A stretch of DNA of 64,000 bases from assembly GCA_016219965.1 (NCBI GenBank), contig JACRJM010000003.1:186001-250000 (forward strand), given 5' to 3'. Made by a program: the position numbers and the translations under genes. Each line of letters begins with the position of its first letter. The stretch's first letter is position 1. The notes under the pieces are model-generated. The model worked only from the letters and a program-made list of their open reading frames with translations, was not told the origin of the DNA and searched no databases. This DNA comes from Candidatus Schekmanbacteria bacterium. Its GTDB lineage: Bacteria; Schekmanbacteria; GWA2-38-11; J061. Shown one piece after another: positions 1 through 64,000 of this stretch.

Positions 1-179
1 CCGGTGAAGAGGCTATTGTGCGTGACTGCGCAAGGTGCTCTTCAGTGACAAAAGGGGACAACATAAAAAAAAGGCTTACCAATAACATTATGTCCCTTTC
101 AAAGCTCTTTGATATTCCTGAAGCAACCGTTGAAGAACTTATAAAAGATGTGGAGCTTCTGGAGAAAAAAAACGCCTAA
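1..179 (+). CDS. C-terminal end of an unidentified protein (partial)
   Basis: An open frame enters from the left edge and stops with TAA at 177-179, giving the last 58 residues of a protein. The visible part has a Cys-x2-Cys pair (DCARC) near its start and a helical, charged C-terminus ending in LLEKKNA. The pair could bind metal, but a single pair is weak evidence. The gene ends 18 bases before dprA on the same strand, so it probably belongs to the same transcript. I do not recognise the family; the N-terminus is outside the window. Confidence 0.6.
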   Translation, partial: GEEAIVRDCARCSSVTKGDNIKKRLTNNIMSLSKLFDIPEATVEELIKDVELLEKKNA

Positions 180-197
180 CCTTTTAAGCTGTGTTCT

Positions 198-1304
198 ATG
201 AGCCGTGAAAACTGGATAGCACTTAATCTTATTGCCGGTATCGAAGGGCGTGTTTTCACCTCGCTGATTTCGCATTTTGGTTCTCCTTCGAATGTACTTG
301 CCGCTTCAAAAGATGAACTCCTTAAGGTAAATGGAATAAGCAGGAAAGAAGCTGATGCAGTAGTTTCCATGAAAGGAGGAGAAAGGCTCGATGCAGAGCT
401 TGCGGCTATTAACAAAAACAATATAAAGGTAACAACGCTTGAAGATGAGGATTATCCTGCACTTTTAAAGGAAATAGATACGCCTCCTCCGGTCATTTAT
501 GTAAAAGGCAGCCTGCCATCTCAATTTCTCGGGATTGCCGTAGTGGGAACAAGAAAACCGTCAAGCTACGGTCTTCTAATGGCAGAGAGGCTGGTATCTG
601 AAATTGCAGGGGCAGGGATAGTAACAGTGAGCGGTATGGCGCGAGGTATTGATACGGCAGCGCACAAGTCTGCCCTTTCCAAAGGAGGATTCACCGTAGC
701 AGTGCTCGGTTGCGGCGTTGACAGGGTTTACCCGCCGGAGAATAAAAAACTTTATGATGAGATCGCAGATAAGGGAGCAGTTATTTCCGAATTCCCGATG
801 GGAACCTTTCCCCATAAAGCCAATTTCCCGAGACGTAACCGCATAATAAGCGGCATGAGCAAGGCTGCCCTTATTATAGAAGCCGGAGAAAAGAGCGGCA
901 CCCTTATCACTGCCCGCTTTGCCCTTGAGCAGGGACGCGATGTTTTAGCTGTACCGGGAAGAGTGACATCTTCAGAGAGCAGGGGAACAAACGACCTCAT
1001 AAGAAAAGGCGCAAGACTTGTTGAGACTTTCAGTGATATCTGTGAAGAGCTTGATCTCAAAATCAAGACAGACAAAAAAAATTCAACGAAAAATACAGAG
1101 AAAAACAATCTGACAACTGTTCCGCAAAACCTCAGCGATGAAGAAAGAAGACTGCTCGGTGTTTTAAGCGATGAACCGCTTCATATAGATAAGATTGTCC
1201 GTAATTCAGGTTTGCCAGCCGGGAAAGCATCATCTATACTTATGAAGCTTGAAATAGAAGGGCTTATCCGGCAAACAGCCGGGAAACTTTTTTTAAGATT
1301 GTGA
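198..1304 (+). CDS. dprA: DNA processing protein DprA/Smf
   Basis: DprA binds single-stranded DNA and loads RecA onto it during natural transformation; it acts in the cytoplasm. The 368-residue product has the usual layout: an N-terminal helix-hairpin-helix/SAM-like region (about 1-65), the Rossmann-like DprA core (about 80-290) and a winged-helix C-terminal domain (about 305-368). Core signatures are visible: GTRKPSSYG, SGMARGIDTAAH, VAVLGCGVDRVYPPEN and the FPRRNRIISG loop. Length is typical of the family. The ATG at 198 is the first in-frame start after the upstream stop; its ribosome-binding site is poor, so translation may be coupled. Only 7 bases separate it from the following sensor kinase. 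Confidence 0.95.
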   Translation: MSRENWIALNLIAGIEGRVFTSLISHFGSPSNVLAASKDELLKVNGISRKEADAVVSMKGGERLDAELAAINKNNIKVTTLEDEDYPALLKEIDTPPPVIYVKGSLPSQFLGIAVVGTRKPSSYGLLMAERLVSEIAGAGIVTVSGMARGIDTAAHKSALSKGGFTVAVLGCGVDRVYPPENKKLYDEIADKGAVISEFPMGTFPHKANFPRRNRIISGMSKAALIIEAGEKSGTLITARFALEQGRDVLAVPGRVTSSESRGTNDLIRKGARLVETFSDICEELDLKIKTDKKNSTKNTEKNNLTTVPQNLSDEERRLLGVLSDEPLHIDKIVRNSGLPAGKASSILMKLEIEGLIRQTAGKLFLRL

Positions 1305-1311
1305 GGTCGGA

Positions 1312-3525
1312 TTGACTAAGCAGACAGAGACTACACCGAAGAAGAGAAGGACTATCATAGCGATAGTAAGCTTCGTCCTCCTCTTTGTTGTTCTCCTTAC
1401 AATGGAGATTTCAACGCAGAACATAGCGACGTCATCTCCCATCGCCAACTATGTAATCTTTTATTCCTTTTACAACATTAATTTTATCCTTCTTCTTGTG
1501 CTCTTCTATCTTGTCATAAGAAACCTCGTAAAACTGTATTTTGAGCGGCAGCGGCGTGTACCCGGAGCCAAGTTCAGGACAAAGCTGATAGTTTCCTTTT
1601 TCCTTCTTACCATAATCCCATCGGTGCTGCTCTTCCTGTTTGCCCGGGTCCTGATAGCCCAGACAATAGAATACTGGTTCAGTGTCCCCATAGAGCAGTC
1701 ATTGAAAGGGGCAATAGATGTTTCAGACCAGTACAACAAAACCCGCCTTGAGAAGTCGCTGCATTTTTCTTCGCTTATAGGAAAAACCGTAGTACGCAGG
1801 AACCTTCTTGCTCCGCGCAACAACACCCATCTGAAGAATTATCTTAATGCAAAACTCAGGGAGTATGACCTTGACTCTATTTTTATCTACAATGATAAAG
1901 GAAATGAGATAATCCATATAGACACCGGAAAGAAAGGGGAACCCAAACCTGACAAGAAACTCATAGCGCAGTCATTGCTAGGGAAGAAATATACCAAGGT
2001 TGAATCTGACGTTGAAGATGATTCGATTTTTGGGACTTTCACAATGAAGGAGGGGGGGAATAAAACAATCGGCGTGGTGGCTGTAGGCTACTACCTGCCC
2101 AAAAGCACATCACAGGATATAAGGTCTGTTGCCCTTGCTTTCAAAGATTACAGGCAGAAAGAGATATTTAAAAAGCCTATCATGGACAACTACATTGCCA
2201 TGTTCGCCATCGTGACTGTGCTCGTCATATTTGCAGCAATGTGGTTCGGGTTCCAGCTTGCAAAGGAGATAACAGTACCCATACAGCAGCTTGCCGAAGG
2301 AACGCATGCGGTCGCAGAAGGGAACCTTGATTTCCATATAGATATCAAAGTCAAGGACAGAAGCCAGGATGAGATAGGAATACTTGTCGATTCCTTCAAT
2401 AAGATGACGCATGATTTAAAGATCCACAAGCTTGAGCTTGAAGACAAGAACATGAGCCTTGAGAATACCAACAGGGAACTTGACAGGAGGAGAAGCTACA
2501 TTGAAACCGTTCTTGAAACAGTAAGCACCGGAGTTATATCACTTGACGCATGGGGAAAGATAACAACCATCAATGATGCGGCAGAAGACATGCTCCAGAT
2601 AAGAGGGGAGGATTATGCCGGCAAACATTACCAGCAGGCTTTCGGGAAATCCCAGCTTGAGCCGCTGAAAAAAGTCATAAACGAGCTTGAGGAAAAAAGG
2701 GACCGAAGCATTCAGCAGGAGATTAACCTTAACATCAATGGCGAAGTTTTCACCTTAATGACAAATATCAGGGAACTTTACGACGGGAATGGCACGCTGA
2801 TGGGAATGGTCATGGTGCTCGATAACGTTACTGAACTAGTCCGTGCACAAAGAGTGGCTGCATGGAGGGAGGTCGCAAGGATGATCGCCCATGAGATAAA
2901 GAACCCACTCACCCCGATAAAACTTTCTGCCCAGAGGCTCAAAAAACGTTATTTTCAGAAGATCAGCGGAGACGATGCGGTCTTTGAAGAATGTGTTGAT
3001 ACTATCATACAGGAGGTGGATGATTTAAAGGGCATGATTAATGAATTTTCAAATTTTGCACGCATGCCGGTTTTCGACCCTGTAGATACCAATATCGAGA
3101 ATGTCATAAATGAAACTATTTCTCTTTACAAAACAAGCATGAAAGATGTTAAAATAGACCTTGTTTCGGGCGGGGAGATGCCTTCGCTGAAACTTGACCC
3201 TGATCAGATAAAACGTGTATTCATCAACCTTGTCGATAATGCGATTGAGGCAATGGGGGGCAAGGGAGAGATAAAAGTAGCGCTTGAATATTTAAAAGAT
3301 TTGCAGACTGTTAAAATAGAGTTTTCCGACAATGGAGCCGGCATTGCTCCAAACATCAAGGAAAAGATGTTTATGCCCTATTTTTCGACCAAGAAAAAGG
3401 GAACGGGGCTGGGGCTGGCCATAGTGAACACCATAATCTCGGAACACCGGGGTTACATAAGGGTAAAAGACAACAATCCGCGGGGGACGACTTTTGTAAT
3501 TGAGCTCCCCGTGAGAGTAGCTTAA
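1312..3525 (+). CDS. ntrY: NtrY-like membrane sensor histidine kinase
   Basis: A 737-residue kinase of the NtrY type, expected to autophosphorylate and pass phosphate to the response regulator encoded next. Membrane segments lie at about 13-31, 56-72, 91-113 and 292-313, with a periplasmic region between the third and fourth. They are followed by HAMP (about 315-370), PAS (about 390-505), a HisKA box with phospho-acceptor H527 in AHEIKNPLTP, and an HATPase domain with N box NLVDNAIEA, G1 DNGAGI and G2 GTGLGLAI. Start is TTG at 1312, preceded by GAGG. The partner is an NtrX-like receiver fused to an LPS enzyme, so the signal sensed may concern the envelope rather than nitrogen; that is inference. 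Confidence 0.92.
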   Translation: MTKQTETTPKKRRTIIAIVSFVLLFVVLLTMEISTQNIATSSPIANYVIFYSFYNINFILLLVLFYLVIRNLVKLYFERQRRVPGAKFRTKLIVSFFLLTIIPSVLLFLFARVLIAQTIEYWFSVPIEQSLKGAIDVSDQYNKTRLEKSLHFSSLIGKTVVRRNLLAPRNNTHLKNYLNAKLREYDLDSIFIYNDKGNEIIHIDTGKKGEPKPDKKLIAQSLLGKKYTKVESDVEDDSIFGTFTMKEGGNKTIGVVAVGYYLPKSTSQDIRSVALAFKDYRQKEIFKKPIMDNYIAMFAIVTVLVIFAAMWFGFQLAKEITVPIQQLAEGTHAVAEGNLDFHIDIKVKDRSQDEIGILVDSFNKMTHDLKIHKLELEDKNMSLENTNRELDRRRSYIETVLETVSTGVISLDAWGKITTINDAAEDMLQIRGEDYAGKHYQQAFGKSQLEPLKKVINELEEKRDRSIQQEINLNINGEVFTLMTNIRELYDGNGTLMGMVMVLDNVTELVRAQRVAAWREVARMIAHEIKNPLTPIKLSAQRLKKRYFQKISGDDAVFEECVDTIIQEVDDLKGMINEFSNFARMPVFDPVDTNIENVINETISLYKTSMKDVKIDLVSGGEMPSLKLDPDQIKRVFINLVDNAIEAMGGKGEIKVALEYLKDLQTVKIEFSDNGAGIAPNIKEKMFMPYFSTKKKGTGLGLAIVNTIISEHRGYIRVKDNNPRGTTFVIELPVRVA

Positions 3526-3539
3526 TAGCGGAGAAAAAA

Positions 3540-5738
3540 GTGAGAAAAGGACACATATTAGTTGTTGATGATGAAAACAACATAGGCACAACCCTTGAAG
3601 GGATTCTTACTGACGAAGGGTATGAAGTGTCGAAGGCTGAAAACGGGCTTCAGGCACTTGACATGATAAAGCGGGTCCCTCCGGATGTGGTATTGCTTGA
3701 TATCTGGATGCCGGGAATGGACGGGATAGAAGTCTTAAAAAGCATAAAAGAACATGAGAGCGATACTGAGGTGGTTATAATGTCAGGGCATGGCTCTATT
3801 GATACCGCCGTAAGGGCCATCAAGCTGGGTGCATTTGATTTCATCGAGAAACCTCTTTCGCTTGACTCCCTGCTTTCTACAATCAACCATGCCCTTGAAA
3901 GACAGAGGACAGCAAAAGAAAGCCAGGAACTTAAAAGAGAACTTCTTCAGCGGTATGAGCTTATAGGTGAGAATCCGAAAATACAGGAGGCACGAAAGCT
4001 TATCAGCGCAGCCGCAATCTCAAATGCAGGGGTATTGATAGAAGGGGAACATGGCACAGGCAAAGAACTTGTGGCAAGGACCATTCATATCAACAGCATC
4101 AGACGCAACAGGCCTTTTGTAAAAGTAAATTGTGCTGCTCTTCCTGATGATATAATAGGGAATGAAATGTTCGGCTGCGACTCAAACAACGGAGGAGGAA
4201 TAAGCAAAAGGGGAAAATTTGAGCTTGCAGAAGACGGCACTCTCTTCCTCGACGGCATAGAAAAGCTGGACATCAATGTTCAGGAGACAATCCTGAAAGT
4301 TCTTCAGACAGGAAAATTCATGCGGATTAACGGGAAGAGGCTTCTCCCTGTCAACTTCAGGATAATAGCTGCAAGCGAAAAGGACATTCAGAAACTGATT
4401 GAAGAGAACAAATTTTCCAGTGAGCTCTATTCATTCATATCTACCTTTGTCATATATCTGCCCCCCCTGCGCGACAGAAAGGATGACATCCCGTCACTTG
4501 TAAATTACTTTAGCCGCGAGCTTACACAGGATTACGGCAGAGGTGTTAAGGAAATCGACGACAATGCCATGGCAGCCCTTGTGACTTTTGACTGGCCCGG
4601 CAATGTGAAAGAAATCAAGAATATTATCGAGCGTCTGGCAATATCTGTTCCCACAGGGAGGATATCTGCCGACGATATCCCTGTTTCGATCCGCGGAATA
4701 ACGCCAAAGACTTCCCAGTACCAGTACAACGGCTACTCATTGAAAGACGCGAGACAGAAATGGGAAAAGGAATACCTCATTCACTGTCTGACCATGACAG
4801 GATGGGACCTCAAGAAGACCGCAAAGGAAATGGGAATAACCTGCAAGACCCTTGAGAAGCACATAAAATCCTTCGGTCTTAAAAAACCTAAGAAAGAGAC
4901 AAGCACTGCTGCAAGAATCCAGCGCACACTAAAGACAAGCGTAGTCCTCTGCGGTCAGGGGCTCCATTCCGGACTTAAGACAGGTCTGATACTTGTCCCC
5001 CAGAATCCAAACGCCGGTATCGTATTTGCTAATGTTTCTACCGGAGAAACCATGACAGCAGTTCTTGATAACGTGGAATCAACAGACTATGCCACATCGT
5101 TAAAGTGCGGCAAGTCCCATGTAAAAACAATAGAACATATCATGGCTGTGCTTAATATTTACGGGATAAACAACCTTCTCATAAAGATAACCGACGAGGT
5201 TCCCATAATGGATGGTTCATCCCTTGATTTCTGTGAACTTATTGAGGATGGGGGCATTCTTGAGCAGGATGAGTTTATAGAGGAAATAGTCATAGACAAG
5301 GTCATAGTTCACGGCAAGGAAAGTCCCAAGGAAAAGTATATTAAAATAGAGCCCTGCGATAAGTTTTCCGTGAAGTATATAATGGATTATCCTCCGCCCA
5401 TCGGCAAACAGGAAATGGATTATGTTTTCAAGGGGGCCGAGGATTTTAAAAAGAACATTGCCCCTGCCAGAACCTTCGGTTTCCTCAAGGACGTAGAATA
5501 CCTTGAGAAGAAGGGGCTGATCAGCGGAGGAAAGCTTCACAATGTCATCCTCCTTGATAACGAGAAGGTAATAAACACTGAGCTGAGGTTCAAGAATGAG
5601 TTTGCAAGGCACAAGGTGCTCGACATTATCGGCGATTTCTATCTCCTCGGCAGACCGCTAAGGGGCAAAATTACCGCGCACCTTACAGGCCATTCAGAAA
5701 ACATAGCTCTTCTTAATAAGATACGTTCTATCTACTGA
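3540..5738 (+). CDS. lpxC: NtrX-like response regulator fused to LpxC deacetylase
   Basis: One uninterrupted 732-residue frame joins a sigma-54-type response regulator to LpxC, the zinc enzyme that removes acetate from UDP-3-O-acyl-GlcNAc and commits lipid A synthesis. Domains: receiver 1-120 (DD10-11, phospho-acceptor D54), AAA+ 135-380, Fis-type HTH about 410-455, then LpxC about 460-732. LpxC residues are kept: E532-H533 (IEHIMA), H691 and D695 (HKVLD), H718 (TGHSEN). The AAA+ part is degenerate: Walker A GEHGTGKE is present, but the GAFTGA loop is replaced by a Gly/Asn-rich stretch, Walker B reads LFLDGI (acid to Gly) and the sensor II Arg is Lys. It should therefore not activate sigma-54. 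GTG start with GGAG upstream. Confidence 0.93.
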   Translation: MRKGHILVVDDENNIGTTLEGILTDEGYEVSKAENGLQALDMIKRVPPDVVLLDIWMPGMDGIEVLKSIKEHESDTEVVIMSGHGSIDTAVRAIKLGAFDFIEKPLSLDSLLSTINHALERQRTAKESQELKRELLQRYELIGENPKIQEARKLISAAAISNAGVLIEGEHGTGKELVARTIHINSIRRNRPFVKVNCAALPDDIIGNEMFGCDSNNGGGISKRGKFELAEDGTLFLDGIEKLDINVQETILKVLQTGKFMRINGKRLLPVNFRIIAASEKDIQKLIEENKFSSELYSFISTFVIYLPPLRDRKDDIPSLVNYFSRELTQDYGRGVKEIDDNAMAALVTFDWPGNVKEIKNIIERLAISVPTGRISADDIPVSIRGITPKTSQYQYNGYSLKDARQKWEKEYLIHCLTMTGWDLKKTAKEMGITCKTLEKHIKSFGLKKPKKETSTAARIQRTLKTSVVLCGQGLHSGLKTGLILVPQNPNAGIVFANVSTGETMTAVLDNVESTDYATSLKCGKSHVKTIEHIMAVLNIYGINNLLIKITDEVPIMDGSSLDFCELIEDGGILEQDEFIEEIVIDKVIVHGKESPKEKYIKIEPCDKFSVKYIMDYPPPIGKQEMDYVFKGAEDFKKNIAPARTFGFLKDVEYLEKKGLISGGKLHNVILLDNEKVINTELRFKNEFARHKVLDIIGDFYLLGRPLRGKITAHLTGHSENIALLNKIRSIY

Positions 5739-5771
5739 TACCTTTTATTTTTACTAAGAGTTGGAGTGTAA

Positions 5772-6809
5772 ATGGATAACAAAAAAATAGATTACAGATC
5801 GTCAGGAGTGAACATAGATGCCGGCAATGAGTTCGTGCGGCGAATAAAGCCGCTTACGAAATCGACTTTTATAGAAGGCGTTGTTTCAGATATCGGGGGG
5901 TTCGGCGGATTTTTCAGGCTCCCCCAGGGATTGAAGAATCCCCTCCTTGTGGCGACTACGGACGGAGTCGGCACAAAGCTCAAGGTTGCCTTTGATGCAG
6001 GAATACATACCACCATCGGAATAGACCTTGTCGCCATGTGCGCAAATGACCTTATAGCCACAGGTGCTACACCTCTTTTCTTCCTTGATTACTTTGCAAC
6101 AGGGGCGCTCACAATAGAGCAGGGAGTCGATGTAGTAAAAGGGATTACCGAGGGGTGCCGCGAAGCCGAGATGGCTCTCATAGGCGGCGAGACCGCTGAA
6201 ATGCCGGGTTTTTATAAAAATGGCGAATATGATATTGCAGGATTTGCGGTAGGTGTCGTTGAAGAAGGTAAAGCCCTCCCATCCAAGGACATAAGGACAG
6301 ATGACTGTCTTATTGGAATCGCATCCAACGGACTTCACAGCAACGGCTATTCCCTTGCAAGGAAGTTGTTTTTTGATGAGCTTTTAATGTCTGTAGAAGA
6401 CGATTTCCCCGGAGGTCAGGGGCAGTCGGTGGGCAATGTGCTTTTAAGACCTACCCGCATATACGTCAAGCTTATGAAATCCCTTTTAAAATCTTACCAT
6501 ATAAAGGCTGTCGCACATATAACAGGCGGAGGATTCATTGACAACATACCGCGCGTGCTTCCGGATATGGCTACTGCCATAATCGAAGAGGGAAGCTGGG
6601 AGATGCCCGATGTTTTCCGCTTCATAGTCGAGACAGGAAAAATAGAGAGGAATGAACTCTACAGGACATTCAATATGGGAATAGGACTTGTCCTTGTGGT
6701 AAGCCGGGAATCCTGTGATGATGTTCTTTCCCTTGTCAAGGCTTGCGGCGACAAGGGGTGGAAAATCGGAAGAATAGAACGAGGGGAAAAAGAAGTAGTG
6801 ATAAGATGA
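5772..6809 (+). CDS. purM: Phosphoribosylformylglycinamidine cyclo-ligase (AIR synthase)
   Basis: PurM closes the imidazole ring of purines by ATP-dependent conversion of FGAM to AIR in the cytoplasm. The 345-residue length matches the family. Signatures include TTDGVGTKLK in the ATP/metal loop, GGETAEMPGFY, SNGLHSNGYSLAR and ITGGGFIDNIPRVLP. The ATG has GGAG nine bases upstream. The purM-purN order, with only four bases between them, is the common bacterial arrangement. Their position just after the lpxC fusion suggests one long transcript from dprA to the foldase gene. Confidence 0.97.
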   Translation: MDNKKIDYRSSGVNIDAGNEFVRRIKPLTKSTFIEGVVSDIGGFGGFFRLPQGLKNPLLVATTDGVGTKLKVAFDAGIHTTIGIDLVAMCANDLIATGATPLFFLDYFATGALTIEQGVDVVKGITEGCREAEMALIGGETAEMPGFYKNGEYDIAGFAVGVVEEGKALPSKDIRTDDCLIGIASNGLHSNGYSLARKLFFDELLMSVEDDFPGGQGQSVGNVLLRPTRIYVKLMKSLLKSYHIKAVAHITGGGFIDNIPRVLPDMATAIIEEGSWEMPDVFRFIVETGKIERNELYRTFNMGIGLVLVVSRESCDDVLSLVKACGDKGWKIGRIERGEKEVVIR

Positions 6810-6813
6810 CATT

Positions 6814-7446
6814 ATGAAAAACATCGGCATACTTGTTTCAGGACGCGGGAGCAACCTCCAGGCATTGATTGACTCAATCTCAAAGAGAGAGATAAATGGC
6901 ACCATTGCCATAGTTGTCAGCAATATTGAAGATGCGCAGGCCTTGAACCGTGCAGCCTCCGCCGGTATCAGGACAGCCGTAGTTGACCACAGGAAGTTTA
7001 AATCGCGCGAAGATTTTGAGAAGGAACTTATAAGGGTTCTCGATGATTCAAAAGTCGACCTTGTATGCCTTGCAGGTTTCATGCGTGTCCTTACATCCTT
7101 TTTTATAAGGAACTACAGGAACAGAATCATAAATATCCATCCTGCGCTTCTCCCGTCATTCCCAGGTATCCATGCACAGAAGCAGGCTCTGGATTATGGG
7201 GTGAAGGTCAGCGGATGTACTGTCCATTTTGTTGACGAAGGGACCGACACTGGCCCTATCATACTTCAGAAGACTGTACCTGTTTACGATGCGGACGATG
7301 AAGAGAGCCTTTCAGAGAGGATACTTGCCGAAGAGCATAAACTCTACGTTGAAGCAGTCAAACTTTTCTGCAGTGACAGAATCATTGTGAACGGCCGGAA
7401 AGTTTTCATAAAACAGGATTATGAAGAGGATAAAACCACGAGATAA
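6814..7446 (+). CDS. purN: Phosphoribosylglycinamide formyltransferase
   Basis: PurN transfers a formyl group from 10-formyltetrahydrofolate to GAR, the third step of purine synthesis. The 210-residue product has the phosphate loop SGRGSNLQAL at its N-terminus, the catalytic stretch NIHPALLPSFPG and the VDEGTDTGPI loop with its essential Asp. It starts four bases after purM and its last 26 bases overlap the following foldase gene, so the three genes are tightly packed and probably translated together. Confidence 0.96.
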   Translation: MKNIGILVSGRGSNLQALIDSISKREINGTIAIVVSNIEDAQALNRAASAGIRTAVVDHRKFKSREDFEKELIRVLDDSKVDLVCLAGFMRVLTSFFIRNYRNRIINIHPALLPSFPGIHAQKQALDYGVKVSGCTVHFVDEGTDTGPIILQKTVPVYDADDEESLSERILAEEHKLYVEAVKLFCSDRIIVNGRKVFIKQDYEEDKTTR

Positions 7447-8338
7447 AAGGTACTGCAAAGTTATTGCAGGGCAAATCCGAAGCACTCCCGTTTTCTGGAT
7501 ATTACTTTTTATTGCAGCCTTTCCCATAAATTCCTTCTGCGGGGAAACTGCGCCCTCTAAAAACGTCCTTGCTGTTATTGATGGAAAGAATATCAGCGTA
7601 TCTGAAGCTGAAAAATACCTGATGCTTCTTCCTGAAGCAGATAGAGTTAAATTCCAGAACAGCAAGATGAAGAATATATTCATCCGTGATTTTATCGATA
7701 CTGAACTTCTCTTCAGGGAAGGGGTTGCTAGGGGAGTTTCAAATGACGAGAGAGTGCGTCTAAGGCTTCAAAGTCTTGAGAGGATACTGGTAAGGGATCT
7801 TTATATAAACAACTTCATCATGCCAAAGGTGAAAGTGACAGAAGACGATGCTTTTAATTATTATAAATCGCACAAGAATGATTTCGTTGACAGAGGCTAT
7901 GCATTGGCTGAACATATTGCCGTGCTGTCTAAAGAAGAGGCTGAGAGGATTAAAGAGGAAATAAATTCAGGGAAGATTTCATTTGAGGATGCGGTAAAAA
8001 AATATTCCATAGACAAATATACTTCAGGCAATAAAGGGGCACTCCCGCTTATATTAAACGGAAGACCTATTGAGGGATACAGAGATAGCGGCGAGATAAT
8101 AAAACTTGCTTTCTCGGCAAAGGTCGGGACTGTGGCAGGTCCTGTAAAGAGCCTGATGGGGTGGCATATTCTACGCATAAAATCTAGGAAGGATGATATG
8201 CCTCGTGCTTATGATACAGTAAAAGGGGAAGTGAAAAATATGGTAACCAAAGAAAAACTGGTAAAGGCTCTGGATGAGGAAATAGATAAGCTCAAAAAAA
8301 ATTATAAAGTGAAAGTATTTCCGGAAAACATGAAGTAA
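7421..8338 (+). CDS. Secreted parvulin-type peptidyl-prolyl isomerase
   Basis: A 305-residue periplasmic foldase of the PpiC/SurA/PrsA group. An N-terminal signal sequence is visible (basic residues, then hydrophobic about 25-40, ending near NSFCGE); the Cys there lacks a normal lipobox, so signal peptidase I cleavage is more likely than lipidation. A SurA-N-like helical region covers about 45-130 and one rotamase domain about 140-260, with the typical ending VKSLMGWHILRI. A helical tail follows. It overlaps purN by 26 bases and is the last gene before a strong terminator. The likely role is outer-membrane or secreted protein folding. Confidence 0.85.
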   Translation: MKRIKPRDKRYCKVIAGQIRSTPVFWILLFIAAFPINSFCGETAPSKNVLAVIDGKNISVSEAEKYLMLLPEADRVKFQNSKMKNIFIRDFIDTELLFREGVARGVSNDERVRLRLQSLERILVRDLYINNFIMPKVKVTEDDAFNYYKSHKNDFVDRGYALAEHIAVLSKEEAERIKEEINSGKISFEDAVKKYSIDKYTSGNKGALPLILNGRPIEGYRDSGEIIKLAFSAKVGTVAGPVKSLMGWHILRIKSRKDDMPRAYDTVKGEVKNMVTKEKLVKALDEEIDKLKKNYKVKVFPENMK

Positions 8339-8349
8339 GTTGCGAAGTC

Positions 8350-8377
8350 AAAATCCCCCGGCAAGCCGGGGGATTTT
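8350..8377. terminator. Strong bidirectional intrinsic terminator
   Basis: A perfect 13-bp inverted repeat (AAAATCCCCCGGC, then AA, then its complement) forms a GC-rich hairpin flanked by A and T tracts on both sides. It sits between two converging genes, the plus-strand foldase ending at 8338 and the minus-strand cytochrome ending at 8387, and should stop transcription in both directions. Confidence 0.9.
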
Positions 8378-8386
8378 CAATGTCTA

Positions 8387-8677
8387 TTATTTTTTGCTTA
8401 CGAACTTCCAGATCGATGTGATTTTTGATTTTGGAATATAATAAAAAGACTGCATTGCACCGGTACCTACCTTGAAAGCAGCTTTGAATTCCTTCAAAGT
8501 TAATTTTTTTATGTTTGGACCGGCAAGAGTCCCCTGCCCCCTGCTCCCATGACATGACTTGCAGTGATCCTTGTAAATTACCTTCCATGGATTAGCCGAC
8601 GCATTTCTTTCGGCAATCTGGCTAAAGACAATTGTAAAGCTGAATAATACTGCAATAATTACCACAATTCTTTTCAT
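8387..8677 (-). CDS. Small periplasmic monohaem cytochrome c
   Basis: A 96-residue exported protein: signal peptide about 1-28, then one haem-binding motif CKSCH at residues 39-43 followed by GSRGQGTLAGPNI, typical of class I cytochromes of about 8 kDa. The distal ligand is probably the Met in the GAMQSF segment. The start is supported by AAAGGGG a few bases upstream of the ATG on the minus strand. It is a single-gene unit between the terminator and recD2. The redox partner is not indicated by neighbours. Confidence 0.88.
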   Translation of the reverse strand: MKRIVVIIAVLFSFTIVFSQIAERNASANPWKVIYKDHCKSCHGSRGQGTLAGPNIKKLTLKEFKAAFKVGTGAMQSFYYIPKSKITSIWKFVSKK

Positions 8678-8745
8678 CTTTTACCCCTTTCATAATCCAA
8701 GTGATTTTGACCATCATTATACAGAAAAAATACAGAAACAAAATA

Positions 8746-10908
8746 TCAAGTTGTAATTCTTTCCTTTAACAGCGTATATCGTTCCTGCACACGATTGTTG
8801 CTGATTGCCATGCCGATGGCTTTCTTGGTACCGACCATTATCACAAGCTGTTTTCCCCGTGTCACTGCCGTATAGATGAGATTTCTCTGGAGAAGGAAAT
8901 AATGCTGGACAAGGATAGGTACTATCACCGCCTTATATTCCGAACCCTGCGATTTATGAATTGATATGGCATAGGCAAGGGCAAGCTCGTCAAGCTCGGA
9001 AAAATCATAATGCACATATGATGAATCAAAATCAACGACTACAGTCTGCTCCTCAAAATCAATCGATGTTATCCTTCCCATATCGCCGTTGAAAACATCC
9101 TTCTCGTAGTTGTTCTTTATCTGCATCACCTTGTCGTTTACCCTGAAAATGCGGCTTCCCCTTACAAGCTCCTGCTTCTGGGGGTTAAGAATATTCTGAA
9201 GCACGCTGTTTAAATTCATGGCTCCGACAGTTCCCTTGTGCATCGGGGTGAGCACCTGTATATCTGTAAACGGGTTAAACCCGAATTTATCAGGAATCTG
9301 TTTACAGTAAAGGTTTTCTATGATTTTTAAAACCTTATCCGGCTCCTCTTCCTGAAAGAAATAGAAATCCCCTCTCCTTGACTGCTCAAACTTAGGAATA
9401 AATGGAAACTCTCCGCTGTTTATCCTGTGTGCATTGGTTATGATGTTGCTGTTTCCCTCCTGCCTGAAAATCTTTTCAAGCCTTACGACGGGAATCCTTT
9501 TCGATTCAATCAGGTCGCGAAGCAGATTGCCGGGTCCAACAGAAGGAAGCTGGTAGATGTCTCCCACCATAAGGAGCCTCATATTTTGAGGCAAAGCCTC
9601 TAAAAACTCGCTGAAAAGTGGGATGTCGATCATTGATGCCTCGTCTAAGATTATAATGTCTGCCTTCAACTGAGAACCGCCGTTCTTTTGAAATCCTCCG
9701 AGATTGGGATTGTACTCAAGCAAGCGGTGGATCGTCTTTGCCTCCATCCCTGTCACCTCAGAGAGCCTTTTTGCAGCCCTTCCGGTAGGCGCAGCAAGGA
9801 GCGCCTTCAACTGTCTTCTTTTGCAGAGCCTTGTAATGAATTTAAGGATAGTGGTCTTTCCTGTTCCGGGTCCGCCTGTGATTATCGCAAGACGGTTTTT
9901 AAGCGCGCAGTTTATTGCCTCCTTCTGCTCATGTGCGAGCCTTATCTTAAGGACCGTCTCCATCTCAGCAAGCTCAAGCTCGATTGACTCCGCAGGTAAA
10001 AGCGTGCCATCCAGGCAGACAGAAGAAATATAATCTGCGATCTTCTGCTCTGCTTCATACATACTTCTAAGATATATAAGAGAGCGGCGGTCAGGCGATA
10101 TATTTTCCTCGCGTATGGCGAGACCTTCAAGGATAAGCGACTGTAAAGCCCCGGAAATCACTTCTTTTTCCTCATGCTCAAGGAGCTTTACACATTCATC
10201 TATAAGCAGATCTTCCGGATAGCACACATGGCCGTCTTCTAAAATGGCTCCAAGCTGATAGAGAAGCGCAGCCTTTGCACGCTCAGGAGAGCTCTTGTCA
10301 AACCCGCTTGCAAGGGCAATCTTATCCGCAGTCTTGAATCCGATTCCAATTATGTCGTATGCAAGGCGGTAGGGATTCTCCTTTAATATGGGAATACATC
10401 CGCTCCCGTAAGTCTTGTATATCCTCGATGCATAGGCAGGACTTATCCCGAAGGATTGAAGGAAAATCATTACATCTCTTATCCCCTTCTGCTCAGACCA
10501 GGATTTTGTAATGACAGCAAGTTTTTTCTCGCCTATGCCTTCGATATCTTTTAAAAGCTGGGGGGAATTGTCGAGGACATCTATCACCTTGTCACCGTAG
10601 GCATCAACAAGGCGTTTTGCAAGGACAGGCCCAACTCCTTTTATCAATCCTGAGGCAAGGTACTTCTCTATGCCGCTCCTTGTCTTGGGGAAGACCCACT
10701 TGTATAAATCAACCCTGAACTGTTCGCCGAATTTCTTATGTGTTATCCATTCCCCTTCAAGACGGAGCGTCTCGCCGGCACTTATCCCCTGCATATTACC
10801 AACAGCGGTCACGCCTGACTTGTCGTCAACGAGGATTTTGAGAACAGTGTAGCCGTTCTCCTCATTGTTGTAGATTATGCGGTCAATCATTCCCTGTATT
10901 ACAGCCAT
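8746..10908 (-). CDS. recD2: RecD2-type DNA helicase
   Basis: A 720-residue SF1B 5'-to-3' helicase of the RecD2/TraA type, which works without RecBC. The N-terminal OB-like region (1-90) and helix-hairpin-helix repeats (LIKGVGPVLAKRL, EGIGEKKLAVI) precede the motor, with Walker A GGPGTGKTT (catalytic K351), motif Ia GRAAKRL, Walker B ILDEASMID and, near the end, motif VI YTAVTRGKQL. The C-terminal UvrD-like segment with YAISIHKSQGSEY is present. Roles in replication-fork maintenance and mismatch tolerance are known for the family. It stands alone on the minus strand. Confidence 0.95.
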   Translation of the reverse strand: MAVIQGMIDRIIYNNEENGYTVLKILVDDKSGVTAVGNMQGISAGETLRLEGEWITHKKFGEQFRVDLYKWVFPKTRSGIEKYLASGLIKGVGPVLAKRLVDAYGDKVIDVLDNSPQLLKDIEGIGEKKLAVITKSWSEQKGIRDVMIFLQSFGISPAYASRIYKTYGSGCIPILKENPYRLAYDIIGIGFKTADKIALASGFDKSSPERAKAALLYQLGAILEDGHVCYPEDLLIDECVKLLEHEEKEVISGALQSLILEGLAIREENISPDRRSLIYLRSMYEAEQKIADYISSVCLDGTLLPAESIELELAEMETVLKIRLAHEQKEAINCALKNRLAIITGGPGTGKTTILKFITRLCKRRQLKALLAAPTGRAAKRLSEVTGMEAKTIHRLLEYNPNLGGFQKNGGSQLKADIIILDEASMIDIPLFSEFLEALPQNMRLLMVGDIYQLPSVGPGNLLRDLIESKRIPVVRLEKIFRQEGNSNIITNAHRINSGEFPFIPKFEQSRRGDFYFFQEEEPDKVLKIIENLYCKQIPDKFGFNPFTDIQVLTPMHKGTVGAMNLNSVLQNILNPQKQELVRGSRIFRVNDKVMQIKNNYEKDVFNGDMGRITSIDFEEQTVVVDFDSSYVHYDFSELDELALAYAISIHKSQGSEYKAVIVPILVQHYFLLQRNLIYTAVTRGKQLVIMVGTKKAIGMAISNNRVQERYTLLKERITT

Positions 10909-11100
10909 AGTGCTGCTAATGTATTTTATATGTTAGCTTGATGTCAAACAGTTTAGCTTTCAGATATCTGTTTATTCGTAGTTTTTTAATGGAAATACCG
11001 GATGGTTTTTGTTAAAAAGATTATAATCTTAAAATTAGATTTAAGTTCAGTGCGTTGGTTTACATTTATTAAAAAATTGATTTTTTATAACAACAGATAA

Positions 11101-11361
11101 ATGGCAAAAAATATATTAAATATAGTTCTGTCTGGACTTTGTGATAAGAATATTAGATTTGAAGAGTTAAAGAAGCTGATTTTGAGTTTTAGTTTTGACT
11201 GTCGTGTTAGAGGAGACCATCATATATTCTCAAAGAGCGGCATTGCTGAAATTATTAATCTTCAGCCACTCCGTGATGGTAAAGCAAAACCATATCAGGT
11301 TAAACAGGTGAGAAATATTATCCTGAGATATAAACTCCATAAGGAGGATAAAAATGTATAA
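11101..11361 (+). CDS. hicA: HicA-family mRNA interferase toxin
   Basis: An 86-residue protein with the dsRBD-like HicA fold. It has a helix (FEELKKLILSFSF), then RGDHHIFSK, which carries the His expected of the catalytic site, and QPLRDGKAKPYQVKQVRNII, the usual C-terminal block. HicA cleaves mRNA when not held by HicB. The gene overlaps hicB by eight bases, the standard toxin-then-antitoxin order. The 190 bases upstream are AT-rich and probably hold its promoter. No clear ribosome-binding site is seen before the ATG. Confidence 0.9.
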   Translation: MAKNILNIVLSGLCDKNIRFEELKKLILSFSFDCRVRGDHHIFSKSGIAEIINLQPLRDGKAKPYQVKQVRNIILRYKLHKEDKNV

Positions 11362-11563
11362 ATATGAAGTGATTGTTTACTGGAGCAATGAAGATAAAGC
11401 ATACATAGCTGAAGTGCCGGAACTGCCAGGATGCATGGCAGATGGTACAACCTATGAAGATGCCATCCGGAATGCGCAAGTAGTTATTTCCGAGTGGATA
11501 GAAACTTCAAAAAGACTAAAAAGAGAAATACCTAAACCAAAAGGCAAGCTGGCATACGCGTAA
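11354..11563 (+). CDS. hicB: HicB-family antitoxin
   Basis: A 69-residue HicB protein: a partial RNase H-like fold with YIAEVPELPGCMADGTTYEDA, then a helix IRNAQVVISEWIETSKRL. It lacks a C-terminal DNA-binding domain, so any autoregulation would need a partner. GGAG lies just before the ATG, inside the end of hicA. It neutralises the adjacent HicA by binding. The pair sits between recD2 and lptG as a small insertion in otherwise housekeeping DNA. Confidence 0.92.
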   Translation: MYKYEVIVYWSNEDKAYIAEVPELPGCMADGTTYEDAIRNAQVVISEWIETSKRLKREIPKPKGKLAYA

Positions 11564-11617
11564 TCTAAAGGAAGGGACTGACTCCTGGTAAAAAATTGAT
11601 GAGCCGGAAAAAATATT

Positions 11618-12727
11618 ATGAAGATACTTGACCGATATGTTTTAAAGGAATTTTTGAGGTACCTTTTTCTGACACTTTGCATCTTTGTCGCCATCTATCT
11701 TATTGCTGACCTATTTGAAAGGGTAGATGAGATCATAGAGCACAAGGTATCGCTGATGGTTGCTGTAAAATACTTTATCTACAAATCCCCGCTTATGTTC
11801 TTTAATGTCTTCCCCTTTGCCATGCTCTTTGCTTCGCTTCTTACGGTAAGACAGTTTGTCGGGAATAATGAGCTTATTGCAGTTTGCGCAAGCTCAGTTT
11901 CTCCCTACAGGTTCTTTTTTCCTGTTGTTATGTGCGGAGTGTTTTTTTCGGTCACTATATTCCTTGCCAACGAGGTAGTTCTTCCCTACACAAACGGGGT
12001 CGTCGAGAACCTTGAGTACGAGATAAAAGGTAAAGTCAACCCCATATACCGTCCCTCAAGCAACAAGGTTCAGGAGATATGGTACCGCGGGGCAGGAAAT
12101 ACCTTCTACAATATGGACATGCTCATAAAATCTTCAGAAGAATTGAGGAAGGTCACAATCTATAAGATAGATAATGATTTTGCCCTGAAAGAAAGGGTTG
12201 ATGCCGAGAAGGCAAAGTATCGAGATGGCAAGTGGACATTAATAAACGGCATGGAACTTAAATTTAAAAAAGATAACTGGGACATTAAGGAAACTTTTAC
12301 CAAACGACCCGGGGACATCAAAGAGAAATTTGAAGATTTCCTCAAGGTTGAGAAAAAATCCGAATCAATGTCATTCTTTGAGCTTCAAAGTTATCTGGCA
12401 CGCATAAAGAACACAGGGATCGCTCCCCAGCAGTATGTAAAGTATCTTGTGGATCTTCACAGCAAGATTTCCGTTCCTGCGTCAGCAGTGGTAATGACTA
12501 TACTTGGAATACCCTTTGCACTAAGGAGCAGAAGGTTCAAGGGTGCAATGTCAGGAATAGCTTTAAGCATTGCCATCGGATTTTCTTACTGGATAATCTT
12601 CTATATGCTCATATCTATGGGGCATGGCGGGAAGATCCCTGCCATAATCGCAGCTTATGGCGCTGTAGCAATATTTGGCGCCGCGGGATTTTATCTGTTC
12701 TCAGATCTTAACAGGAAGATCATCTGA
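11618..12727 (+). CDS. lptG: LPS export permease LptF/LptG family
   Basis: A 369-residue inner-membrane permease of the YjgP/YjgQ family, which with LptB extracts LPS from the inner membrane and passes it to LptC/A. It starts MKILDRYVLKEF as the family does, with membrane segments at about 12-32, 55-80 and 98-120, a periplasmic jellyroll domain (about 125-270), and three more segments in the last 90 residues. The PASAVVMTILGIPFALRSRR block before the fifth segment is diagnostic. Whether it is LptF or LptG is less certain; only one copy is in the window. Confidence 0.9.
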   Translation: MKILDRYVLKEFLRYLFLTLCIFVAIYLIADLFERVDEIIEHKVSLMVAVKYFIYKSPLMFFNVFPFAMLFASLLTVRQFVGNNELIAVCASSVSPYRFFFPVVMCGVFFSVTIFLANEVVLPYTNGVVENLEYEIKGKVNPIYRPSSNKVQEIWYRGAGNTFYNMDMLIKSSEELRKVTIYKIDNDFALKERVDAEKAKYRDGKWTLINGMELKFKKDNWDIKETFTKRPGDIKEKFEDFLKVEKKSESMSFFELQSYLARIKNTGIAPQQYVKYLVDLHSKISVPASAVVMTILGIPFALRSRRFKGAMSGIALSIAIGFSYWIIFYMLISMGHGGKIPAIIAAYGAVAIFGAAGFYLFSDLNRKII

Positions 12728-12757
12728 TACATCCCTACCCCTGCTTTTATATTTATT

Positions 12758-12799
12758 ACGCTGAGGCAGTTTAGCGCAGAGTGCGAATTGCTTCAGCGT
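12758..12799. terminator. Possible hairpin between convergent genes
   Basis: ACGCTGAGGCA at 12758-12768 pairs with TGCTTCAGCGT at 12789-12799 with one mismatch, leaving a 20-base loop. It lies between the converging ends of lptG and the gamma-carbonic anhydrase gene. There is no strong T tract, so its action as a terminator is uncertain. Confidence 0.4.
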
Positions 12800-13302
12800 T
12801 AACGGTAAGCCCTGCAAAGCTCTATATAATTCACTGCCGACTGCAAAATCCCTTCAATCTCTTCTTGTGCAAGTTTCCTTTTTGGCTTTGCCGGTATTCC
12901 CATAGCAAGGGTTCCCGGCTCGATTACGGCATGTTCCGGAACAACAGCGCCTGCGCCTATTATACAGCCATCACCTATCTTAGCATCGTCTAATATTACG
13001 GCACCCATCCCGATGAGACAGGAGTTTCCTATTTTACAGCCGTGCAATATTGCGCCATGCCCAACTGTGACATCATCTCCGATTATCAAAGGATATTTGT
13101 CGGTTGTCACATGAAGCATTGAGCCGTCCTGTATGTTGGTGCGCTTGCCAATCCTTATGAAATTGACATCTCCCCGAGCCACGGTCTTATACCAGAGGCT
13201 TGAAAGCTCATCGACTATGACATCTCCTATTATATCTGCCGACTCTGCTATGAATGCGTTCGGGGCGATTTGCGGTTCAATGTTTTTGTATTTTATTATC
13301 AT
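12799..13302 (-). CDS. Gamma-carbonic anhydrase-like hexapeptide protein
   Basis: A 167-residue left-handed beta-helix protein of the YrdA/PaaY/CaiE type. Hexapeptide repeats run through about 10-140, with the family blocks ARGDVNFIRIGKRTNIQDG, DDVTVGHGAILHGC and IGMGAVILDDAKIGDG. The His residues that bind zinc at trimer interfaces are visible (VTVGHGAILHGC and MLHVTT). The family includes carbonic anhydrases and acyltransferase-like proteins, so the reaction is not certain. AGGAG precedes the ATG. Its start overlaps the end of the siroheme gene by 26 bases. Confidence 0.87.
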   Translation of the reverse strand: MIIKYKNIEPQIAPNAFIAESADIIGDVIVDELSSLWYKTVARGDVNFIRIGKRTNIQDGSMLHVTTDKYPLIIGDDVTVGHGAILHGCKIGNSCLIGMGAVILDDAKIGDGCIIGAGAVVPEHAVIEPGTLAMGIPAKPKRKLAQEEIEGILQSAVNYIELCRAYR

Positions 13303-13948
13303 TGTTAAAACCAGCTCCTATTTTATTAAGGAATTTATTTATTTCCTGTAAGCTTTCTTTCCTTCGAATCATTTCAAGCAAAACCCCGTCTGAGACTTTA
13401 TTGAAGATTCTTTTCTTTGCAGATTGCGGGAGATTGTTTTTTATTGCCTCCTCTCTCACCTTTGAAAGAATCTTTGCGTAAAGTGTGTACTCCCTTCCAA
13501 TTTCCTTTTCAATATACTTTCTCATTGCCTTTGCAAGGAACGGCGCGTTCCCATCTGTTGATATTGCAATGGATAATGTGCCACGCCTGACTATTGATGG
13601 AAGGGTAAAATCGCAAAGTGAGGGCTTGTCCGCGACATTCACGATTATGCCGGCTTTACGGGCATCAGCGGCTACTTTTTTATTTATGCTTTCATCGTCT
13701 GTCGCAGCCATTACAACAAAAGCTCGTTTTAAATCAGTCCCTCTGTAATTTCTCGCAAGAACCTTTATTTCTCCTTTTTGAGCAAGCCTTAAAAGCGAGG
13801 GCAAAATTTCTCTTCCTATCAGTTTCACATTGGCGCCGCATCTTAAAAGCCCTCTTACTTTTCTTTCAGCAACCTTTCCCCCTCCTATGACCACACATAG
13901 CTTGCCGCTTAGGTTGAGATTTGCCGGGTATAGAAATTTTTTTGTCAT
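13277..13948 (-). CDS. Precorrin-2 dehydrogenase / siroheme synthase (Met8p/CysG-N type)
   Basis: A 223-residue protein matching the N-terminal half of CysG: an NAD-binding Rossmann fold (CVVIGGGKVAERKVRGLL), the VNVADKPSLCDFTLPSIV dimerisation and catalytic stretch, and GTLSIAISTDGNAPFLAK. It oxidises precorrin-2 to sirohydrochlorin and may insert iron to give siroheme. The stand-alone length without a methyltransferase half is normal. It follows hemL with an ATGA overlap, so the three genes hemL, this gene and the hexapeptide gene form one operon for tetrapyrrole supply. Confidence 0.92.
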   Translation of the reverse strand: MTKKFLYPANLNLSGKLCVVIGGGKVAERKVRGLLRCGANVKLIGREILPSLLRLAQKGEIKVLARNYRGTDLKRAFVVMAATDDESINKKVAADARKAGIIVNVADKPSLCDFTLPSIVRRGTLSIAISTDGNAPFLAKAMRKYIEKEIGREYTLYAKILSKVREEAIKNNLPQSAKKRIFNKVSDGVLLEMIRRKESLQEINKFLNKIGAGFNNDNKIQKH

Positions 13949-15240
13949 ATCCTTGAGAGTTTAGTAAATGACTTCTCCGCAGCATCTAAAGTTTTTCGAA
14001 GTTGCGCATCACTATGCGCAGAGGATATGAAATTCGCCTCAAACTGCGATGGCGGGATATAGACCCCTTCGCAAAGCATGAGGTTGAAGTAACGGGCATA
14101 AAGAGAAGTATCAGAACTTTGCGCATCGGTGAAATTCTTAACCTCATCGCGATTAGTAAAAAAAACAGTGAACATGGAGCCAGCCCTGTTTATCACTACA
14201 TTTATTCTGTTTTTCGAAGCTATATTTTTAAGCTCTTTGCAGAGCTTCTCTGCTTTTGAATCAAGCCTTCTGTAAAATCCTTCCTTTAAAATTTCTTTTA
14301 TGGTCGCAATGCCGCAGGCGCAGGAAACGGGATTTCCCGACAATGTCCCTGCCTGATATACATCCCCTACCGGAGAAACCTTATCCATTATCTTAGCTTT
14401 CCCTCCATAAGCTCCAACCGGCATCCCGCCTCCAATAATTTTTCCGAGGCATGTAAGGTCAGGCTTTATCCGGTAAAGCGCCTGTGCTCCTCCAGCTCCG
14501 AGCCTGAATCCTGTAATCACCTCATCGAATACAAGGAGTGAACCGTATTTTTCTGTGATACTGCGAAGAGAAGATAGAAAATCTTTTTCCGGCAGCACTA
14601 CTCCCATGTTTCCTGCCACAGGCTCAACAATTACACAGGCAATGTCTTGGCCGTATCTGGCAAATAGTTTTTTAACAGCTTCAATGTCATTGTATGGCGC
14701 AATAAGAGTATCTTTAATTATGTCGTGAGGAACGCCCGCAGAGGAACTCACAGAGAATGTGGCAAGCCCTGAGCCTGCACTTACAAGAAGAGGATCCCAG
14801 TGTCCATGATATGAGCCTTCAAATTTGATTATTTTATTTCTTCCTGTATATCCTCTTGCAAGACGGATTGCGCTCATCACAGCCTCGGTGCCGGAATTTA
14901 CAAGCCTCACTTTTTCAATCGATGGGATCTGTTTTACGATAAGCTCGCAAAGCTTAAGCCCTGCCTCAGTGGGAGCGCCGAAGCTTGTTCCATTATGAAG
15001 CGCTTTTTCTGTTGCAGAGATTACCTTTGGATGAGCATGACCAACTATAAGCGGTCCCCATGAGCAGACATAATCAATGTAACTGTTCCCGTCAGCATCA
15101 AAGACTGCCGCGCCTTCCCCTCTTTCTATGAAAATAGGCGTGCCGCCCACAGCTTTCCATGCACGCACCGGACTGTTGACGCCGCCGGGGATGATTTCTA
15201 GCGCATGTTTAAAAAGATTTTTTGAATAAGTTTTCTTCAT
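13945..15240 (-). CDS. hemL: Glutamate-1-semialdehyde 2,1-aminomutase
   Basis: HemL makes 5-aminolevulinate from glutamate-1-semialdehyde in the C5 haem pathway, using PLP. The 431-residue product is full length. It shows the N-terminal PGGVNSPVRAWKAVGG, the VNSGTEAVMSAIRLARGYTG cofactor loop, DEVITGFRLG and the PLP lysine K267 in CLGKIIGGG. It is first in a minus-strand operon and is divergent from the MFS gene, with an 86-base shared upstream region. Confidence 0.97.
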   Translation of the reverse strand: MKKTYSKNLFKHALEIIPGGVNSPVRAWKAVGGTPIFIERGEGAAVFDADGNSYIDYVCSWGPLIVGHAHPKVISATEKALHNGTSFGAPTEAGLKLCELIVKQIPSIEKVRLVNSGTEAVMSAIRLARGYTGRNKIIKFEGSYHGHWDPLLVSAGSGLATFSVSSSAGVPHDIIKDTLIAPYNDIEAVKKLFARYGQDIACVIVEPVAGNMGVVLPEKDFLSSLRSITEKYGSLLVFDEVITGFRLGAGGAQALYRIKPDLTCLGKIIGGGMPVGAYGGKAKIMDKVSPVGDVYQAGTLSGNPVSCACGIATIKEILKEGFYRRLDSKAEKLCKELKNIASKNRINVVINRAGSMFTVFFTNRDEVKNFTDAQSSDTSLYARYFNLMLCEGVYIPPSQFEANFISSAHSDAQLRKTLDAAEKSFTKLSRI

Positions 15241-15326
15241 TGTTGCCTATGTTAAAATATGTGTTATTACTTATTGGAAAACTTATAACTGTATCAAAGC
15301 CATTAATCAATATTGGTATTTGAAGC

Positions 15327-16475
15327 ATGGGTAATTCACGAAAAATCCTAATAGTTTTCGCTATAGCGTCATTTTTAAATGACCTTGGCTCGGACATGAT
15401 CCAGCCCCTCTGGCCTCTTTATGTAAGAGAGGTTATGGGAGCAAGCATGGTTGTGCTCGGTTTCATTGATGGACTTGGCAACGCCATTGTCTCAATCTCA
15501 CAGGCGGTTTCAGGATATCTTTCAGATAAAATGAAGCGGAGGAAGATTTTCATCTGGGTTGGCTATCTGATGGGAGGAACTTCAAGGCTTGGCTATTCCA
15601 TTGCCCCCACATGGCATTGGCTCATTCCCTTCAAATGTTTAGACAGGGCAGGAAAAATGAGAGGAGCACCCCGCGATGCCATGATTGCCGATGAATCAAC
15701 CAATGAGACAAGAGGAAAAAATTTCGGAATATTGAGAGCAATGGACAATGCAGGAGCTCTTTGCGGTGTGATATTGGGAATCCTGCTGATAGAGAGCATA
15801 GGTTACAGGTCCCTTTTCATTCTTGCCGCCATTCCATCAATATTAGGAGCCATTCTTATAATTCTTTTTATAAAGGAACAGCGGAAGGGGACGGATGGGA
15901 AGGAGTTCTCATTAAAGAACATTAATAAAAATTTCAGGCTATTTCTTATTGCGAGCTCTATCTTCGGGCTTGGAAACTTCAGCTATTCTTTTCTTCTTAT
16001 TGCCGCAAGGGGCGCAGGTTTTAAGACTACATCCATTCCTGTTCTATATCTCATCTACACTTTCATTGCAGCTTTGATGTCCCTCCCCTTTGGAAAACTT
16101 GCTGATAGTTTAGGGAGGAAAAAGACGCTTCTAATCTCATTCATATTCTTCATGCTCATGTGCCTTGGGTTTTCAGTGATAGATTCAAATCCTGTGCTTG
16201 TAATAACGCTTTTTGTCCTCTATGGTCTTCACCTTGCAGCAATAGAGCCTGCACAGAAGGCATTAGCTTCAGAGATTGTCCCGCAGGCAATGCGGGGGAC
16301 AGCGCTTGGCACACTCCAGATGGCAACAGGGATCCTGACCCTGCCGTCTTCGATAATCGCAGGATTCCTCTGGGAAAAATCAGGGAATATCTATCCATTT
16401 ATTTTCTCTTTCCTCCTCACCGCCGTGGCCTCGGTGTTACTCATGTTTGTGAAGGAGGAAAAGCAATCTTTATAA
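15327..16475 (+). CDS. MFS transporter
   Basis: A 382-residue major facilitator protein with about 12 membrane helices. The loop between helices 2 and 3 reads SGYLSDKMKRRK (the MFS motif A), and its counterpart in the second half is FGKLADSLGRKK. The protein resembles sugar-phosphate or drug-efflux-like MFS members that carry DRAGKMRGAPRDAMIAD after helix 4. The substrate cannot be read from the sequence. It is divergent from hemL and followed at 81 bases by a WYL regulator, which may control it. Confidence 0.88.
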   Translation: MGNSRKILIVFAIASFLNDLGSDMIQPLWPLYVREVMGASMVVLGFIDGLGNAIVSISQAVSGYLSDKMKRRKIFIWVGYLMGGTSRLGYSIAPTWHWLIPFKCLDRAGKMRGAPRDAMIADESTNETRGKNFGILRAMDNAGALCGVILGILLIESIGYRSLFILAAIPSILGAILIILFIKEQRKGTDGKEFSLKNINKNFRLFLIASSIFGLGNFSYSFLLIAARGAGFKTTSIPVLYLIYTFIAALMSLPFGKLADSLGRKKTLLISFIFFMLMCLGFSVIDSNPVLVITLFVLYGLHLAAIEPAQKALASEIVPQAMRGTALGTLQMATGILTLPSSIIAGFLWEKSGNIYPFIFSFLLTAVASVLLMFVKEEKQSL

Positions 16476-16556
16476 TCTATTTGACTGGAGCAATAAAAAA
16501 ACATTGCTTCAACATAGCAAGGTTAATTATTATATAAAAAATAACTTATCTCCCAA

Positions 16557-17555
16557 ATGCCAGCTAAAAAATTCAGCCATCTGAAGAAAAAAGAAACAAA
16601 GAACTATATCTCCCAGAAGATTACGAGCATACTCAAGATACTGAGCATGATTGACATGGGGAAAAAGGTCACTGCCCGAAGCCTTGCCGAAGAATTCGAA
16701 TGCTCTGAAAAAACAATCTACCGCTACATTAAAACAATAATCGAAGCGGATTTTCCCATATATTTTGACAAGGAAGCAGGTTCTTATGTTTTCCAGGAGG
16801 ATTTTTCCCTTAAACAATTTGTGCTGAGCCCTGAAGACCTTTCTGATTTTATTGTTTTGAAGGATCTCGTTAACAGTCTGGGGCTTCCGGCAGATTCAGC
16901 CATAAAAAAGATATTTGATAAGATCACCGCCGCCGTAAAGGGTGCTCATGACGGAAAGAAGTCTTCCATAGTAATAGATCTTGGCGAAAAGCCGGCTTCT
17001 CCGGTTATAGACAAAGCACTCAGCATAATAAACGAGGCTATAAAGAAAAGGGTAAAAGTCCGGATGAAATATTTTACTTTGGGAAGAAAGAAACTGACGG
17101 AAAGAGAAGTCTCTCCCTATGGGCTCATATTCCATGAGGGTTTCTGGTATCTTATTGGGAAATGTAGTTTGCATTATGAAATCCGCACCTTTGCATGCGA
17201 CCAGATAAGGGAAATAGAACTAACTGACGAGCGTTTTGGATACCCTTCTGATTTTAGTCTTCAAAAATTCATGTCCCAAAGCTTCGGAATTATAACAGGC
17301 GAGGAGCCGATTGATGTTGCTATAAGATTCAGCTCTACAGTTGCCGCTCAGGTATTAAGAAAAAAATGGCATTCATCGCAGAAAGAAGAAAAACTTCCTG
17401 ACGGAAATGTCATCCTCAGGTTTCAGGTTTCCGGTATAAAAGAGATAAAGAACTGGATAAATTCCTGGCTTCCTCATTGCGAAGTTTTAGAACCTACCGA
17501 GCTTCGCGAAGACATAAAAGAAGAATTAAAACAAGCAGCTAAGCTCTACAAATAA
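16557..17555 (+). CDS. WYL-domain transcriptional regulator
   Basis: A 332-residue regulator with an HTH_11-type DNA-binding domain (about 20-85, ARSLAEEFECSEKTIYRYIKTI) and a WYL ligand-binding domain (about 160-245, including SPYGLIFHEGFWYLIG and the Arg-rich region around IRTFACDQIREIEL). A WCX C-terminal extension follows (about 255-332). WYL proteins often respond to nucleic acid or nucleotide ligands and often sit at the edges of defence loci. Here it directly precedes the nuclease/ArdC module, which supports a role in that island. Confidence 0.9.
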   Translation: MPAKKFSHLKKKETKNYISQKITSILKILSMIDMGKKVTARSLAEEFECSEKTIYRYIKTIIEADFPIYFDKEAGSYVFQEDFSLKQFVLSPEDLSDFIVLKDLVNSLGLPADSAIKKIFDKITAAVKGAHDGKKSSIVIDLGEKPASPVIDKALSIINEAIKKRVKVRMKYFTLGRKKLTEREVSPYGLIFHEGFWYLIGKCSLHYEIRTFACDQIREIELTDERFGYPSDFSLQKFMSQSFGIITGEEPIDVAIRFSSTVAAQVLRKKWHSSQKEEKLPDGNVILRFQVSGIKEIKNWINSWLPHCEVLEPTELREDIKEELKQAAKLYK

Positions 17556-17655
17556 AATATTTTCCACCCGGACACCCCCCTGTCTGTAATCCCTTTTATA
17601 TTGGATTCAGAAATGGAGATAAAAAGTAAATGAAAATTTTAAGGAGGCAATTTCC

Positions 17656-18867
17656 ATGACAACTACCTATTCTTATTCAAGACTCGGAACATACGAGACA
17701 TGTCCTCTCCAATATAAGTTTGCCTACATTGACAGGATAAAAAGCGACACCGAGGGGATAGAAGCTTTCATGGGTTCATGCTTCCATAAAGTAATGGAGC
17801 ATCTTTACAAAGAGCTTCCCTTCAAAATTCTTCCCCTTGAAGACCTTCTTGTCAGCTATGACGAACTCTGGGAGAAAGGATGGCACCCGGATATTGTGGT
17901 GATAAGAAAAGACAGAACCACTGAAGACTACCGCGCCTGCGGTAGAGAGAGCATAGAAAAATATTACAGGCGCTACCATCCCTTCAACTCATCGAAAACG
18001 CTCTTCGTGGAAAAGGAAGTGAAGCTTTCACTCGATAGCGAAGGAAAATATCTCATAAAAGGCTATGTTGATAGGATAGATGAGCAAGCAGACGGCTCAT
18101 ACGAAATCCATGACTATAAAACAGGGGCGCTTCCTGACCGGAAAAGAATAGATGGAGACAAACAGCTCGCCATTTACCAGATAGGGCTTTCAGGGTTATT
18201 TGATGATGTAAAGGATGTGAAACTCATCTGGCACTATGTGGCTTATGACAAGGAATTTATCTCGACAAGAACTTTGGAACAGCTTGAAGATGTAAAGGCT
18301 CAAACAATTGCGCTCATAGATGAGATAGAAGCTCAAACAGAATTTCTCCCGAGCGAAAGCTTCCTTTGTGAATGGTGCGGCTATCAGGAACTCTGTCCCA
18401 GGCGCAAACATCTTTTTAAAACAGAGAGCCTTCCAGTGAATGAATACCTTAACGATGACGGAGTGAAGCTTGTAAACAGATTCATGGAGCTTAAGGGAAA
18501 GGTCAGTGAACATAAGGCAGAGATTGGCAAATTGGAAGAAGAGCTTGAGAAGGTAAAAGAGGCGGCGGTTGTCTTCGGGAAAAAAGAAGGTGCTGAAACA
18601 ATTGCTGGAAGCGGCTTCAAGCTAAAGATAAGCAAAAAGACCGATGTTTCCTTCCCTGAAAAGAAAGACCCTCAACGCCTTGAGATTGAAAAAATCATCA
18701 GGGATTCAGGCAAATGGAATGAAGTAGAGGGGCTTGATATTCCCGCTCTTAAAAAAATCTACCTCGAAAAGAAATGGGACGCTTCGCTGATTGAGAAGCT
18801 AACGCCCTTTGCAGAACTAAAGACCACAACGCAGGTCACATCTTCAAAGTTAAAGGAGAAGGAATAG
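17656..18867 (+). CDS. RecB/Cas4-like PD-(D/E)XK nuclease with Fe-S cysteines
   Basis: A 403-residue PDDEXK_1 nuclease. The core (about 1-260) shows SRLGTYETCP at the start, MGSCFHKVMEHLY with the conserved His, GYVDRID and HDYKTG carrying the metal-binding Asp and catalytic Lys. Four cysteines, C16 and the C238-x2-C241-x5-C247 group, match the 4Fe-4S cluster of AddB and Cas4. The last 130 residues hold a coiled coil (about 275-305) and a Lys-rich tail of unknown use. A strong AAGGAGG precedes the ATG. It is followed 11 bases later by the ArdC-like gene. No cas genes or repeats are nearby, so it is not a CRISPR Cas4. Confidence 0.87.
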   Translation: MTTTYSYSRLGTYETCPLQYKFAYIDRIKSDTEGIEAFMGSCFHKVMEHLYKELPFKILPLEDLLVSYDELWEKGWHPDIVVIRKDRTTEDYRACGRESIEKYYRRYHPFNSSKTLFVEKEVKLSLDSEGKYLIKGYVDRIDEQADGSYEIHDYKTGALPDRKRIDGDKQLAIYQIGLSGLFDDVKDVKLIWHYVAYDKEFISTRTLEQLEDVKAQTIALIDEIEAQTEFLPSESFLCEWCGYQELCPRRKHLFKTESLPVNEYLNDDGVKLVNRFMELKGKVSEHKAEIGKLEEELEKVKEAAVVFGKKEGAETIAGSGFKLKISKKTDVSFPEKKDPQRLEIEKIIRDSGKWNEVEGLDIPALKKIYLEKKWDASLIEKLTPFAELKTTTQVTSSKLKEKE

Positions 18868-18878
18868 GAGGTTTATAT

Positions 18879-19829
18879 ATGAATAAAAACCCATCAAAAA
18901 CTGATACCTTTGACAAAATCACTCAAAGGATAATTGAACTCCTTGAAAGGGGATATATCCCGTGGAAACGACCGTGGAATATAAAGAACGGTCCTCCCGC
19001 TAATCTTTTTACCAGAAAACCTTACAAAGGAGTCAACGTTTTTCTCCTCTCCTGTACACGTTTTTCAAGCCCCTACTTTTTAACGGAAAATCAGGCGCAG
19101 AGGATGGGAGGGAACGTAAAGAAAGGAGCCGAGGAGTTTTTAATATTTTTCTGGAAATTTCCCGGGACAGCTGAAAAAAAGAAAAAAGATGGCAAGGGAA
19201 GCAGGGTTTATCTGAGCGGGCCTCTTCTTTTTGGATATTCCGTTTACAACGTGGAAGAGTGCGAAGGTATCCCTGTCCCCGGAATTGAAACTAAGGAATT
19301 CGATCCAATCAAAGAGGCTGAAGATATCGTTTCCAAATTTCCGGACCTGCCAGAAATAGAGACTGGCGGCGATCGTGCCTCCTACTCGTCAATCGATGAT
19401 CTGATCAGGATGCCGGCAAAGGAAAGTTTCTTCTCCCCTGAAGAATATTACGGCACGCTTTTTCATGAAATAGTCCACTCCACAGGACATATCCGCAGGC
19501 TTAACCGTCCCGGATTTAAAGAGCATCCTGCTTTTGTATCGGAAGAATACAGCAAGGAAGAGCTTATAGCCGAGCTTGGAAGCGCCTTTCTTTGCGGCAA
19601 CGCAGGCATAGAGCAGAAGACTATCAGGAATAGCGCCGCTTATATCAAAGGGTGGATAAATTCCCTCAATAACGACAAGAGACTGCTATTTTTTGCGTCA
19701 GCATCTGCCCAGCGCGCAGTCAACTATATAACCGGCGAGGCGCAAAAGCCAAAGACGGTCAACAAGAATATTAAAACTAAAGCAAGGTTAGCACAAAATT
19801 TAACAGAGAAAAGATATGCTTACAGATGA
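18879..19829 (+). CDS. ArdC-like antirestriction/zincin protein
   Basis: A 316-residue protein with the ArdC N-terminal ssDNA-binding domain (about 10-130, including RGYIPWKRPWN and GVNVFLLS) and a C-terminal zinc metallopeptidase-like domain with HEIVH at 196-200 followed by STGH and a downstream EELIAELG glutamate. ArdC proteins protect incoming plasmid DNA from restriction. An AGGAGG lies before the ATG. It lies about 1 kb upstream of a restriction-modification locus, which fits either a plasmid-derived remnant or a module that moves with it. Its end overlaps the next gene by 14 bases. Confidence 0.88.
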   Translation: MNKNPSKTDTFDKITQRIIELLERGYIPWKRPWNIKNGPPANLFTRKPYKGVNVFLLSCTRFSSPYFLTENQAQRMGGNVKKGAEEFLIFFWKFPGTAEKKKKDGKGSRVYLSGPLLFGYSVYNVEECEGIPVPGIETKEFDPIKEAEDIVSKFPDLPEIETGGDRASYSSIDDLIRMPAKESFFSPEEYYGTLFHEIVHSTGHIRRLNRPGFKEHPAFVSEEYSKEELIAELGSAFLCGNAGIEQKTIRNSAAYIKGWINSLNNDKRLLFFASASAQRAVNYITGEAQKPKTVNKNIKTKARLAQNLTEKRYAYR

Positions 19830-20280
19830 AACAGATTCCAATAATTTTAACGATGCATTAACAGTAAATTATATAGACAAGTATCCGGCGCTCGGAATGC
19901 CCGGCTGGATTTACCTTTACTGGCAGCCCAGGGGAAAGGGAGACCCCATCACCAGCGCGCACTATCAGAATATGACTGCTGAAAGCCACTTTGAAAAAGC
20001 AGGTGAGCTGAAGAAGCTTGCAAGAATGGAAAAGAAGAATGCCGACATCTTCAAAAGGCTCAAGGATAAAAAACGACGGGAGAGAAGTCTTAAAAAATCC
20101 GCCGCCTACGAGGAAGCGGCAAGGCACCACGAGCTCAAGGCGAATGGGACAATCGAAGAAGAATTTTATGTAGATGAAGAGGAAGCCCTAATAGATAACC
20201 TCAAGGGGATCCTGAAGATTTCAGAGGAAAGCACGGACCTCATTTCAGATCTGATTGAAGAGATAAAGAAGATGGGCTGA
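19816..20280 (+). CDS. Hypothetical protein, charged and helical, in the ArdC operon
   Basis: A 154-residue protein that I do not recognise. The first 60 residues include WIYLYWQPRGKGDP and may form a small folded region; residues 60-115 are strongly charged (Lys, Arg, Glu) and probably helical; the C-terminus is acidic (EEEFYVDEEEALI) and ends in another helix. Its start lies inside the ArdC-like gene, and it is followed by a ribbon-helix-helix gene seven bases later, so it belongs to the same transcript. It may be a plasmid-type accessory protein. Confidence 0.7.
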   Translation: MLTDETDSNNFNDALTVNYIDKYPALGMPGWIYLYWQPRGKGDPITSAHYQNMTAESHFEKAGELKKLARMEKKNADIFKRLKDKKRRERSLKKSAAYEEAARHHELKANGTIEEEFYVDEEEALIDNLKGILKISEESTDLISDLIEEIKKMG

Positions 20281-20287
20281 AAATTCT

Positions 20288-20491
20288 ATGAATAAAAAAA
20301 TAACTGTAAGCCTTACATCTAAACAGGTTAAAGAGCTGACTAAGATTATGGAAAAAGACTTGGATGAATGCGGCAGGAAAATCTCCATGGAGTATCTAAT
20401 CAGGAAAGCGGTAGATGATTACATTATCATGCAGAAAAAACTAAACAGAATGGCGAAGCTTTCAGCAGCAGATAGAGCAGCGGAAATGTGA
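20288..20491 (+). CDS. Small ribbon-helix-helix-like protein
   Basis: A 67-residue protein opening with a basic beta strand (KKITVSLT) followed by two helices (KQVKELTKIMEKD and MEYLIRKAVDDYI), the pattern of CopG/Arc-type DNA-binding dimers. Such proteins usually repress the operon they sit in, here the nuclease-ArdC module. The identification rests on the pattern, not on a diagnostic motif. Confidence 0.65.
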   Translation: MNKKITVSLTSKQVKELTKIMEKDLDECGRKISMEYLIRKAVDDYIIMQKKLNRMAKLSAADRAAEM

Positions 20492-20541
20492 AAGGAGCAT
20501 ATTTCGCTGACATTCCCCCTGATGACCAATAGAAAAAGGCT

Positions 20542-20724
20542 ATGGCATTTGATGATGATGAGCAGGCTGAAAGGCTTGAAGAAACATTCACTAATCTTGG
20601 CAACGTGCAAAGATGCACAGCAAAAGGGCTGATGCTTTCAGACGGGCGGCGGTGCATCATCGCCTTGCAGCACGCAATAAGTCAGGAAAGGCCGCGCAAA
20701 AAGATTAAGCACGAATATCATTAG
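20542..20724 (+). CDS. Small hypothetical protein
   Basis: A 60-residue frame with ATG preceded by AAAAAGG and an in-frame stop just upstream at 20530. The product is acidic at its start (MAFDDDEQAERLEE) and basic at its end (ERPRKKIKHEYH). No family is recognised. It follows the ribbon-helix-helix gene by 50 bases in the same direction, which is the main support. Confidence 0.4.
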   Translation: MAFDDDEQAERLEETFTNLGNVQRCTAKGLMLSDGRRCIIALQHAISQERPRKKIKHEYH

Positions 20725-20960
20725 GAACACAAATAAAAAAAGAGAGTTTATGCAGGGATACATTGATAGCATAGAAAGTTTGATGGTTACATTCGAAAAG
20801 GTTAAAAAGAGAATAGCAATCTGAAATCCATTTCTGATAATATAATACTTAGTTTGAATTAATTAACTTTTCTCAGAAATCATAGAAAACAAACAGTAGT
20901 AGAATAATATATTATGCGTCATAGACGTAAGGGATGTTCAACGATTAAAAGGAGTACCGA
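20725..20960. other. AT-rich spacer before the restriction-modification locus
   Basis: Between the nuclease/ArdC module and the modification gene lie 236 AT-rich bases. They include a 24-codon frame at 20750-20824 (MQGYIDSIESL...), too short to call, and presumably the promoter of the restriction locus; GGAG precedes the ATG at 20961. Base composition rises sharply after this spacer. Confidence 0.5.
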
Positions 20961-22832
20961 ATGACATATCTCGAACAATCCATAGAGAAAGGCTACGCCA
21001 CTATCGCCGGTGAAGGGACAAAACAACGAATCACCTATGTTGCTGTTAATCATTCCGAGCGTTTCTCTGACCCAGAGGAGCAAGTCCGCGCCGAATACTG
21101 GGCTGAGCTTATCTTCCGATACGGCTACGAACCCGCCCGCATCGGCGTTGAAATCACTGTCCCAGATCGCACACCTAAGGACGCTGCAGATCTTGTCGTC
21201 TTCATCGATGATGCCCGCACTCGCCCCTTTGCGGTTATCGAGTGCAAGCGTGATGGTGTCACCGACGCTGAATTCGCACAAGCAGTTGAACAGGCCTGTG
21301 GTAACGGAACATGGGCTAAATTCCGCGCCCCATATGTCGGCGTTGTCGCTGGCCAGACCCGCCGATTCCTGGACTTTTCAGAAAAATATGGCGTGCTCGA
21401 ACGCGAGGCCAACATCATCGCCGACCTGCCCCGCCAGTATGGCAAACCCGAGGAATGGCGCTTCCGCAAAGGCACGAAGGACGATATTCAATCCGTTAAC
21501 AAGGAAACTCTGATTGCCACAATCAAGAAATGCCATCAAACCCTATGGGGCGGTGGACGCCTTTCGCCTCCAATGGCATTCGGCGAACTCTGTAAGCTCC
21601 TCTTCGTAAAAATTCAAGACGAAAAGACCCCGCGCAAGAACGGGCAACCCTACGAATTTCAGATCAAGACGCACGAGCCAAGTCGTAAACTTGCAGAACG
21701 TATCAAGCTAATCTATGAGCAAGCCAAGGTGAAAGACCCGCAAGTATTCACCGACACCATCCGCATCGACGATGCCACACTTCGCACCCTAGTATCACAT
21801 ATGGAAGGTGTCAGCTTCAGTAAGACTGACCTCGACACCAAGGGTGTCGCATTTGAGCAGTTCATGGACGGTTTTTTTAAGGGCGACTTCGGTCAGTATT
21901 TCACGCCTCGTGAAATAATCGCCTTTGCCGTTGAGGTAATGCTCGACGAGCGCGACCATCGAGGGCGCAAACTCCCACAAAACGAAAAATTTATTCTTGA
22001 TCCTGCCTGTGGCTCCGGCGGCTTCCTGCTCCATGCACTGGACCATCTTCGCAGAGAGGCCGATGAATACTATTCAGATCAGAAGGGTGATCCACAGCGC
22101 GGAATTGACGAAGGAAAAGATCACTACAAACACTGGCACGACTTTGCTGAAAAACGGCTCTACGGAATTGAGATCAACGACGAAATCGCTAGAGTCGCGA
22201 AGATGAACATGATCTTGCACGATGACGGACACAGCAACGTCATCGGTGTTGATGCCCTGGATCGGTTCGGCGGCATCCTCCAGCGCACAGGAAACAAAGG
22301 ATTCACAGAAGGTGTCTTTGACCTGATCCTGACCAATCCCCCCTTCGGCGCACAAATCAACCTCACCGAGCGCCCCTACTTGCCAGATTTTGATCTCGGC
22401 AACCAGGAAGACTCCAAAGGGAAGAGGAGGCCTCGCAAGAATCAAAAAACAGAAATCCTCTTCATTGAGCGCGTGTGGCAATTCCTTAAACCAGGCATAG
22501 GCCGCGCAGCCATCGTACTACCTGACGGCATTTTGACCAACTCTTCGTTGCAATACGTTCGTGACTTTCTCATTGAACGCTTCCAAGTTCTCGCGGTTGT
22601 TAGCCTTCCGCAGACAGCCTTCGCCCACTTTGGAGCTGGTGTCAAAGCCAGTCTTGTGTTCCTGCGCCGCCGCGCTGAAGGAGAGAAACCTAGGGATGAT
22701 GAAGCCATCTTCATGGCTGCGCCCGAAAAAATCGGCTACGATGCTACTGGACGAAAGTGCGAGAACCAACTGCCAGAGGTGGCGCAACAATACCAAGCGT
22801 TCTGCAAGAATCCAGAACCTTTTTTCGTCTAA
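20961..22832 (+). CDS. Restriction-modification protein: N-terminal PD-(D/E)XK nuclease plus N6-adenine methylase
   Basis: A 623-residue chain that combines a nuclease-like domain (about 20-130) with a HsdM-type DNA adenine methylase (about 180-600). The nuclease signature is D77 followed by E94-C-K96 (FAVIECKR), the HSDR_N pattern. Methylase motif I is DPACGSGGF from D347 and motif IV is NPPF at 459-462. No translocase (HsdR motor) is encoded nearby, so this is more like a type IIG/IIB enzyme such as BcgI than a type I system. GC and codon use are clearly higher than in neighbouring genes, a sign of transfer. The gene ends on a T TTT TTC heptamer just before its stop. Confidence 0.88.
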   Translation: MTYLEQSIEKGYATIAGEGTKQRITYVAVNHSERFSDPEEQVRAEYWAELIFRYGYEPARIGVEITVPDRTPKDAADLVVFIDDARTRPFAVIECKRDGVTDAEFAQAVEQACGNGTWAKFRAPYVGVVAGQTRRFLDFSEKYGVLEREANIIADLPRQYGKPEEWRFRKGTKDDIQSVNKETLIATIKKCHQTLWGGGRLSPPMAFGELCKLLFVKIQDEKTPRKNGQPYEFQIKTHEPSRKLAERIKLIYEQAKVKDPQVFTDTIRIDDATLRTLVSHMEGVSFSKTDLDTKGVAFEQFMDGFFKGDFGQYFTPREIIAFAVEVMLDERDHRGRKLPQNEKFILDPACGSGGFLLHALDHLRREADEYYSDQKGDPQRGIDEGKDHYKHWHDFAEKRLYGIEINDEIARVAKMNMILHDDGHSNVIGVDALDRFGGILQRTGNKGFTEGVFDLILTNPPFGAQINLTERPYLPDFDLGNQEDSKGKRRPRKNQKTEILFIERVWQFLKPGIGRAAIVLPDGILTNSSLQYVRDFLIERFQVLAVVSLPQTAFAHFGAGVKASLVFLRRRAEGEKPRDDEAIFMAAPEKIGYDATGRKCENQLPEVAQQYQAFCKNPEPFFV

Positions 22833-23446
22833 GCCCTGCTGAGTCAGGCAAAGCCCTGTGCTTTGCCGTCAAGCGGGGCGAAATAGCAAGACTGGATGTA
22901 AACTTCTTTCAACATCGACCAAGCATACGTTCTTTCTGCTTCCCATGTTTGAGCATGAAAGACGCTTGCGATAAGGTATTTCAAGGTGTTGGACGTGCTC
23001 TTATCGAAGAATCCGATACTATTCTTTTAAAGGTTAAGAACATTAAAGGATTTGACGGTATCGATTTTGAAGATATTGAGTTTCATGAAAATCCGATTGC
23101 AGCAAAACTTCTGCAAAAGGGAGACATCGTAACTGCCTTTATTGGCGAAGCAATGAAACTCCATTCCTTCTCATTGTTCGTGGGGGCAGAATATAAATGT
23201 ACAGTTGACAATAACTGTGGTGTTTTTCGTCCAAATGTAGACCGGGTGATCCCACATTTTCTATATTATGCCCTTCAAACAATATGGGTTCGCGAGCAGT
23301 TTGTTCAGCTTATCGGTGGTGGCGGAGTTCCTTTTCTTGGGTCAGCAAATGCAGAAAAGTTATGGACGGTAATTCCTGAAGATAAGCGTGTTCAGCGGGA
23401 TATGGTGATGGAGATGGAGCGGGCACGGAAGATGCCGGCAGCGTAA
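22757..23446 (+). CDS. Restriction-modification specificity subunit, N-terminal half (frame-disrupted)
   Basis: The first target-recognition region of an HsdS-like protein. After about 30 residues in the overlap with the methylase gene, it reads ALCFAVKRGEIARLDVNFF, the usual opening of an S domain, and ends QRDMVMEMERARK followed by four aberrant residues and a stop. The only normal start in frame is GTG at 22757, well inside the methylase gene and poorly supported. The natural continuation, RQRKLTKAYALLAELDSFLLDKLGL, is in the +1 frame from about 23433. The gene is therefore frameshifted, mis-sequenced or recoded. Confidence 0.75.
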   Translation: MREPTARGGATIPSVLQESRTFFRLSPAESGKALCFAVKRGEIARLDVNFFQHRPSIRSFCFPCLSMKDACDKVFQGVGRALIEESDTILLKVKNIKGFDGIDFEDIEFHENPIAAKLLQKGDIVTAFIGEAMKLHSFSLFVGAEYKCTVDNNCGVFRPNVDRVIPHFLYYALQTIWVREQFVQLIGGGGVPFLGSANAEKLWTVIPEDKRVQRDMVMEMERARKMPAA

Positions 23447-23525
23447 ACTGACAAAGGCCTATGCACTTCTCGCAGAGCTCGACTCCTTCCTTCTTGACAA
23501 ACTTGGCCTCAGCCAAACGAAAACC

Positions 23526-24242
23526 TTGTTTCCTCGATACTACTCTGCAAGACTCAAAGAATCATGGGCTCGTTGCGATCCAGATTACCACTCTCCAAAA
23601 TTCAAAGAACTACGCCTAGGCATTGAGAACTCACACTATCCGGTTTATGACCTTGGAATCCTTGCTCCGAATCCCAGAACTGGATTCGCCGCAGGTCGAG
23701 AAGTTCAATCTTTCAACGAAGATGAAGGCATCCCACATGTTCGCCCATTGAACATTACGCAGCATGGAGAAATCACATTTGAAGGCACAAAACTTGTTCC
23801 GCACAACACAGTGCGCTCGAATGACAAACTCCAACCAGGCGAAGTTTTGCTTAATAACACTAACTCTACGGAATGGGTCGGCAAAACAACCGTCTTCGAG
23901 GGGCAGCGAGAATGCTGTTGCTCGAATCACATAACGCGCTTGACACCAGATCTTTCGCTAGTTCTACCGTGGTTTTTAGCAGCGCTTCTCAACGCCATGC
24001 GTTCAACAGGTTTTCTGGGCCTATTGGCAACAAACTTTGTTAATCAAGCCGGAATCAACACGGAAACTCTGTGTTCGCTTCGTCTCCCGATTCCCTTGCT
24101 ACCTCAACAGAAAGAAATAGTTGCCGAGTTGACACGCCGTCGTCTGGAAGCCAGACGTTTGCGTGAGGCGTCGGAGCAAGAATGGGAAGAGGCCAAGGCA
24201 CGGTTCGAGGCACGGTTGCTGGGATGTGAAGGAGCGCAATGA
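23526..24242 (+). CDS. Restriction-modification specificity subunit, C-terminal half (frame-disrupted)
   Basis: The second target-recognition domain and distal helix of the HsdS-like protein: PRYYSARLKESW, then LPLL-type ending IPLLPQQKEIVAELTRRR and a charged coiled coil. The TTG at 23526 is a formal start; the frame is open and homologous-looking back to about 23433, through the central conserved helix ALLAELDSFLLDKLGL. It is in the same frame as the methylase gene, with only the first S half out of frame. Its stop overlaps the start of the next gene (ATGA). Confidence 0.75.
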   Translation: MFPRYYSARLKESWARCDPDYHSPKFKELRLGIENSHYPVYDLGILAPNPRTGFAAGREVQSFNEDEGIPHVRPLNITQHGEITFEGTKLVPHNTVRSNDKLQPGEVLLNNTNSTEWVGKTTVFEGQRECCCSNHITRLTPDLSLVLPWFLAALLNAMRSTGFLGLLATNFVNQAGINTETLCSLRLPIPLLPQQKEIVAELTRRRLEARRLREASEQEWEEAKARFEARLLGCEGAQ

Positions 24243-24916
24243 ATCTGTCACTTACTTATCTGGTGGATGAAATCTGCGCCGGAGTGGAAATCTACTATAC
24301 AGGGCGCACTGGTGGCCAATACATGAAAACCTCCTTCATTCTCTGCGATGATTATTCGGAATTGGTTTCTAAACTATTCCTACTAACGGATAACCAGAAT
24401 TGGACGGACAAAAAGCCCAATGGCAATTTCAAGAATTACCACGATGTCTTGCAAAACGTTAAAGCCGTTGTTGCTACAAAAATGGTGGTCCATTTGCAAA
24501 AGGTAAATGATCTACAAGATGCGATGAAGAACAGACGCAACCGGCGCAATGACTTCTTCCATTCAGCGAGTTTGCTTGATCTGAATGTTACTTCGCGCAA
24601 CTGTGTGGAGGCATTCTGTGACGTTCTTCAATATGGGGAAATTCTTTTCGGTACGGATTGGCGAATGGCTTTAGAAGCATGCCGTAACCTTGCAACCCTC
24701 GAAGTCATGCTTCAACTGGAAAAACTTGCTTTCTCAGATCCGTCTGTAACTCCCAAGGTAAACAAAATCCTTCAAGACTGGCCCCGCAACATTCAGAACA
24801 ACAAGAAGAAGGGATCTCATATAGCGGAATATCCCGAAGACCTACATTTTCGACTGTGCATAACCTTCGGGGGAAAACCTTTGAGGGACAAACTTAAAGC
24901 GCTGATTACACCTTAG
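24239..24916 (+). CDS. HEPN-like protein linked to the restriction locus
   Basis: A 225-residue mostly helical protein, translationally coupled to the specificity gene by an ATGA overlap. It contains R103-N104-D-F-F-H108, which matches the R-N-x3-H signature of HEPN ribonucleases, followed by a helix ending EAFCDVLQYGEILFG as in HEPN domains. HEPN proteins accompany several restriction systems as RNA-cutting back-up toxins. Family membership is inferred from this motif and helix pattern; the N-terminal 80 and C-terminal 80 residues are unrecognised. Confidence 0.6.
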   Translation: MNLSLTYLVDEICAGVEIYYTGRTGGQYMKTSFILCDDYSELVSKLFLLTDNQNWTDKKPNGNFKNYHDVLQNVKAVVATKMVVHLQKVNDLQDAMKNRRNRRNDFFHSASLLDLNVTSRNCVEAFCDVLQYGEILFGTDWRMALEACRNLATLEVMLQLEKLAFSDPSVTPKVNKILQDWPRNIQNNKKKGSHIAEYPEDLHFRLCITFGGKPLRDKLKALITP

Positions 24917-25039
24917 TGAAAAGAACATGAACGAAAGGACTTTTAACAATCACGTTTCATCCCTGCTAACGTACAAGCTAAATAGAAAAAAAAATGAATC
25001 AACACAGGCGACTTTGAAAGCAGCTAAAAAATACTTCTC

Positions 25040-25195
25040 CTAAACTTCAAGGCAAAGCTGAATTGCTTCTTTAGTTCTTTTCATAAGTGTATCAAGGGAC
25101 TTTGCCTGAGTGTGACATCCCTTAAGCACTGGAACTTCTGCAATAAAGTATGCCCCCTCATCCTGCTCAATTATTACAATGAACTCTCTTTTCAT
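25040..25195 (-). CDS. Orphan HicB-like antitoxin, copy 1
   Basis: A 51-residue frame: MKREFIVIIEQDEGAYFIAE, then VPVLKGCHTQAKSLDTLMKRTKEAIQ, the HicB strand-helix pattern with GC at the turn. No hicA lies next to it. It is nearly identical to the frame at 28297-28455 in protein and DNA. It is short but full for minimal HicB proteins. Function as an antitoxin without a local toxin is uncertain. Confidence 0.65.
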   Translation of the reverse strand: MKREFIVIIEQDEGAYFIAEVPVLKGCHTQAKSLDTLMKRTKEAIQLCLEV

Positions 25196-25284
25196 TTGAA
25201 AGCCACTTTTTCTCATGCAGCTTTACGTCTATCCCGGTTGTTCTATCTCGTATATCAGAGAAATTAAGATTGTGAAAAACCCAA

Positions 25285-25313
25285 TTGACAAATCGTGCCT
25301 GGTGTTGTAATTT
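25285..25313 (+). promoter_or_regulatory. Sigma-70-like promoter of the XRE/ImmA operon
   Basis: TTGACA at 25285-25290 and TAATTT at 25308-25313 are 17 bases apart, upstream of the XRE gene start at 25337. Confidence 0.65.
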
Positions 25314-25323
25314 TTATACAACA
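25303..25323. promoter_or_regulatory. Palindromic operator overlapping the XRE promoter
   Basis: TGTTGTA at 25303-25309 and its perfect complement TACAACA at 25317-25323 are separated by seven bases. The site covers the -10 element and the expected transcription start, the position expected for autorepression by the XRE protein encoded just downstream. Confidence 0.6.
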
Positions 25324-25336
25324 TGAGGGAGGAATT

Positions 25337-25708
25337 ATGAAGGCAATCAGCTTTGGAGAGTTTTTTAAGGAGCAACGGATAAAGAAAAGAATTACATTGA
25401 GGCAGTTTTGCATAGAAAACGGTCTCGATGCAGGCAATATCAGCAAACTTGAAAGAAATCTTTTACCACCGCCTCACTCAAAGGACAAGTTGACTCAGTA
25501 TGCGTTAGCACTCGGGATAAAAAAGGGGAGCAGTCAATGGTATGAATTTTTTGATTTGGCTGCAGCGCATAGAGGAAAAATCCCTGATGAAATTATGAAA
25601 GATGAAGAATTAGTTGGAAAACTTCCGGTACTGTTCAGGACATTAAGAGGCGAAAAAGTATCTGATGAAAAACTGAATGAACTAATCGAGAGAATCCGGA
25701 AGAGTTGA
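25337..25708 (+). CDS. XRE-family helix-turn-helix regulator
   Basis: A 123-residue protein with an N-terminal HTH_3 domain (LRQFCIENGLDAGNISKLERN) and a C-terminal helical region of unknown role. I chose ATG 25337 because GGGAGG precedes it; an in-frame ATG at 25295 would add 14 residues but lies inside the promoter. It is followed three bases later by an ImmA/IrrE peptidase gene. In such pairs the XRE protein represses a target and the peptidase removes it. Confidence 0.85.
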   Translation: MKAISFGEFFKEQRIKKRITLRQFCIENGLDAGNISKLERNLLPPPHSKDKLTQYALALGIKKGSSQWYEFFDLAAAHRGKIPDEIMKDEELVGKLPVLFRTLRGEKVSDEKLNELIERIRKS

Positions 25709-25711
25709 GAG

Positions 25712-26326
25712 ATGACTTACACTGAAGTCCCGCATTATACTTATAATGATATAAAGAAAAGAGCATATGAATTTTTAGCCACATACCACCCGTCTTTAGA
25801 AATTCCTGTCCCCATCGAAGAAATATTGGAATTCCAGTTTAACATCAACATTATCCCATTACCGGGTCTTCACGAAGGCTATGACATAGATGGATTCATA
25901 TCAAGTGATTTAACTACTATAAATATTGATGAATTTGTCTATCAATCTCGTCTAAGGAGATACAGGTTTACTTTAGCTCATGAAGCAGGTCATATCATTC
26001 TCCATAAGAAGTTTTTTAAAGAAAATGTTTTTTCTTCAGTCAGAGAATGGAAAAAATTCACTCAGTCGATTGAGGACCGCGACTATTCTTTCTTGGAATG
26101 GCATGCAAATACATTTGCCGGTTTAGTATTGGTATTTCCTTCAATATTATCAAAGCTGTTTTACGAATCAGTGGAGACAGCGAAAAATGCCGGGTTTTCC
26201 TTTAAGAATTCTTTGGATATAATCCAAGATTACATTGCGAGCGATCTGGCGAAAAAATTTTCTGTTTCATCAGAAGTCATAAGAAGACGCTTAGAGAAAG
26301 ATAATTTGCTGGTAAAGTTAAAATAG
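25712..26326 (+). CDS. ImmA/IrrE-family metallopeptidase
   Basis: A 204-residue COG2856 protein with zinc motif H90-E91-A-G-H94 (TLAHEAGHIILH) after the usual IPVPIEEILE and DGFISSD segments; the last zinc ligand is probably in FLEWHANTFAG. It is expected to cleave the adjacent XRE regulator on damage or mobile-element signals, and XRE/ImmA pairs also act as toxin-antitoxin-like modules. The gene is intact and coupled to the regulator by a three-base gap. Confidence 0.88.
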   Translation: MTYTEVPHYTYNDIKKRAYEFLATYHPSLEIPVPIEEILEFQFNINIIPLPGLHEGYDIDGFISSDLTTINIDEFVYQSRLRRYRFTLAHEAGHIILHKKFFKENVFSSVREWKKFTQSIEDRDYSFLEWHANTFAGLVLVFPSILSKLFYESVETAKNAGFSFKNSLDIIQDYIASDLAKKFSVSSEVIRRRLEKDNLLVKLK

Positions 26327-26336
26327 TAAGTAATAA

Positions 26337-26624
26337 CGACTGGCTTTTGCAGCCTTTGACAATTATAAAATTGAACTTTATAATTTCCATCTGTATATTC
26401 CAACACTTCTTTCTGCAACTCTTAAGAAATCTTTAAAACAGTTTCCTGCCGTCTTCGTCGGGGGGCTGCGGCAGGCTGGTAAAACGACTTTCCTCCTTTA
26501 TGAGCTTCACGGCAAGGCTCATTATGTCAGCTTCGACACTCCGCCACCATGCAGAGCGGAGAAAAACAGGGATACTTGTATGTATTATTTGCAAAAAGTT
26601 GCGAAAAGTGTTAGTTTTTGCTAA
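26337..26624 (+). pseudogene. Remnant of an AAA_14/DUF4143-type ATPase gene
   Basis: This stretch has no start codon of its own but reads PTLLSATLKKSLKQF, then AVFVGGLRQAGKTTFLLY and HYVSFDTP, the N-terminal Walker A region of the large ATPase family often found near DUF4143. The frame is open from 26337 and stops at 26622 after an unrelated tail. Only about 50 of the usual 400 residues remain. It fills most of the gap before the AbiE genes. Confidence 0.6.
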
Positions 26625-26625
26625 C
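26589..26625. promoter_or_regulatory. Likely AbiEi operator repeats
   Basis: TTGCAAAAAGT (26589-26599) and TTGCGAAAAGT (26599-26609) are direct repeats, followed by the inverted repeat GTTAG-TTTTTG-CTAAC (26610-26625). They end 22 bases before the AbiEi start. AbiEi proteins are known to repress their own operon through repeats in this position. Confidence 0.45.
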
Positions 26626-26647
26626 AATCCATACAAATGGAGCAATT

Positions 26648-27427
26648 ATGCTTGCCGATTTCATTCTTAAACTATCAGCAAATGGGCGCTCTTCTTTTAG
26701 TTTCGATGATGTTAAGAAGCTGAAAAGCTCAACCCCAATGGCAATCAAAGCTGGGCTCCACCGTTTACAGAAAAAGGGGGAGATTGCAATGCCCTACCGG
26801 GGGTTTTATGTCATTGTTTCCCCGGAATACCGTTCGGCAGGCTGCATACCTCCCGAACAGTTCATACCTGATCTGATGGAGTATCTGGGTGAGGTTTATT
26901 ACACCGGTCTTCTGAGCGCTGGTGAGTATCATGGGGCTGCACATCACCGTCCCCAGGTTTTCCAGGTTATGGTTGCAAAACGTCGAAGGCCAATAAAATG
27001 CGGCAAGATGCGGGTGGAATTCATCTTCCGGAAGAATGCAGCAAAGATCCCAACTCAGCAAAGAAATACTCGTGCAGGAATATTGAAAATAGCAACTCCT
27101 GAAGCAACTGCTCTTGATTTAATCGGCTATGTCAGGCATTGTGCCGGACTTGATAATGTGGCAACTGTTCTAACTGAACTTGCGGAAAAGATAGATGCTG
27201 ATCACTTATTGAAAGTTGCTAAACTTTCACCAATTGCCTGGGTACAAAGGCTTGGTTATCTGCTTGATCTTATTGGAGAACAGAAAAAAGCTGAAGTGCT
27301 TGCACGCTACATCAAAACTAAACAACCAGTTCGTTCCCCTTTGATGCCAAACCTTAGTATAAAAGGGGCAAAATTGGATAGTAGGTGGAAGATATTTGTA
27401 AATGCTCAAGTGGAGTCTGAAGTTTGA
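26648..27427 (+). CDS. abiEi: AbiEi-family antitoxin/repressor
   Basis: A 259-residue type IV antitoxin. The N-terminal winged-helix domain (about 1-75) contains RSSFSFDDVKKLKSSTPMAIKAGL-like helix-turn-helix spacing; the rest is the AbiEi_3/AbiEi C-terminal domain with YYTGLLSAGEYHGAAHHRPQ and ATPEATALDLIGY. I chose ATG 26648, which has GGAG upstream, over TTG 26618 in the operator. It overlaps the toxin gene at TTGA. It should counter AbiEii and repress the operon. Confidence 0.88.
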   Translation: MLADFILKLSANGRSSFSFDDVKKLKSSTPMAIKAGLHRLQKKGEIAMPYRGFYVIVSPEYRSAGCIPPEQFIPDLMEYLGEVYYTGLLSAGEYHGAAHHRPQVFQVMVAKRRRPIKCGKMRVEFIFRKNAAKIPTQQRNTRAGILKIATPEATALDLIGYVRHCAGLDNVATVLTELAEKIDADHLLKVAKLSPIAWVQRLGYLLDLIGEQKKAEVLARYIKTKQPVRSPLMPNLSIKGAKLDSRWKIFVNAQVESEV

Positions 27428-28257
27428 TTTCTCTTGCCTATATTAAAGAATGGAAGGCGTACGCCCCGTGGCCGCAGAGCTATCAGGTTGAACAGGACCT
27501 GATAATCAGCAGGGCGCTGGTGGAGATATTCAGCCATCCGATAGTGGCAAAAAACCTTGCCTTTCGGGGAGGAACAGCTCTTTATAAGTTGTATTTAAAA
27601 CCTGCCAGATATTCTGAAGACATTGATCTAGTACAGGTCAATCGCGGCGCTATCGGGGGAGTCATTGATGCCTTGCAGGAAAATCTCAACCATTGGCTTG
27701 GCGTGCCAAAACGCAATTTCTCTGAAGGCAGAGTAACACTGATATATAAAGTGCAATCTGAAGAAGGACCACTGCTAAAGCTTAAGGTTGAAATCAATTC
27801 ACGGGAGCATTTTACGGTTCTGGGTTTTGAAAAACGAAAATTTGCTGTCAATTCAAAATGGTTTACAGGGAGCGCTGATATCCTGACCTATCAGCTTGAA
27901 GAACTTTTAGGTACAAAGCTTCGCGGTCTTTATCAACGTAAAAAAGGGCGCGACCTTTTTGACCTTTGGACAGCTCTAACAAATACAAATGCAAAACCGG
28001 AAAAAGTGATTGAATGTTTTCTGAACTACATGGAGCATGAAGGTAACAAGGTGACACGTGCGGAATTTGAAAAGAATCTTTACGAGAAGCTCTATGACGC
28101 TCGCTTCATCGAAGATATAAGTCCGTTGCTTTACGCTGAAGGTGAATGGGATTTACATAAAGCAGGCGAGGTTGTTATGAATCAGTTGGTCACTCTTATT
28201 CCCGGAGAGCCGTGGAAGCGGGAAAAAACAAGAAAAGAACAAAGAATTAAAAAATAA
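27424..28257 (+). CDS. abiEii: AbiEii-family nucleotidyltransferase toxin
   Basis: A 277-residue toxin of the DUF1814 family. Catalytic signatures are G49-G50 in FRGGTALYK and D66, D68 in SEDIDL; KVEINSRE and the YQLEELLGTKLRGLYQRKKGRDLFDL region match the family. Such enzymes add nucleotides to tRNA or other targets and stop growth during phage infection. Start is TTG overlapping the AbiEi stop. Catalytic residues look intact, so the pair is probably active. Confidence 0.9.
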   Translation: MISLAYIKEWKAYAPWPQSYQVEQDLIISRALVEIFSHPIVAKNLAFRGGTALYKLYLKPARYSEDIDLVQVNRGAIGGVIDALQENLNHWLGVPKRNFSEGRVTLIYKVQSEEGPLLKLKVEINSREHFTVLGFEKRKFAVNSKWFTGSADILTYQLEELLGTKLRGLYQRKKGRDLFDLWTALTNTNAKPEKVIECFLNYMEHEGNKVTRAEFEKNLYEKLYDARFIEDISPLLYAEGEWDLHKAGEVVMNQLVTLIPGEPWKREKTRKEQRIKK

Positions 28258-28296
28258 TAAATATGTATTATTTTCCTTAAGTCTTCTTTTGAAATT

Positions 28297-28455
28297 TCAA
28301 CAAACCTCAAGGCAAAGCTGAATTGCTTCTTTGGTTCTTTTCATAAGGGTATCAAGTGACTTTGCCTGAGTGTGACAGCCCTTAAGCTCGGGGACTTCTG
28401 CAATAAAGTATCCCCCTTCATCCTGCTCAATTATTACGGTAAACTTTTTATCCAT
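28297..28455 (-). CDS. Orphan HicB-like antitoxin, copy 2
   Basis: A 52-residue HicB-like frame with FTVIIEQDEGGYFIAE and VPELKGCHTQAKSL, differing from copy 1 (25040-25195) at only a few residues. The ATG is followed by a lysine-rich start. No HicA partner is adjacent. The TumE-like gene lies 31 bases upstream on the same strand, so all three minus-strand genes may be one transcript. The repeat suggests a duplication that brackets the XRE and AbiE modules. Confidence 0.65.
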   Translation of the reverse strand: MDKKFTVIIEQDEGGYFIAEVPELKGCHTQAKSLDTLMKRTKEAIQLCLEVC

Positions 28456-28486
28456 TTTGAAATTTAGACAAAACCGTCAAAGATTT

Positions 28487-28777
28487 TTATCTTTCTATAT
28501 TCCAGATTACATTTAGACTTATTTCATCAAGAGCTTTGATTAAATTCATTTTCGGAGAATTCAGGACTTCCTTGTTTGTATGAAGATGGTAGGGAAAAGA
28601 TTTAATTTCCGGATGATGAGGCGCTGAATCCCATCTGCAAATCAGTTTCATATTTTTATCCATATAATGGAACCGGTAATCTATTTCTTTGATACCCATT
28701 ATTTCTCTAAAATCAAAAACTGAACCATCTATAAAAGTGATTTTCCCCTTAATTATCCCCATTTCCTCAGATATCAT
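28487..28777 (-). CDS. tumE: TumE-like toxin (DUF6516)
   Basis: The 96 residues from this ATG match the core of DUF6516/TumE toxins: GKITFIDGSVFDFREI, YRFHYMDKN, CRWDSAPHHPEIKSFPYHLH. The frame is open and looks homologous further upstream (FKKLERKIKLCEWLIKSKDINYD), so the true protein is probably about 124 residues starting at CTG 28861, which overlaps the antitoxin stop as CTGA. No ATG, GTG or TTG exists in that extension. The APHHPE block is the family hallmark. Partner is the antitoxin gene at 28858-29130. Confidence 0.78.
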   Translation of the reverse strand: MISEEMGIIKGKITFIDGSVFDFREIMGIKEIDYRFHYMDKNMKLICRWDSAPHHPEIKSFPYHLHTNKEVLNSPKMNLIKALDEISLNVIWNIER

Positions 28778-28857
28778 GTCATAGTTGATATCTTTAGATT
28801 TAATCAGCCATTCACATAACTTAATTTTTCTTTCGAGTTTCTTGAAATATACTCTGA

Positions 28858-29130
28858 TCAGAAAGCAATCTCCTTGATATTGGAAATCTTCTGTTTGGAA
28901 TGATTGACAGCTTTATAGGCGAAAAGCCAGTCAAACCATTCTTCATCATCTCCAAGTTTTCCTTCTTTAAACTTTTTAATGAATTCTTCTGAAGATAGTT
29001 TGTGTTTCTTTTCAAATGCCCTGAGCTGGCTTTGATATTTTTGAACACTCAATTTTAATATATTCTTTTCAATTTCTAAGCCTGCTTTTACTAAGTCGAG
29101 AGATTCTTTTTTTAAAGCTAATTTTCCCAT
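28858..29130 (-). CDS. tumA: TumA-like antitoxin
   Basis: A 90-residue helical, charged protein upstream of the TumE-like gene, in the usual antitoxin-first order. The middle reads KKHKLSSEEFIKKFKEGKLGDDEEWFDWLFAYKAV, as in antitoxins paired with DUF6516. AAGGA lies before the ATG. Identification relies on partner and on this acidic WFDW region. It carries no obvious DNA-binding domain. Confidence 0.75.
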   Translation of the reverse strand: MGKLALKKESLDLVKAGLEIEKNILKLSVQKYQSQLRAFEKKHKLSSEEFIKKFKEGKLGDDEEWFDWLFAYKAVNHSKQKISNIKEIAF

Positions 29131-29167
29131 AATATTAATTCCTTTTTTCTAATGCATAGATTTGTTT

Positions 29168-29197
29168 TTATTTTCCTATACTAAGCAGAATTGTCAA
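29168..29197 (-). promoter_or_regulatory. Likely promoter of the tumA-tumE unit
   Basis: On the minus strand TTGACA (29197-29192) is followed at about 18 bases by an A/T-rich -10-like AAATAA. The -10 match is weak, and the support is mainly the exact -35 and the position 62 bases before the antitoxin start. Confidence 0.4.
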
Positions 29198-29242
29198 TTT
29201 AAGAATAACAAATAAGGAAGTAAGCTTGCAAGTAATAATGCG

Positions 29243-29300
29243 GTTGTCCCTTCACGCCGGTGACATAGCCGAGTTTGCGGAATTTGCCGCTGAGCTGCTG
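29243..29300 (-). pseudogene. 3'-end remnant of a methyltransferase gene (copy A)
   Basis: Read on the minus strand this gives QLSGKFRKLGYVTGVKG, almost the same as the C-terminus of the methyltransferase ending at 38173 (KLSGKFRNLGYVTGVK). DNA identity with 38169-38220 is high. The stop codon is changed to GGA, and nothing of the upstream gene remains. It lies just before the pRiA4b ORF-3 gene. Confidence 0.6.
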
Positions 29301-29412
29301 TTGTTATAAGAGTTATGCAGCTTTAAGCTATCTAATCTGGATTGACATCGTTAATAGTTACTGTATTCTATCTTTAAGAGACACCTTAATCTATTGGGAT
29401 GATTATAACATT

Positions 29413-29982
29413 ATGAAAGGCATGCAATTTAAGATTACGCTTCTGGACATTGAGCCGCCTATTTGGAGGAGGATAATAGTACCTGAAAATTATTCATTCT
29501 GGGATTTGCATGTTGCGATTCAGGACGCATTTGGTTGGTTTGATTCCCACCTTCACTCTTTTGAAATTAACGAAAACGACGACTTTTATATTGGCATTCC
29601 CGACCCGGAAGAAATGGATTATAAAGAAGTGAAAGCCGGCTGGGAGACTAAGCTCAAAGAATATATCAAAGAGATTGGTCAAAAGGTTCTTTACACTTAT
29701 GATTTCGGTGACGGATGGGAGCATGAAATTGAATTTGAAGAAATCATTGATAGAGAAACAAAAAAACCCAAATGTACTGATGGTGCGCGAGCATGTCCTC
29801 CTGAAGATTGCGGCGGCACTCCGGGATACGAAGAGTTCTGCGAGATTATGAAAAGAAAAAAGGGTAAAGAATATAAGGAAATGAAGACATGGTACGGTAA
29901 AGATTATGACCCTGATGAATTCGATGCTTCCAAAGTTAAATTTGATAATCCTAAAACAAGACTTAAGATGGTGTACTATTGA
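29413..29982 (+). CDS. pRiA4b ORF-3-like protein
   Basis: A 189-residue protein of the plasmid pRiA4b ORF-3 family: FKITLLDIEPPIWRRIIVPE at the start, FWDLHVAIQDAFGWFDSHLHSF, YTYDFGDGWEHEIEFE, and the Cys-containing CPPEDCGGTPGYEEF. The family is common on plasmids and in transposon regions and has no established reaction. I start it at ATG 29413; an upstream ATG at 29275 would add unrelated residues from the remnant before it. It is a single gene in the island. Confidence 0.85.
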   Translation: MKGMQFKITLLDIEPPIWRRIIVPENYSFWDLHVAIQDAFGWFDSHLHSFEINENDDFYIGIPDPEEMDYKEVKAGWETKLKEYIKEIGQKVLYTYDFGDGWEHEIEFEEIIDRETKKPKCTDGARACPPEDCGGTPGYEEFCEIMKRKKGKEYKEMKTWYGKDYDPDEFDASKVKFDNPKTRLKMVYY

Positions 29983-30106
29983 CCTGAATAAATTATAAAA
30001 CGCATGCTGATAGTAATATTTTATTAACATATTGCGTTAAAAAAATCCGAGCCATGAAAAAGAAATTGGTAGTTTGCAATAATAATATTTTTCAAGGAGG
30101 TGTTAA

Positions 30107-30391
30107 ATGACCAAAAAACGACAACTAACAATGTTAAATCATATATCAATTGATTCCAAAGTTTGCCATGGTCAAGCATGTATTAAAGGAACGCGTATCC
30201 CCGTACATCAAATTCTGCACATGCTGGCAAATGGATACACTGTTGATGAGCTTCTTGAGGAATACCCAACAATTACACGTAAAGACATTTTTGCTTGTAT
30301 TGAGTATGCTGCAGAACTGACTGAAGAGCAGATTATCCCCGATGAAATAGTGGCACGAGGATATTTGCAGATGAAAATATCCCTGCGTTAA
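30107..30391 (+). CDS. DUF433-family antitoxin
   Basis: A 94-residue protein with SIDSKVCHGQACIKGTRIPVHQIL and YPTITRKDIFACIEYAAEL, the DUF433 helix-turn-helix pattern. An excellent AAGGAGGTG lies before the ATG. DUF433 proteins pair with PIN-like DUF5615 toxins; the expected toxin follows immediately but is truncated, so the antitoxin is probably an orphan. Confidence 0.88.
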   Translation: MTKKRQLTMLNHISIDSKVCHGQACIKGTRIPVHQILHMLANGYTVDELLEEYPTITRKDIFACIEYAAELTEEQIIPDEIVARGYLQMKISLR

Positions 30392-30513
30392 CTGTAAAAG
30401 AGCTGCGCAGTGCCAGTCATGATGTTATGGATATTCGCGGCACAGAAAATCAAGGAATGACAGATGACGAGATATGGAAAATTCTACAAAAAGAAAAAAT
30501 AATGACGTCTTAA
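30361..30513 (+). pseudogene. Truncated DUF5615 PIN-like toxin
   Basis: In the +1 frame relative to the end of the DUF433 gene reads IFADENIPALTVKELRSASH then DVMDIRGTENQGMTDDEIWKIL, the N-terminal part of DUF5615 toxins including the first active-site acids. It stops after about 50 residues instead of about 110, just at the point where a methyltransferase tail fragment begins. There is no conventional start codon. Confidence 0.65.
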
Positions 30514-30516
30514 GCT

Positions 30517-30540
30517 GTGTCACTTCACGCCTGTAACGTA
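30517..30540 (-). repeat. 3'-end remnant of a methyltransferase gene (copy B)
   Basis: On the minus strand these 24 bases encode YVTGVK and a TGA stop, identical to the C-terminus of the methyltransferase that ends at 38173. It marks the break where the DUF5615 toxin is cut off. Short, so homology is suggestive only. Confidence 0.45.
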
Positions 30541-30587
30541 TTTATCCCTCCCGTTTCCTCTAAATAATTTTTTGCATGTTTTTTGCA

Positions 30588-30631
30588 TTGACAAGGATAT
30601 TGTTTTATTTGTATCAAAAATCCCCTTGTCA
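30588..30631 (+). promoter_or_regulatory. Promoter and inverted-repeat operator before the mvhD-metVF operon
   Basis: TTGACA at 30588-30593 and TATCAA at 30612-30617 are 18 bases apart. An exact 8-bp inverted repeat, TGACAAGG (30589-30596) and CCTTGTCA (30624-30631), brackets the -10 region. The mvhD start is at 30701, after a 70-base leader. Control by a dimeric regulator is likely, but no candidate is adjacent. Confidence 0.55.
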
Positions 30632-30700
30632 TATTTTTTTTGTATTAGTAATAGTTATGGTAATCAGGGATGTACGGTTAACAGTAAAACAGGGAATTAC

Positions 30701-31051
30701 GTGAAACAAATAATTTTATACAGATGCCAGAATTGCGGCGGTGTGGAAAAAAAGATAGATCTTCCTTATGTACGCGAATTCGTGTTGAGCTGCTCGGGTC
30801 AGCTTGAAGCGATTCATATATTGCGGGCTTTTGAAGATGGAGAGCAGGGCGTTTGTATTGGTATCTGCGATACTACCCGATGCAAAACCCTCGAAGGAAG
30901 CGCGCGGGCATTGCGGAGAATAAAGCTTGCCGAGCATTTGCTTATGGAAGCTGGTATCGATAAAAAAAGGCTTATGACAATCCGGTATGAACCGGGCAGA
31001 GATATTAAAAAGGAATTATCTGATTTCCATGCACTTTTACAGGGAGCATGA
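30701..31051 (+). CDS. MvhD/hydrogenase-delta-type iron-sulfur protein
   Basis: A 116-residue protein of the MvhD/FlpD family, small 2Fe-2S proteins that pass electrons from a hydrogenase or dehydrogenase to heterodisulfide reductase. Family blocks: CQNCGG, SCSGQLEAIHILRAFEDG, GVCIGICDTTRCK and the RRIKLAEHLLMEAGIDKKRL helix. The cysteines are kept. I chose GTG 30701 (AGGGA upstream) over ATG 30572, whose extra residues come from the promoter region. It is first in the operon with metV and metF, as in MetVF-Hdr-MvhD complexes of acetogens. Confidence 0.85.
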   Translation: MKQIILYRCQNCGGVEKKIDLPYVREFVLSCSGQLEAIHILRAFEDGEQGVCIGICDTTRCKTLEGSARALRRIKLAEHLLMEAGIDKKRLMTIRYEPGRDIKKELSDFHALLQGA

Positions 31052-31094
31052 TCAGGTAACCGGTCATATTAACTTATAAAAAGGAAACTCTAAC

Positions 31095-31760
31095 ATGATA
31101 GTCGCACAAAGAAAGCCATTACAGGAAATCATCGAAAAACTGGAAAAACACAAAAAAGTCCTGATTGCCGGCTGTGCCACCTGCGTTGCTGAATGCCGTT
31201 CCGGCGGGCAAAAAGAAGTTGAACTGCTGGCAAGCCAGTTGCGGATCGCATTTGCTGATAAAAAGATTTCCATCAAAATTTCAGAATGCTGCATAGAAAG
31301 GCAATGCGAGCCGGAAATGATCGAAGAACACGCTCAAAAAGTATTGGAGCAGGATGTGGTGCTTTCTATAGCATGCGGTGTGGGAGTGCAGGAAATGTCC
31401 CTGCGGTTTGCGGACATCACCATACTTCCCGGATTGAACACCACATTTATGGGCACGCATGCCAAGCAAAACTCCTGGGAAGAGCGCTGCGGCGGTTGTG
31501 GTAACTGCATCCTCGATTTAACCATGGGTATTTGCCCGATAGCCCGCTGCAGCAAAAGCCTTCTCAATGGACCCTGCGGCGGCACCCATGACGGAAAATG
31601 CGAAATATCAGAAGATACACCCTGTGCGTGGGCATTGATTGTAGAACGGCACAAGGAAAAGGGAAAACTGGAGCAGATGGAAAGCATAATCCCACCTAAA
31701 GACTGGTCAACGTCCAGAGACGGAGGACCAAGGGTGCTTGCGAGGGAGGAATTAGAATAA
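31095..31760 (+). CDS. metV: MetV: zinc/Fe-S partner of methylenetetrahydrofolate reductase
   Basis: A 221-residue MTHFR_C protein, the small subunit that couples MetF to other electron carriers. Cysteine motifs: AGCATCVAEC near the start, ECCIERQCEP, and the C-terminal block CGGCGNCILDLTMGICPIARC followed by LLNGPCGG. Its stop overlaps the metF start by one base. In acetogens this subunit is found with MetF and Hdr/MvhD parts in an electron-bifurcating or membrane-linked reductase; the genetic context here matches that. Confidence 0.92.
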   Translation: MIVAQRKPLQEIIEKLEKHKKVLIAGCATCVAECRSGGQKEVELLASQLRIAFADKKISIKISECCIERQCEPEMIEEHAQKVLEQDVVLSIACGVGVQEMSLRFADITILPGLNTTFMGTHAKQNSWEERCGGCGNCILDLTMGICPIARCSKSLLNGPCGGTHDGKCEISEDTPCAWALIVERHKEKGKLEQMESIIPPKDWSTSRDGGPRVLAREELE

Positions 31761-32698
31761 TGAAATCAGGCAGCAGGCTGGAGAAAATACTGGAGCAGGG
31801 CAATTTTGCAGTCACCGCAGAATTGGGGCCGCCCATGAGCGCAGATGCAGAGGTTATTGCAAAAAAAGCGGCAATCCTCAATGGAACGGCAGATGCTTTT
31901 AATGTAACAGACAACCAGACAGCGGTTGTACGCATGTCATCGATAGCAGCCTCGGCAATCTGCGTAAAAGAGGGTATTGAACCTATCATGCAGATGGTTT
32001 GCAGGGACAGGAACCGGATTGCCATGCAGAGCGACATACTCGGGGCCGTGGCACTTGGAATCCGTAATTGCCTTTGTCTTTCGGGCGACCACCAGTCTTT
32101 TGGAAGAGCCGGAAAGCTTCTTGGACATCCCGGAGCTAAAAACGTGTACGATGTTGATTCCATCAACCTGATAAGCATCCTGCGTACCATGCGGGACGAA
32201 CATAAACAGCAGGGAGGCGACCCGATTAAAAGCGATGTGCCGCTCTTTATAGGAGCAGCGTGGACACCTCTGGGAGATCCTGTTGATTTTAGGGTAATCC
32301 GTCTTGGAAAGAAGATACAGGCAGGCGCAGATTTTGTGCAGACGCAGGGAATTTATGATGTTGAACGCTTTAGCGATGCAATGAAAAAAGCCAGGGAAAA
32401 AGGGTTTCATGAAAAGACCGCTATCCTTGCTGGTATCATAGTTCCTAAAAGCGCGGGTATGTTGAATTACATGAACACAAGTGTCGCCGGTGTTTCGGTG
32501 CCGGAAAAGATGATCCAGCGTATGAGCCAGGCTGAAAACCCAAAAGAGGAAGGCATAAAAATCACCATTGAATTGATAAATGAAATCCGCAAAATTGAGG
32601 GTGTGCGGGGCGTGCACATTCAGCCGATCGAATGGGAAACGGCCATGCAGGAAATTTCCGGCAAGGCGAACCTGCTTCCCCGCCCGGAGACAGCCTGA
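31760..32698 (+). CDS. metF: Methylenetetrahydrofolate reductase
   Basis: A 312-residue FAD-dependent TIM-barrel enzyme that reduces methylene-H4folate to methyl-H4folate (or the reverse). Visible features: TAELGPPMSADAE, FNVTDNQTAVVRMSS, the IMQMVCRDRNR segment, LCLSGDHQS, FVQTQGIYDVERF and GVRGVHIQPI near the end. It overlaps metV and the following glutamate synthase-like gene by one base each (TAATG and TGATG), so the operon is translationally coupled. Source of electrons is probably MvhD/MetV rather than NADPH. Confidence 0.94.
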   Translation: MKSGSRLEKILEQGNFAVTAELGPPMSADAEVIAKKAAILNGTADAFNVTDNQTAVVRMSSIAASAICVKEGIEPIMQMVCRDRNRIAMQSDILGAVALGIRNCLCLSGDHQSFGRAGKLLGHPGAKNVYDVDSINLISILRTMRDEHKQQGGDPIKSDVPLFIGAAWTPLGDPVDFRVIRLGKKIQAGADFVQTQGIYDVERFSDAMKKAREKGFHEKTAILAGIIVPKSAGMLNYMNTSVAGVSVPEKMIQRMSQAENPKEEGIKITIELINEIRKIEGVRGVHIQPIEWETAMQEISGKANLLPRPETA

Positions 32699-34077
32699 TG
32701 CCGGAAAAATATCATATCCATGCGGAACCTGCTGAACCGCGATATCAACCTGTATTCAAACTAAGTTCAACCGAAAGAGACCAGTGCTTAGGCTGTAATG
32801 ATTGCGCCAAGCGAAACTGCATTTACGACGTTTATAAAAAAAGGGAGTTTTTGTCATCTGAACTTGTGGATTCGTCCGGCAGTTTTTGCAAATCGTGCAT
32901 GCGCTGCGTTCAGGAATGCAAAAACAACATCCTGTCAAAATTATTGAATCCTGAGTATACCCAAATTGGAAACAGTTACTGGACCCCGGCCATACTTACT
33001 TCTCTCTGGCAGCAGGCGCATGCAGGTAAAATTCCCGTTTCAGGAGCAGGATACGACGGCCCTTTTTCCGGCACAGGATTCGACGATATGTGGACTGATA
33101 TGTCCGAAATCGTCAGGCCCACCCGCGATGGCATACATGGCCGTGAATACATCAGCACATCCATTGATATTGGCACAAAATTAGACCGGTTGCATTTTAA
33201 TGGTCAGGAACTGGCAGACGACCTTCCTCCTATGTTCTCTTTACCACTGCCGATTATTTTCGATGTGCCCAGGCAGGCTGGTACATGGCGCGGGGTGAAG
33301 CAGGCTGTGCAGCAGGCAGCCCGGAAACTTCAAACCCTCGCATTTTGCGACGACAGGGAGAGCACCGGTTCTCACATTATTCCACGCTACAGTATTAACG
33401 AGAAAATAGAGCCTGATAATTCCAGCAAAATGATAGAAATATTTCTTGAATCCTGTGAAGGACAGTTAATTGATAAAGCGGAAAAGCTTGCCGGAGAGAT
33501 TTCTAAAAGCAAACCGGGGCTTGTAATATGCATTGGCCTTCCTATTTCAAAGAATACAGCTCAAACTGTTGTAAAGCTTGCAAAGAATAAAATAGGAACT
33601 TTTCATCTTTATGCAAATCACAGCGGCAGAGGAACAGGCTCCGATTCAGATTATTTCATAAAGGAAATAGTCAGAGAAACGCACCGGGGGCTCCTTGCCG
33701 AATCGATAAGGGATTGCGTTACCATTCTGGCGGGAGGAGGAATTGCCATGGCCGAGCATGTGGCAAAACTGATCGCTTGCGGTGCAGATGGAGTTGTCGT
33801 TGACAATGCGCTGCTTGTAGCCCTGGAATGCAGGATGTGCCTTGAATGCCTGGAAGAAGAACCCTGCCACGTGCATATCGATGCGATAGATCCTCAATGG
33901 GGAACCAAAAGAATCGTAAACCTTCTTGCATCGTGGCATTCACAACTGATTGAGGTTATGGGCGCTATGGGCCTTCGCGAAGTGCGAAGGTTAAGAGGGG
34001 AAACCGGCCGGGTAATGTTTTTCAGGGACCTGGAAGAAGAATGTTATGCACCGATATTCGGAAAGAGAGTATGGTAA
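32698..34077 (+). CDS. Degenerate GltB2-like Fe-S protein
   Basis: A 459-residue paralogue of the glutamate synthase FMN domain with an N-terminal ferredoxin unit (CLGCNDCAKRNC and CKSCMRCVQEC). The start, middle FNG...LPLPIIF, and C-terminus (LAGGGIAMAEHVAKLIACGADGVVV, CRMCLECLEEEPC) align with GltB2, but the catalytic middle is much altered and the usual GGMSFGSIS block is missing. It probably cannot bind both FMN and substrate in the normal way. I start at ATG 32698, coupled to metF. It may be an electron-transfer adapter between MetVF and GltB2; that is inference. Confidence 0.75.
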   Translation: MPEKYHIHAEPAEPRYQPVFKLSSTERDQCLGCNDCAKRNCIYDVYKKREFLSSELVDSSGSFCKSCMRCVQECKNNILSKLLNPEYTQIGNSYWTPAILTSLWQQAHAGKIPVSGAGYDGPFSGTGFDDMWTDMSEIVRPTRDGIHGREYISTSIDIGTKLDRLHFNGQELADDLPPMFSLPLPIIFDVPRQAGTWRGVKQAVQQAARKLQTLAFCDDRESTGSHIIPRYSINEKIEPDNSSKMIEIFLESCEGQLIDKAEKLAGEISKSKPGLVICIGLPISKNTAQTVVKLAKNKIGTFHLYANHSGRGTGSDSDYFIKEIVRETHRGLLAESIRDCVTILAGGGIAMAEHVAKLIACGADGVVVDNALLVALECRMCLECLEEEPCHVHIDAIDPQWGTKRIVNLLASWHSQLIEVMGAMGLREVRRLRGETGRVMFFRDLEEECYAPIFGKRVW

Positions 34078-35552
34078 ACATCATAAAAACCCCATCCCGT
34101 TTTAAAAACCGCATCGGCAAATTCGCCGTTCACCGGTCCGAGCGCTGCACAAGCTGCGGGAAATGTGTAACAGTATGTCCTTACAGCGTATTTGTAAAAG
34201 CAGGGGATAAAATGCTGCGCCCTAAATCCTACTTGTGCTCAGGTTTAAAGTGCGCGGAGTCGGAAAAAGGCTGTGTAAAAAACTGCCCTGCAGGCGCCCT
34301 TTCAGTTGCAGTCAATCCAAATTATAAAGTATTGGGTGATTACCGTTGGACGCCAGACCTTATTGTCTCCACCTGGTACCAGGCTGAAACAGGCGAATTA
34401 CCCTATATGGAAATTGAGTCCGACAGCGGGAATTCCGGCGGCGGATTGGATAGGATAAGGATAAAAGCGCGGCCGAAGGAATCAATAGATCCTAAAAAAG
34501 TCGATATGCGGATCAACCTTAATAAAAGAAACGACGGCCGGCCAAGCCTCATTATAGATATGCCCATTTACGGGGGCGGAATGTCATTCGGTTCCATAAG
34601 CGAAAGCACCATGATCGGCCGCGCCAAAAACGCAGCCGCATGGAACACCCTTACCTGCACAGGCGAAGGAGGGTATCCCGAGGCCCTTCACCCGTACGAT
34701 AATCATGTTATTACACAGGTTGCAACCGGGCTTTTTGGGGTAAGAGAAGAAACCATCCAGCGGGTACGCATGGTGGAATTCAAATATGCGCAGGGTGCAA
34801 AACCGGGTCTCGGCGGACACCTCCTTGGAGACAAAGTCACCGAAGCGGTCGCAAGAATGCGCGAGTCCGTCAAAGGAAACCCGCTTTTTTCTCCTTTTCC
34901 TTTTCATTCGGTCTATTCAATTGAAGACCACAAGAAACATGTGGACTGGATCAAGCACATAAACCCAAAAACTCTGGTTTCCACCAAAGTATCAACGCCT
35001 ACAGATGTAGAAATGGTAGCCGTGGGCAGTTATTATGCCGGAGCGCATGTCATTCATATAGACGGAAGCTATGGCGGCACCGGTGCAGCACCGGAAATTG
35101 CTAAAAAAAATATCGCCATGCCTATAGATTATGCCATAAATAAAACTCACCGTTTTCTGACGCAGGAAGGCATAAGAGATAAAATAACGCTTATCGCCTC
35201 AGGAGGATTAAGAACCGCACATGATATTTTCAAGGCAATCGCCCTGGGTGCAGACGGTGTTGTAATAGGCACTTCAGAAATGGTCGCACTGGAATGCCTG
35301 CGCTGTAAAAACTGTGAGAGCGGACGCGGATGTGCGCGCGGGATTGCAACCACAGACCCATTATTAGGCGTTATGTTCAGCGTTGATTGGGCTTTTCAGC
35401 GGATGTATAATTTATATGCTTCCTTCGATAAGCAGTTGAGGAAACTTGTCGCTGCGGCAGGCTGCAGCTCAGTTACAGAGGTTGTCGGGCGGACAGAGCT
35501 GCTGCTGCACCTTGACTATGAAAACAATGAAAACAAGGATAAAGATGGATAA
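34071..35552 (+). CDS. Archaeal-type glutamate synthase FMN/Fe-S domain protein (GltB2), plus-strand copy
   Basis: A 493-residue protein with N-terminal two-cluster ferredoxin (CTSCGKCVTVC, CSGLKCAES, CVKNCPAG) and the glutamate synthase FMN barrel: GGMSFGSISESTMIGRAKNA, TGEGGYP, QGAKPGLGGHL, IDGSYGGTGAAP, LIASGGLRTAHDI, and the 3Fe-4S cysteines CLRCKNCESGRGC. It converts 2-oxoglutarate and ammonia from the amidotransferase to glutamate. I chose ATG 34071, overlapping the gene before by seven bases. Catalytic and cofactor motifs look intact. Confidence 0.9.
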   Translation: MVNIIKTPSRFKNRIGKFAVHRSERCTSCGKCVTVCPYSVFVKAGDKMLRPKSYLCSGLKCAESEKGCVKNCPAGALSVAVNPNYKVLGDYRWTPDLIVSTWYQAETGELPYMEIESDSGNSGGGLDRIRIKARPKESIDPKKVDMRINLNKRNDGRPSLIIDMPIYGGGMSFGSISESTMIGRAKNAAAWNTLTCTGEGGYPEALHPYDNHVITQVATGLFGVREETIQRVRMVEFKYAQGAKPGLGGHLLGDKVTEAVARMRESVKGNPLFSPFPFHSVYSIEDHKKHVDWIKHINPKTLVSTKVSTPTDVEMVAVGSYYAGAHVIHIDGSYGGTGAAPEIAKKNIAMPIDYAINKTHRFLTQEGIRDKITLIASGGLRTAHDIFKAIALGADGVVIGTSEMVALECLRCKNCESGRGCARGIATTDPLLGVMFSVDWAFQRMYNLYASFDKQLRKLVAAAGCSSVTEVVGRTELLLHLDYENNENKDKDG

Positions 35553-38148
35553 TTTTTCTGATACCATACAAAGGTCCCGTGCCCTGCTTCCAGCCCATGC
35601 ACATAATAATGCGGAAGAAAAACCGGCGCAGGAAGGCGGGTGCGGAGTCGTAGGCTTTGCCGCAAACGTTAAAATAAGCGGTCGTCATATCTTTGAGCCT
35701 TCCTGCCAGATGCATAACAGAGGCAATGGCAAAGGCGGGGGTATTGCCGCCGCCGGACTTGATGCCCGGTATTTTGGAATTTCACAAGAGATGCTGGATT
35801 CGTGTTATCTGCTTAATGTTGCCTACATGGATAGCGGCATTGTAAAGGAGCTTGAAAGCAGTTTTATTAACCCCCATTTTGATATTCATCACATTCATCA
35901 AATGCCAACAGTGAAAGATTTTAACGCCCTGGGTCTGGAGACAAAACCCCCGGATGTAAAACAATATTTCGTCCGTGTAAAAAAAGACGTTTTAAGCAAG
36001 TTCTCAAAACCCTTTGCAAAGGCAGCTCATCGCGACATTGAAGATGAATTCGTTTGGCAGAATTCATTTAAAATAAACCAGAAATACTACGCTTCGCTTG
36101 GAGATAAAAAGGCGTTCGTTCTTTCGCATGCCAGGAATTTAATGATCATGAAAATAGTGGGCTATGCAGAAAACGTGGTAAAGTATTACCAGCTCGAAGA
36201 TATGCAGGCACATATATGGATCGCACACCAGCGCTACCCGACCAAGGGGCGGGTCTGGCATCCAGGAGGAGCGCATCCTTTTATTGGAATGAACGAGGCA
36301 CTTGTACATAACGGTGATTTTGCAAACTATCATTCCGTGTCCGAATACCTTAAAGAACGTAACATGATACCCCAGTTTTTAACGGATACCGAGGTTTCGG
36401 TCATGATATTTGACCTGTGGAACCGCGTTTATAAATATCCAATGGAATACATTATTGAAGCGCTTGCTCCCACCACTGAGCTTGATTTTGACCGGCTTCC
36501 AAAAGAAAAACAAAAAATTTACGCAGCCATTCAGGCCATGCACATTCACGCCTCCCCGGATGGTCCGTGGTTTTTTATAATAGCCAGAAGCCAGCCCGAT
36601 GCAAACGAATACCAGCTTTTGGGAATAACAGATACATCCATGCTGAGGCCCCAGGTGTTCGCCCTTTCCGAAGGAAAGGTGCAAATAGGTTTATGCGCTT
36701 CCGAAAAAAAGGCTATTGACGCGGCTTTGGGAAGTATTTCAAAAGAAGACAGCAGATTCAGACCCATTGCCGACAAATATTGGAACGCCCGGGGCGGCAG
36801 TCACGCAGACGGCGGAGCGTTTGTTTTTAAAGTAAAACCAAACGGCGCAGAAGGTGAATTGCGCTGTTTTAATAAATTCGGGCATGAGGTAAAAGCTGAT
36901 CCCGAAAAAATTGCGTGTAATTTTTCTGAAAATTTTGCCAGCGCCGGCACCATTGCCGAAGGCGATGAAATAAAACGGCTTTTAGAAAATGGCAGCGCGC
37001 CGGAGCTTTTTACATTAATTTCCGGCAAAATATCTGAATGCGATTATATGAAGCTGCGCTGGTATATAGACCATATCGTTTCTCACGGAAGCGGCAGAAA
37101 CACTGCTTCTGCCATTGAGACGCTCACCCTGCTCAATGATATGAAATATGATAATGGACATAAAAAGAGAAGCTCTGTTTTGCAGATAATCCGTTCCGGC
37201 ATCGATTCTTTACTGCACAATACACCTTCTATTGCTGAAAAAAAATCCGGCAATTCTGAATATTGCAGAATCACCTATGCAACCAAAGATCTGTTAAGGC
37301 CTCCTGCAGCAGGCGAGAAAATCCTTGTTGTAGATGCCGCCGAGTTTGAGCCTGAAGGGGAAAACTGCGATTCCACACTTGCGGTAAAATCATATACCTT
37401 AGGGTGGAAGCATTTTGTGGTGTTTAACCTTAAAGGGCAAAGGTTTCATGGCTGCGGATTCGGTCCCGGCTCCCATGAAATCCGCATGGATCTCTACGGC
37501 AGTTCAGGGGACTACGCGGGCAGCGGCATGGACGGATGCCAATTATATATCCATGGCGATGCCCAGGACCAGCTTGGGCAGATACTTAAAGACGGAAATT
37601 TGGTCGTCTACGGAAGCGTGGGACAAACATTCATGTACGGGGCAAAAGGCGGAAAGGTTTTTATTATGGGAAATGCTGCAGGCCGCCCATTGATTAATGC
37701 CGTAGGACGTCCCAGGGTTGTGATTAACGGAACCTGTCTTGATTTTCTCGCGGAATCATTTATGGCGGGCGATGCCCTAAACGGCGGGGGTTTTGCTATT
37801 GTCAATGGAATTGAGTTTGACCAAAAAGGCGCTTTACGTGAATTATCGTTGCCCTATCCCGGTTCAAACCTTTTTTCTCTGGCTTCCGGCGGGGCGCTTT
37901 ATATCCGTGATCCGAAAAATACAATTGTTGAGCAGCAGTTAAACGGCGGAACAATCGTTAAATTGAAAAAAGCCGATTGGGACGTTATTGCGCCATATCT
38001 GGATGAGAATGAAGAATTATTCAAAATAAAAGTTTCGGATTTACTTACCGTAGATGGCAAAAGGCTGCCTCCGGAAGACGTTTACAGGAAAATAATGCCC
38101 ATCCAGGCCGAGGTCCTTGCCAGTGAAATGGCTGATGAAGAAGAATAG
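35545..38148 (+). CDS. Glutamate synthase amidotransferase fused to GXGXG domain (GltB1-GltB3)
   Basis: An 867-residue fusion. The N-terminal class II glutamine amidotransferase has its nucleophile C33 in GGCGVVGF after a 32-residue leader that would need removal, and FEPSCQMHNRGNGKGG, RYPTKGRVWHPGGAHPF, ALVHNGDF. The C-terminal region (about 590-820) is the right-handed beta-helix GXGXG domain (GSHEIRMDLYGSSGDYAG, GKVFIMGNAAGRPL). I chose ATG 35545 with AAGGA upstream. In the minus-strand cluster the same two domains are separate genes. It ends the operon; a convergent gene follows after 24 bases. Confidence 0.9.
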   Translation: MDNFSDTIQRSRALLPAHAHNNAEEKPAQEGGCGVVGFAANVKISGRHIFEPSCQMHNRGNGKGGGIAAAGLDARYFGISQEMLDSCYLLNVAYMDSGIVKELESSFINPHFDIHHIHQMPTVKDFNALGLETKPPDVKQYFVRVKKDVLSKFSKPFAKAAHRDIEDEFVWQNSFKINQKYYASLGDKKAFVLSHARNLMIMKIVGYAENVVKYYQLEDMQAHIWIAHQRYPTKGRVWHPGGAHPFIGMNEALVHNGDFANYHSVSEYLKERNMIPQFLTDTEVSVMIFDLWNRVYKYPMEYIIEALAPTTELDFDRLPKEKQKIYAAIQAMHIHASPDGPWFFIIARSQPDANEYQLLGITDTSMLRPQVFALSEGKVQIGLCASEKKAIDAALGSISKEDSRFRPIADKYWNARGGSHADGGAFVFKVKPNGAEGELRCFNKFGHEVKADPEKIACNFSENFASAGTIAEGDEIKRLLENGSAPELFTLISGKISECDYMKLRWYIDHIVSHGSGRNTASAIETLTLLNDMKYDNGHKKRSSVLQIIRSGIDSLLHNTPSIAEKKSGNSEYCRITYATKDLLRPPAAGEKILVVDAAEFEPEGENCDSTLAVKSYTLGWKHFVVFNLKGQRFHGCGFGPGSHEIRMDLYGSSGDYAGSGMDGCQLYIHGDAQDQLGQILKDGNLVVYGSVGQTFMYGAKGGKVFIMGNAAGRPLINAVGRPRVVINGTCLDFLAESFMAGDALNGGGFAIVNGIEFDQKGALRELSLPYPGSNLFSLASGGALYIRDPKNTIVEQQLNGGTIVKLKKADWDVIAPYLDENEELFKIKVSDLLTVDGKRLPPEDVYRKIMPIQAEVLASEMADEEE

Positions 38149-38172
38149 GTCTCTACTTTAATAATTACGTTG

Positions 38173-39216
38173 TCACTTCACCCCGGTTACATAACCGAGG
38201 TTGCGGAACTTGCCGGACAGCTTTGTCATTGTCTTGAAGCTGATATTCTTGAAGCCTGCATCTTTTAACCACTTAGTCATCTCGCCGCGGGAGCGCGAGT
38301 CGCCCCCTTCAGTTTCAATCATGAGGGCAATCGAGAAAAGCACTGGGAAGAGAGGTCCTGTGCGGTCATCTTTTACTATAGATTCTTTTAATATTATAGC
38401 ACCGCCTTTGGGGAGATAATCATAAGCCTTGTTTACCATCTTGCGGCAATTCTCCTCGTTGTAGCCGTCGAGGATGCCGGAGATTAAAATAAGATCTGCA
38501 CCCTGCGGGAATGGGTCTTTAAGTATATTGCCGGGATGGGTTTTCACCCGGCTATTCATCTTGTAATTTGCTATTGTCCCTTCTGCAACCTTGCATACAG
38601 GAGGAAAATCAAAGATAGTTGCCTTGAGCTTTGGGTGTTTCTTTGCAGCCATTACAGAGATGATCCCTGAGCCTCCGCCCAAATCAAGGAGGTGTTTGTA
38701 TTTTGAGAAGTTAAATGAACTCGCAAGCTCTTCTGCAGGCTTAACGCTGTAGGCATGCTGTGCCGCCATTGCAGCTTTTGCTATTTCAGGATCAATTGAT
38801 ATATTTCCTATGGTGTCTCCTTTTTCTCCGAAAACACGCCCATAGGAATCTTTTTTTATCGCCTCTCCAAGCTCGCCCCATCTGTCATAGAGAATCTTGT
38901 CATAGGCGCGCATCAGACCGCCAAGATAATCAGGTTTTCCTTTTACAAGATATGCAAGCGATACAGGTGTGTTGAAATACTTTCCGTTTTTATATTTGAG
39001 AAGATTTATGGCAGTCAAACCATTAAGCAACCTTGTGGCAGACCGTACAGGGAGATAGCATTTCCCGGCAACTTCGGCAGGCGTGAGCTTTCCCTTGCCA
39101 ATTAAGCTGAACACATCAAATTCCACACCCACAAAAAGTATTTTTGAAAGATGAAAGGCGGTCGCTATCTCAATTATCTTGTCAGAATTAAGCCCGCCAA
39201 CTTTCCTGGGTGGCAT
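38173..39216 (-). CDS. SAM-dependent O-methyltransferase-like protein
   Basis: A 347-residue protein of the Methyltransf_2 type with an N-terminal winged-helix dimerisation domain (about 10-100) and a SAM-binding domain with motif I LLDLGGGSGIISVMAA and acidic loop IFDFPPV. It resembles hydroxyneurosporene and other plant-like O-methyltransferases; the substrate is unknown. It ends the minus-strand hdrBC-gltB operon, 10 bases after gltB3. Fragments of its 3' end recur at 29243 and 30517. Confidence 0.85.
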   Translation of the reverse strand: MPPRKVGGLNSDKIIEIATAFHLSKILFVGVEFDVFSLIGKGKLTPAEVAGKCYLPVRSATRLLNGLTAINLLKYKNGKYFNTPVSLAYLVKGKPDYLGGLMRAYDKILYDRWGELGEAIKKDSYGRVFGEKGDTIGNISIDPEIAKAAMAAQHAYSVKPAEELASSFNFSKYKHLLDLGGGSGIISVMAAKKHPKLKATIFDFPPVCKVAEGTIANYKMNSRVKTHPGNILKDPFPQGADLILISGILDGYNEENCRKMVNKAYDYLPKGGAIILKESIVKDDRTGPLFPVLFSIALMIETEGGDSRSRGEMTKWLKDAGFKNISFKTMTKLSGKFRNLGYVTGVK

Positions 39217-39226
39217 CTGTTTCCTT

Positions 39227-40042
39227 TTAATAGGCGTAGAGCCTTCCGTAAGGGCGATGGCTTACTGGTATAATTTTAAGAAAAGGTTTGGACATGATAT
39301 TCTCATAATCAAGATCCAGATCTGCGGCATACTCTTTCAGTAGTTTCTCAAGTTCTTTCATGTCAGCATCTGTCATGTCAACAATGCCGACCTCTTTTCC
39401 AAGTTTCTTCTTATTTACTTCGCCGCGAACATAGATGATCCCGCCATGCATTCCTGTCCCGAGATAATCTCCAACTATTGGTCTTTCATCTTCTTCTTCA
39501 AGACCAAGAAGTACCAGTATTCCTCCTGCCATATATTCGCCGAAGAAATCCCCTGCATTGCCGCCAGCCACTATATATGACATTCTCTCCTTGTATGCTT
39601 TCATGTGGATTCCTACCCTGTAGCCCACATCACCCTTGATGAATATCTTGCCGCCCCTCATTCCGTAGCCGATTACATCGCTCGCCTGACCATGCACAAC
39701 TATCTTGCCAAGACTCATCGTGTTGCCCACTGCATCCTGCACATTGTCATTTACTATTATGGTTGGACCGCTCATGAAAGCGCCAAGGTCGTTTCCGGGG
39801 ACACCATTTATTATTATGGTAGCTTCCTTTTCTATGGCATCGCCGATATAGCGCTGTCCGTTTACATTATCAAGCTCAACAATATTATAATCCTTATTTA
39901 AAATGGCATCACGCACCATCTCATTAAGTTCTTTGTAATAAATATCATGGGCGTCAATTACTAATTTTTTTTCGTCCATTTTAGCGGGATTTCCCCTCAC
40001 GGTTAGTTTCTTGTTAAGCCGAGTAGTTAAGTTTCCTTCCAT
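39227..40042 (-). CDS. Glutamate synthase GXGXG domain protein (GltB3)
   Basis: A 271-residue right-handed beta-helix protein: repeated turns with GNTMSLGKIVVHGQASD, GYGMRGGKIFIKGDVGYRVG, IVAGGNAGDFFGEYMAGGILV and GTGMHGGIIYVRG. It is the stand-alone counterpart of the GltB C-terminal domain, which holds the synthase together and may line the ammonia tunnel. It lies between gltB2 and the methyltransferase in a minus-strand operon. Confidence 0.92.
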   Translation of the reverse strand: MEGNLTTRLNKKLTVRGNPAKMDEKKLVIDAHDIYYKELNEMVRDAILNKDYNIVELDNVNGQRYIGDAIEKEATIIINGVPGNDLGAFMSGPTIIVNDNVQDAVGNTMSLGKIVVHGQASDVIGYGMRGGKIFIKGDVGYRVGIHMKAYKERMSYIVAGGNAGDFFGEYMAGGILVLLGLEEEDERPIVGDYLGTGMHGGIIYVRGEVNKKKLGKEVGIVDMTDADMKELEKLLKEYAADLDLDYENIMSKPFLKIIPVSHRPYGRLYAY

Positions 40043-40067
40043 TTTACACTATACTCCTATTTACTTA

Positions 40068-41573
40068 TTATTTCCCTGCCGCTTTTACGGCAAGTATATC
40101 AAGGGTCTGCGAATCAAGCCCTATGCCCCTCAACCTTTCCCTGCTTCCACGCAGAGATTCAATTGCGTTAAGCCCCAGGCTTCCAAGCACTTCTTTTATC
40201 TCAAGACTCCATGCCCTCAAAAGATTTATCAGTCTCTCTGCAGCTATTTCAGGGTCAAGCCTTCTGGTAAGCTCTGGTCTCTGCGTTGCAATACCCCATG
40301 CGCATCTTCCCATATGGCATGTCTGGCAGACGCGGCATCCAATGGCTATGAGCGCCCCTGTTCCTATGGCCACAGCATCAGCGCCGAGGGCAATTGCTTT
40401 AATCGCATCGGCAGCCGAGCGTATGCTTCCTGCCGCGATAAGCGAAGCATGGTTTCTTATACCTTCCTGTCTAAGCCTGTCGTCAACTGAAGCCAGGGCA
40501 AGCTCAAGGGGTATTCCAACATGGTCCCTTACTATCCTTGGCGCAGCACCGGTGCCGCCCCTGAAACCGTCAAGATAGACGATATCTGCTCCTGCCCTTA
40601 CTACGCCACTTGCGATGGCAGCAATATTATGGACTGTCGCTATCTTTACAGAAACCGGCTTGTAGCCTGTTGCTTCCTTGATTGCGAATATAAGCTGTCT
40701 TAAATCCTCTATGGAATATATGTCGTGGTGCGGGGCAGGCGAAAGCGCATCGGTCCCCATCGGAATCATACGGGTCTTTGAGATATCTAGACCTACCTTT
40801 TCACCCGGCAGATGGCCGCCTATTCCGGGCTTTGCACCCTGACCGATTTTTATGTCAACCGCAATACCCCTTTTGAGGTAATCGGCATGGACGCCAAACC
40901 TTCCGGATGCGCACTGCGTTATTGTATATTGTCCGTAGTCATAAAGTTCTTCATGGAGCCCGCCTTCACCGGTATGCATGACTGTCCCCATTTCTTTTGC
41001 AGCCATTGCCATTGCCTTATGGGAGTTAAGACTTATAGCTCCATAGGACATAGGCGCAAAGACGATTGGGATTTCAAGTTTTAAATTCTTTGGCGGTTTC
41101 TCTTTGAGCTTAAGTTTTCCGTCAGGTGTTTCAACAAACTCAAGTGAGTCAGGTTTTTTCCCAAGATAGGTCCTGAGTTCCATGGGCTCCCTTAACGGGT
41201 CGATTGACGGGTTAGTGACCTGGCAGGCATCGAGAACAAGATGGTCAAATATGATCTCATAGGGGAGATCGTTGCCCATCCCTGTTAAAAGTATGGAGCC
41301 TGTTTCAGCCTGCTTCCATATATCGAGGCGGTGCCTGTCTGTCCAGTTGGCACTTCCCTTGAAATCAGTCGGGTTTTTCCTTACGGTTATTACCTGTTCC
41401 GGGCAGTATACGACACACCTGTGGCAGGCAACGCACTTGAAATTATCAGGCACGACTTTGTTTTCAAAGCTTAATGCTTCATAACTGCAGTTCATAACGC
41501 AGCGTTTGCATCTGCGGCAGTTTGTATGCTCTATGTCAACTACGAATTCCGGTATGAGGTAGCTTCTTCTCAT
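40068..41573 (-). CDS. Archaeal-type glutamate synthase FMN/Fe-S domain protein (GltB2), minus-strand copy
   Basis: A 501-residue protein with N-terminal ferredoxin clusters (CRRCKRCVMNC, CVACHRCVVYC) and a full FMN barrel: APMSYGAISLNSHKAMA, TGEGGLHEEL, QGAKPGIGGHLPG, YLDGFRGGTGAAP, LIAAGSIRSAADAIKA and the 3Fe-4S cysteines CRVCQTCHMGRC. Its barrel opening (MSYGAISLNSH) matches the common archaeal-type GltB more closely than the plus-strand copy does. It should make glutamate from 2-oxoglutarate and glutamine-derived ammonia. Confidence 0.93.
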   Translation of the reverse strand: MRRSYLIPEFVVDIEHTNCRRCKRCVMNCSYEALSFENKVVPDNFKCVACHRCVVYCPEQVITVRKNPTDFKGSANWTDRHRLDIWKQAETGSILLTGMGNDLPYEIIFDHLVLDACQVTNPSIDPLREPMELRTYLGKKPDSLEFVETPDGKLKLKEKPPKNLKLEIPIVFAPMSYGAISLNSHKAMAMAAKEMGTVMHTGEGGLHEELYDYGQYTITQCASGRFGVHADYLKRGIAVDIKIGQGAKPGIGGHLPGEKVGLDISKTRMIPMGTDALSPAPHHDIYSIEDLRQLIFAIKEATGYKPVSVKIATVHNIAAIASGVVRAGADIVYLDGFRGGTGAAPRIVRDHVGIPLELALASVDDRLRQEGIRNHASLIAAGSIRSAADAIKAIALGADAVAIGTGALIAIGCRVCQTCHMGRCAWGIATQRPELTRRLDPEIAAERLINLLRAWSLEIKEVLGSLGLNAIESLRGSRERLRGIGLDSQTLDILAVKAAGK

Positions 41574-41592
41574 TATTAATCTTCTCTTTCAG

Positions 41593-42687
41593 CTAAATGT
41601 TCTTATTGTCAAGGTTCACGATCACAGGCTCACCTGCCCTTGGATACCAGACTTTTGCAGGTTTCGCACATATCTCCCTTATCGAGGATTCCTCAGACGC
41701 CATGTAAACCCTGTCGTCCTTTTCAGCTACCACGAGGGGGCGAAGCTTTATCCTGTCGCTCAGCCCTATTAGACCATTGCTGTGTCCAAAAAGTATGGAG
41801 AAAGGCCCGTTAAGAAGGGCGCTTCCGTAAACCATTCTTATCGATGTGAGGGCTTCCTTTTCATCTTCAGGCATATCATCTATATCCTTCCAGAATGGAG
41901 CGGCAACAGCTTTGCAGGCTGTCTTAAAGGGCATCCCATGCCTTCTTATCATTAGGTCAAAAATATAGGCTATAACTTCGGTGTCAGTTAAGAGTGTGCA
42001 TCTGTAGCCAAACATCTCGAGGTATCTCTTGTTTATCCCGTAGGATGAAATCTCGCCATTATGGACTATTGACCAGTCAAGAAGAGTGAATGGATGAGCG
42101 CCTCCCCACCATCCCGGAGTATTTGTCGGGAACCTGTTGTGAGCTGTCCATATATATCCCTTGTAATCCTCTATCATGTAGAATTCCGCTATTTCATCAG
42201 GAAATCCTACACCCTTGAATGCGCCCATGTTCTTTCCGCTTGAGAAAACATATGCTCCTTCAATCTCAGAGTTTACCTTCATTACAGTTCTTACTACAAA
42301 ATCATCACCCTCAACATCTGCAAATTCCTTGTCCGGGCGTCCGCTCTTGGGTTTCACAAAGTAGCGGTAGAGCATTGGATGATAAACTATGTACTTTGTT
42401 TTCTGATGAGGGATACGTTCATGCTTTGCAACTTCATAGTTTGATTCAAGGAATTCCTCGGTGAGTTCCCTTGCAGTTCCATGGTCAAACATTATATGCA
42501 GAGCATAGTAATCTTTGTAGTCAGGATATATCCCGTAGGCGGCAAACCCTGCTCCAAGACCGTTCCCCCTGTCCCTCATGGGGCAGATTGATTTTATTAT
42601 CACGCTTCCCGGAACAAGCTCTCCAGACTTGCTTATCAGTCCTGTAAGTCCGCATCCTGAGATGTCTTTCTGGTAATTATGGTTCAT
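41593..42687 (-). CDS. Glutamate synthase amidotransferase subunit (GltB1)
   Basis: A 364-residue class II glutamine amidotransferase. The nucleophile is C12 in SGCGLTGL after an 11-residue leader; MRDRGNGLGAGFAAYGIYPD, RFPTNTPGWWGGAHPF, WSIVHNGEISSYG and LLTDTEVIAY are the substrate-binding blocks. It releases ammonia for GltB2. Its start overlaps the end of the hdrBC fusion gene (ATGA-like), so the two are made together. Residues 365 onward of the long GltB are encoded by separate downstream genes. Confidence 0.93.
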   Translation of the reverse strand: MNHNYQKDISGCGLTGLISKSGELVPGSVIIKSICPMRDRGNGLGAGFAAYGIYPDYKDYYALHIMFDHGTARELTEEFLESNYEVAKHERIPHQKTKYIVYHPMLYRYFVKPKSGRPDKEFADVEGDDFVVRTVMKVNSEIEGAYVFSSGKNMGAFKGVGFPDEIAEFYMIEDYKGYIWTAHNRFPTNTPGWWGGAHPFTLLDWSIVHNGEISSYGINKRYLEMFGYRCTLLTDTEVIAYIFDLMIRRHGMPFKTACKAVAAPFWKDIDDMPEDEKEALTSIRMVYGSALLNGPFSILFGHSNGLIGLSDRIKLRPLVVAEKDDRVYMASEESSIREICAKPAKVWYPRAGEPVIVNLDNKNI

Positions 42688-44048
42688 AAAACACCTTCCT
42701 GTTTTTCATCTTTTGTCTTCTTTATTGAATCTATCATCTCTTTCCACTGGGTAAACCCGCTCTCAGGCGGATTAGGGAGATTAAGTTTCTTTCTCTGAGC
42801 CATGGACGGCTCTCCGATGCGGCTTGTTTTTGTGAACATCTCAAGCCCCTTCTCTACAGAAGCAGGCCTTATACCCTGTTCTCCCGCCATTTTCTTTAGT
42901 GTCGTGAAGACCTTTTCCATTCCGAATCCCTGCGGACAGAGTTCGGTGCAAGTGTGGCATTCAAGGCATTGCCATATCCTGTGATCATTAACTGCATCAT
43001 CAAGCTTACCTGCAATTACTTTTTCCATAACCGCTTTTGGGTCATAATCTTCCAGAATCCTTGCAGACGGGCAGTCATCAAGACATGCGCCGCATTCATA
43101 GCACGCCTTCAATGCATCAAGGTCAAAATGCTGCGCTGATTTTCCTGTGCTCTCATCAACCTCGTTCCATCTCTCGAAGAATCTTTCAGTCTTCACCCTG
43201 TGTGATTCTATTCCAAGGTCCTTTGGCTCTATGCCAAGGGTAAGCCCTATGAGCTCGGAGATATAGAAAATCGGTATGCTGAAATCCTCTCCATCCCTTT
43301 GCATCATGAACTGCTGGTTGTCGAGCTGTTTAAAGCAATTGGGACAGGCAACAGCCATGGCATCTACCTCAAGGCTGCGCGTTTCAATAAGTTTCTGCCT
43401 TGTCACGTCAGTTCCTTTTTCTATGTCACCTATATTTGTAAGCTCTCCGCCGCAGCAGAGCATCTTGGCATGATAGTCTATATTTGTACCTCCAAGGGCT
43501 CTTATCAATGAATCAAATTTCTTTGGCACGATCGGGTCATCAAAATCTATGGCGCTGCTCGGTCTTGTCATGTGACAGCCGGGGTGGACTGCGATCTTAA
43601 GTCCGTTCAAACTTCTTTTAATCTGAGATTTGATAACGTCTGCGCCAATTACGTCATGGAACATTTCAACTATATGTTTAACCTCTACTCCGCCCCTGTA
43701 TGATAAGTTGACTGAGTTTAATCCATCATTTACTTTTGAAAGAAGAGCCGGGTCGTGGTCGAGATTTTCCTGCACGGTTTTCAATGTGCTGAAACATCCG
43801 TTGCATGCCTGTATAAGCGTAAGGTTTTCCCCTGCGCCTTCTCTTGCCACTGCAAGGTTGCGGGCTGCCGTAAGTGTCCAGACATCTTTGCTCATGTTGC
43901 CCACAAGGGCTTTTTCAGGACAGCAGGTAAAGCCGTTTACATCGCGTATCCTGAAATCAAGCGCATCAAAAACCTTGCGCAAAGATTTTTCTATAAAGGG
44001 AAATCTCGCAGGTATCTGACACCCCCAGAACATTACATTAACAGACAT
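42684..44048 (-). CDS. HdrB-HdrC fusion (heterodisulfide reductase-like)
   Basis: A 454-residue chain that joins two CCG domains of HdrB with an HdrC-like ferredoxin. CCG set 1: GCQIPARF, TCCPEKA, ACNGCF; set 2: HPGCHMTRP, MLCCGGEL, ACPNCFKQ. These cysteines bind the non-cubane 4Fe-4S clusters that reduce disulfides. The C-terminal part has two 4Fe-4S motifs, CYECGACLDDC and CLECHTCTELC. It is the first gene of the minus-strand glutamate synthase operon. HdrA, which binds FAD and bifurcates electrons, is absent from the window. Cytoplasmic; an electron-donor role for glutamate synthase is inferred from the operon. Confidence 0.88.
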   Translation of the reverse strand: MSVNVMFWGCQIPARFPFIEKSLRKVFDALDFRIRDVNGFTCCPEKALVGNMSKDVWTLTAARNLAVAREGAGENLTLIQACNGCFSTLKTVQENLDHDPALLSKVNDGLNSVNLSYRGGVEVKHIVEMFHDVIGADVIKSQIKRSLNGLKIAVHPGCHMTRPSSAIDFDDPIVPKKFDSLIRALGGTNIDYHAKMLCCGGELTNIGDIEKGTDVTRQKLIETRSLEVDAMAVACPNCFKQLDNQQFMMQRDGEDFSIPIFYISELIGLTLGIEPKDLGIESHRVKTERFFERWNEVDESTGKSAQHFDLDALKACYECGACLDDCPSARILEDYDPKAVMEKVIAGKLDDAVNDHRIWQCLECHTCTELCPQGFGMEKVFTTLKKMAGEQGIRPASVEKGLEMFTKTSRIGEPSMAQRKKLNLPNPPESGFTQWKEMIDSIKKTKDEKQEGVL

Positions 44049-44419
44049 ACTATTCCTTTCATGAAGCTACCACTCATAAATACAGTCTGCAATCTCTATG
44101 CCACTTTATTGTATTTGGCATTATTTTGTAATTAGCGTTAAAATCAACAGGTTAGAATTAATTTAAATTCTTCTGTCTAAAATCAGATGCCCAGAGATTG
44201 CTCACATCAATGTTTAGATGGTAATATTTTGAGCATTGCTGCTTATATAAATCATCTTTCTCTTCAATGCGTTTACCATTTGAAGATATTACGCAAATTA
44301 CGACAAAGTATGCTTTAAATAAAAAAATATAAATTGTCAATAATTGGTAAAAACCTGTGGATTTTCTTGATTGTCTTTTAATAGCTGCAATCTGAATTGA
44401 AAAATGGAATAATATAGAT
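44049..44419. other. AT-rich divergent intergenic region
   Basis: 371 bases between hdrBC (minus) and a methyltransferase (plus) that must hold both promoters. A 60-codon frame at 44158-44340 on the minus strand has no known features or ribosome-binding site. I see no RNA gene or repeat. Confidence 0.5.
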
Positions 44420-45040
44420 ATGAACCGTCAACAACACTGGAATAAAGTTTACGAATCCAAGGGCACGCAGGATGTGAGTTGGTATCAGAACCGACCCGAC
44501 CTTTCGCTGGAGCTTATTGACACATCCGGGCTGAACAAGAACGGAGGAATAATTGATATTGGCGGCGGAGCATCCACGCTCGTTGATTATCTCCTGGATG
44601 CTGGTTACACGAAGCTCGGCGTGCTAGACCTGTCCGGGGTTGCACTTAGCTGCAGCCGCGCACGCCTCGGTACAAGAGCCAATGCAGTAGATTGGTTCGA
44701 GGCAGACGTAACCTCATTTACACCACCACATCATTTTGGACTTTGGCATGACAGGGCTGTATTTCACTTTCTTACAGATGCCGGTGATCGTCGTGGATAT
44801 ATTGATACGCTACGGCGCACTTTGGAACCTGGCGGCACAGTCATCATAGCCACTTTTGCACTGGACGGACCTGAACAGTGCAGCGGGCTTGATGTCGTAC
44901 GCTACGACGAGCAGTCTATTCTTACCGAGTTAGGCGCAGAGTTCACTCTTTGCGAGTCCCGCCGCGAGACACACATCACACCCTGGGAGTCCGAGCAGCG
45001 TTTCATTTACTTTCGCCTTAAGTGGCAGCATGGCAAATGA
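44420..45040 (+). CDS. Class I SAM-dependent methyltransferase
   Basis: A 206-residue cytoplasmic methyltransferase with motif I IIDIGGGASTLVDYLL, motif II LDLSGVAL and motif III-like VDWFEADVT. The ending HITPWESEQRFIYFRLK is typical of a small group of thiopurine/TehB-like enzymes. Substrate unknown. Base composition is richer in GC than its neighbours, so it may have been gained separately. It stands alone between the hdr operon and the polysaccharide cluster. Confidence 0.85.
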   Translation: MNRQQHWNKVYESKGTQDVSWYQNRPDLSLELIDTSGLNKNGGIIDIGGGASTLVDYLLDAGYTKLGVLDLSGVALSCSRARLGTRANAVDWFEADVTSFTPPHHFGLWHDRAVFHFLTDAGDRRGYIDTLRRTLEPGGTVIIATFALDGPEQCSGLDVVRYDEQSILTELGAEFTLCESRRETHITPWESEQRFIYFRLKWQHGK

Positions 45041-45081
45041 ATGGTGAGACACAGGACATATTTTTCCGGTTGATACATCCC

Positions 45082-45111
45082 TTGACACCCTGTTTTAGCA
45101 GGTGCTAATAT
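45082..45111 (+). promoter_or_regulatory. Sigma-70-like promoter of the polysaccharide cluster
   Basis: TTGACA at 45082-45087 and TAATAT at 45106-45111, 18 bases apart, 46 bases before the epimerase start. An imperfect inverted repeat (CACCCTG and CAGGTG) lies in the spacer. Confidence 0.6.
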
Positions 45112-45156
45112 TCAAAGCATTACTCATTATAAATAACAAACAAATTAAGGTGAACT

Positions 45157-46275
45157 ATGGCAAAAAAAGTCCTCGTAACCGGCGGAGCAGGATTCATTGG
45201 CTCATTCATAACAGACCGGCTTGTAGAAAAAGGGTACAATGTCAGGATATTCGACTGTCTTGATCCGCAGGTTCATCCCGGAGGAAAGAAGCCTTCTCAT
45301 TTAAACAAAGAGGCTGAGTTCATTCAGGGAGATGTGAGAAACAGTGATGAACTTGCCAAGGCTTTAAAAGGCGTAGAGATCGTATCCCATCATGCAGCCG
45401 CAGTCGGTGTTGGGCAATCACAGTATAAGATAAACTACTATGCGGGCACAAATGTCGGAGGCACAGCAACGCTATTGGAACTCATAGTAAACGGCAAATA
45501 CAATGTCGAGAAGATTACCGTTGCCGCTTCCATGAGCAGTTACGGCGAGGGAAGATACAAATGCAAAGCATGCGGATCTGTGAATCCTCCTTTAAGAATA
45601 GAAGAAAAAATGGACGGAAAATCATGGGAACTTTTCTGTCCTAAATGCGGTTTGCCAATTTCCCCAATACCCACTGATGAAAACAAAGAGCAGCACTGCA
45701 ACTCCATCTATGCATTCACAAAGAAGATGCAGGAGGACATGGTTTTAAACATAGGCAAGACTTATAATATCCCGGTAGTTGCGCTTAGATACTTTAATGT
45801 TTACGGACCACGCCAGTCCCTTTCAAATCCATATACCGGAGTCACAGCCATATTCATGAGCAGACTGAAGAACAACCAGCCTCCTGTGATTTATGAAGAC
45901 GGTCTTCAGACCAGAGATTTCATTTCTGTCCGCGATATTGCTGAAGCTAATCTCACGGCAATTGAAAGCGACAAGGCAAATTATGATTTCTTTAATGTTG
46001 GTTCCGGAAACCCCATTACAATAAAGGGAGTAGCGGAGAAACTTGCAGCCATCTACGGAAAGGATATAAAACCGACTATCCTGAACAAGTTCCGCAAAGG
46101 GGATGTAAGACACTGCTACAGCGATACGTCAAAAATCAAAAACACTATTTCCTTCACACCAAAGGTTTCTTTTGAAGAGGGGATGAAAGAGCTTATAAAC
46201 TGGGCTGAAACCGCATACTTTGAAGACAGATTTGAAGAGGCTGCAAAGGAGTTAAAAGAAAAGGGGTTGGTTTGA
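45157..46275 (+). CDS. NAD-dependent nucleotide-sugar epimerase with zinc ribbon insert
   Basis: A 372-residue extended SDR enzyme: GGAGFIGSF for NAD, catalytic YAFTK tyrosine-lysine, and a zinc ribbon inserted after residue 125 (C-x2-C in CKACG and C-x2-C in CPKCG). The insert is typical of dTDP-L-rhamnose 4-epimerase (Tll)-like enzymes, which make dTDP-6-deoxytalose. AAGGTGA precedes the ATG. It opens the cluster and is followed 20 bases later by the exporter genes. Confidence 0.9.
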   Translation: MAKKVLVTGGAGFIGSFITDRLVEKGYNVRIFDCLDPQVHPGGKKPSHLNKEAEFIQGDVRNSDELAKALKGVEIVSHHAAAVGVGQSQYKINYYAGTNVGGTATLLELIVNGKYNVEKITVAASMSSYGEGRYKCKACGSVNPPLRIEEKMDGKSWELFCPKCGLPISPIPTDENKEQHCNSIYAFTKKMQEDMVLNIGKTYNIPVVALRYFNVYGPRQSLSNPYTGVTAIFMSRLKNNQPPVIYEDGLQTRDFISVRDIAEANLTAIESDKANYDFFNVGSGNPITIKGVAEKLAAIYGKDIKPTILNKFRKGDVRHCYSDTSKIKNTISFTPKVSFEEGMKELINWAETAYFEDRFEEAAKELKEKGLV

Positions 46276-46294
46276 CAGAAAAGCATCTTCGAAC

Positions 46295-47077
46295 ATGTTA
46301 AGCAATCTTGCAAAGCTATATTCTTATAAAGAACTCCTCTATAATCTCGCCTTAAGAGAGATTAAATCAAAATACAAGCAGACCATGATAGGAATCGGCT
46401 GGGTAGTCTTTCAACCTCTTGTGATGATGTTTGTATTCACTGCCGTTTTTTCATATTTTGCAAAAGTAAGAACCGGTGATGTCCCTTATCCGCTCTTTTC
46501 TTATTGCGGTCTTGTTGTGTGGGCTTTTTTCTCAAATTCTGTTTTAAAAGGGATGAGCAGCATAATATCCAATATCAACCTTGTGACGAAAACATATTTT
46601 CCAAGAGAGATACTTCCCCTTTCTGCCATAATTTCAAGTTTCGTTGATTTTCTTGTAGCGTGCCTTCTCTTTCTTTTGCTGGTCATATTTTATGGGATTC
46701 CATTTACCGGCTATATATTAATGGTCCCTCTTATTCTTATCATCCAGATTATTCTCGTAACCGGTTTTTCCCTTTTCCTTTCTGCCTTCAATGTATTTAA
46801 AAGGGATGCTGGTTATGTGGTCCCCATAGCCCTTCAGGTATGGATGTTCTTAAGTCCCATAGTATATCCGGTAAATCTTGTTCCGGAAAACTACAGAGCG
46901 CTTTATATGTTAAATCCCGTTGCCTGTATCGTTGAAGGATACAGAAGCAGCATATTATATGGACAAATGCCTTCTTTAAGGGAATTGGGGTGGGCTGCTG
47001 TTGTTTCACTTGTAATACTTGTGGCTGCATATATTTATTTTAAAAAAGCTGAAATGAAGTTTGCTGATATTATCTGA
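46295..47077 (+). CDS. wzm: Wzm/KpsM-type ABC transporter permease for surface polysaccharide
   Basis: A 260-residue ABC-2 membrane protein with six helices and the N-terminal LALREIKSKYKQTMIGIGW signature of O-antigen and capsule exporters; FPREILPLSAI and LSPIVYPVNLVPENYRALYMLNPVA are also family blocks. It forms the channel with the Wzt ATPase encoded next to carry finished glycan chains across the inner membrane. Operon order matches other ABC-dependent O-antigen loci. Confidence 0.92.
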   Translation: MLSNLAKLYSYKELLYNLALREIKSKYKQTMIGIGWVVFQPLVMMFVFTAVFSYFAKVRTGDVPYPLFSYCGLVVWAFFSNSVLKGMSSIISNINLVTKTYFPREILPLSAIISSFVDFLVACLLFLLLVIFYGIPFTGYILMVPLILIIQIILVTGFSLFLSAFNVFKRDAGYVVPIALQVWMFLSPIVYPVNLVPENYRALYMLNPVACIVEGYRSSILYGQMPSLRELGWAAVVSLVILVAAYIYFKKAEMKFADII

Positions 47078-47085
47078 GAGTTCAT

Positions 47086-48327
47086 ATGTCTGATATAGCC
47101 ATAAGATTTAACAGTGTTTCAAAGAAATATGAAAAACATGCATCTTCCATGAGGGAGTCTTTTGTAAATCTTTTCAGGAAGGCCGAATCCCGGAATGGCT
47201 CTAACTCCTTCTGGGCATTAAAGGATGTGAGCTTTGATGTAAGGAGAGGGGAAACTATTGGAATAATAGGTCCTAACGGGGCAGGGAAAAGCACAATACT
47301 TAAACTTCTCGCAGGCATTACATCCCCTACATCCGGAACTGTTTCCATTAATGGAAGAATCGGAGCCCTCCTTGAGCTTGGGGCGGGATTCCATCCGGAA
47401 TTTACCGGACGCGAGAACATCTATCTAAACGGCGCCATACTCGGGATGAAGAGAAGCGAGATCGATGAGAAATTTAACTCAATAGTCGATTTTGCAGAGA
47501 TCCGAGAATTTATTGATTCGCCTGTCAAACATTACAGCTCAGGTATGTACGTAAGACTTGGCTTTGCCATAGCAGCCCACAGTAACCCGGATATATTGCT
47601 GGTAGATGAAGTGCTTGCAGTGGGCGATGCAAGATTTGTTCAGAAATGCATCAGGAAGTTTGAAGAGTTTCAAAAGTATGGGACTACCATTGTTTTTGTA
47701 TCCCATGACATGAATTCAATCAAAAGAAACTGCCATAAGGTTATGCTCCTTGACCATGGAGAGATTAAAGAAATTGGAGACCCCAAGGAGATAGTTGATG
47801 CCTATAATGCCATTATTTTTAAATCGCCTTCAGCCGGTAAAAGTCAGGAAGAGCAAAGAGCAGGCAGAAGTCAGCAATATGGCTCAGGACAGGCTGAGAT
47901 TACAAATGTAGCTCTTCTTAATAATGATAGAACAATGTGCAATGTAATAAAATCAATGGAAAACACTGAAATAAAAATCGAGGCGCTTTTTCATGAAGAT
48001 ATTGCAGAAGTACTGGTAGGAATGACTATCCGCAACAGGATAGGCGTTGATGTATATATGACAAACACTGAATGGAAAGGGTTTGATATCCCCAAGGTTT
48101 TAAAAAATACCTCCCTTGAAGTCTCCTTTGCGCAGAAGATGCATCTTGCCCCGGGAGAATATACGGTAAATGTTGCTGTAAGTCAGAAGACAACAGAGGG
48201 TATCAAACGGCTTGACTGGATTTCAGATTATCTTACCTTTGAAGTCGTGGCTTCTGAAAAAATGGGAGGAATCTGTAATTTCGATTCCTCAGTAAGCATA
48301 AAGCAAAAAACATGCAAGTCCTTTTGA
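47086..48327 (+). CDS. wzt: Wzt-type ABC transporter ATPase with C-terminal glycan-binding domain
   Basis: A 413-residue protein. ATPase domain (about 1-245): Walker A GPNGAGKST, signature HYSSGMYVRLGFA, Walker B ILLVDEVLAVGD and switch His in VFVSHD. The C-terminal extension (about 265-400) is the Wzt carbohydrate-binding domain (beta-sandwich), which reads the end of the sugar chain before export. It overlaps the next radical SAM gene by 16 bases. Full length for a Wzt with terminal-recognition domain, so chain ends may be modified. Confidence 0.92.
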   Translation: MSDIAIRFNSVSKKYEKHASSMRESFVNLFRKAESRNGSNSFWALKDVSFDVRRGETIGIIGPNGAGKSTILKLLAGITSPTSGTVSINGRIGALLELGAGFHPEFTGRENIYLNGAILGMKRSEIDEKFNSIVDFAEIREFIDSPVKHYSSGMYVRLGFAIAAHSNPDILLVDEVLAVGDARFVQKCIRKFEEFQKYGTTIVFVSHDMNSIKRNCHKVMLLDHGEIKEIGDPKEIVDAYNAIIFKSPSAGKSQEEQRAGRSQQYGSGQAEITNVALLNNDRTMCNVIKSMENTEIKIEALFHEDIAEVLVGMTIRNRIGVDVYMTNTEWKGFDIPKVLKNTSLEVSFAQKMHLAPGEYTVNVAVSQKTTEGIKRLDWISDYLTFEVVASEKMGGICNFDSSVSIKQKTCKSF

Positions 48328-49691
48328 TAAATCCTCCGCTTAATACTTCTCTTCCTGCCGCGGGTGTATATCCGATGGGGCTCGGATATATAGGAGCCAT
48401 GCTCAGGAAAGCTGACTGCGAAATAGATGTCCTGGACATAAGGCTTAATAAATATGAGAGCTCTGCAGTAAGCGATTTCCTAAAAAAAAATCAGGGGAAA
48501 TACTCTCTTGTTGGTATTGGAGCTATGGTTACTGCATATAATTACTGTAAATGGCTCTCCGGTGAAATCAGAAAATACAACCCGTCATCAGTCATAATAG
48601 CCGGAGGCTCTATATGCACAGAAGGAGGACTGTTATTAAATAAATCTGATATAGATGCTGTCTGCATTGGGGAGGGAGAAAAAGTTGTTACTGCTTTGGC
48701 CAATGCAATCCGTTCTGGGAAAGATTTTTCTACAGTACCCAATATTATGGTAAAAAATAATGGAAAAATTATTACTACTCCCATTGAACCTCCTATGGAT
48801 ATTGATTCAATACCTTCCCCTGCATGGGACCTTTTTGATATGGAGAATTATACCAGAACCCCTTATTTTGTGAACACCGGAAAACCAAGCATCACTATGA
48901 TAACTGAGAGGGGTTGTCCCTTTGAATGTACTTTCTGTTACCGTAACTTCGGCAGGAGAACGCGTTACCGCAGCTCGGATAAAGTGATAGAGGAGATAAA
49001 GACTGTAGTTGACCGCTTTGCTGTGGGGCATATCGATTTCCTCGACGAAATATTCAATATAGATGCAAAGTATGTCAGGGAACTTTGCAGCAAGATAATC
49101 AGAGAAAAAATAAATATCACTTGGAGATGCATAGGAAGGACTGACCTCGCCGACAGCGAGACTCTTGAGATTATGTATGAAGCGGGATGCAGATGGATTG
49201 GATACGGCATAGAGTCAGGAAGCCAGGAAATGCTGGACAGGATGCAAAAGCGCCAGAAAGTGGAAAACATAGAAAAATCTATTAAGCTCAGCCGCGATGC
49301 AGGTATAATAGTGACAGGTACTTTCATTATTGGAATGCCCGGGGAAACAGAGCAAACAGTCAATGAAACAAAAGATTTTTGCAGGAGAAACAGGATATTC
49401 AATATTCCTTTTTTCCCTGTCCCCTATCCTGGCACTCTTTTATATGATGAATGCAAAGAGAAAGGCTTGATTGGAGATGAGGAAGAGTACGTGGCAGGGC
49501 TCGAAAAGGATGTAACGGAGCTTATCATTAATCTTACAGAGATTCCTGATGAAAGATTGATAAAGATTAAAGATGATATGATAAGTGAATTTAAGGAATT
49601 AATCCCTTCCATGGAGCTTGATGAAAAGAAGAAAAAAGGCATTTTAGACCATGCATGGGACAGTATTGCGAAGAACTTCAGAAATACATAA
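48312..49691 (+). CDS. Cobalamin-binding radical SAM protein
   Basis: A 459-residue protein with an N-terminal B12-binding Rossmann domain (about 1-140, MGLGYIGAMLR, VGIGAMVTAY) and a radical SAM core with cluster motif C-P-F-E-C-T-F-C (CxxxCxxC) in TERGCPFECTFCYR. Close types act as methylases or on lipids, antibiotics and cell-surface sugars. Position in a glycan cluster suggests methylation or ring change of a sugar or lipid carrier. It overlaps wzt. Confidence 0.88.
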   Translation: MQVLLINPPLNTSLPAAGVYPMGLGYIGAMLRKADCEIDVLDIRLNKYESSAVSDFLKKNQGKYSLVGIGAMVTAYNYCKWLSGEIRKYNPSSVIIAGGSICTEGGLLLNKSDIDAVCIGEGEKVVTALANAIRSGKDFSTVPNIMVKNNGKIITTPIEPPMDIDSIPSPAWDLFDMENYTRTPYFVNTGKPSITMITERGCPFECTFCYRNFGRRTRYRSSDKVIEEIKTVVDRFAVGHIDFLDEIFNIDAKYVRELCSKIIREKINITWRCIGRTDLADSETLEIMYEAGCRWIGYGIESGSQEMLDRMQKRQKVENIEKSIKLSRDAGIIVTGTFIIGMPGETEQTVNETKDFCRRNRIFNIPFFPVPYPGTLLYDECKEKGLIGDEEEYVAGLEKDVTELIINLTEIPDERLIKIKDDMISEFKELIPSMELDEKKKKGILDHAWDSIAKNFRNT

Positions 49692-49725
49692 GCAAAATAA
49701 TTTTAAGGGGTAAGGTTAATAAACA

Positions 49726-50766
49726 TTGGGAATTTATACAGTTTTAACCAACAAAGAAGTTGATGACCATGTTAATAAGGACCTGCAACATATAGTAGAG
49801 AGGATAAGGCAGGTTTCTTCTGCGCGCGAGATAATATTAGGAGGAGGATTCGGACGCGGAGAAGGAAGTGTAATCATAGAGCAGAATGAAATCAAACCTG
49901 TTAATGACTACGATCTTTTTGTAATTGTCCCTGACGATGACAATAATGATTTTCGTTCCCTGGGGAAAATTATTGCCCCTGAGATAAAGATCAGGCTTCT
50001 TGATATCATACCTGTAAAAGATTCTACCTTATCAACTCTGCCTCCCACGCAGTTTTACTATGACATGAAATACGGGGGAAGACATCTCTGGGGAGAAAAC
50101 CTCCTTGAAATGGTCCCCATGTACAAGGAAGGCCATATTGACCATGATGCAGGGAGGACGATCCTGATCAACAGGCTTATTTGCGCCATAGAGGCCTTTT
50201 CAGAGGACTTTGAGTCACGATCAATTTTGGAGGAGGAGGAGTTTTTCCTCATTAATCAGACCGGGAAAGTTGTATCATCATGCATCGAGGCGCAACTTAT
50301 ATTTAAGAACAGATATCATCACAGCATAAGGGAAAGGCAGAAAATTTTTGAATCACTCTTCCCCGGAAACGAAAGGCTTATAAAACTTAACAGAAGAGCG
50401 ACTGAATTTAAACTCAGGCCTTCGAGGTCTCCCGGATTTGACGGAGTCGTATACTGGAAAGAAGCCGTCTCCGAATATATAAAAGTAATTTCAGACTCCC
50501 TTGCACCCGGATTTATGTCTCCTGTAAGAAGGCTATGGAGAAAGCTAAAGAAAAAAAACTGGGAAAATAAAATCACCAATACAGATGTTGAAAGGGTAGA
50601 GCTTATGCTTCTGCTTTACAGGGAAGCTCCTTCACTCATAAAGAAAGATATATTGATTAAGGCAAAAAATGAACTCGAGAAGGTATCAAAGACCTCAATA
50701 GAAAATGACGGGTGGGAAAATCTTAGAAAAACTACAACCGATTTGTGGCACAGTTTTTATCATTAA
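49726..50766 (+). CDS. Nucleotidyltransferase-fold protein in polysaccharide cluster
   Basis: A 346-residue protein, start TTG with AAGG upstream. The N-terminal 120 residues have the minimal nucleotidyltransferase pattern: GGGFGRGEGSV followed by NDYDLFVIV, with the two acids expected to bind metal and a third in RLLDIIPV. The rest is helical and unrecognised. It is followed seven bases later by the phosphodiesterase-glycosyltransferase fusion, so it may transfer a nucleotide or phosphoryl group to a glycan or protein. Confidence 0.65.
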   Translation: MGIYTVLTNKEVDDHVNKDLQHIVERIRQVSSAREIILGGGFGRGEGSVIIEQNEIKPVNDYDLFVIVPDDDNNDFRSLGKIIAPEIKIRLLDIIPVKDSTLSTLPPTQFYYDMKYGGRHLWGENLLEMVPMYKEGHIDHDAGRTILINRLICAIEAFSEDFESRSILEEEEFFLINQTGKVVSSCIEAQLIFKNRYHHSIRERQKIFESLFPGNERLIKLNRRATEFKLRPSRSPGFDGVVYWKEAVSEYIKVISDSLAPGFMSPVRRLWRKLKKKNWENKITNTDVERVELMLLLYREAPSLIKKDILIKAKNELEKVSKTSIENDGWENLRKTTTDLWHSFYH

Positions 50767-50772
50767 AGGGAT

Positions 50773-53142
50773 ATGAATAAAAAACTCGTACTTCTAATAT
50801 TAGTTGATGGATTCAGACATGATTACATCAACCCTGTTGACTCCCCTTTCCTTTATTCGCTTGGAGAATTAAATATTGAAGGGAGAGTGCGCGAAACATT
50901 TGCCTTTGAGCTCAGGCCTGCTTTCTTCGCCGGACTTCAGCCGGATGAGTGCCAAGTTGCAAATATGTTTTACTATGACCCGGAAGGTTCACCGTTTCGC
51001 TCAATAGATACAAGCGATGGAGACAGGGGGAGGATTTCCAGCGAACTCAGGAAAGAAGCTGAAAGGCTCGGGTATTCGCTGGTTAAACATAATGGCGGAT
51101 GCGCTGAGATACCGTTACAGCTTCTAAAGTATTTTAATTTTTCTGAGAAATACCATACAGCCGAGTCTTCAGCGCTTCCCGGACATAATACATTATTCGA
51201 TTACTTAAAAAATGACGGGAAAAAATGGATATGGATAGGCTATCCTGATGGCCCTGGGACTACTAAAGAAGTGATGGAAATTTTCAGAAAAAGAGCATCT
51301 GAAGATGCAGATTTTATTTACCTCCATTTTTCAGAACTTGACTGGGCAGGACATGAATGCGGACCGCATTCGCAAAAACAAAAAGATGTATTAAAGGAAA
51401 TAGATGAAGCCATAGGAGAAGTTTACCGCATACTTAACCAGAAAATTATTTCGCTTAGAGGAATTATCTTTGGCGACCATGGTCAGGTTGAAATCAGAAA
51501 GCATATTGATATTGAGAAAATGCTTACAGAAACCGGGCTCATTCTTGAAAAAGATTACATATATTTTCTTGATTCTACCCAGGCACGTTTCTGGTTTTTC
51601 AATGATAAGGCAAGAGAAATGGTTTCAGAGATGCTGAGCAAAATTCCTGAAGGGAGAATACTGACAGAGTCTGATTATAAGCAGCTTCACTTTTCTTTTC
51701 CTGATAACAGGTTCGGAGAGCTGATATTTGTCATGAATGAAGGGATCGGGATATTCCCCAACTTTTTCCAAAGCACAAACCGATGCAAAGGACTTCATGG
51801 ATATCTGCCTGAGGTTGAGGGGAACTGGGCAAAGATCATAGTGACAGGATGCACAGTTAAAAAACGAATAGAAAAAATAATCGAGATGGTGGATATTTTT
51901 CCAACACTGCTTTATCTGCTGGGTTATAATATACTGGCAGATGTCAAGAGCCAGTCAGTTTTAAAAATATCGGGCGAATCACCTTTGCCTGAAAGATACC
52001 GGGTTTCAATAGTAATGCCGACCTATAACAGGGCTGAGATATTAAAGCAAAGTATCACGGCAATTGAGAGCCAGACATATCCGGCAGGTGATTTTGAGCT
52101 CATTATCGTTGATGACGGTTCTAATGACGGAACCAATGATTTTCTTTTAGACTATAAAAAAAGGACAAACCTTAATTTTAACCACATAAGGCAGGAAAAC
52201 TCCGGACCTGCAGCTGCGCGAAACAGGGGGATAACGAGCTCTGAAGGTAACATAGTCATCCTTGTAGGGGATGATACGATATCAAAGCCTGATTTTATTG
52301 AAAACCATATGAAGTTCCATAATGATTGGCCGCAACTGAGCCATGCATGCCTTGGAATGGTTGAATGGCCAAAGGATTTTGATGTAGATCCGCTAATGGA
52401 TTTTATAACCGGCGAAGGAGGACAGCAGTTCGGTTATGAAAAAGCTTTTAGCCGCGATCCTGATAATTTAGGTTTTGAATTTTTCTGGAGCAGCAATATA
52501 TCGTTTAAAAGAGATTTTGTTTTAACGCACGGTCTTTTTAACAGCCATGTTTTCAAGCATGCCATGTGGGAAGACATAGAGCTTGGATTCCGTCTTCACA
52601 GTGCAGGGCTTATAATACATCTTCGCAAAGAATGTATGGAATTTCATAATCATAAAGTGAGTTTCAGGGAATTTTCTGAAAGGCAGAGAATGGTAGGCTG
52701 GTATAGCCATGAGGTAAACAAGCTCGGACTTCCACTTGGATATTCATGCGATACCTATGAAAAAGCTAAATGGTATTCAAGAGAAGCGCTGAGAGATATT
52801 GAAAATTCAATTGAAGAATACAATAAGAATGCTGACGCCAAAAAGCTTCCTGAACTTAAAATGATTTATAACACAGCTCTCTATTATGCCGCCATGGTTG
52901 GCTATAATGAGCGGTGCAATAATGTGCAGAAAAAAACAGGAGGAATAGTTGCACTGTTGTATAACCTTTCTCTTGCAGAAAAAAAGCTCGCAGAAAATGC
53001 GGAGAAATTAGAACAAAAAGATATGCAGCTTGAAGCAAAAAAGCGTGAGCTTAATGCTGTTTTAAACTCATACAGGTGGAAAATAACTTCTCCGATGGGA
53101 TGGCTGCTGGATAATCTGGAAAAGTGGAAAATTATAAAATAA
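50773..53142 (+). CDS. Alkaline phosphatase-superfamily domain fused to GT2 glycosyltransferase
   Basis: A 789-residue fusion. Residues 1-400 are a type I phosphodiesterase/nucleotide pyrophosphatase-like domain with metal sites LVDGFRHDY, FSELDWAGHE and GDHGQVE. Residues 410-690 are a GT-A glycosyltransferase (VSIVMPTYNRAEIL, IVDDGSNDGT, GPAAARNRG). A coiled coil (about 735-770) ends the chain. Both halves have metal-binding motifs intact; the usual catalytic Thr/Ser position in the phosphatase half is not obvious. It probably trims or transfers phosphate-linked groups on the glycan it extends. Cytoplasmic, no signal peptide. Confidence 0.85.
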   Translation: MNKKLVLLILVDGFRHDYINPVDSPFLYSLGELNIEGRVRETFAFELRPAFFAGLQPDECQVANMFYYDPEGSPFRSIDTSDGDRGRISSELRKEAERLGYSLVKHNGGCAEIPLQLLKYFNFSEKYHTAESSALPGHNTLFDYLKNDGKKWIWIGYPDGPGTTKEVMEIFRKRASEDADFIYLHFSELDWAGHECGPHSQKQKDVLKEIDEAIGEVYRILNQKIISLRGIIFGDHGQVEIRKHIDIEKMLTETGLILEKDYIYFLDSTQARFWFFNDKAREMVSEMLSKIPEGRILTESDYKQLHFSFPDNRFGELIFVMNEGIGIFPNFFQSTNRCKGLHGYLPEVEGNWAKIIVTGCTVKKRIEKIIEMVDIFPTLLYLLGYNILADVKSQSVLKISGESPLPERYRVSIVMPTYNRAEILKQSITAIESQTYPAGDFELIIVDDGSNDGTNDFLLDYKKRTNLNFNHIRQENSGPAAARNRGITSSEGNIVILVGDDTISKPDFIENHMKFHNDWPQLSHACLGMVEWPKDFDVDPLMDFITGEGGQQFGYEKAFSRDPDNLGFEFFWSSNISFKRDFVLTHGLFNSHVFKHAMWEDIELGFRLHSAGLIIHLRKECMEFHNHKVSFREFSERQRMVGWYSHEVNKLGLPLGYSCDTYEKAKWYSREALRDIENSIEEYNKNADAKKLPELKMIYNTALYYAAMVGYNERCNNVQKKTGGIVALLYNLSLAEKKLAENAEKLEQKDMQLEAKKRELNAVLNSYRWKITSPMGWLLDNLEKWKIIK

Positions 53143-53163
53143 AATTTTTATCATGGTTCAAAG

Positions 53164-53367
53164 GTGTTTGATACTATCAGGGAAAAAATAAAGGATGCTG
53201 GGATAGATGACAGTAGTAATATCTACAAGTTTCTTCGCCTGTTAGCCAGAGCATTACGTTACTCCTATAAAATCTTCATATGGTTGATCAGGGGATTTAT
53301 CTTCATGATAATGCTGATATTTGTTGGAGTTTTCTGGCTGGTTTTCCTGGCACTAATGTTTTTGTAG
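53164..53367 (+). CDS. Small membrane protein in polysaccharide cluster
   Basis: A 67-residue frame with GTG start. The N-terminal half is charged; the C-terminal half is one or two hydrophobic helices with LIRGFIFMIMLIFVGVFW. It sits between the fusion gene and a GT2 gene in the same direction with short gaps, so it is likely expressed. No family is recognised. Confidence 0.5.
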   Translation: MFDTIREKIKDAGIDDSSNIYKFLRLLARALRYSYKIFIWLIRGFIFMIMLIFVGVFWLVFLALMFL

Positions 53368-53388
53368 GGAAAGTTATAGGGGAATTAA

Positions 53389-54363
53389 ATGAGCGGGAAC
53401 AGAAGTGACGTTTCTCTAACGATTGTCAACTGGAACAGCATGAAATATATAGACCAGTGCCTTAGCTCGATTGAGCGGCAGACTCATAGGCCTTTGGAGA
53501 TAATCATAGTAGATAACTGTTCAACTGACGGTTCCCGGGAACATATAAAAAAAGTTTATCCCCATATACGTTTAATAGAAAATAAAGATAACTCAGGGTT
53601 CAGCAGGGCCCATAACCAGGCTTTCAGGATAGCACGTGGTGATTTTATAATCCCGCTTAATTACGACATTGTTCTCGAACCCACATTCATAGAAGAGATG
53701 GTGAATGCTGCAAATGGGAGTGATGATATAGGCATGGTCTCTGGAAAGCTTTTCAAGAAAATTGAAGAAGACAAGACTTCAATACTGGATTCTACAGGAA
53801 TAACCATGAACAATATGTTCTCCGCAGACCGGGGAGAAAACGAAAACGACAATGGGCGCTTTAACAAATGCGAATTCTTATTTGGCGCTTCAGGGGCGGC
53901 TCCATTATTAAAAAAAGAAATGCTTGAAGACATAAGAATAGGGGATGAATATTTTGACGAGGATATGTTCATATATGTAGAGGATGTTGACCTTTGCTGG
54001 CGAGCACAGCTCTCTGGATGGAAATGCATATTTACCCCTTATGCGGTAGCATACCATGAAAGAGGCGCCACGAGAAAAGACAGCGAAAAGATAAAGAGGG
54101 AGTATCTTACCATTGGCTACAGGAACAGATATCTTGCTATCTTTAAGAACAGTTTTGCGGGGACAATTATCAGGTATTTTCCCAGAATCCTTTTTCGTGA
54201 GACATATTTTTTTACAGCGCATTTATTGAATGGAAACTTTTTTATATTCAATGTTCCTTTTTCTACTCTTGCAATGATTCCAAAAATGGTAAAAAAGAGA
54301 AGGGAAATCAGGAAGAAAAGAAAAGTCACGGCAGACTATATGGAAAAGTTCTTTTTTCAGTAA
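53389..54363 (+). CDS. GT2 family glycosyltransferase
   Basis: A 324-residue rhamnosyltransferase-like GT-A enzyme: VSLTIVNWNSMKYIDQCL, IIVDNCSTDGS, NSGFSRAHNQ and the DVDLCWRAQLSGWK block. A hydrophobic segment near residues 270-295 may anchor it to the inner membrane. It probably adds a sugar to the chain exported by Wzm/Wzt. Confidence 0.9.
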   Translation: MSGNRSDVSLTIVNWNSMKYIDQCLSSIERQTHRPLEIIIVDNCSTDGSREHIKKVYPHIRLIENKDNSGFSRAHNQAFRIARGDFIIPLNYDIVLEPTFIEEMVNAANGSDDIGMVSGKLFKKIEEDKTSILDSTGITMNNMFSADRGENENDNGRFNKCEFLFGASGAAPLLKKEMLEDIRIGDEYFDEDMFIYVEDVDLCWRAQLSGWKCIFTPYAVAYHERGATRKDSEKIKREYLTIGYRNRYLAIFKNSFAGTIIRYFPRILFRETYFFTAHLLNGNFFIFNVPFSTLAMIPKMVKKRREIRKKRKVTADYMEKFFFQ

Positions 54364-54390
54364 TACCAGCAATAAAGGAGAGCCATAAAC

Positions 54391-55758
54391 TTGAAAGTCA
54401 CTTTTGTATTCCCGGCAATTTCCGGAGTCGGTTTTGACAGCTACGGAAAAGGGATGGAGGAGTCCTGGATAAGCCATGGATTGTGCCTGATAAGCGCTTG
54501 CGTAAAGAAGGCCGGCTTCGATGTAAGCTTCATAGATTTAAGAAGACTCAAAGGATGGGATAATTTCGAAGACGAAATTAAAAAGAGCAAACCCGATGTT
54601 GTTGGCATAACAATGATGAGCGTTGATTATAACCCTGCCTTGAAGTGCATTGATATTATCAAGAAGATAAATCCGGCTGTCAAAATAATAGTCGGAGGCG
54701 CACACCCCTCGATTGCACCTGATGAAATGTCTGCAATTGATAAGATAGATCACGTGATCAAAGGAGAAGGAGAAATCAGCTTTGTAAAACTTCTTCAGAA
54801 GATTGAAAAAAATGAAACCCAGGAACGGCTGATAGAAGGTGAAAAGCCTGACATTGACGAGATGCCTTTTGCAGACAGGGAGCTCTTCGGGAATCTTGAA
54901 TATCCTCTGCCGGTTGAAGGATTCTCTCCTCCCTTTGTAACTATAATAGCCGGGAGAGGATGTCTTTACAATTGCAGTTTCTGTCAGCCTGCTGAAAGGG
55001 CGATTTTCGGGAAAAAAGTCAGGAGGCGCAGTGTTGACAATGTGATAAAGGAGCTTATTGAGCTTAGAGAAAAATATAACTTTAAAAGCATGATGATACA
55101 CGATGACTGCATTACCGAGGACAGGGACTGGGTTTACGATTTTTGCAAAAAATACCGCGCAGAGTTCAATATCCCCTTTGCATGTCAGAGCCGGGCAGAC
55201 ATAGTGTGCAGGAATGAAGATATGATAAAGGAGATGGTGCAGTCAGGATTAAAGCTCTTCTTCATAGGGTTTGAAAGCGGCAATCAGAGGATACTTAATT
55301 TCCTTAGAAAAGGGACAAAGGTTGAGCATAACTATAAAGCAGCTGAGATGTGCAGGAAATACGGGATACAGATATGGGCAAATTATATGATGGGTGTGCC
55401 GACTGAAACAAAGGAAGAGGTAATGGATACTGTCCGCATGATACAGAAGATAAAACCAGACCATTACAGCCCTGCATTTTTTACCCCTCATCCCGGAAGC
55501 GATCTTTTCACTTATTGCGAGGAACACGGGCTTTCCCTCATTAAAAATCACGACAGCTTCAGGAGAAACGCGACAGAGTGCAAGATAAAAGGAATAGATT
55601 ACGAGTTTCTGTTCAATGCATTGAACGAATCTATGGGAATACATGTACCGTTAATCAAAGCCAGCACTGTGAGCAAGATAAAGGCGAAGGTAAGGCCATT
55701 TTTTAATGAACATCCCAAGCTTAAAAGCATTATAAAAACTATGTTAGGTCAGGGCTAA
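54391..55758 (+). CDS. Cobalamin-binding radical SAM protein (second copy)
   Basis: A 455-residue relative of the earlier radical SAM gene: B12 domain (about 1-135, GITMMSVDYNPALK, GGAHPS) and radical SAM motif in GRGCLYNCSFCQP. TTG start with AAAGGAGAG upstream. It shares domain order but little local sequence with the 48312 gene, so it is a separate family member rather than a recent duplicate. Its role is probably sugar or lipid modification. Confidence 0.88.
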   Translation: MKVTFVFPAISGVGFDSYGKGMEESWISHGLCLISACVKKAGFDVSFIDLRRLKGWDNFEDEIKKSKPDVVGITMMSVDYNPALKCIDIIKKINPAVKIIVGGAHPSIAPDEMSAIDKIDHVIKGEGEISFVKLLQKIEKNETQERLIEGEKPDIDEMPFADRELFGNLEYPLPVEGFSPPFVTIIAGRGCLYNCSFCQPAERAIFGKKVRRRSVDNVIKELIELREKYNFKSMMIHDDCITEDRDWVYDFCKKYRAEFNIPFACQSRADIVCRNEDMIKEMVQSGLKLFFIGFESGNQRILNFLRKGTKVEHNYKAAEMCRKYGIQIWANYMMGVPTETKEEVMDTVRMIQKIKPDHYSPAFFTPHPGSDLFTYCEEHGLSLIKNHDSFRRNATECKIKGIDYEFLFNALNESMGIHVPLIKASTVSKIKAKVRPFFNEHPKLKSIIKTMLGQG

Positions 55759-55770
55759 ACGCACCTGATC

Positions 55771-56850
55771 ATGCCAATGGCTCAAATCATTTACTTTTCC
55801 AAAACAGATGCAACAGGCCCCAGCAGCCGTTACCGCATCTATCAGTTCCTGCCCTTACTTGAAAAAAAAGGGATAAGCGTAAAGGTAAGCCCTCTGTTCG
55901 GAGAGACATACTTTAAAATACTGGCCGTAAAAAACAGCGCATTAAGGTTCTTTCTTAAATCTTTATATACCGGCTTCAGATTCTTTTTAAGGCTTATTGA
56001 GCTTTTTAATATCAGCAATTACGGGGGCGTCATAGTTGAGCACCAGATATTCCCTTATCTCCCAGCTTTTATGGAGTCTTTCTTTCTAAAAGGGAAAAAA
56101 AATATTTATCTTGAGTTTGATGATGCCATATATCTTACACCCTTTCATGGCAGGAAGATGATGAAACTTCTGCCGCTTTACAGTGGTATCATTACGGGAA
56201 ACAGTAATCTGGCAGAATATGCAAATCAATACAACAAGCGTGTCCTTGTGCATCCCACATTAATTGATCTGTCGAAATACAGACTGAAGGAAGATTACAG
56301 CGCTAAAGATAAAATAGTCATCGGATGGATCGGGCTTGATTGGAATCTCAAATATCTAAAATCCATAGAACCTGCATTGAGGAATATTGCATTAAAACAT
56401 AATGTCTTGTTGCGGATTATTGCGGCTAAGAGAATCAAAATAGAGGGAGTAGAAATTGATTTTAAAACATGGGATTTAGAGAATGAGACAGATGACATAA
56501 GGGCGTTTGATATAGGAATAATGCCTCTTAATGATGATGAGTGGTGCAGGGGAAAGTGCGGGCTAAAACTTCTCCAGTACATGGCTGCAGGAGTACCATC
56601 TGTCTGCTCACCCGTTGGTGTAAACACTGAAATAGTGATTGATGGCGAAAACGGTTATCTTGCCCACGGCAATTCTGAATGGGAAGATAAAATTTCGGCT
56701 TTGATAGTTTCTGAGGTACTAAGAGAAAAGATCGGGAGAAATGGACGCAAAACTGTTGAAGCGGATTATTCATTGGATAAACGCGGCACAGAGGTTTTGT
56801 CTTTCTATGATTCAGTCTCTTCCGGTAAAGTCATCTTCCCTTCTATTTGA
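55771..56850 (+). CDS. Glycosyltransferase, GT-B fold
   Basis: A 359-residue GT4-like enzyme. The N-terminal TDATGPSSRYRIYQFLP is the acceptor-side opening; the C-terminal half has IGWIGLDWNLKYLKSIEP and the donor-binding GLKLLQYMAAGVPSVCSPVGVN. A second ATG at 55777 is an alternative start. It is the last plus-strand gene of the cluster and its end overlaps the converging ABC permease gene by eight bases. Confidence 0.9.
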   Translation: MPMAQIIYFSKTDATGPSSRYRIYQFLPLLEKKGISVKVSPLFGETYFKILAVKNSALRFFLKSLYTGFRFFLRLIELFNISNYGGVIVEHQIFPYLPAFMESFFLKGKKNIYLEFDDAIYLTPFHGRKMMKLLPLYSGIITGNSNLAEYANQYNKRVLVHPTLIDLSKYRLKEDYSAKDKIVIGWIGLDWNLKYLKSIEPALRNIALKHNVLLRIIAAKRIKIEGVEIDFKTWDLENETDDIRAFDIGIMPLNDDEWCRGKCGLKLLQYMAAGVPSVCSPVGVNTEIVIDGENGYLAHGNSEWEDKISALIVSEVLREKIGRNGRKTVEADYSLDKRGTEVLSFYDSVSSGKVIFPSI

Positions 56851-57604
56851 AATCCCTTTTCCCAAATATAAGAAGTGTCAATGTCGTTATAACCGCTGAG
56901 TAGAGTATGGAATAAACAGTCACCCACCATATATATGAAGGTTCTATGGGTTTTGAGTAAACAACCTGAAGCTTTATATCAAAATTGTCCAGATTAGGGA
57001 GGATGTAATAAAGTAAATCCGTTAACAGCTTTGCAGCAGGAGATGCTTTCAGACCGAGGTTCCTTATGTCAGTTGTTGCCGTACCTATGATAAATATGGC
57101 AAGGCTGAATAGCGTACTCAAGAAAGGGGTTGAAAAGCTTGAAAACAATATAGCTATGGAAGTAATAATTACCATTTCAAGGAATATCAGGAATGAAGCC
57201 ATTAACAGCCCCAGATGAATATCTCCGGAGATTATCCACGACATTAAAAGAAGTACTATGCTCATAATCGCGATGTTTGTAAAAACTATCAGAATAAGTC
57301 CTGTAAGTTTTCCAAGGATAAACTCATGCCGCGAAACAGGCTTTGAAATTATCGTATAAATGGTTTTTTTGTCTATTTCCTTGTGTACCAGAGATATTCC
57401 GACAAAAATCGAGATAAGGACTCCGAAAAGTTCAATGGCGCTTAACCCCATATCTTCCACTATCTTAAGATGTTCCCCTATTGAGAGTTTCCCGAGGAGT
57501 ACGGTACTGCAAATTATTATTACTGCAAATATGAGGATGTTATAAAGTATCCTGTCCCTTATAATTTCCCTGAAAGTATTTGATGCTATAACAGTTATCT
57601 TCAT
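56843..57604 (-). CDS. ABC-2 type transporter permease
   Basis: A 253-residue integral membrane protein with six helices (about 20-40, 58-75, 100-125, 130-155, 165-185, 225-245) and the N-terminal IASNTFREIIRDRILYNIL pattern of ABC-2 permeases of the NosY/gliding type. It is coupled to the ATPase gene by a one-base overlap. Substrate unknown. Confidence 0.87.
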   Translation of the reverse strand: MKITVIASNTFREIIRDRILYNILIFAVIIICSTVLLGKLSIGEHLKIVEDMGLSAIELFGVLISIFVGISLVHKEIDKKTIYTIISKPVSRHEFILGKLTGLILIVFTNIAIMSIVLLLMSWIISGDIHLGLLMASFLIFLEMVIITSIAILFSSFSTPFLSTLFSLAIFIIGTATTDIRNLGLKASPAAKLLTDLLYYILPNLDNFDIKLQVVYSKPIEPSYIWWVTVYSILYSAVITTLTLLIFGKRDFK

Positions 57605-58527
57605 CAGGAGTCATTACCTATTTTGCTGAAAAATATCTGTTCAAGCGATTTCCTTACAGGAGTTATTGATATGATCTTCCCTCCCTTTGTCACAATGTTC
57701 CTGATTATTTCATCTCTATCTTTCTCGCCTGCGGAAAAGTAAACACAGTTACCTCTTATTGAGATTGTTTCTGAGATATTTCTTATTGCGTTTAATGTTT
57801 CGCTTGATGGAGATTCTACACATATGTCATATTTTGGATCTTCTGTTCCGGTAAGCGAGCTTATATCTCCAGTTTCTATGAGCTTTCCCCTGTTTATTAT
57901 GGCAACCCTGTCACAGATCATTTCCAGGTCTGTCAATATATGAGTGCTGAAGAATATTGTTTTCCCCTTTTTTTTGAGCCCAGTGATTATCTCTCTTATT
58001 TCCCTCCTTCCTATAGGGTCTATGCCGGACATCGGCTCATCAAGGATTACAAAATCAGGATCATTTATGAGAGCCTGTGCAATGCCTATTCTCTGAAGCA
58101 TTCCTTTTGAGTATTTCCTTAATTGGGTGTTCCCGGCTCTTTCCAGTCCAACTTCTTCAAGAAGAGAATTTACATTCTTTTTCAAATTTCCTCTTTCAAT
58201 ACCAAAGAGCTTCCCATAAAAATTAAGAAACTCAATTCCTGTAAGGTAGTCATAGAAATAAGGCTGCTCAGGAAGAAACCCTATCTTAGCTTTCGCTCTG
58301 ATATCTTGAGGTGAGTTCCCGTAGATAGTGATATTGCCTGACGTGGGGGTAATAATGCCGAGGATTGCTTTTATTGTAGTTGTTTTCCCGGCGCCATTAG
58401 GCCCCAGGAATCCCAGTATCTCATTTTCCTCAATGCTGAGATTAAGGCCGTTTACTGCAACAGTTTTTTTGAGCAGAAACCCTACCCTGTACTCTTTTGT
58501 GAAATTTTTTATTTCGACGAGGCTCAT
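57604..58527 (-). CDS. ABC transporter ATPase
   Basis: A 307-residue ATPase: Walker A GPNGAGKTTT, signature YSKGMLQRIGIAQ, Walker B FVILDEPMSGIDP, switch His in FFSTHI. The C-terminal extension (about 225-307) resembles that of NosF/CcmA-like and gliding-motility exporters. It forms a complete two-gene transporter with the permease. Confidence 0.93.
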   Translation of the reverse strand: MSLVEIKNFTKEYRVGFLLKKTVAVNGLNLSIEENEILGFLGPNGAGKTTTIKAILGIITPTSGNITIYGNSPQDIRAKAKIGFLPEQPYFYDYLTGIEFLNFYGKLFGIERGNLKKNVNSLLEEVGLERAGNTQLRKYSKGMLQRIGIAQALINDPDFVILDEPMSGIDPIGRREIREIITGLKKKGKTIFFSTHILTDLEMICDRVAIINRGKLIETGDISSLTGTEDPKYDICVESPSSETLNAIRNISETISIRGNCVYFSAGEKDRDEIIRNIVTKGGKIISITPVRKSLEQIFFSKIGNDS

Positions 58528-58624
58528 TTTCTATAAAAAAAATAATGAATTTAATAATTATATTATATTGGGTTCAATCTTATAATGGAAGACAGATTGT
58601 GGCTGGGAATAAGCTTATTAATAA

Positions 58625-59830
58625 TCAAGCAGCTTTTTTGCCGAATTCTTTAAGATTGTTTATGTAATAATCTATATCAATATTGTGATCTGAAGGCTCA
58701 AGAACCTTTTCCACCATACACTCTTCTTCTTTGCGGAAAATCTCCGAGGGTTTATCTACTTCGCTTTCTTCAAATATCTCTTCTATTGTCCATTCATTGG
58801 ATTCAATTCTTTGAGGAGGATTAATATTAGCAATGCCGGGTTCCGGAAGCATATTATTTTTGTCGTCTGCTATGATCAATACCCGCGGATAAAGCAAATT
58901 CCTTCTGTTAACAGAAATAACTATTCCCATCTGTTGGTTTTTCAGGCGCACAATACTGCCTATCGGGAAAAGACCCATTGCAAGTATGAAGTGCTCAACT
59001 ATATTTGGATGAAAATGTTGCCCTCTTCCTATATATATCATTTTCAACCCTTTAAATGGTGTTAATGCTTTTTTATAAACCCTTTCACTTGTCAGAGCGT
59101 CATAAACATCTGCAATAGTTGTCATCATTCCAAATGTACTTATTCTATTTCCAGGAAGTCCCGTAGGGTATCCACCTCCAGAATATTTTTCATGGTGCTG
59201 TAAGACCATAAGTATGGATTTACGATCCAACGTTCCATATGGCTCAAGCATTTCCGCACCATACGAAGGATGATTTTTCATTATTTCAAATTCATCTTCA
59301 GTGAGTCTTCCCTCTTTATTAAGTATTTTATTTGGAATTTTCATTTTTCCGCAGTCGTGAAGGATTCCACCGGTACCAAGAACATGAAGTTCCTTTTTAG
59401 GGTAATTTAAATATTTCCCTAACGCTATTGTAAGAATCGCAACATTTATAGAATGTTTGAATGTATATTCGTCGAACTTTTTTACCCTAGCCAGAGTTAT
59501 CATGGTGTCAGTATGGGTTAAAACATTTTCAACAAGTGAATTTGAAAGATCCTGCACTTTATCAATATTAATTGCCTTACCATTTCTTACATCATTTAAA
59601 ACATCAGTTACTATTGATACTTTTTCTTCATAAACAACTCTTGTTTTTTCGGTTCCTTCAATGAATGATTTTTTTTCATGGGTATCATTATAATTATTTA
59701 CAGAAGATGGGGTTTTAGCTTCCGGTTCAGCTGTTATAGAGCTATTGGAAATTTCTGAAGAAGTACTTTCATCTATTTCATTTATTGCTTCATTAGATTT
59801 GATATCTTCAGTTTTTATTACTTTTTTCAT
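58625..59830 (-). CDS. HD-GYP domain phosphodiesterase
   Basis: A 401-residue cytoplasmic protein. An acidic, Ser-rich N-terminus (1-70) is followed by an HD-GYP domain (about 95-270): SINVAILT, GGILHDCGKMKIP, HPSYGAEML, HHEKYSGGGYPTGLPG and TIADVYDALTSERVY. HD-GYP enzymes break down cyclic di-GMP; the second motif here reads HHEKYSGGGYP, close to consensus. The C-terminal 120 residues hold a domain seen in related proteins (VRLKNQQMGIVISVN). No receiver domain is present. Confidence 0.9.
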   Translation of the reverse strand: MKKVIKTEDIKSNEAINEIDESTSSEISNSSITAEPEAKTPSSVNNYNDTHEKKSFIEGTEKTRVVYEEKVSIVTDVLNDVRNGKAINIDKVQDLSNSLVENVLTHTDTMITLARVKKFDEYTFKHSINVAILTIALGKYLNYPKKELHVLGTGGILHDCGKMKIPNKILNKEGRLTEDEFEIMKNHPSYGAEMLEPYGTLDRKSILMVLQHHEKYSGGGYPTGLPGNRISTFGMMTTIADVYDALTSERVYKKALTPFKGLKMIYIGRGQHFHPNIVEHFILAMGLFPIGSIVRLKNQQMGIVISVNRRNLLYPRVLIIADDKNNMLPEPGIANINPPQRIESNEWTIEEIFEESEVDKPSEIFRKEEECMVEKVLEPSDHNIDIDYYINNLKEFGKKAA

Positions 59831-60153
59831 ATTAAATTAAAGAGGTTATTGAAGTAGTATTATTGTCGTAATGAAAGTAGAAATAATTAATATATAAATA
59901 ACATTTAGTGCTAATTACTTATAATAGATGTTTAAAATTATTTAAGATAGCAAATTGGATATTTGAAAATCTTATTGATAAATAAAATAAATTAAACGTG
60001 AAATGCGGACTATGAGGGTATTAGTTATTTTTGCTTAGATATCTTTATTTAATTTCGTGACTGGATTTTATTGTATATGACATTGTTTGCAAAGATCTCG
60101 TATGCTTGATCCATCCCCACTTTCTGTTGGCGAAGACGAGCCAGTCATATAAA
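59831..60153. other. AT-rich intergenic region, no gene seen
   Basis: 323 bases between the HD-GYP gene start and the CrtI-like gene end, both minus strand. It should hold the HD-GYP promoter. A 16-codon frame near 60100 is too short to call. I see no repeat, RNA gene or clear terminator. Confidence 0.5.
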
Positions 60154-61686
60154 TTAGTGGTGGTCTAATATAATATTTGCCACAACATTTCCGCTATGCA
60201 TTGCTGTTGCATAACCTCCAATGATAAGCTGTGAGAATGCCTGGTATCCGGCCATATATAGATTGGGAACCGGTGTTCTGATCAAGCTTTTAAAAGCAGT
60301 ACCCATTTCATCGCTTCTGTCCCATGACCAACCTGCGCAAGCGCCCTCGCTTCCTCCTCCCCAGGTCTGATAAGTAAGAGGAGTTGATGCATCCATGACC
60401 TCTACTGCGGAAGAAAGGCCAGGTAGAAGATTTTCTGCTGCCTGGATAAAATACTTTGAAACCCTGTTCTTGTACTCATAATAACCTTTTGTTCTTCCTC
60501 CGTCCGGAGCTCTCCATTTTTCAAAAAAATTATATGGAGCATTAGCTCTGAGCAGTAAAGCGTCTTTCTCATGCGGCGCATTATGAATATCTTTTCCGGA
60601 CCACAAACAGATTTCATATTCCCTGTCAGAAAAGAAATATTTCGAAGAGATATTTTCATGCCAGGGTTGTGCTTCACCCATTGAATCACGATAAAAAATA
60701 TGATCAGCTTTAAACGCCTTTAAATTGACATTTGAAGTATTGATTCCAAGGTATACGCAGAAAATAGAGCCGCTGTCCTGGAGGCTCTTTACCCATTTAG
60801 CAAAATCATTGGGGACAAACTCTTCTCCAATCATATTGAAAAATGTCAGTTTATGGTCAACAGTTGACACAATCGTATCTGCAGCAATATGCTCTCCGGA
60901 TTTAAGAATTATTCCGTTGGCAAGTCCATTACTCATTCTGATTTTAGAAACAGGAGAAGAAAAGCGCAATTCTCCGCCTGCATCAATGATAGTTTTCACA
61001 AGCAGATTATTAATCCCGTCAAAACCAATGTCCGGATACCAAATTCCAGTTTTCGCGATCATATCCCACATCCTTGCTGCAAGCAGTGCAGACATATTAC
61101 TTTCCTCGAAACTCTGGCTTGACAGGAGCACTCTCAGAAGATCATTTTTTATAAGCTTCTCTGCCAGTTCTTTTGCAGAAATTGTCCGGTATTTTTTTAA
61201 AATCCTGCTTCTTTCTTCTTTTGTAAAATCTGTATTTAAACTTTCTTGGCTTTGAATTTTTTGAAATTCCCTGCTTTCTGCAAGTATTTCCATTTGTGCT
61301 TTTGAGAGATCCAGCATTATTTCAAAAAAAGCGCTTATACCAGATTCATCCTCAGGGAAAAATTGACCAAGTTCTTTTGTTAGTTCCTTGAACGGAAGGG
61401 ATATAATTACATCTATGTTTTTTGATTTAAACTGAAAATGAGATCTTTTGAAATTAATTTTTTCCTTGATACCCAATTCTTTCAATGTATTTCCAACATA
61501 TGACGGGAAACTAAAGGAAAGTGGACCAGTCGGGAATTTATACCCATTCCGGTGAAAAACTGAAGCTGTGCCGCCTGCATGGCTGAATTTTTCGCATAGA
61601 AGAACCTTTATCCCTTTTCTTGCAAGACCGGCAGCACATGTTAATCCTCCTATGCCAGCGCCAATTATAATACAGTCATATTTCAT
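60154..61686 (-). CDS. Phytoene desaturase/carotenoid isomerase-like FAD oxidoreductase
   Basis: A 510-residue flavin amine oxidoreductase of the CrtI/CrtISO group: dinucleotide fold DCIIIGAGIGGLTCAAGLARKG, HAGGTASVFHRNGYKFPTGP, VSTVDHKLTFFNMIG and the C-terminal FAD block IRTPVPNLYMAGYQAFSQ. I chose ATG 61686, where the fold begins; a start at 61779 adds 31 residues of non-conserved sequence. No phytoene synthase is nearby, so carotenoid use is uncertain. Divergent from the pilin gene. Confidence 0.85.
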   Translation of the reverse strand: MKYDCIIIGAGIGGLTCAAGLARKGIKVLLCEKFSHAGGTASVFHRNGYKFPTGPLSFSFPSYVGNTLKELGIKEKINFKRSHFQFKSKNIDVIISLPFKELTKELGQFFPEDESGISAFFEIMLDLSKAQMEILAESREFQKIQSQESLNTDFTKEERSRILKKYRTISAKELAEKLIKNDLLRVLLSSQSFEESNMSALLAARMWDMIAKTGIWYPDIGFDGINNLLVKTIIDAGGELRFSSPVSKIRMSNGLANGIILKSGEHIAADTIVSTVDHKLTFFNMIGEEFVPNDFAKWVKSLQDSGSIFCVYLGINTSNVNLKAFKADHIFYRDSMGEAQPWHENISSKYFFSDREYEICLWSGKDIHNAPHEKDALLLRANAPYNFFEKWRAPDGGRTKGYYEYKNRVSKYFIQAAENLLPGLSSAVEVMDASTPLTYQTWGGGSEGACAGWSWDRSDEMGTAFKSLIRTPVPNLYMAGYQAFSQLIIGGYATAMHSGNVVANIILDHH

Positions 61687-61764
61687 TCTGTTAATCTTAA
61701 TAAAGTTGTACAATATTGGTAATTGATATTGACATTCTGAGTCAAGATAATAGAGAAAGAAGAC

Positions 61765-62379
61765 ATGCTTGTAAAACAAAAGAATGGATTTACCTTTTTA
61801 GAGATAATGGTCGTCGTTGCGATTGTGGGAATAGTCGCCGGATTGGGGATATACAATCTCTTGAGTATGCTCCCTCAGATCAGGGCTAACAGCGCGGCAA
61901 GACAGGTGTCATCTGACATGCAGTGGGCACGGTTAAAGTCTGTGTCTGAAAACAATGATGTTATAATAACTTTTTATTCGCCTGATGGTACCGGAGCTTA
62001 CCGGTATGAAATCCATGATGATGATAATAACAACGGGGCAAGAGATTCAGGCGAAGCATTATTTGCCGGAGATAAATATACTTTACCTGCAACCATAAGA
62101 TTTGGTCGTGCTACTTCAGGGATAGAAAGGACTACCTGCGGAGGAGAAATCGGTTCAACTGGAATCCATTTCACAGGAAATAAAATAACATTTCAGCCTT
62201 CAGGAAGACCTAATAAGAATGGTTCAGTATATATCATCCCAATTAAAGAGGATGAGAATAATGAGAAAAAAACGATTAACTGGAGAGCTATAAGCGTTAC
62301 AACTAACGGACGTATAAAAACCTGGATTTATGATGCTTCGGTTGAAAATTGCGCAAGCGGCCTCGGCCCATGGCGGTAA
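61765..62379 (+). CDS. Type IV pilin-like/GspH-type pseudopilin
   Basis: A 204-residue protein with a type III prepilin signal: a short basic leader KQKNG cleaved before FTFLEIMVVVAIVGIVAGLG, including the essential Glu at +5. The C-terminal domain is FimT/GspH-like with two Cys-containing segments (TTCGGEIG and VENCASG) that could form a disulfide. It should act at the cell envelope in a type II secretion or pilus tip complex. No other pilus gene is in the window. Confidence 0.88.
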   Translation: MLVKQKNGFTFLEIMVVVAIVGIVAGLGIYNLLSMLPQIRANSAARQVSSDMQWARLKSVSENNDVIITFYSPDGTGAYRYEIHDDDNNNGARDSGEALFAGDKYTLPATIRFGRATSGIERTTCGGEIGSTGIHFTGNKITFQPSGRPNKNGSVYIIPIKEDENNEKKTINWRAISVTTNGRIKTWIYDASVENCASGLGPWR

Positions 62380-62896
62380 TATTTATTATTCACATTTAGA
62401 TTCTCCCATAGGAATTATCCACTTAGCTGTTTATGACAAGTGCCTATGCAAGGTCTCGTTAGGTTTTTCGGCTGCTTCAGATTTTAAAAATTATTTTTCA
62501 TTCCTCCATTCTTTTAAGCTTATTGATTCGCACCCTGGTACCAAACCATTTAAAGAAATGATCCTCAGTTATCTCGAAAAGGGGGTTCCTTTGAATGACG
62601 CTGAAGTGGCAATATTGAGAGGAACAGAGTTCCAGAAATCTGTCTGGCGGGCTGCGCTTAATATTCCATACGGGAAAACCCGTTCCTATGGCTGGATAGC
62701 AGAGAAAATAAAAATTCCGGATGCAAGCCGTGCAGTTGGCAATGCTCTTGGAGAGAATCCTGTACCTCTTTTTATTCCCTGTCACAGGGTTGTACGTTCT
62801 GACGGATCAATGGGAGGGTTTACCGGAGGTTGCAATATAAAAGAGAGGCTTCTTTCAATTGAAGCTCGCGGTATATATTCAGACAATGGCATTTGA
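62330..62896 (+). CDS. ogt: Methylated-DNA-protein-cysteine methyltransferase
   Basis: A 188-residue single-turnover repair protein that takes alkyl groups from O6-alkylguanine onto its active-site cysteine in IPCHRVVRSDGS. The helix-turn-helix AEKIKIPDASRAVGNALGENP and FQKSVWRAALNIPYGKTRSYGWI are also conserved. The start is inside the pilin gene (50-base overlap), so a later start is possible, but the first block (GIIHLAVYDKCLCKVSLGF) is needed for the fold. It overlaps the next gene at TTGA. Confidence 0.93.
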   Translation: MMLRLKIAQAASAHGGNIYYSHLDSPIGIIHLAVYDKCLCKVSLGFSAASDFKNYFSFLHSFKLIDSHPGTKPFKEMILSYLEKGVPLNDAEVAILRGTEFQKSVWRAALNIPYGKTRSYGWIAEKIKIPDASRAVGNALGENPVPLFIPCHRVVRSDGSMGGFTGGCNIKERLLSIEARGIYSDNGI

Positions 62897-64000
62897 AGAG
62901 ATCAACTTTGTCGCAGCCATTTATACTATCAATCATACAGTTTGGCGTTGCCTTTGCTCTTAGCTCGGTAATTGTCTCGCTCCCATTCTATGTCAGCACC
63001 ATCAGCACCTACAGCCCGGAAAAAACATTGCTCTGGATAGGTTTAATAGTTGCTTCCTCTAATATCGGAGCTGCCATATTCTCCCCTCTTTGGGGAAAGC
63101 TTTCCTCTAAATTCAGCCATAAGATGCTTTACCAGAGAGGGATACTTTCTCATGCAGTACTTCTTTTTGCCATGGGGTTCACCCATAATTTGCCGTTATT
63201 GCTGCTCCTTAGGACTCTTCAGGGAGTATTCGGCGGGATATCAACAATAGGTCTTATAATGCTCAAACAAATACTGCCCGAGGAAATGCTTTCATCGGGA
63301 ATTGGAAAGTTCCAATCATCCATAACTATCGGTCAGTTATGCGGACCGGCAGTAGGTGCTTATGTGGCATCAGTTTATGGTTTCAGGATATTTTTTATTT
63401 TTGCATCAACTGTTATTTTTCTTATCTTCATTGTTACTGTTTTTTTCCTTGAGAACACAAAAGCTGAACTCAGTCCTGAAACTTCAGTTCAAAGAAGTAA
63501 TAAACGTTTTTTCGTCCTTTGGTTTCTTTCTATGTCGGCTACTGTTCAGGCAGTGTTTTTCCCTGCCATACTTCCCGATATCCTGAGATACTTTAGCGTT
63601 GAATCGAATGCTGCTGTAATGACGGCAGGATGGATTGTTTTTGGTTATGGTATTTCCTCCGCACTTGGCGCTTATTTCCTGCCTCCATTTTTGTCACGGT
63701 TAAACAGCTACTCTGCTATTATGTTCCTTGGTCTGCTATCAGCTTTTTTTCAGCTTATGCATATAGAGGCAGGGTCAATACCATTACTTGTCCTGTTCAG
63801 AATCCTACAGACATTTTTCGCTGCTGCTATCATGCCGTTATGCATCAGCGTTGTTGCTTCAAGGGGTTCCGGAACATCCATAGGAATAATAAACACTGCA
63901 CGGTTTACAGGCAATGCATGCGGTCCTTTGATAGCTACCGGGATTCTTTCGTTAGCAAATGAACAGACTGTTTATTTAACTGTAACCTTGCTTTCAATTA
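62893..64000 (+). CDS. MFS transporter (partial, runs off window)
   Basis: An open frame from TTG 62893 continues to the window edge without a stop, over 369 codons. It begins LKRSTLSQPFILSIIQFG and reads through about ten hydrophobic helices, with SPLWGKLSSKFSHKMLY (MFS motif A), LLLLRTLQGVFGGIST and QSSITIGQLCGPAVGAY. It overlaps the ogt stop. The substrate cannot be inferred and the C-terminus is missing. Confidence 0.8.
   Translation, partial: MKRSTLSQPFILSIIQFGVAFALSSVIVSLPFYVSTISTYSPEKTLLWIGLIVASSNIGAAIFSPLWGKLSSKFSHKMLYQRGILSHAVLLFAMGFTHNLPLLLLLRTLQGVFGGISTIGLIMLKQILPEEMLSSGIGKFQSSITIGQLCGPAVGAYVASVYGFRIFFIFASTVIFLIFIVTVFFLENTKAELSPETSVQRSNKRFFVLWFLSMSATVQAVFFPAILPDILRYFSVESNAAVMTAGWIVFGYGISSALGAYFLPPFLSRLNSYSAIMFLGLLSAFFQLMHIEAGSIPLLVLFRILQTFFAAAIMPLCISVVASRGSGTSIGIINTARFTGNACGPLIATGILSLANEQTVYLTVTLLSI

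Follow-up and report, generated by a model that had tools for sequence, protein, structure and literature searches.

The only LpxC of a Candidatus Schekmanbacteria bacterium is encoded as the C-terminal part of a protein that begins with an NtrX-like receiver domain, and such fused proteins supply the single lpxC across several phyla in more than 100 genomes. Together the comparative results lead us to conclude that an NtrY-type membrane kinase probably controls LpxC post-translationally by way of this attached receiver. The gene was found in a 64,000-nucleotide stretch of contig JACRJM010000003.1, the whole of which is referred to here as the window. The original prediction, made from the letters of the window, had proposed that LpxC is under direct kinase control in this organism, and comparison with other genomes favors that proposal as an inference from sequence.

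The fusion gene occupies positions 3540..5738 on the forward strand, starts with GTG and encodes 732 amino acids with no internal stop. A receiver-AAA-Fis regulator had been predicted to run in frame into a complete LpxC, and the Pfam domains do lie in this order in one open frame. The NtrX-like receiver (REC; Pfam Response_reg) covers residues 6-115 (3555..3884, +) and contains every element expected of a phosphorylatable domain, namely the phospho-acceptor D54 (3699-3701, +), the acid pocket D10 and D11, the Ser/Thr position S82 and the lysine K104. It is followed by an NtrX-type AAA+ region with its lid (residues 141-392; 3960..4715, +), in which Pfam places Sigma54_activat at 141-305 and the AAA lid at 311-392, and by a weak Fis-type HTH remnant (residues 409-443; 4764..4868, +), for which the HTH_8 match is marginal at 23.8 bits against a cut-off of 22. 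The LpxC deacetylase takes up residues 461-732 (4920..5735, +; Pfam LpxC 461-728).

The identity of the LpxC part is clear from its match to PF03331 (275 bits, cut-off 27, E 6.7e-82) and from a TIGR00325 lpxC score of 240 bits, above the cut-off of 187.25. All of the zinc and catalytic residues named in the prediction, E532 and H533 (5133-5138, +), H691 (5610-5612, +), D695 (5622-5624, +) and H718 (5691-5693, +), are kept; they align with the corresponding residues of solved LpxC structures and are invariant in 49 fused relatives. With zinc ligands and catalytic residues complete, the domain is predicted to be a deacetylase acting on UDP-3-O-acyl-GlcNAc. In the source genome (G000; 3.58 Mb, 18 contigs, 98% complete) no other PF03331 match was found, so a search for a second lpxC leaves the fusion as the sole PF03331 protein. 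LpxA and LpxB were each found above cut-off, with one match apiece, in 16 of 16 fused genomes tested, and where these enzymes are present and no other lpxC exists the fusion must supply LpxC. We also considered whether an internal translation start might yield free LpxC. No start codon occurs in the 20 codons before the LpxC part of the window protein, and 26 of 46 fused proteins likewise lack one within that distance; since the start codon is not conserved among the 46, this possibility was rejected.

The fused domain shares with stand-alone LpxC (PF03331/TIGR00325; P. aeruginosa, A. aeolicus) the same full domain and all zinc and catalytic residues, and similarly scores above the equivalog cut-off, is single copy and accompanies the LpxA/LpxB pathway. 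It differs in that it always carries an N-terminal receiver, lacks a long C-terminal tail and forms a separate clade on a long stem. LpxC is also found fused in the bifunctional LpxC-FabZ proteins (PRK13188; L140-L143), but there the partner is a lipid-synthesis enzyme at the C terminus and no receiver is present. The window LpxC stops shortly past the Pfam domain, with neither a long tail nor a C-terminal FabZ. Long LpxC frames in G147, G177, G250 and G271 were examined as further receiver fusions and rejected, as they proved to be LpxC-FabZ proteins.

An unusual architecture such as this one could in itself reflect an assembly error, a frameshift artefact or a neutral fusion with no function. 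Recurrence in more than 100 independent genomes, in one clade, in single copy and with all key residues kept refutes this explanation, to which we assign almost no probability. The nearest named relative, a Schekmanbacteria genome (L032), carries a protein 62% identical over the whole length. A family search that took account of open-frame lengths found fused LpxC in all sampled genomes of the order to which the window belongs (G001-G003) as well as in G008, G034 and G050. Of 77 genomes from the phylum of G008, 65 carry lpxC, with one match each, and apart from pieces at contig edges the frames measure 460-797 aa; in the phylum of G011, lpxC was found in 40 of 45 genomes, nearly all as a REC-LpxC protein of about 440-470 aa. 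A profile census of 386 genomes, sampled across the breadth of the domain Bacteria, added G141/G281/G410, G165, G216/G352, G151/G419, G161, G307 and G173/G310/G438. The phyla of G000, G008, G034, G050 and G011 are mutually separate, and the lineages added by the census fall outside all five. Thus the proposed search of protein databases for the same domain order found it in several phyla, with all sampled fused LpxC domains in one clade, and the distribution rejects a single-genome oddity. The prediction would have been undone by a frameshift or stop between the two parts, or by a fusion confined to one assembly alongside a second lpxC; the frame is open, the fusion is recurrent and no second lpxC was found.

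In a tree of 122 LpxC domains, the 48 fused domains (48/48) form one clade with support 100/100, apart from the 74 unfused domains. From the sequences we conclude that fused LpxC proteins are of common origin. The fused receivers resemble NtrX receivers, with which they have the alpha-1 signature SLxGILxDEGY in common. A tree of the receiver by itself was poorly resolved because its 116 columns are too few, and its use for dating the fusion was dropped. A divergent REC-LpxC protein from the G011 phylum (L184:5404-6639, G460), with an LpxC 36% identical to that of the window and a receiver that is partly recognisable, may represent an early branch.

The fused proteins are conserved at their two ends and decayed in the middle. 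Mean pairwise identity within the fused set is 65% for the receiver and 65% for LpxC, with 33% for the AAA region and 37% for the HTH, whereas the values for 77 unfused NtrX proteins are 63%, 60% and 55% for the receiver, AAA and HTH, respectively. Since the receivers of the two sets have diverged equally, it is only the AAA/HTH middle of the fused protein that has decayed. The 49 fused proteins aligned all share D54, W56 and the five LpxC active-site residues, and D10, D11, S82 and K104 vary in at most three of them. The HTH is poorly conserved or absent in relatives. In L124/L125, proteins of about 450 aa with an NtrY gene directly upstream, and in L127, both the AAA region and the HTH have been deleted while the receiver and LpxC remain; L126 has lost the AAA region and keeps only an HTH remnant between its receiver and LpxC. 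Starred branches in the LpxC tree place L127 within a group of relatives that retain the AAA region. Whole lineages (G011, G161, G307 and G173/G310/G438) lack the AAA and HTH parts and still have the receiver and LpxC. That receiver and LpxC are kept as the AAA and HTH decay or vanish indicates that the function under selection is that of the receiver together with LpxC, and that DNA binding and sigma-54 work are dispensable.

These results bear on whether the protein might still regulate transcription, LpxC being either a passenger or a trigger enzyme that also binds DNA. The window protein does retain Walker A, the AAA lid and a weak HTH. However, its GAFTGA loop is missing (residues ~212-220), and its Walker B reads GTLFLDGI, in which the DE pair has become DG. 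The prediction that both GAFTGA and the Walker B acid had been lost was therefore right as to GAFTGA and wrong as to the Walker B aspartate, which is kept as D238; it is the adjacent catalytic glutamate that is gone, replaced by G239. None of the aligned fused proteins with an AAA region has GAFTGA and almost none has the Walker B glutamate, whereas among unfused NtrX proteins GAFTGA or GSFTGA is found in 65 of 77 and the Walker B DE in 77 of 77. The window protein reaches 394.6 bits with the NCBIfam NtrX equivalog, below its cut-off of 600. With the HTH missing in many relatives, AAA and HTH together missing in whole lineages and the receiver and LpxC intact, a continuing role in transcription is very improbable. 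Similarly, the view that the protein remains a sigma-54 activator, which had already been judged unlikely, is rejected on the missing GAFTGA and Walker B glutamate and on the deletion of AAA and HTH in relatives.

The kinase that would act on the receiver is encoded next door. An NtrY-like membrane sensor kinase gene (1312..3525, +) ends 14 nt upstream of the fusion start and, as originally described, precedes it; its product has an NtrY_N-like region, HAMP, PAS, HisKA and HATPase_c domains in Pfam and matches a profile built from fusion-adjacent kinases, which found one full-length match in the source genome. Downstream lie the conserved neighbors purM (5772..6809, +) and purN (6814..7446, +). 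The gene immediately before the fusion encodes NtrY in Schekmanbacteria as well as in L033, L034, L115, L124-L126, L134, L135, L166-L168 and L170-L172. Of the 25 fused genomes tested by profile search, 21 have exactly one full-length NtrY, including seven from the G008 phylum in which the single NtrY is unlinked to the fusion; at the threshold used, none was found in the other four (G173, G310, G011 and G469). No response regulator was found beside the unlinked NtrY genes in the copies examined, which points to the fused receiver as their natural partner. Several of these unlinked genes (L199:1866-12916; L200:2422-5549; L202:5809-8684) adjoin a DUF4390 gene and likewise have no neighboring response regulator. 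In G116 the unlinked ntrY is followed, no more than about 10 kb away, by a BamA-OmpH-FabZ-LpxA cluster; the ntrY of G307 (L198) lies near lpxA.

The adjacency of kinase and fusion genes in many lineages would also fit a receiver that serves as a docking module, keeping LpxC at the kinase or within a complex built around NtrY close to where LPS is made, with phosphorylation of little relevance to catalysis. We regard this as improbable, since the invariance of the phospho-acceptor aspartate and the near-invariance of the acid pocket, the Ser/Thr and the lysine are more than docking requires. One lineage departs from this pattern. The REC-LpxC proteins L176, L177 and L178 (G173, G310 and G438) have altered switch residues, with K104 changed to arginine in L176 (G173) and D11 to serine in L178 (G438). 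This variation, together with the absence of a detected NtrY in G173 and G310, suggests that kinase control may have been relaxed or lost in the G173/G310/G438 lineage.

The connection between NtrYX and lpxC is seen in unfused bacteria as well. We fetched 77 unfused loci (L035-L111) by similarity to the NtrX part, from Desulfobacterota, Rokubacteria, Methylomirabilota and others. In 40 of the 77, ntrY-ntrX is immediately preceded by a free lpxC in the same orientation (for example L043:2588-7383 and L066:2576-7359), and some of the other loci are cut by contig ends. No discussion of this conserved lpxC-ntrY-ntrX group was found in the literature searched. In Nitrospira an unfused ntrX is followed by purM-purN; the fusion has the same two genes after it, indicating the same locus. 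The fusion thus resembles the NtrY-NtrX system in its type of kinase, its NtrX-like receiver with residual AAA-HTH, the upstream position of ntrY and the ntrY-ntrX-purM-purN locus of Nitrospira, and differs in that its output is an enzyme, its AAA part lacks GAFTGA and the Walker B glutamate and its equivalog score is 395 against 600 bits.

Repression of lpxC by NtrYX has been shown previously in R. sphaeroides and C. crescentus; in the R. sphaeroides mutant the lpxC transcript rose 8.8-fold with more LPS, and no NtrX site was found at lpxC (PMC7240162, PMC12444477). The same signaling system and the same lipid A step are involved in Rhodobacter sphaeroides and Caulobacter as here. In those alphaproteobacteria, however, control is transcriptional, and reported to be indirect in R. 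sphaeroides (PMC7240162, PMC12444477), whereas the fusion joins receiver and enzyme in one covalent chain. Desulfovibrio vulgaris DVU2934 is likewise a response regulator devoted to lpxC (DVU2917), but it is a separate DNA-binding regulator that acts at the promoter (PMC3333781). By analogy with the alphaproteobacterial repression, active NtrY may lower LpxC output.

Based on these results we propose that the LpxC of the cell carries a permanently attached receiver inherited from NtrX, and that a transmembrane NtrY-type kinase, here encoded just upstream, would sense envelope or redox state and phosphorylate D54. The phosphorylated receiver would most likely act by altering LpxC activity. The AAA+ and HTH parts would be remnants from the NtrX ancestor, deprived of sigma-54 function and with no role beyond that of a linker or a module for oligomerisation. 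Kinase control is favored because receiver and LpxC are conserved together while AAA and HTH decay and the phospho-acceptor residues are kept, because most of the fused genomes tested have a single NtrY, and because lpxC, ntrY and ntrX are linked in unfused relatives. AlphaFold models of the window protein (mean pLDDT 84.6, pTM 0.50) and of the REC-LpxC protein L125 (mean pLDDT 80.6, pTM 0.63) have well-folded domains, but neither contains a confident arrangement of receiver and LpxC, and the linker is of very low confidence, so no allosteric path is visible in them.

The receiver might instead govern the amount of LpxC, with phosphorylation exposing the protein to a protease or hiding it, in a manner analogous to FtsH/LapB of E. 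coli. Proteolysis controls the LpxC of E. coli, and Lon can degrade that of alphaproteobacteria (PMC12444477). The fused LpxC ends 14-33 residues past the last active-site histidine; with so short an end, a long degron of the E. coli type is apparently missing, and control may have shifted to another site. However, no degron or adaptor evidence was found and the REC-LpxC linker is not conserved. We hold this alternative to be unlikely; with control of location by the receiver, it is the main rival of direct control of activity.

Other features of the window include an LptF/LptG lipopolysaccharide export permease at 11618-12727, which follows the fusion at a distance of 6 kb in the same orientation, and an 86-aa ORF at 11101-11361 that is HicA-like by eye and has no Pfam match at 1e-6. 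A PD-(D/E)XK nuclease, an ArdC-like/zincin protein and an N6 DNA methylase with an HsdR_N-like part lie at 17656-22832, a region suggestive of a small restriction or mobile island.

Receiver domains on enzymes are known from response regulators of the CheB and PleD type. The known outputs of such proteins are mostly signaling enzymes, whereas here the receiver is attached to the enzyme of a committed step in lipid A biosynthesis. Outer-membrane lipid synthesis is controlled at LpxC, which is also a drug target and whose known controls comprise proteolysis, protein partners and transcription. The premise that LpxC is normally controlled by proteolysis accordingly holds for one control but not for a sole control, as transcriptional control by NtrYX has been published (PMC12444477). 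No LpxC-receiver fusion was found in the openly licensed papers searched, and a review of lipid A regulation from 2025 uses none of the words receiver, fused and fusion; domain databases probably display the architecture. The spread of the fusion is far wider than the sequence alone could show.

Taken together, it is reasonably likely that a receiver-LpxC class of single origin has replaced free LpxC across several phyla and that in these bacteria a membrane kinase sets LPS synthesis by phosphorylation. The compact natural REC-LpxC proteins (~430-470 aa) are well suited to in vitro study of receiver control. An attached receiver would fit the ties between NtrYX and lpxC in unfused bacteria, and fixation of the fusion across whole phyla would make such control a general rule for those organisms. 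If this is true, a committed biosynthetic enzyme would bear a direct phosphorylation switch, through which a membrane sensor could raise or lower lipopolysaccharide production directly at the enzyme.
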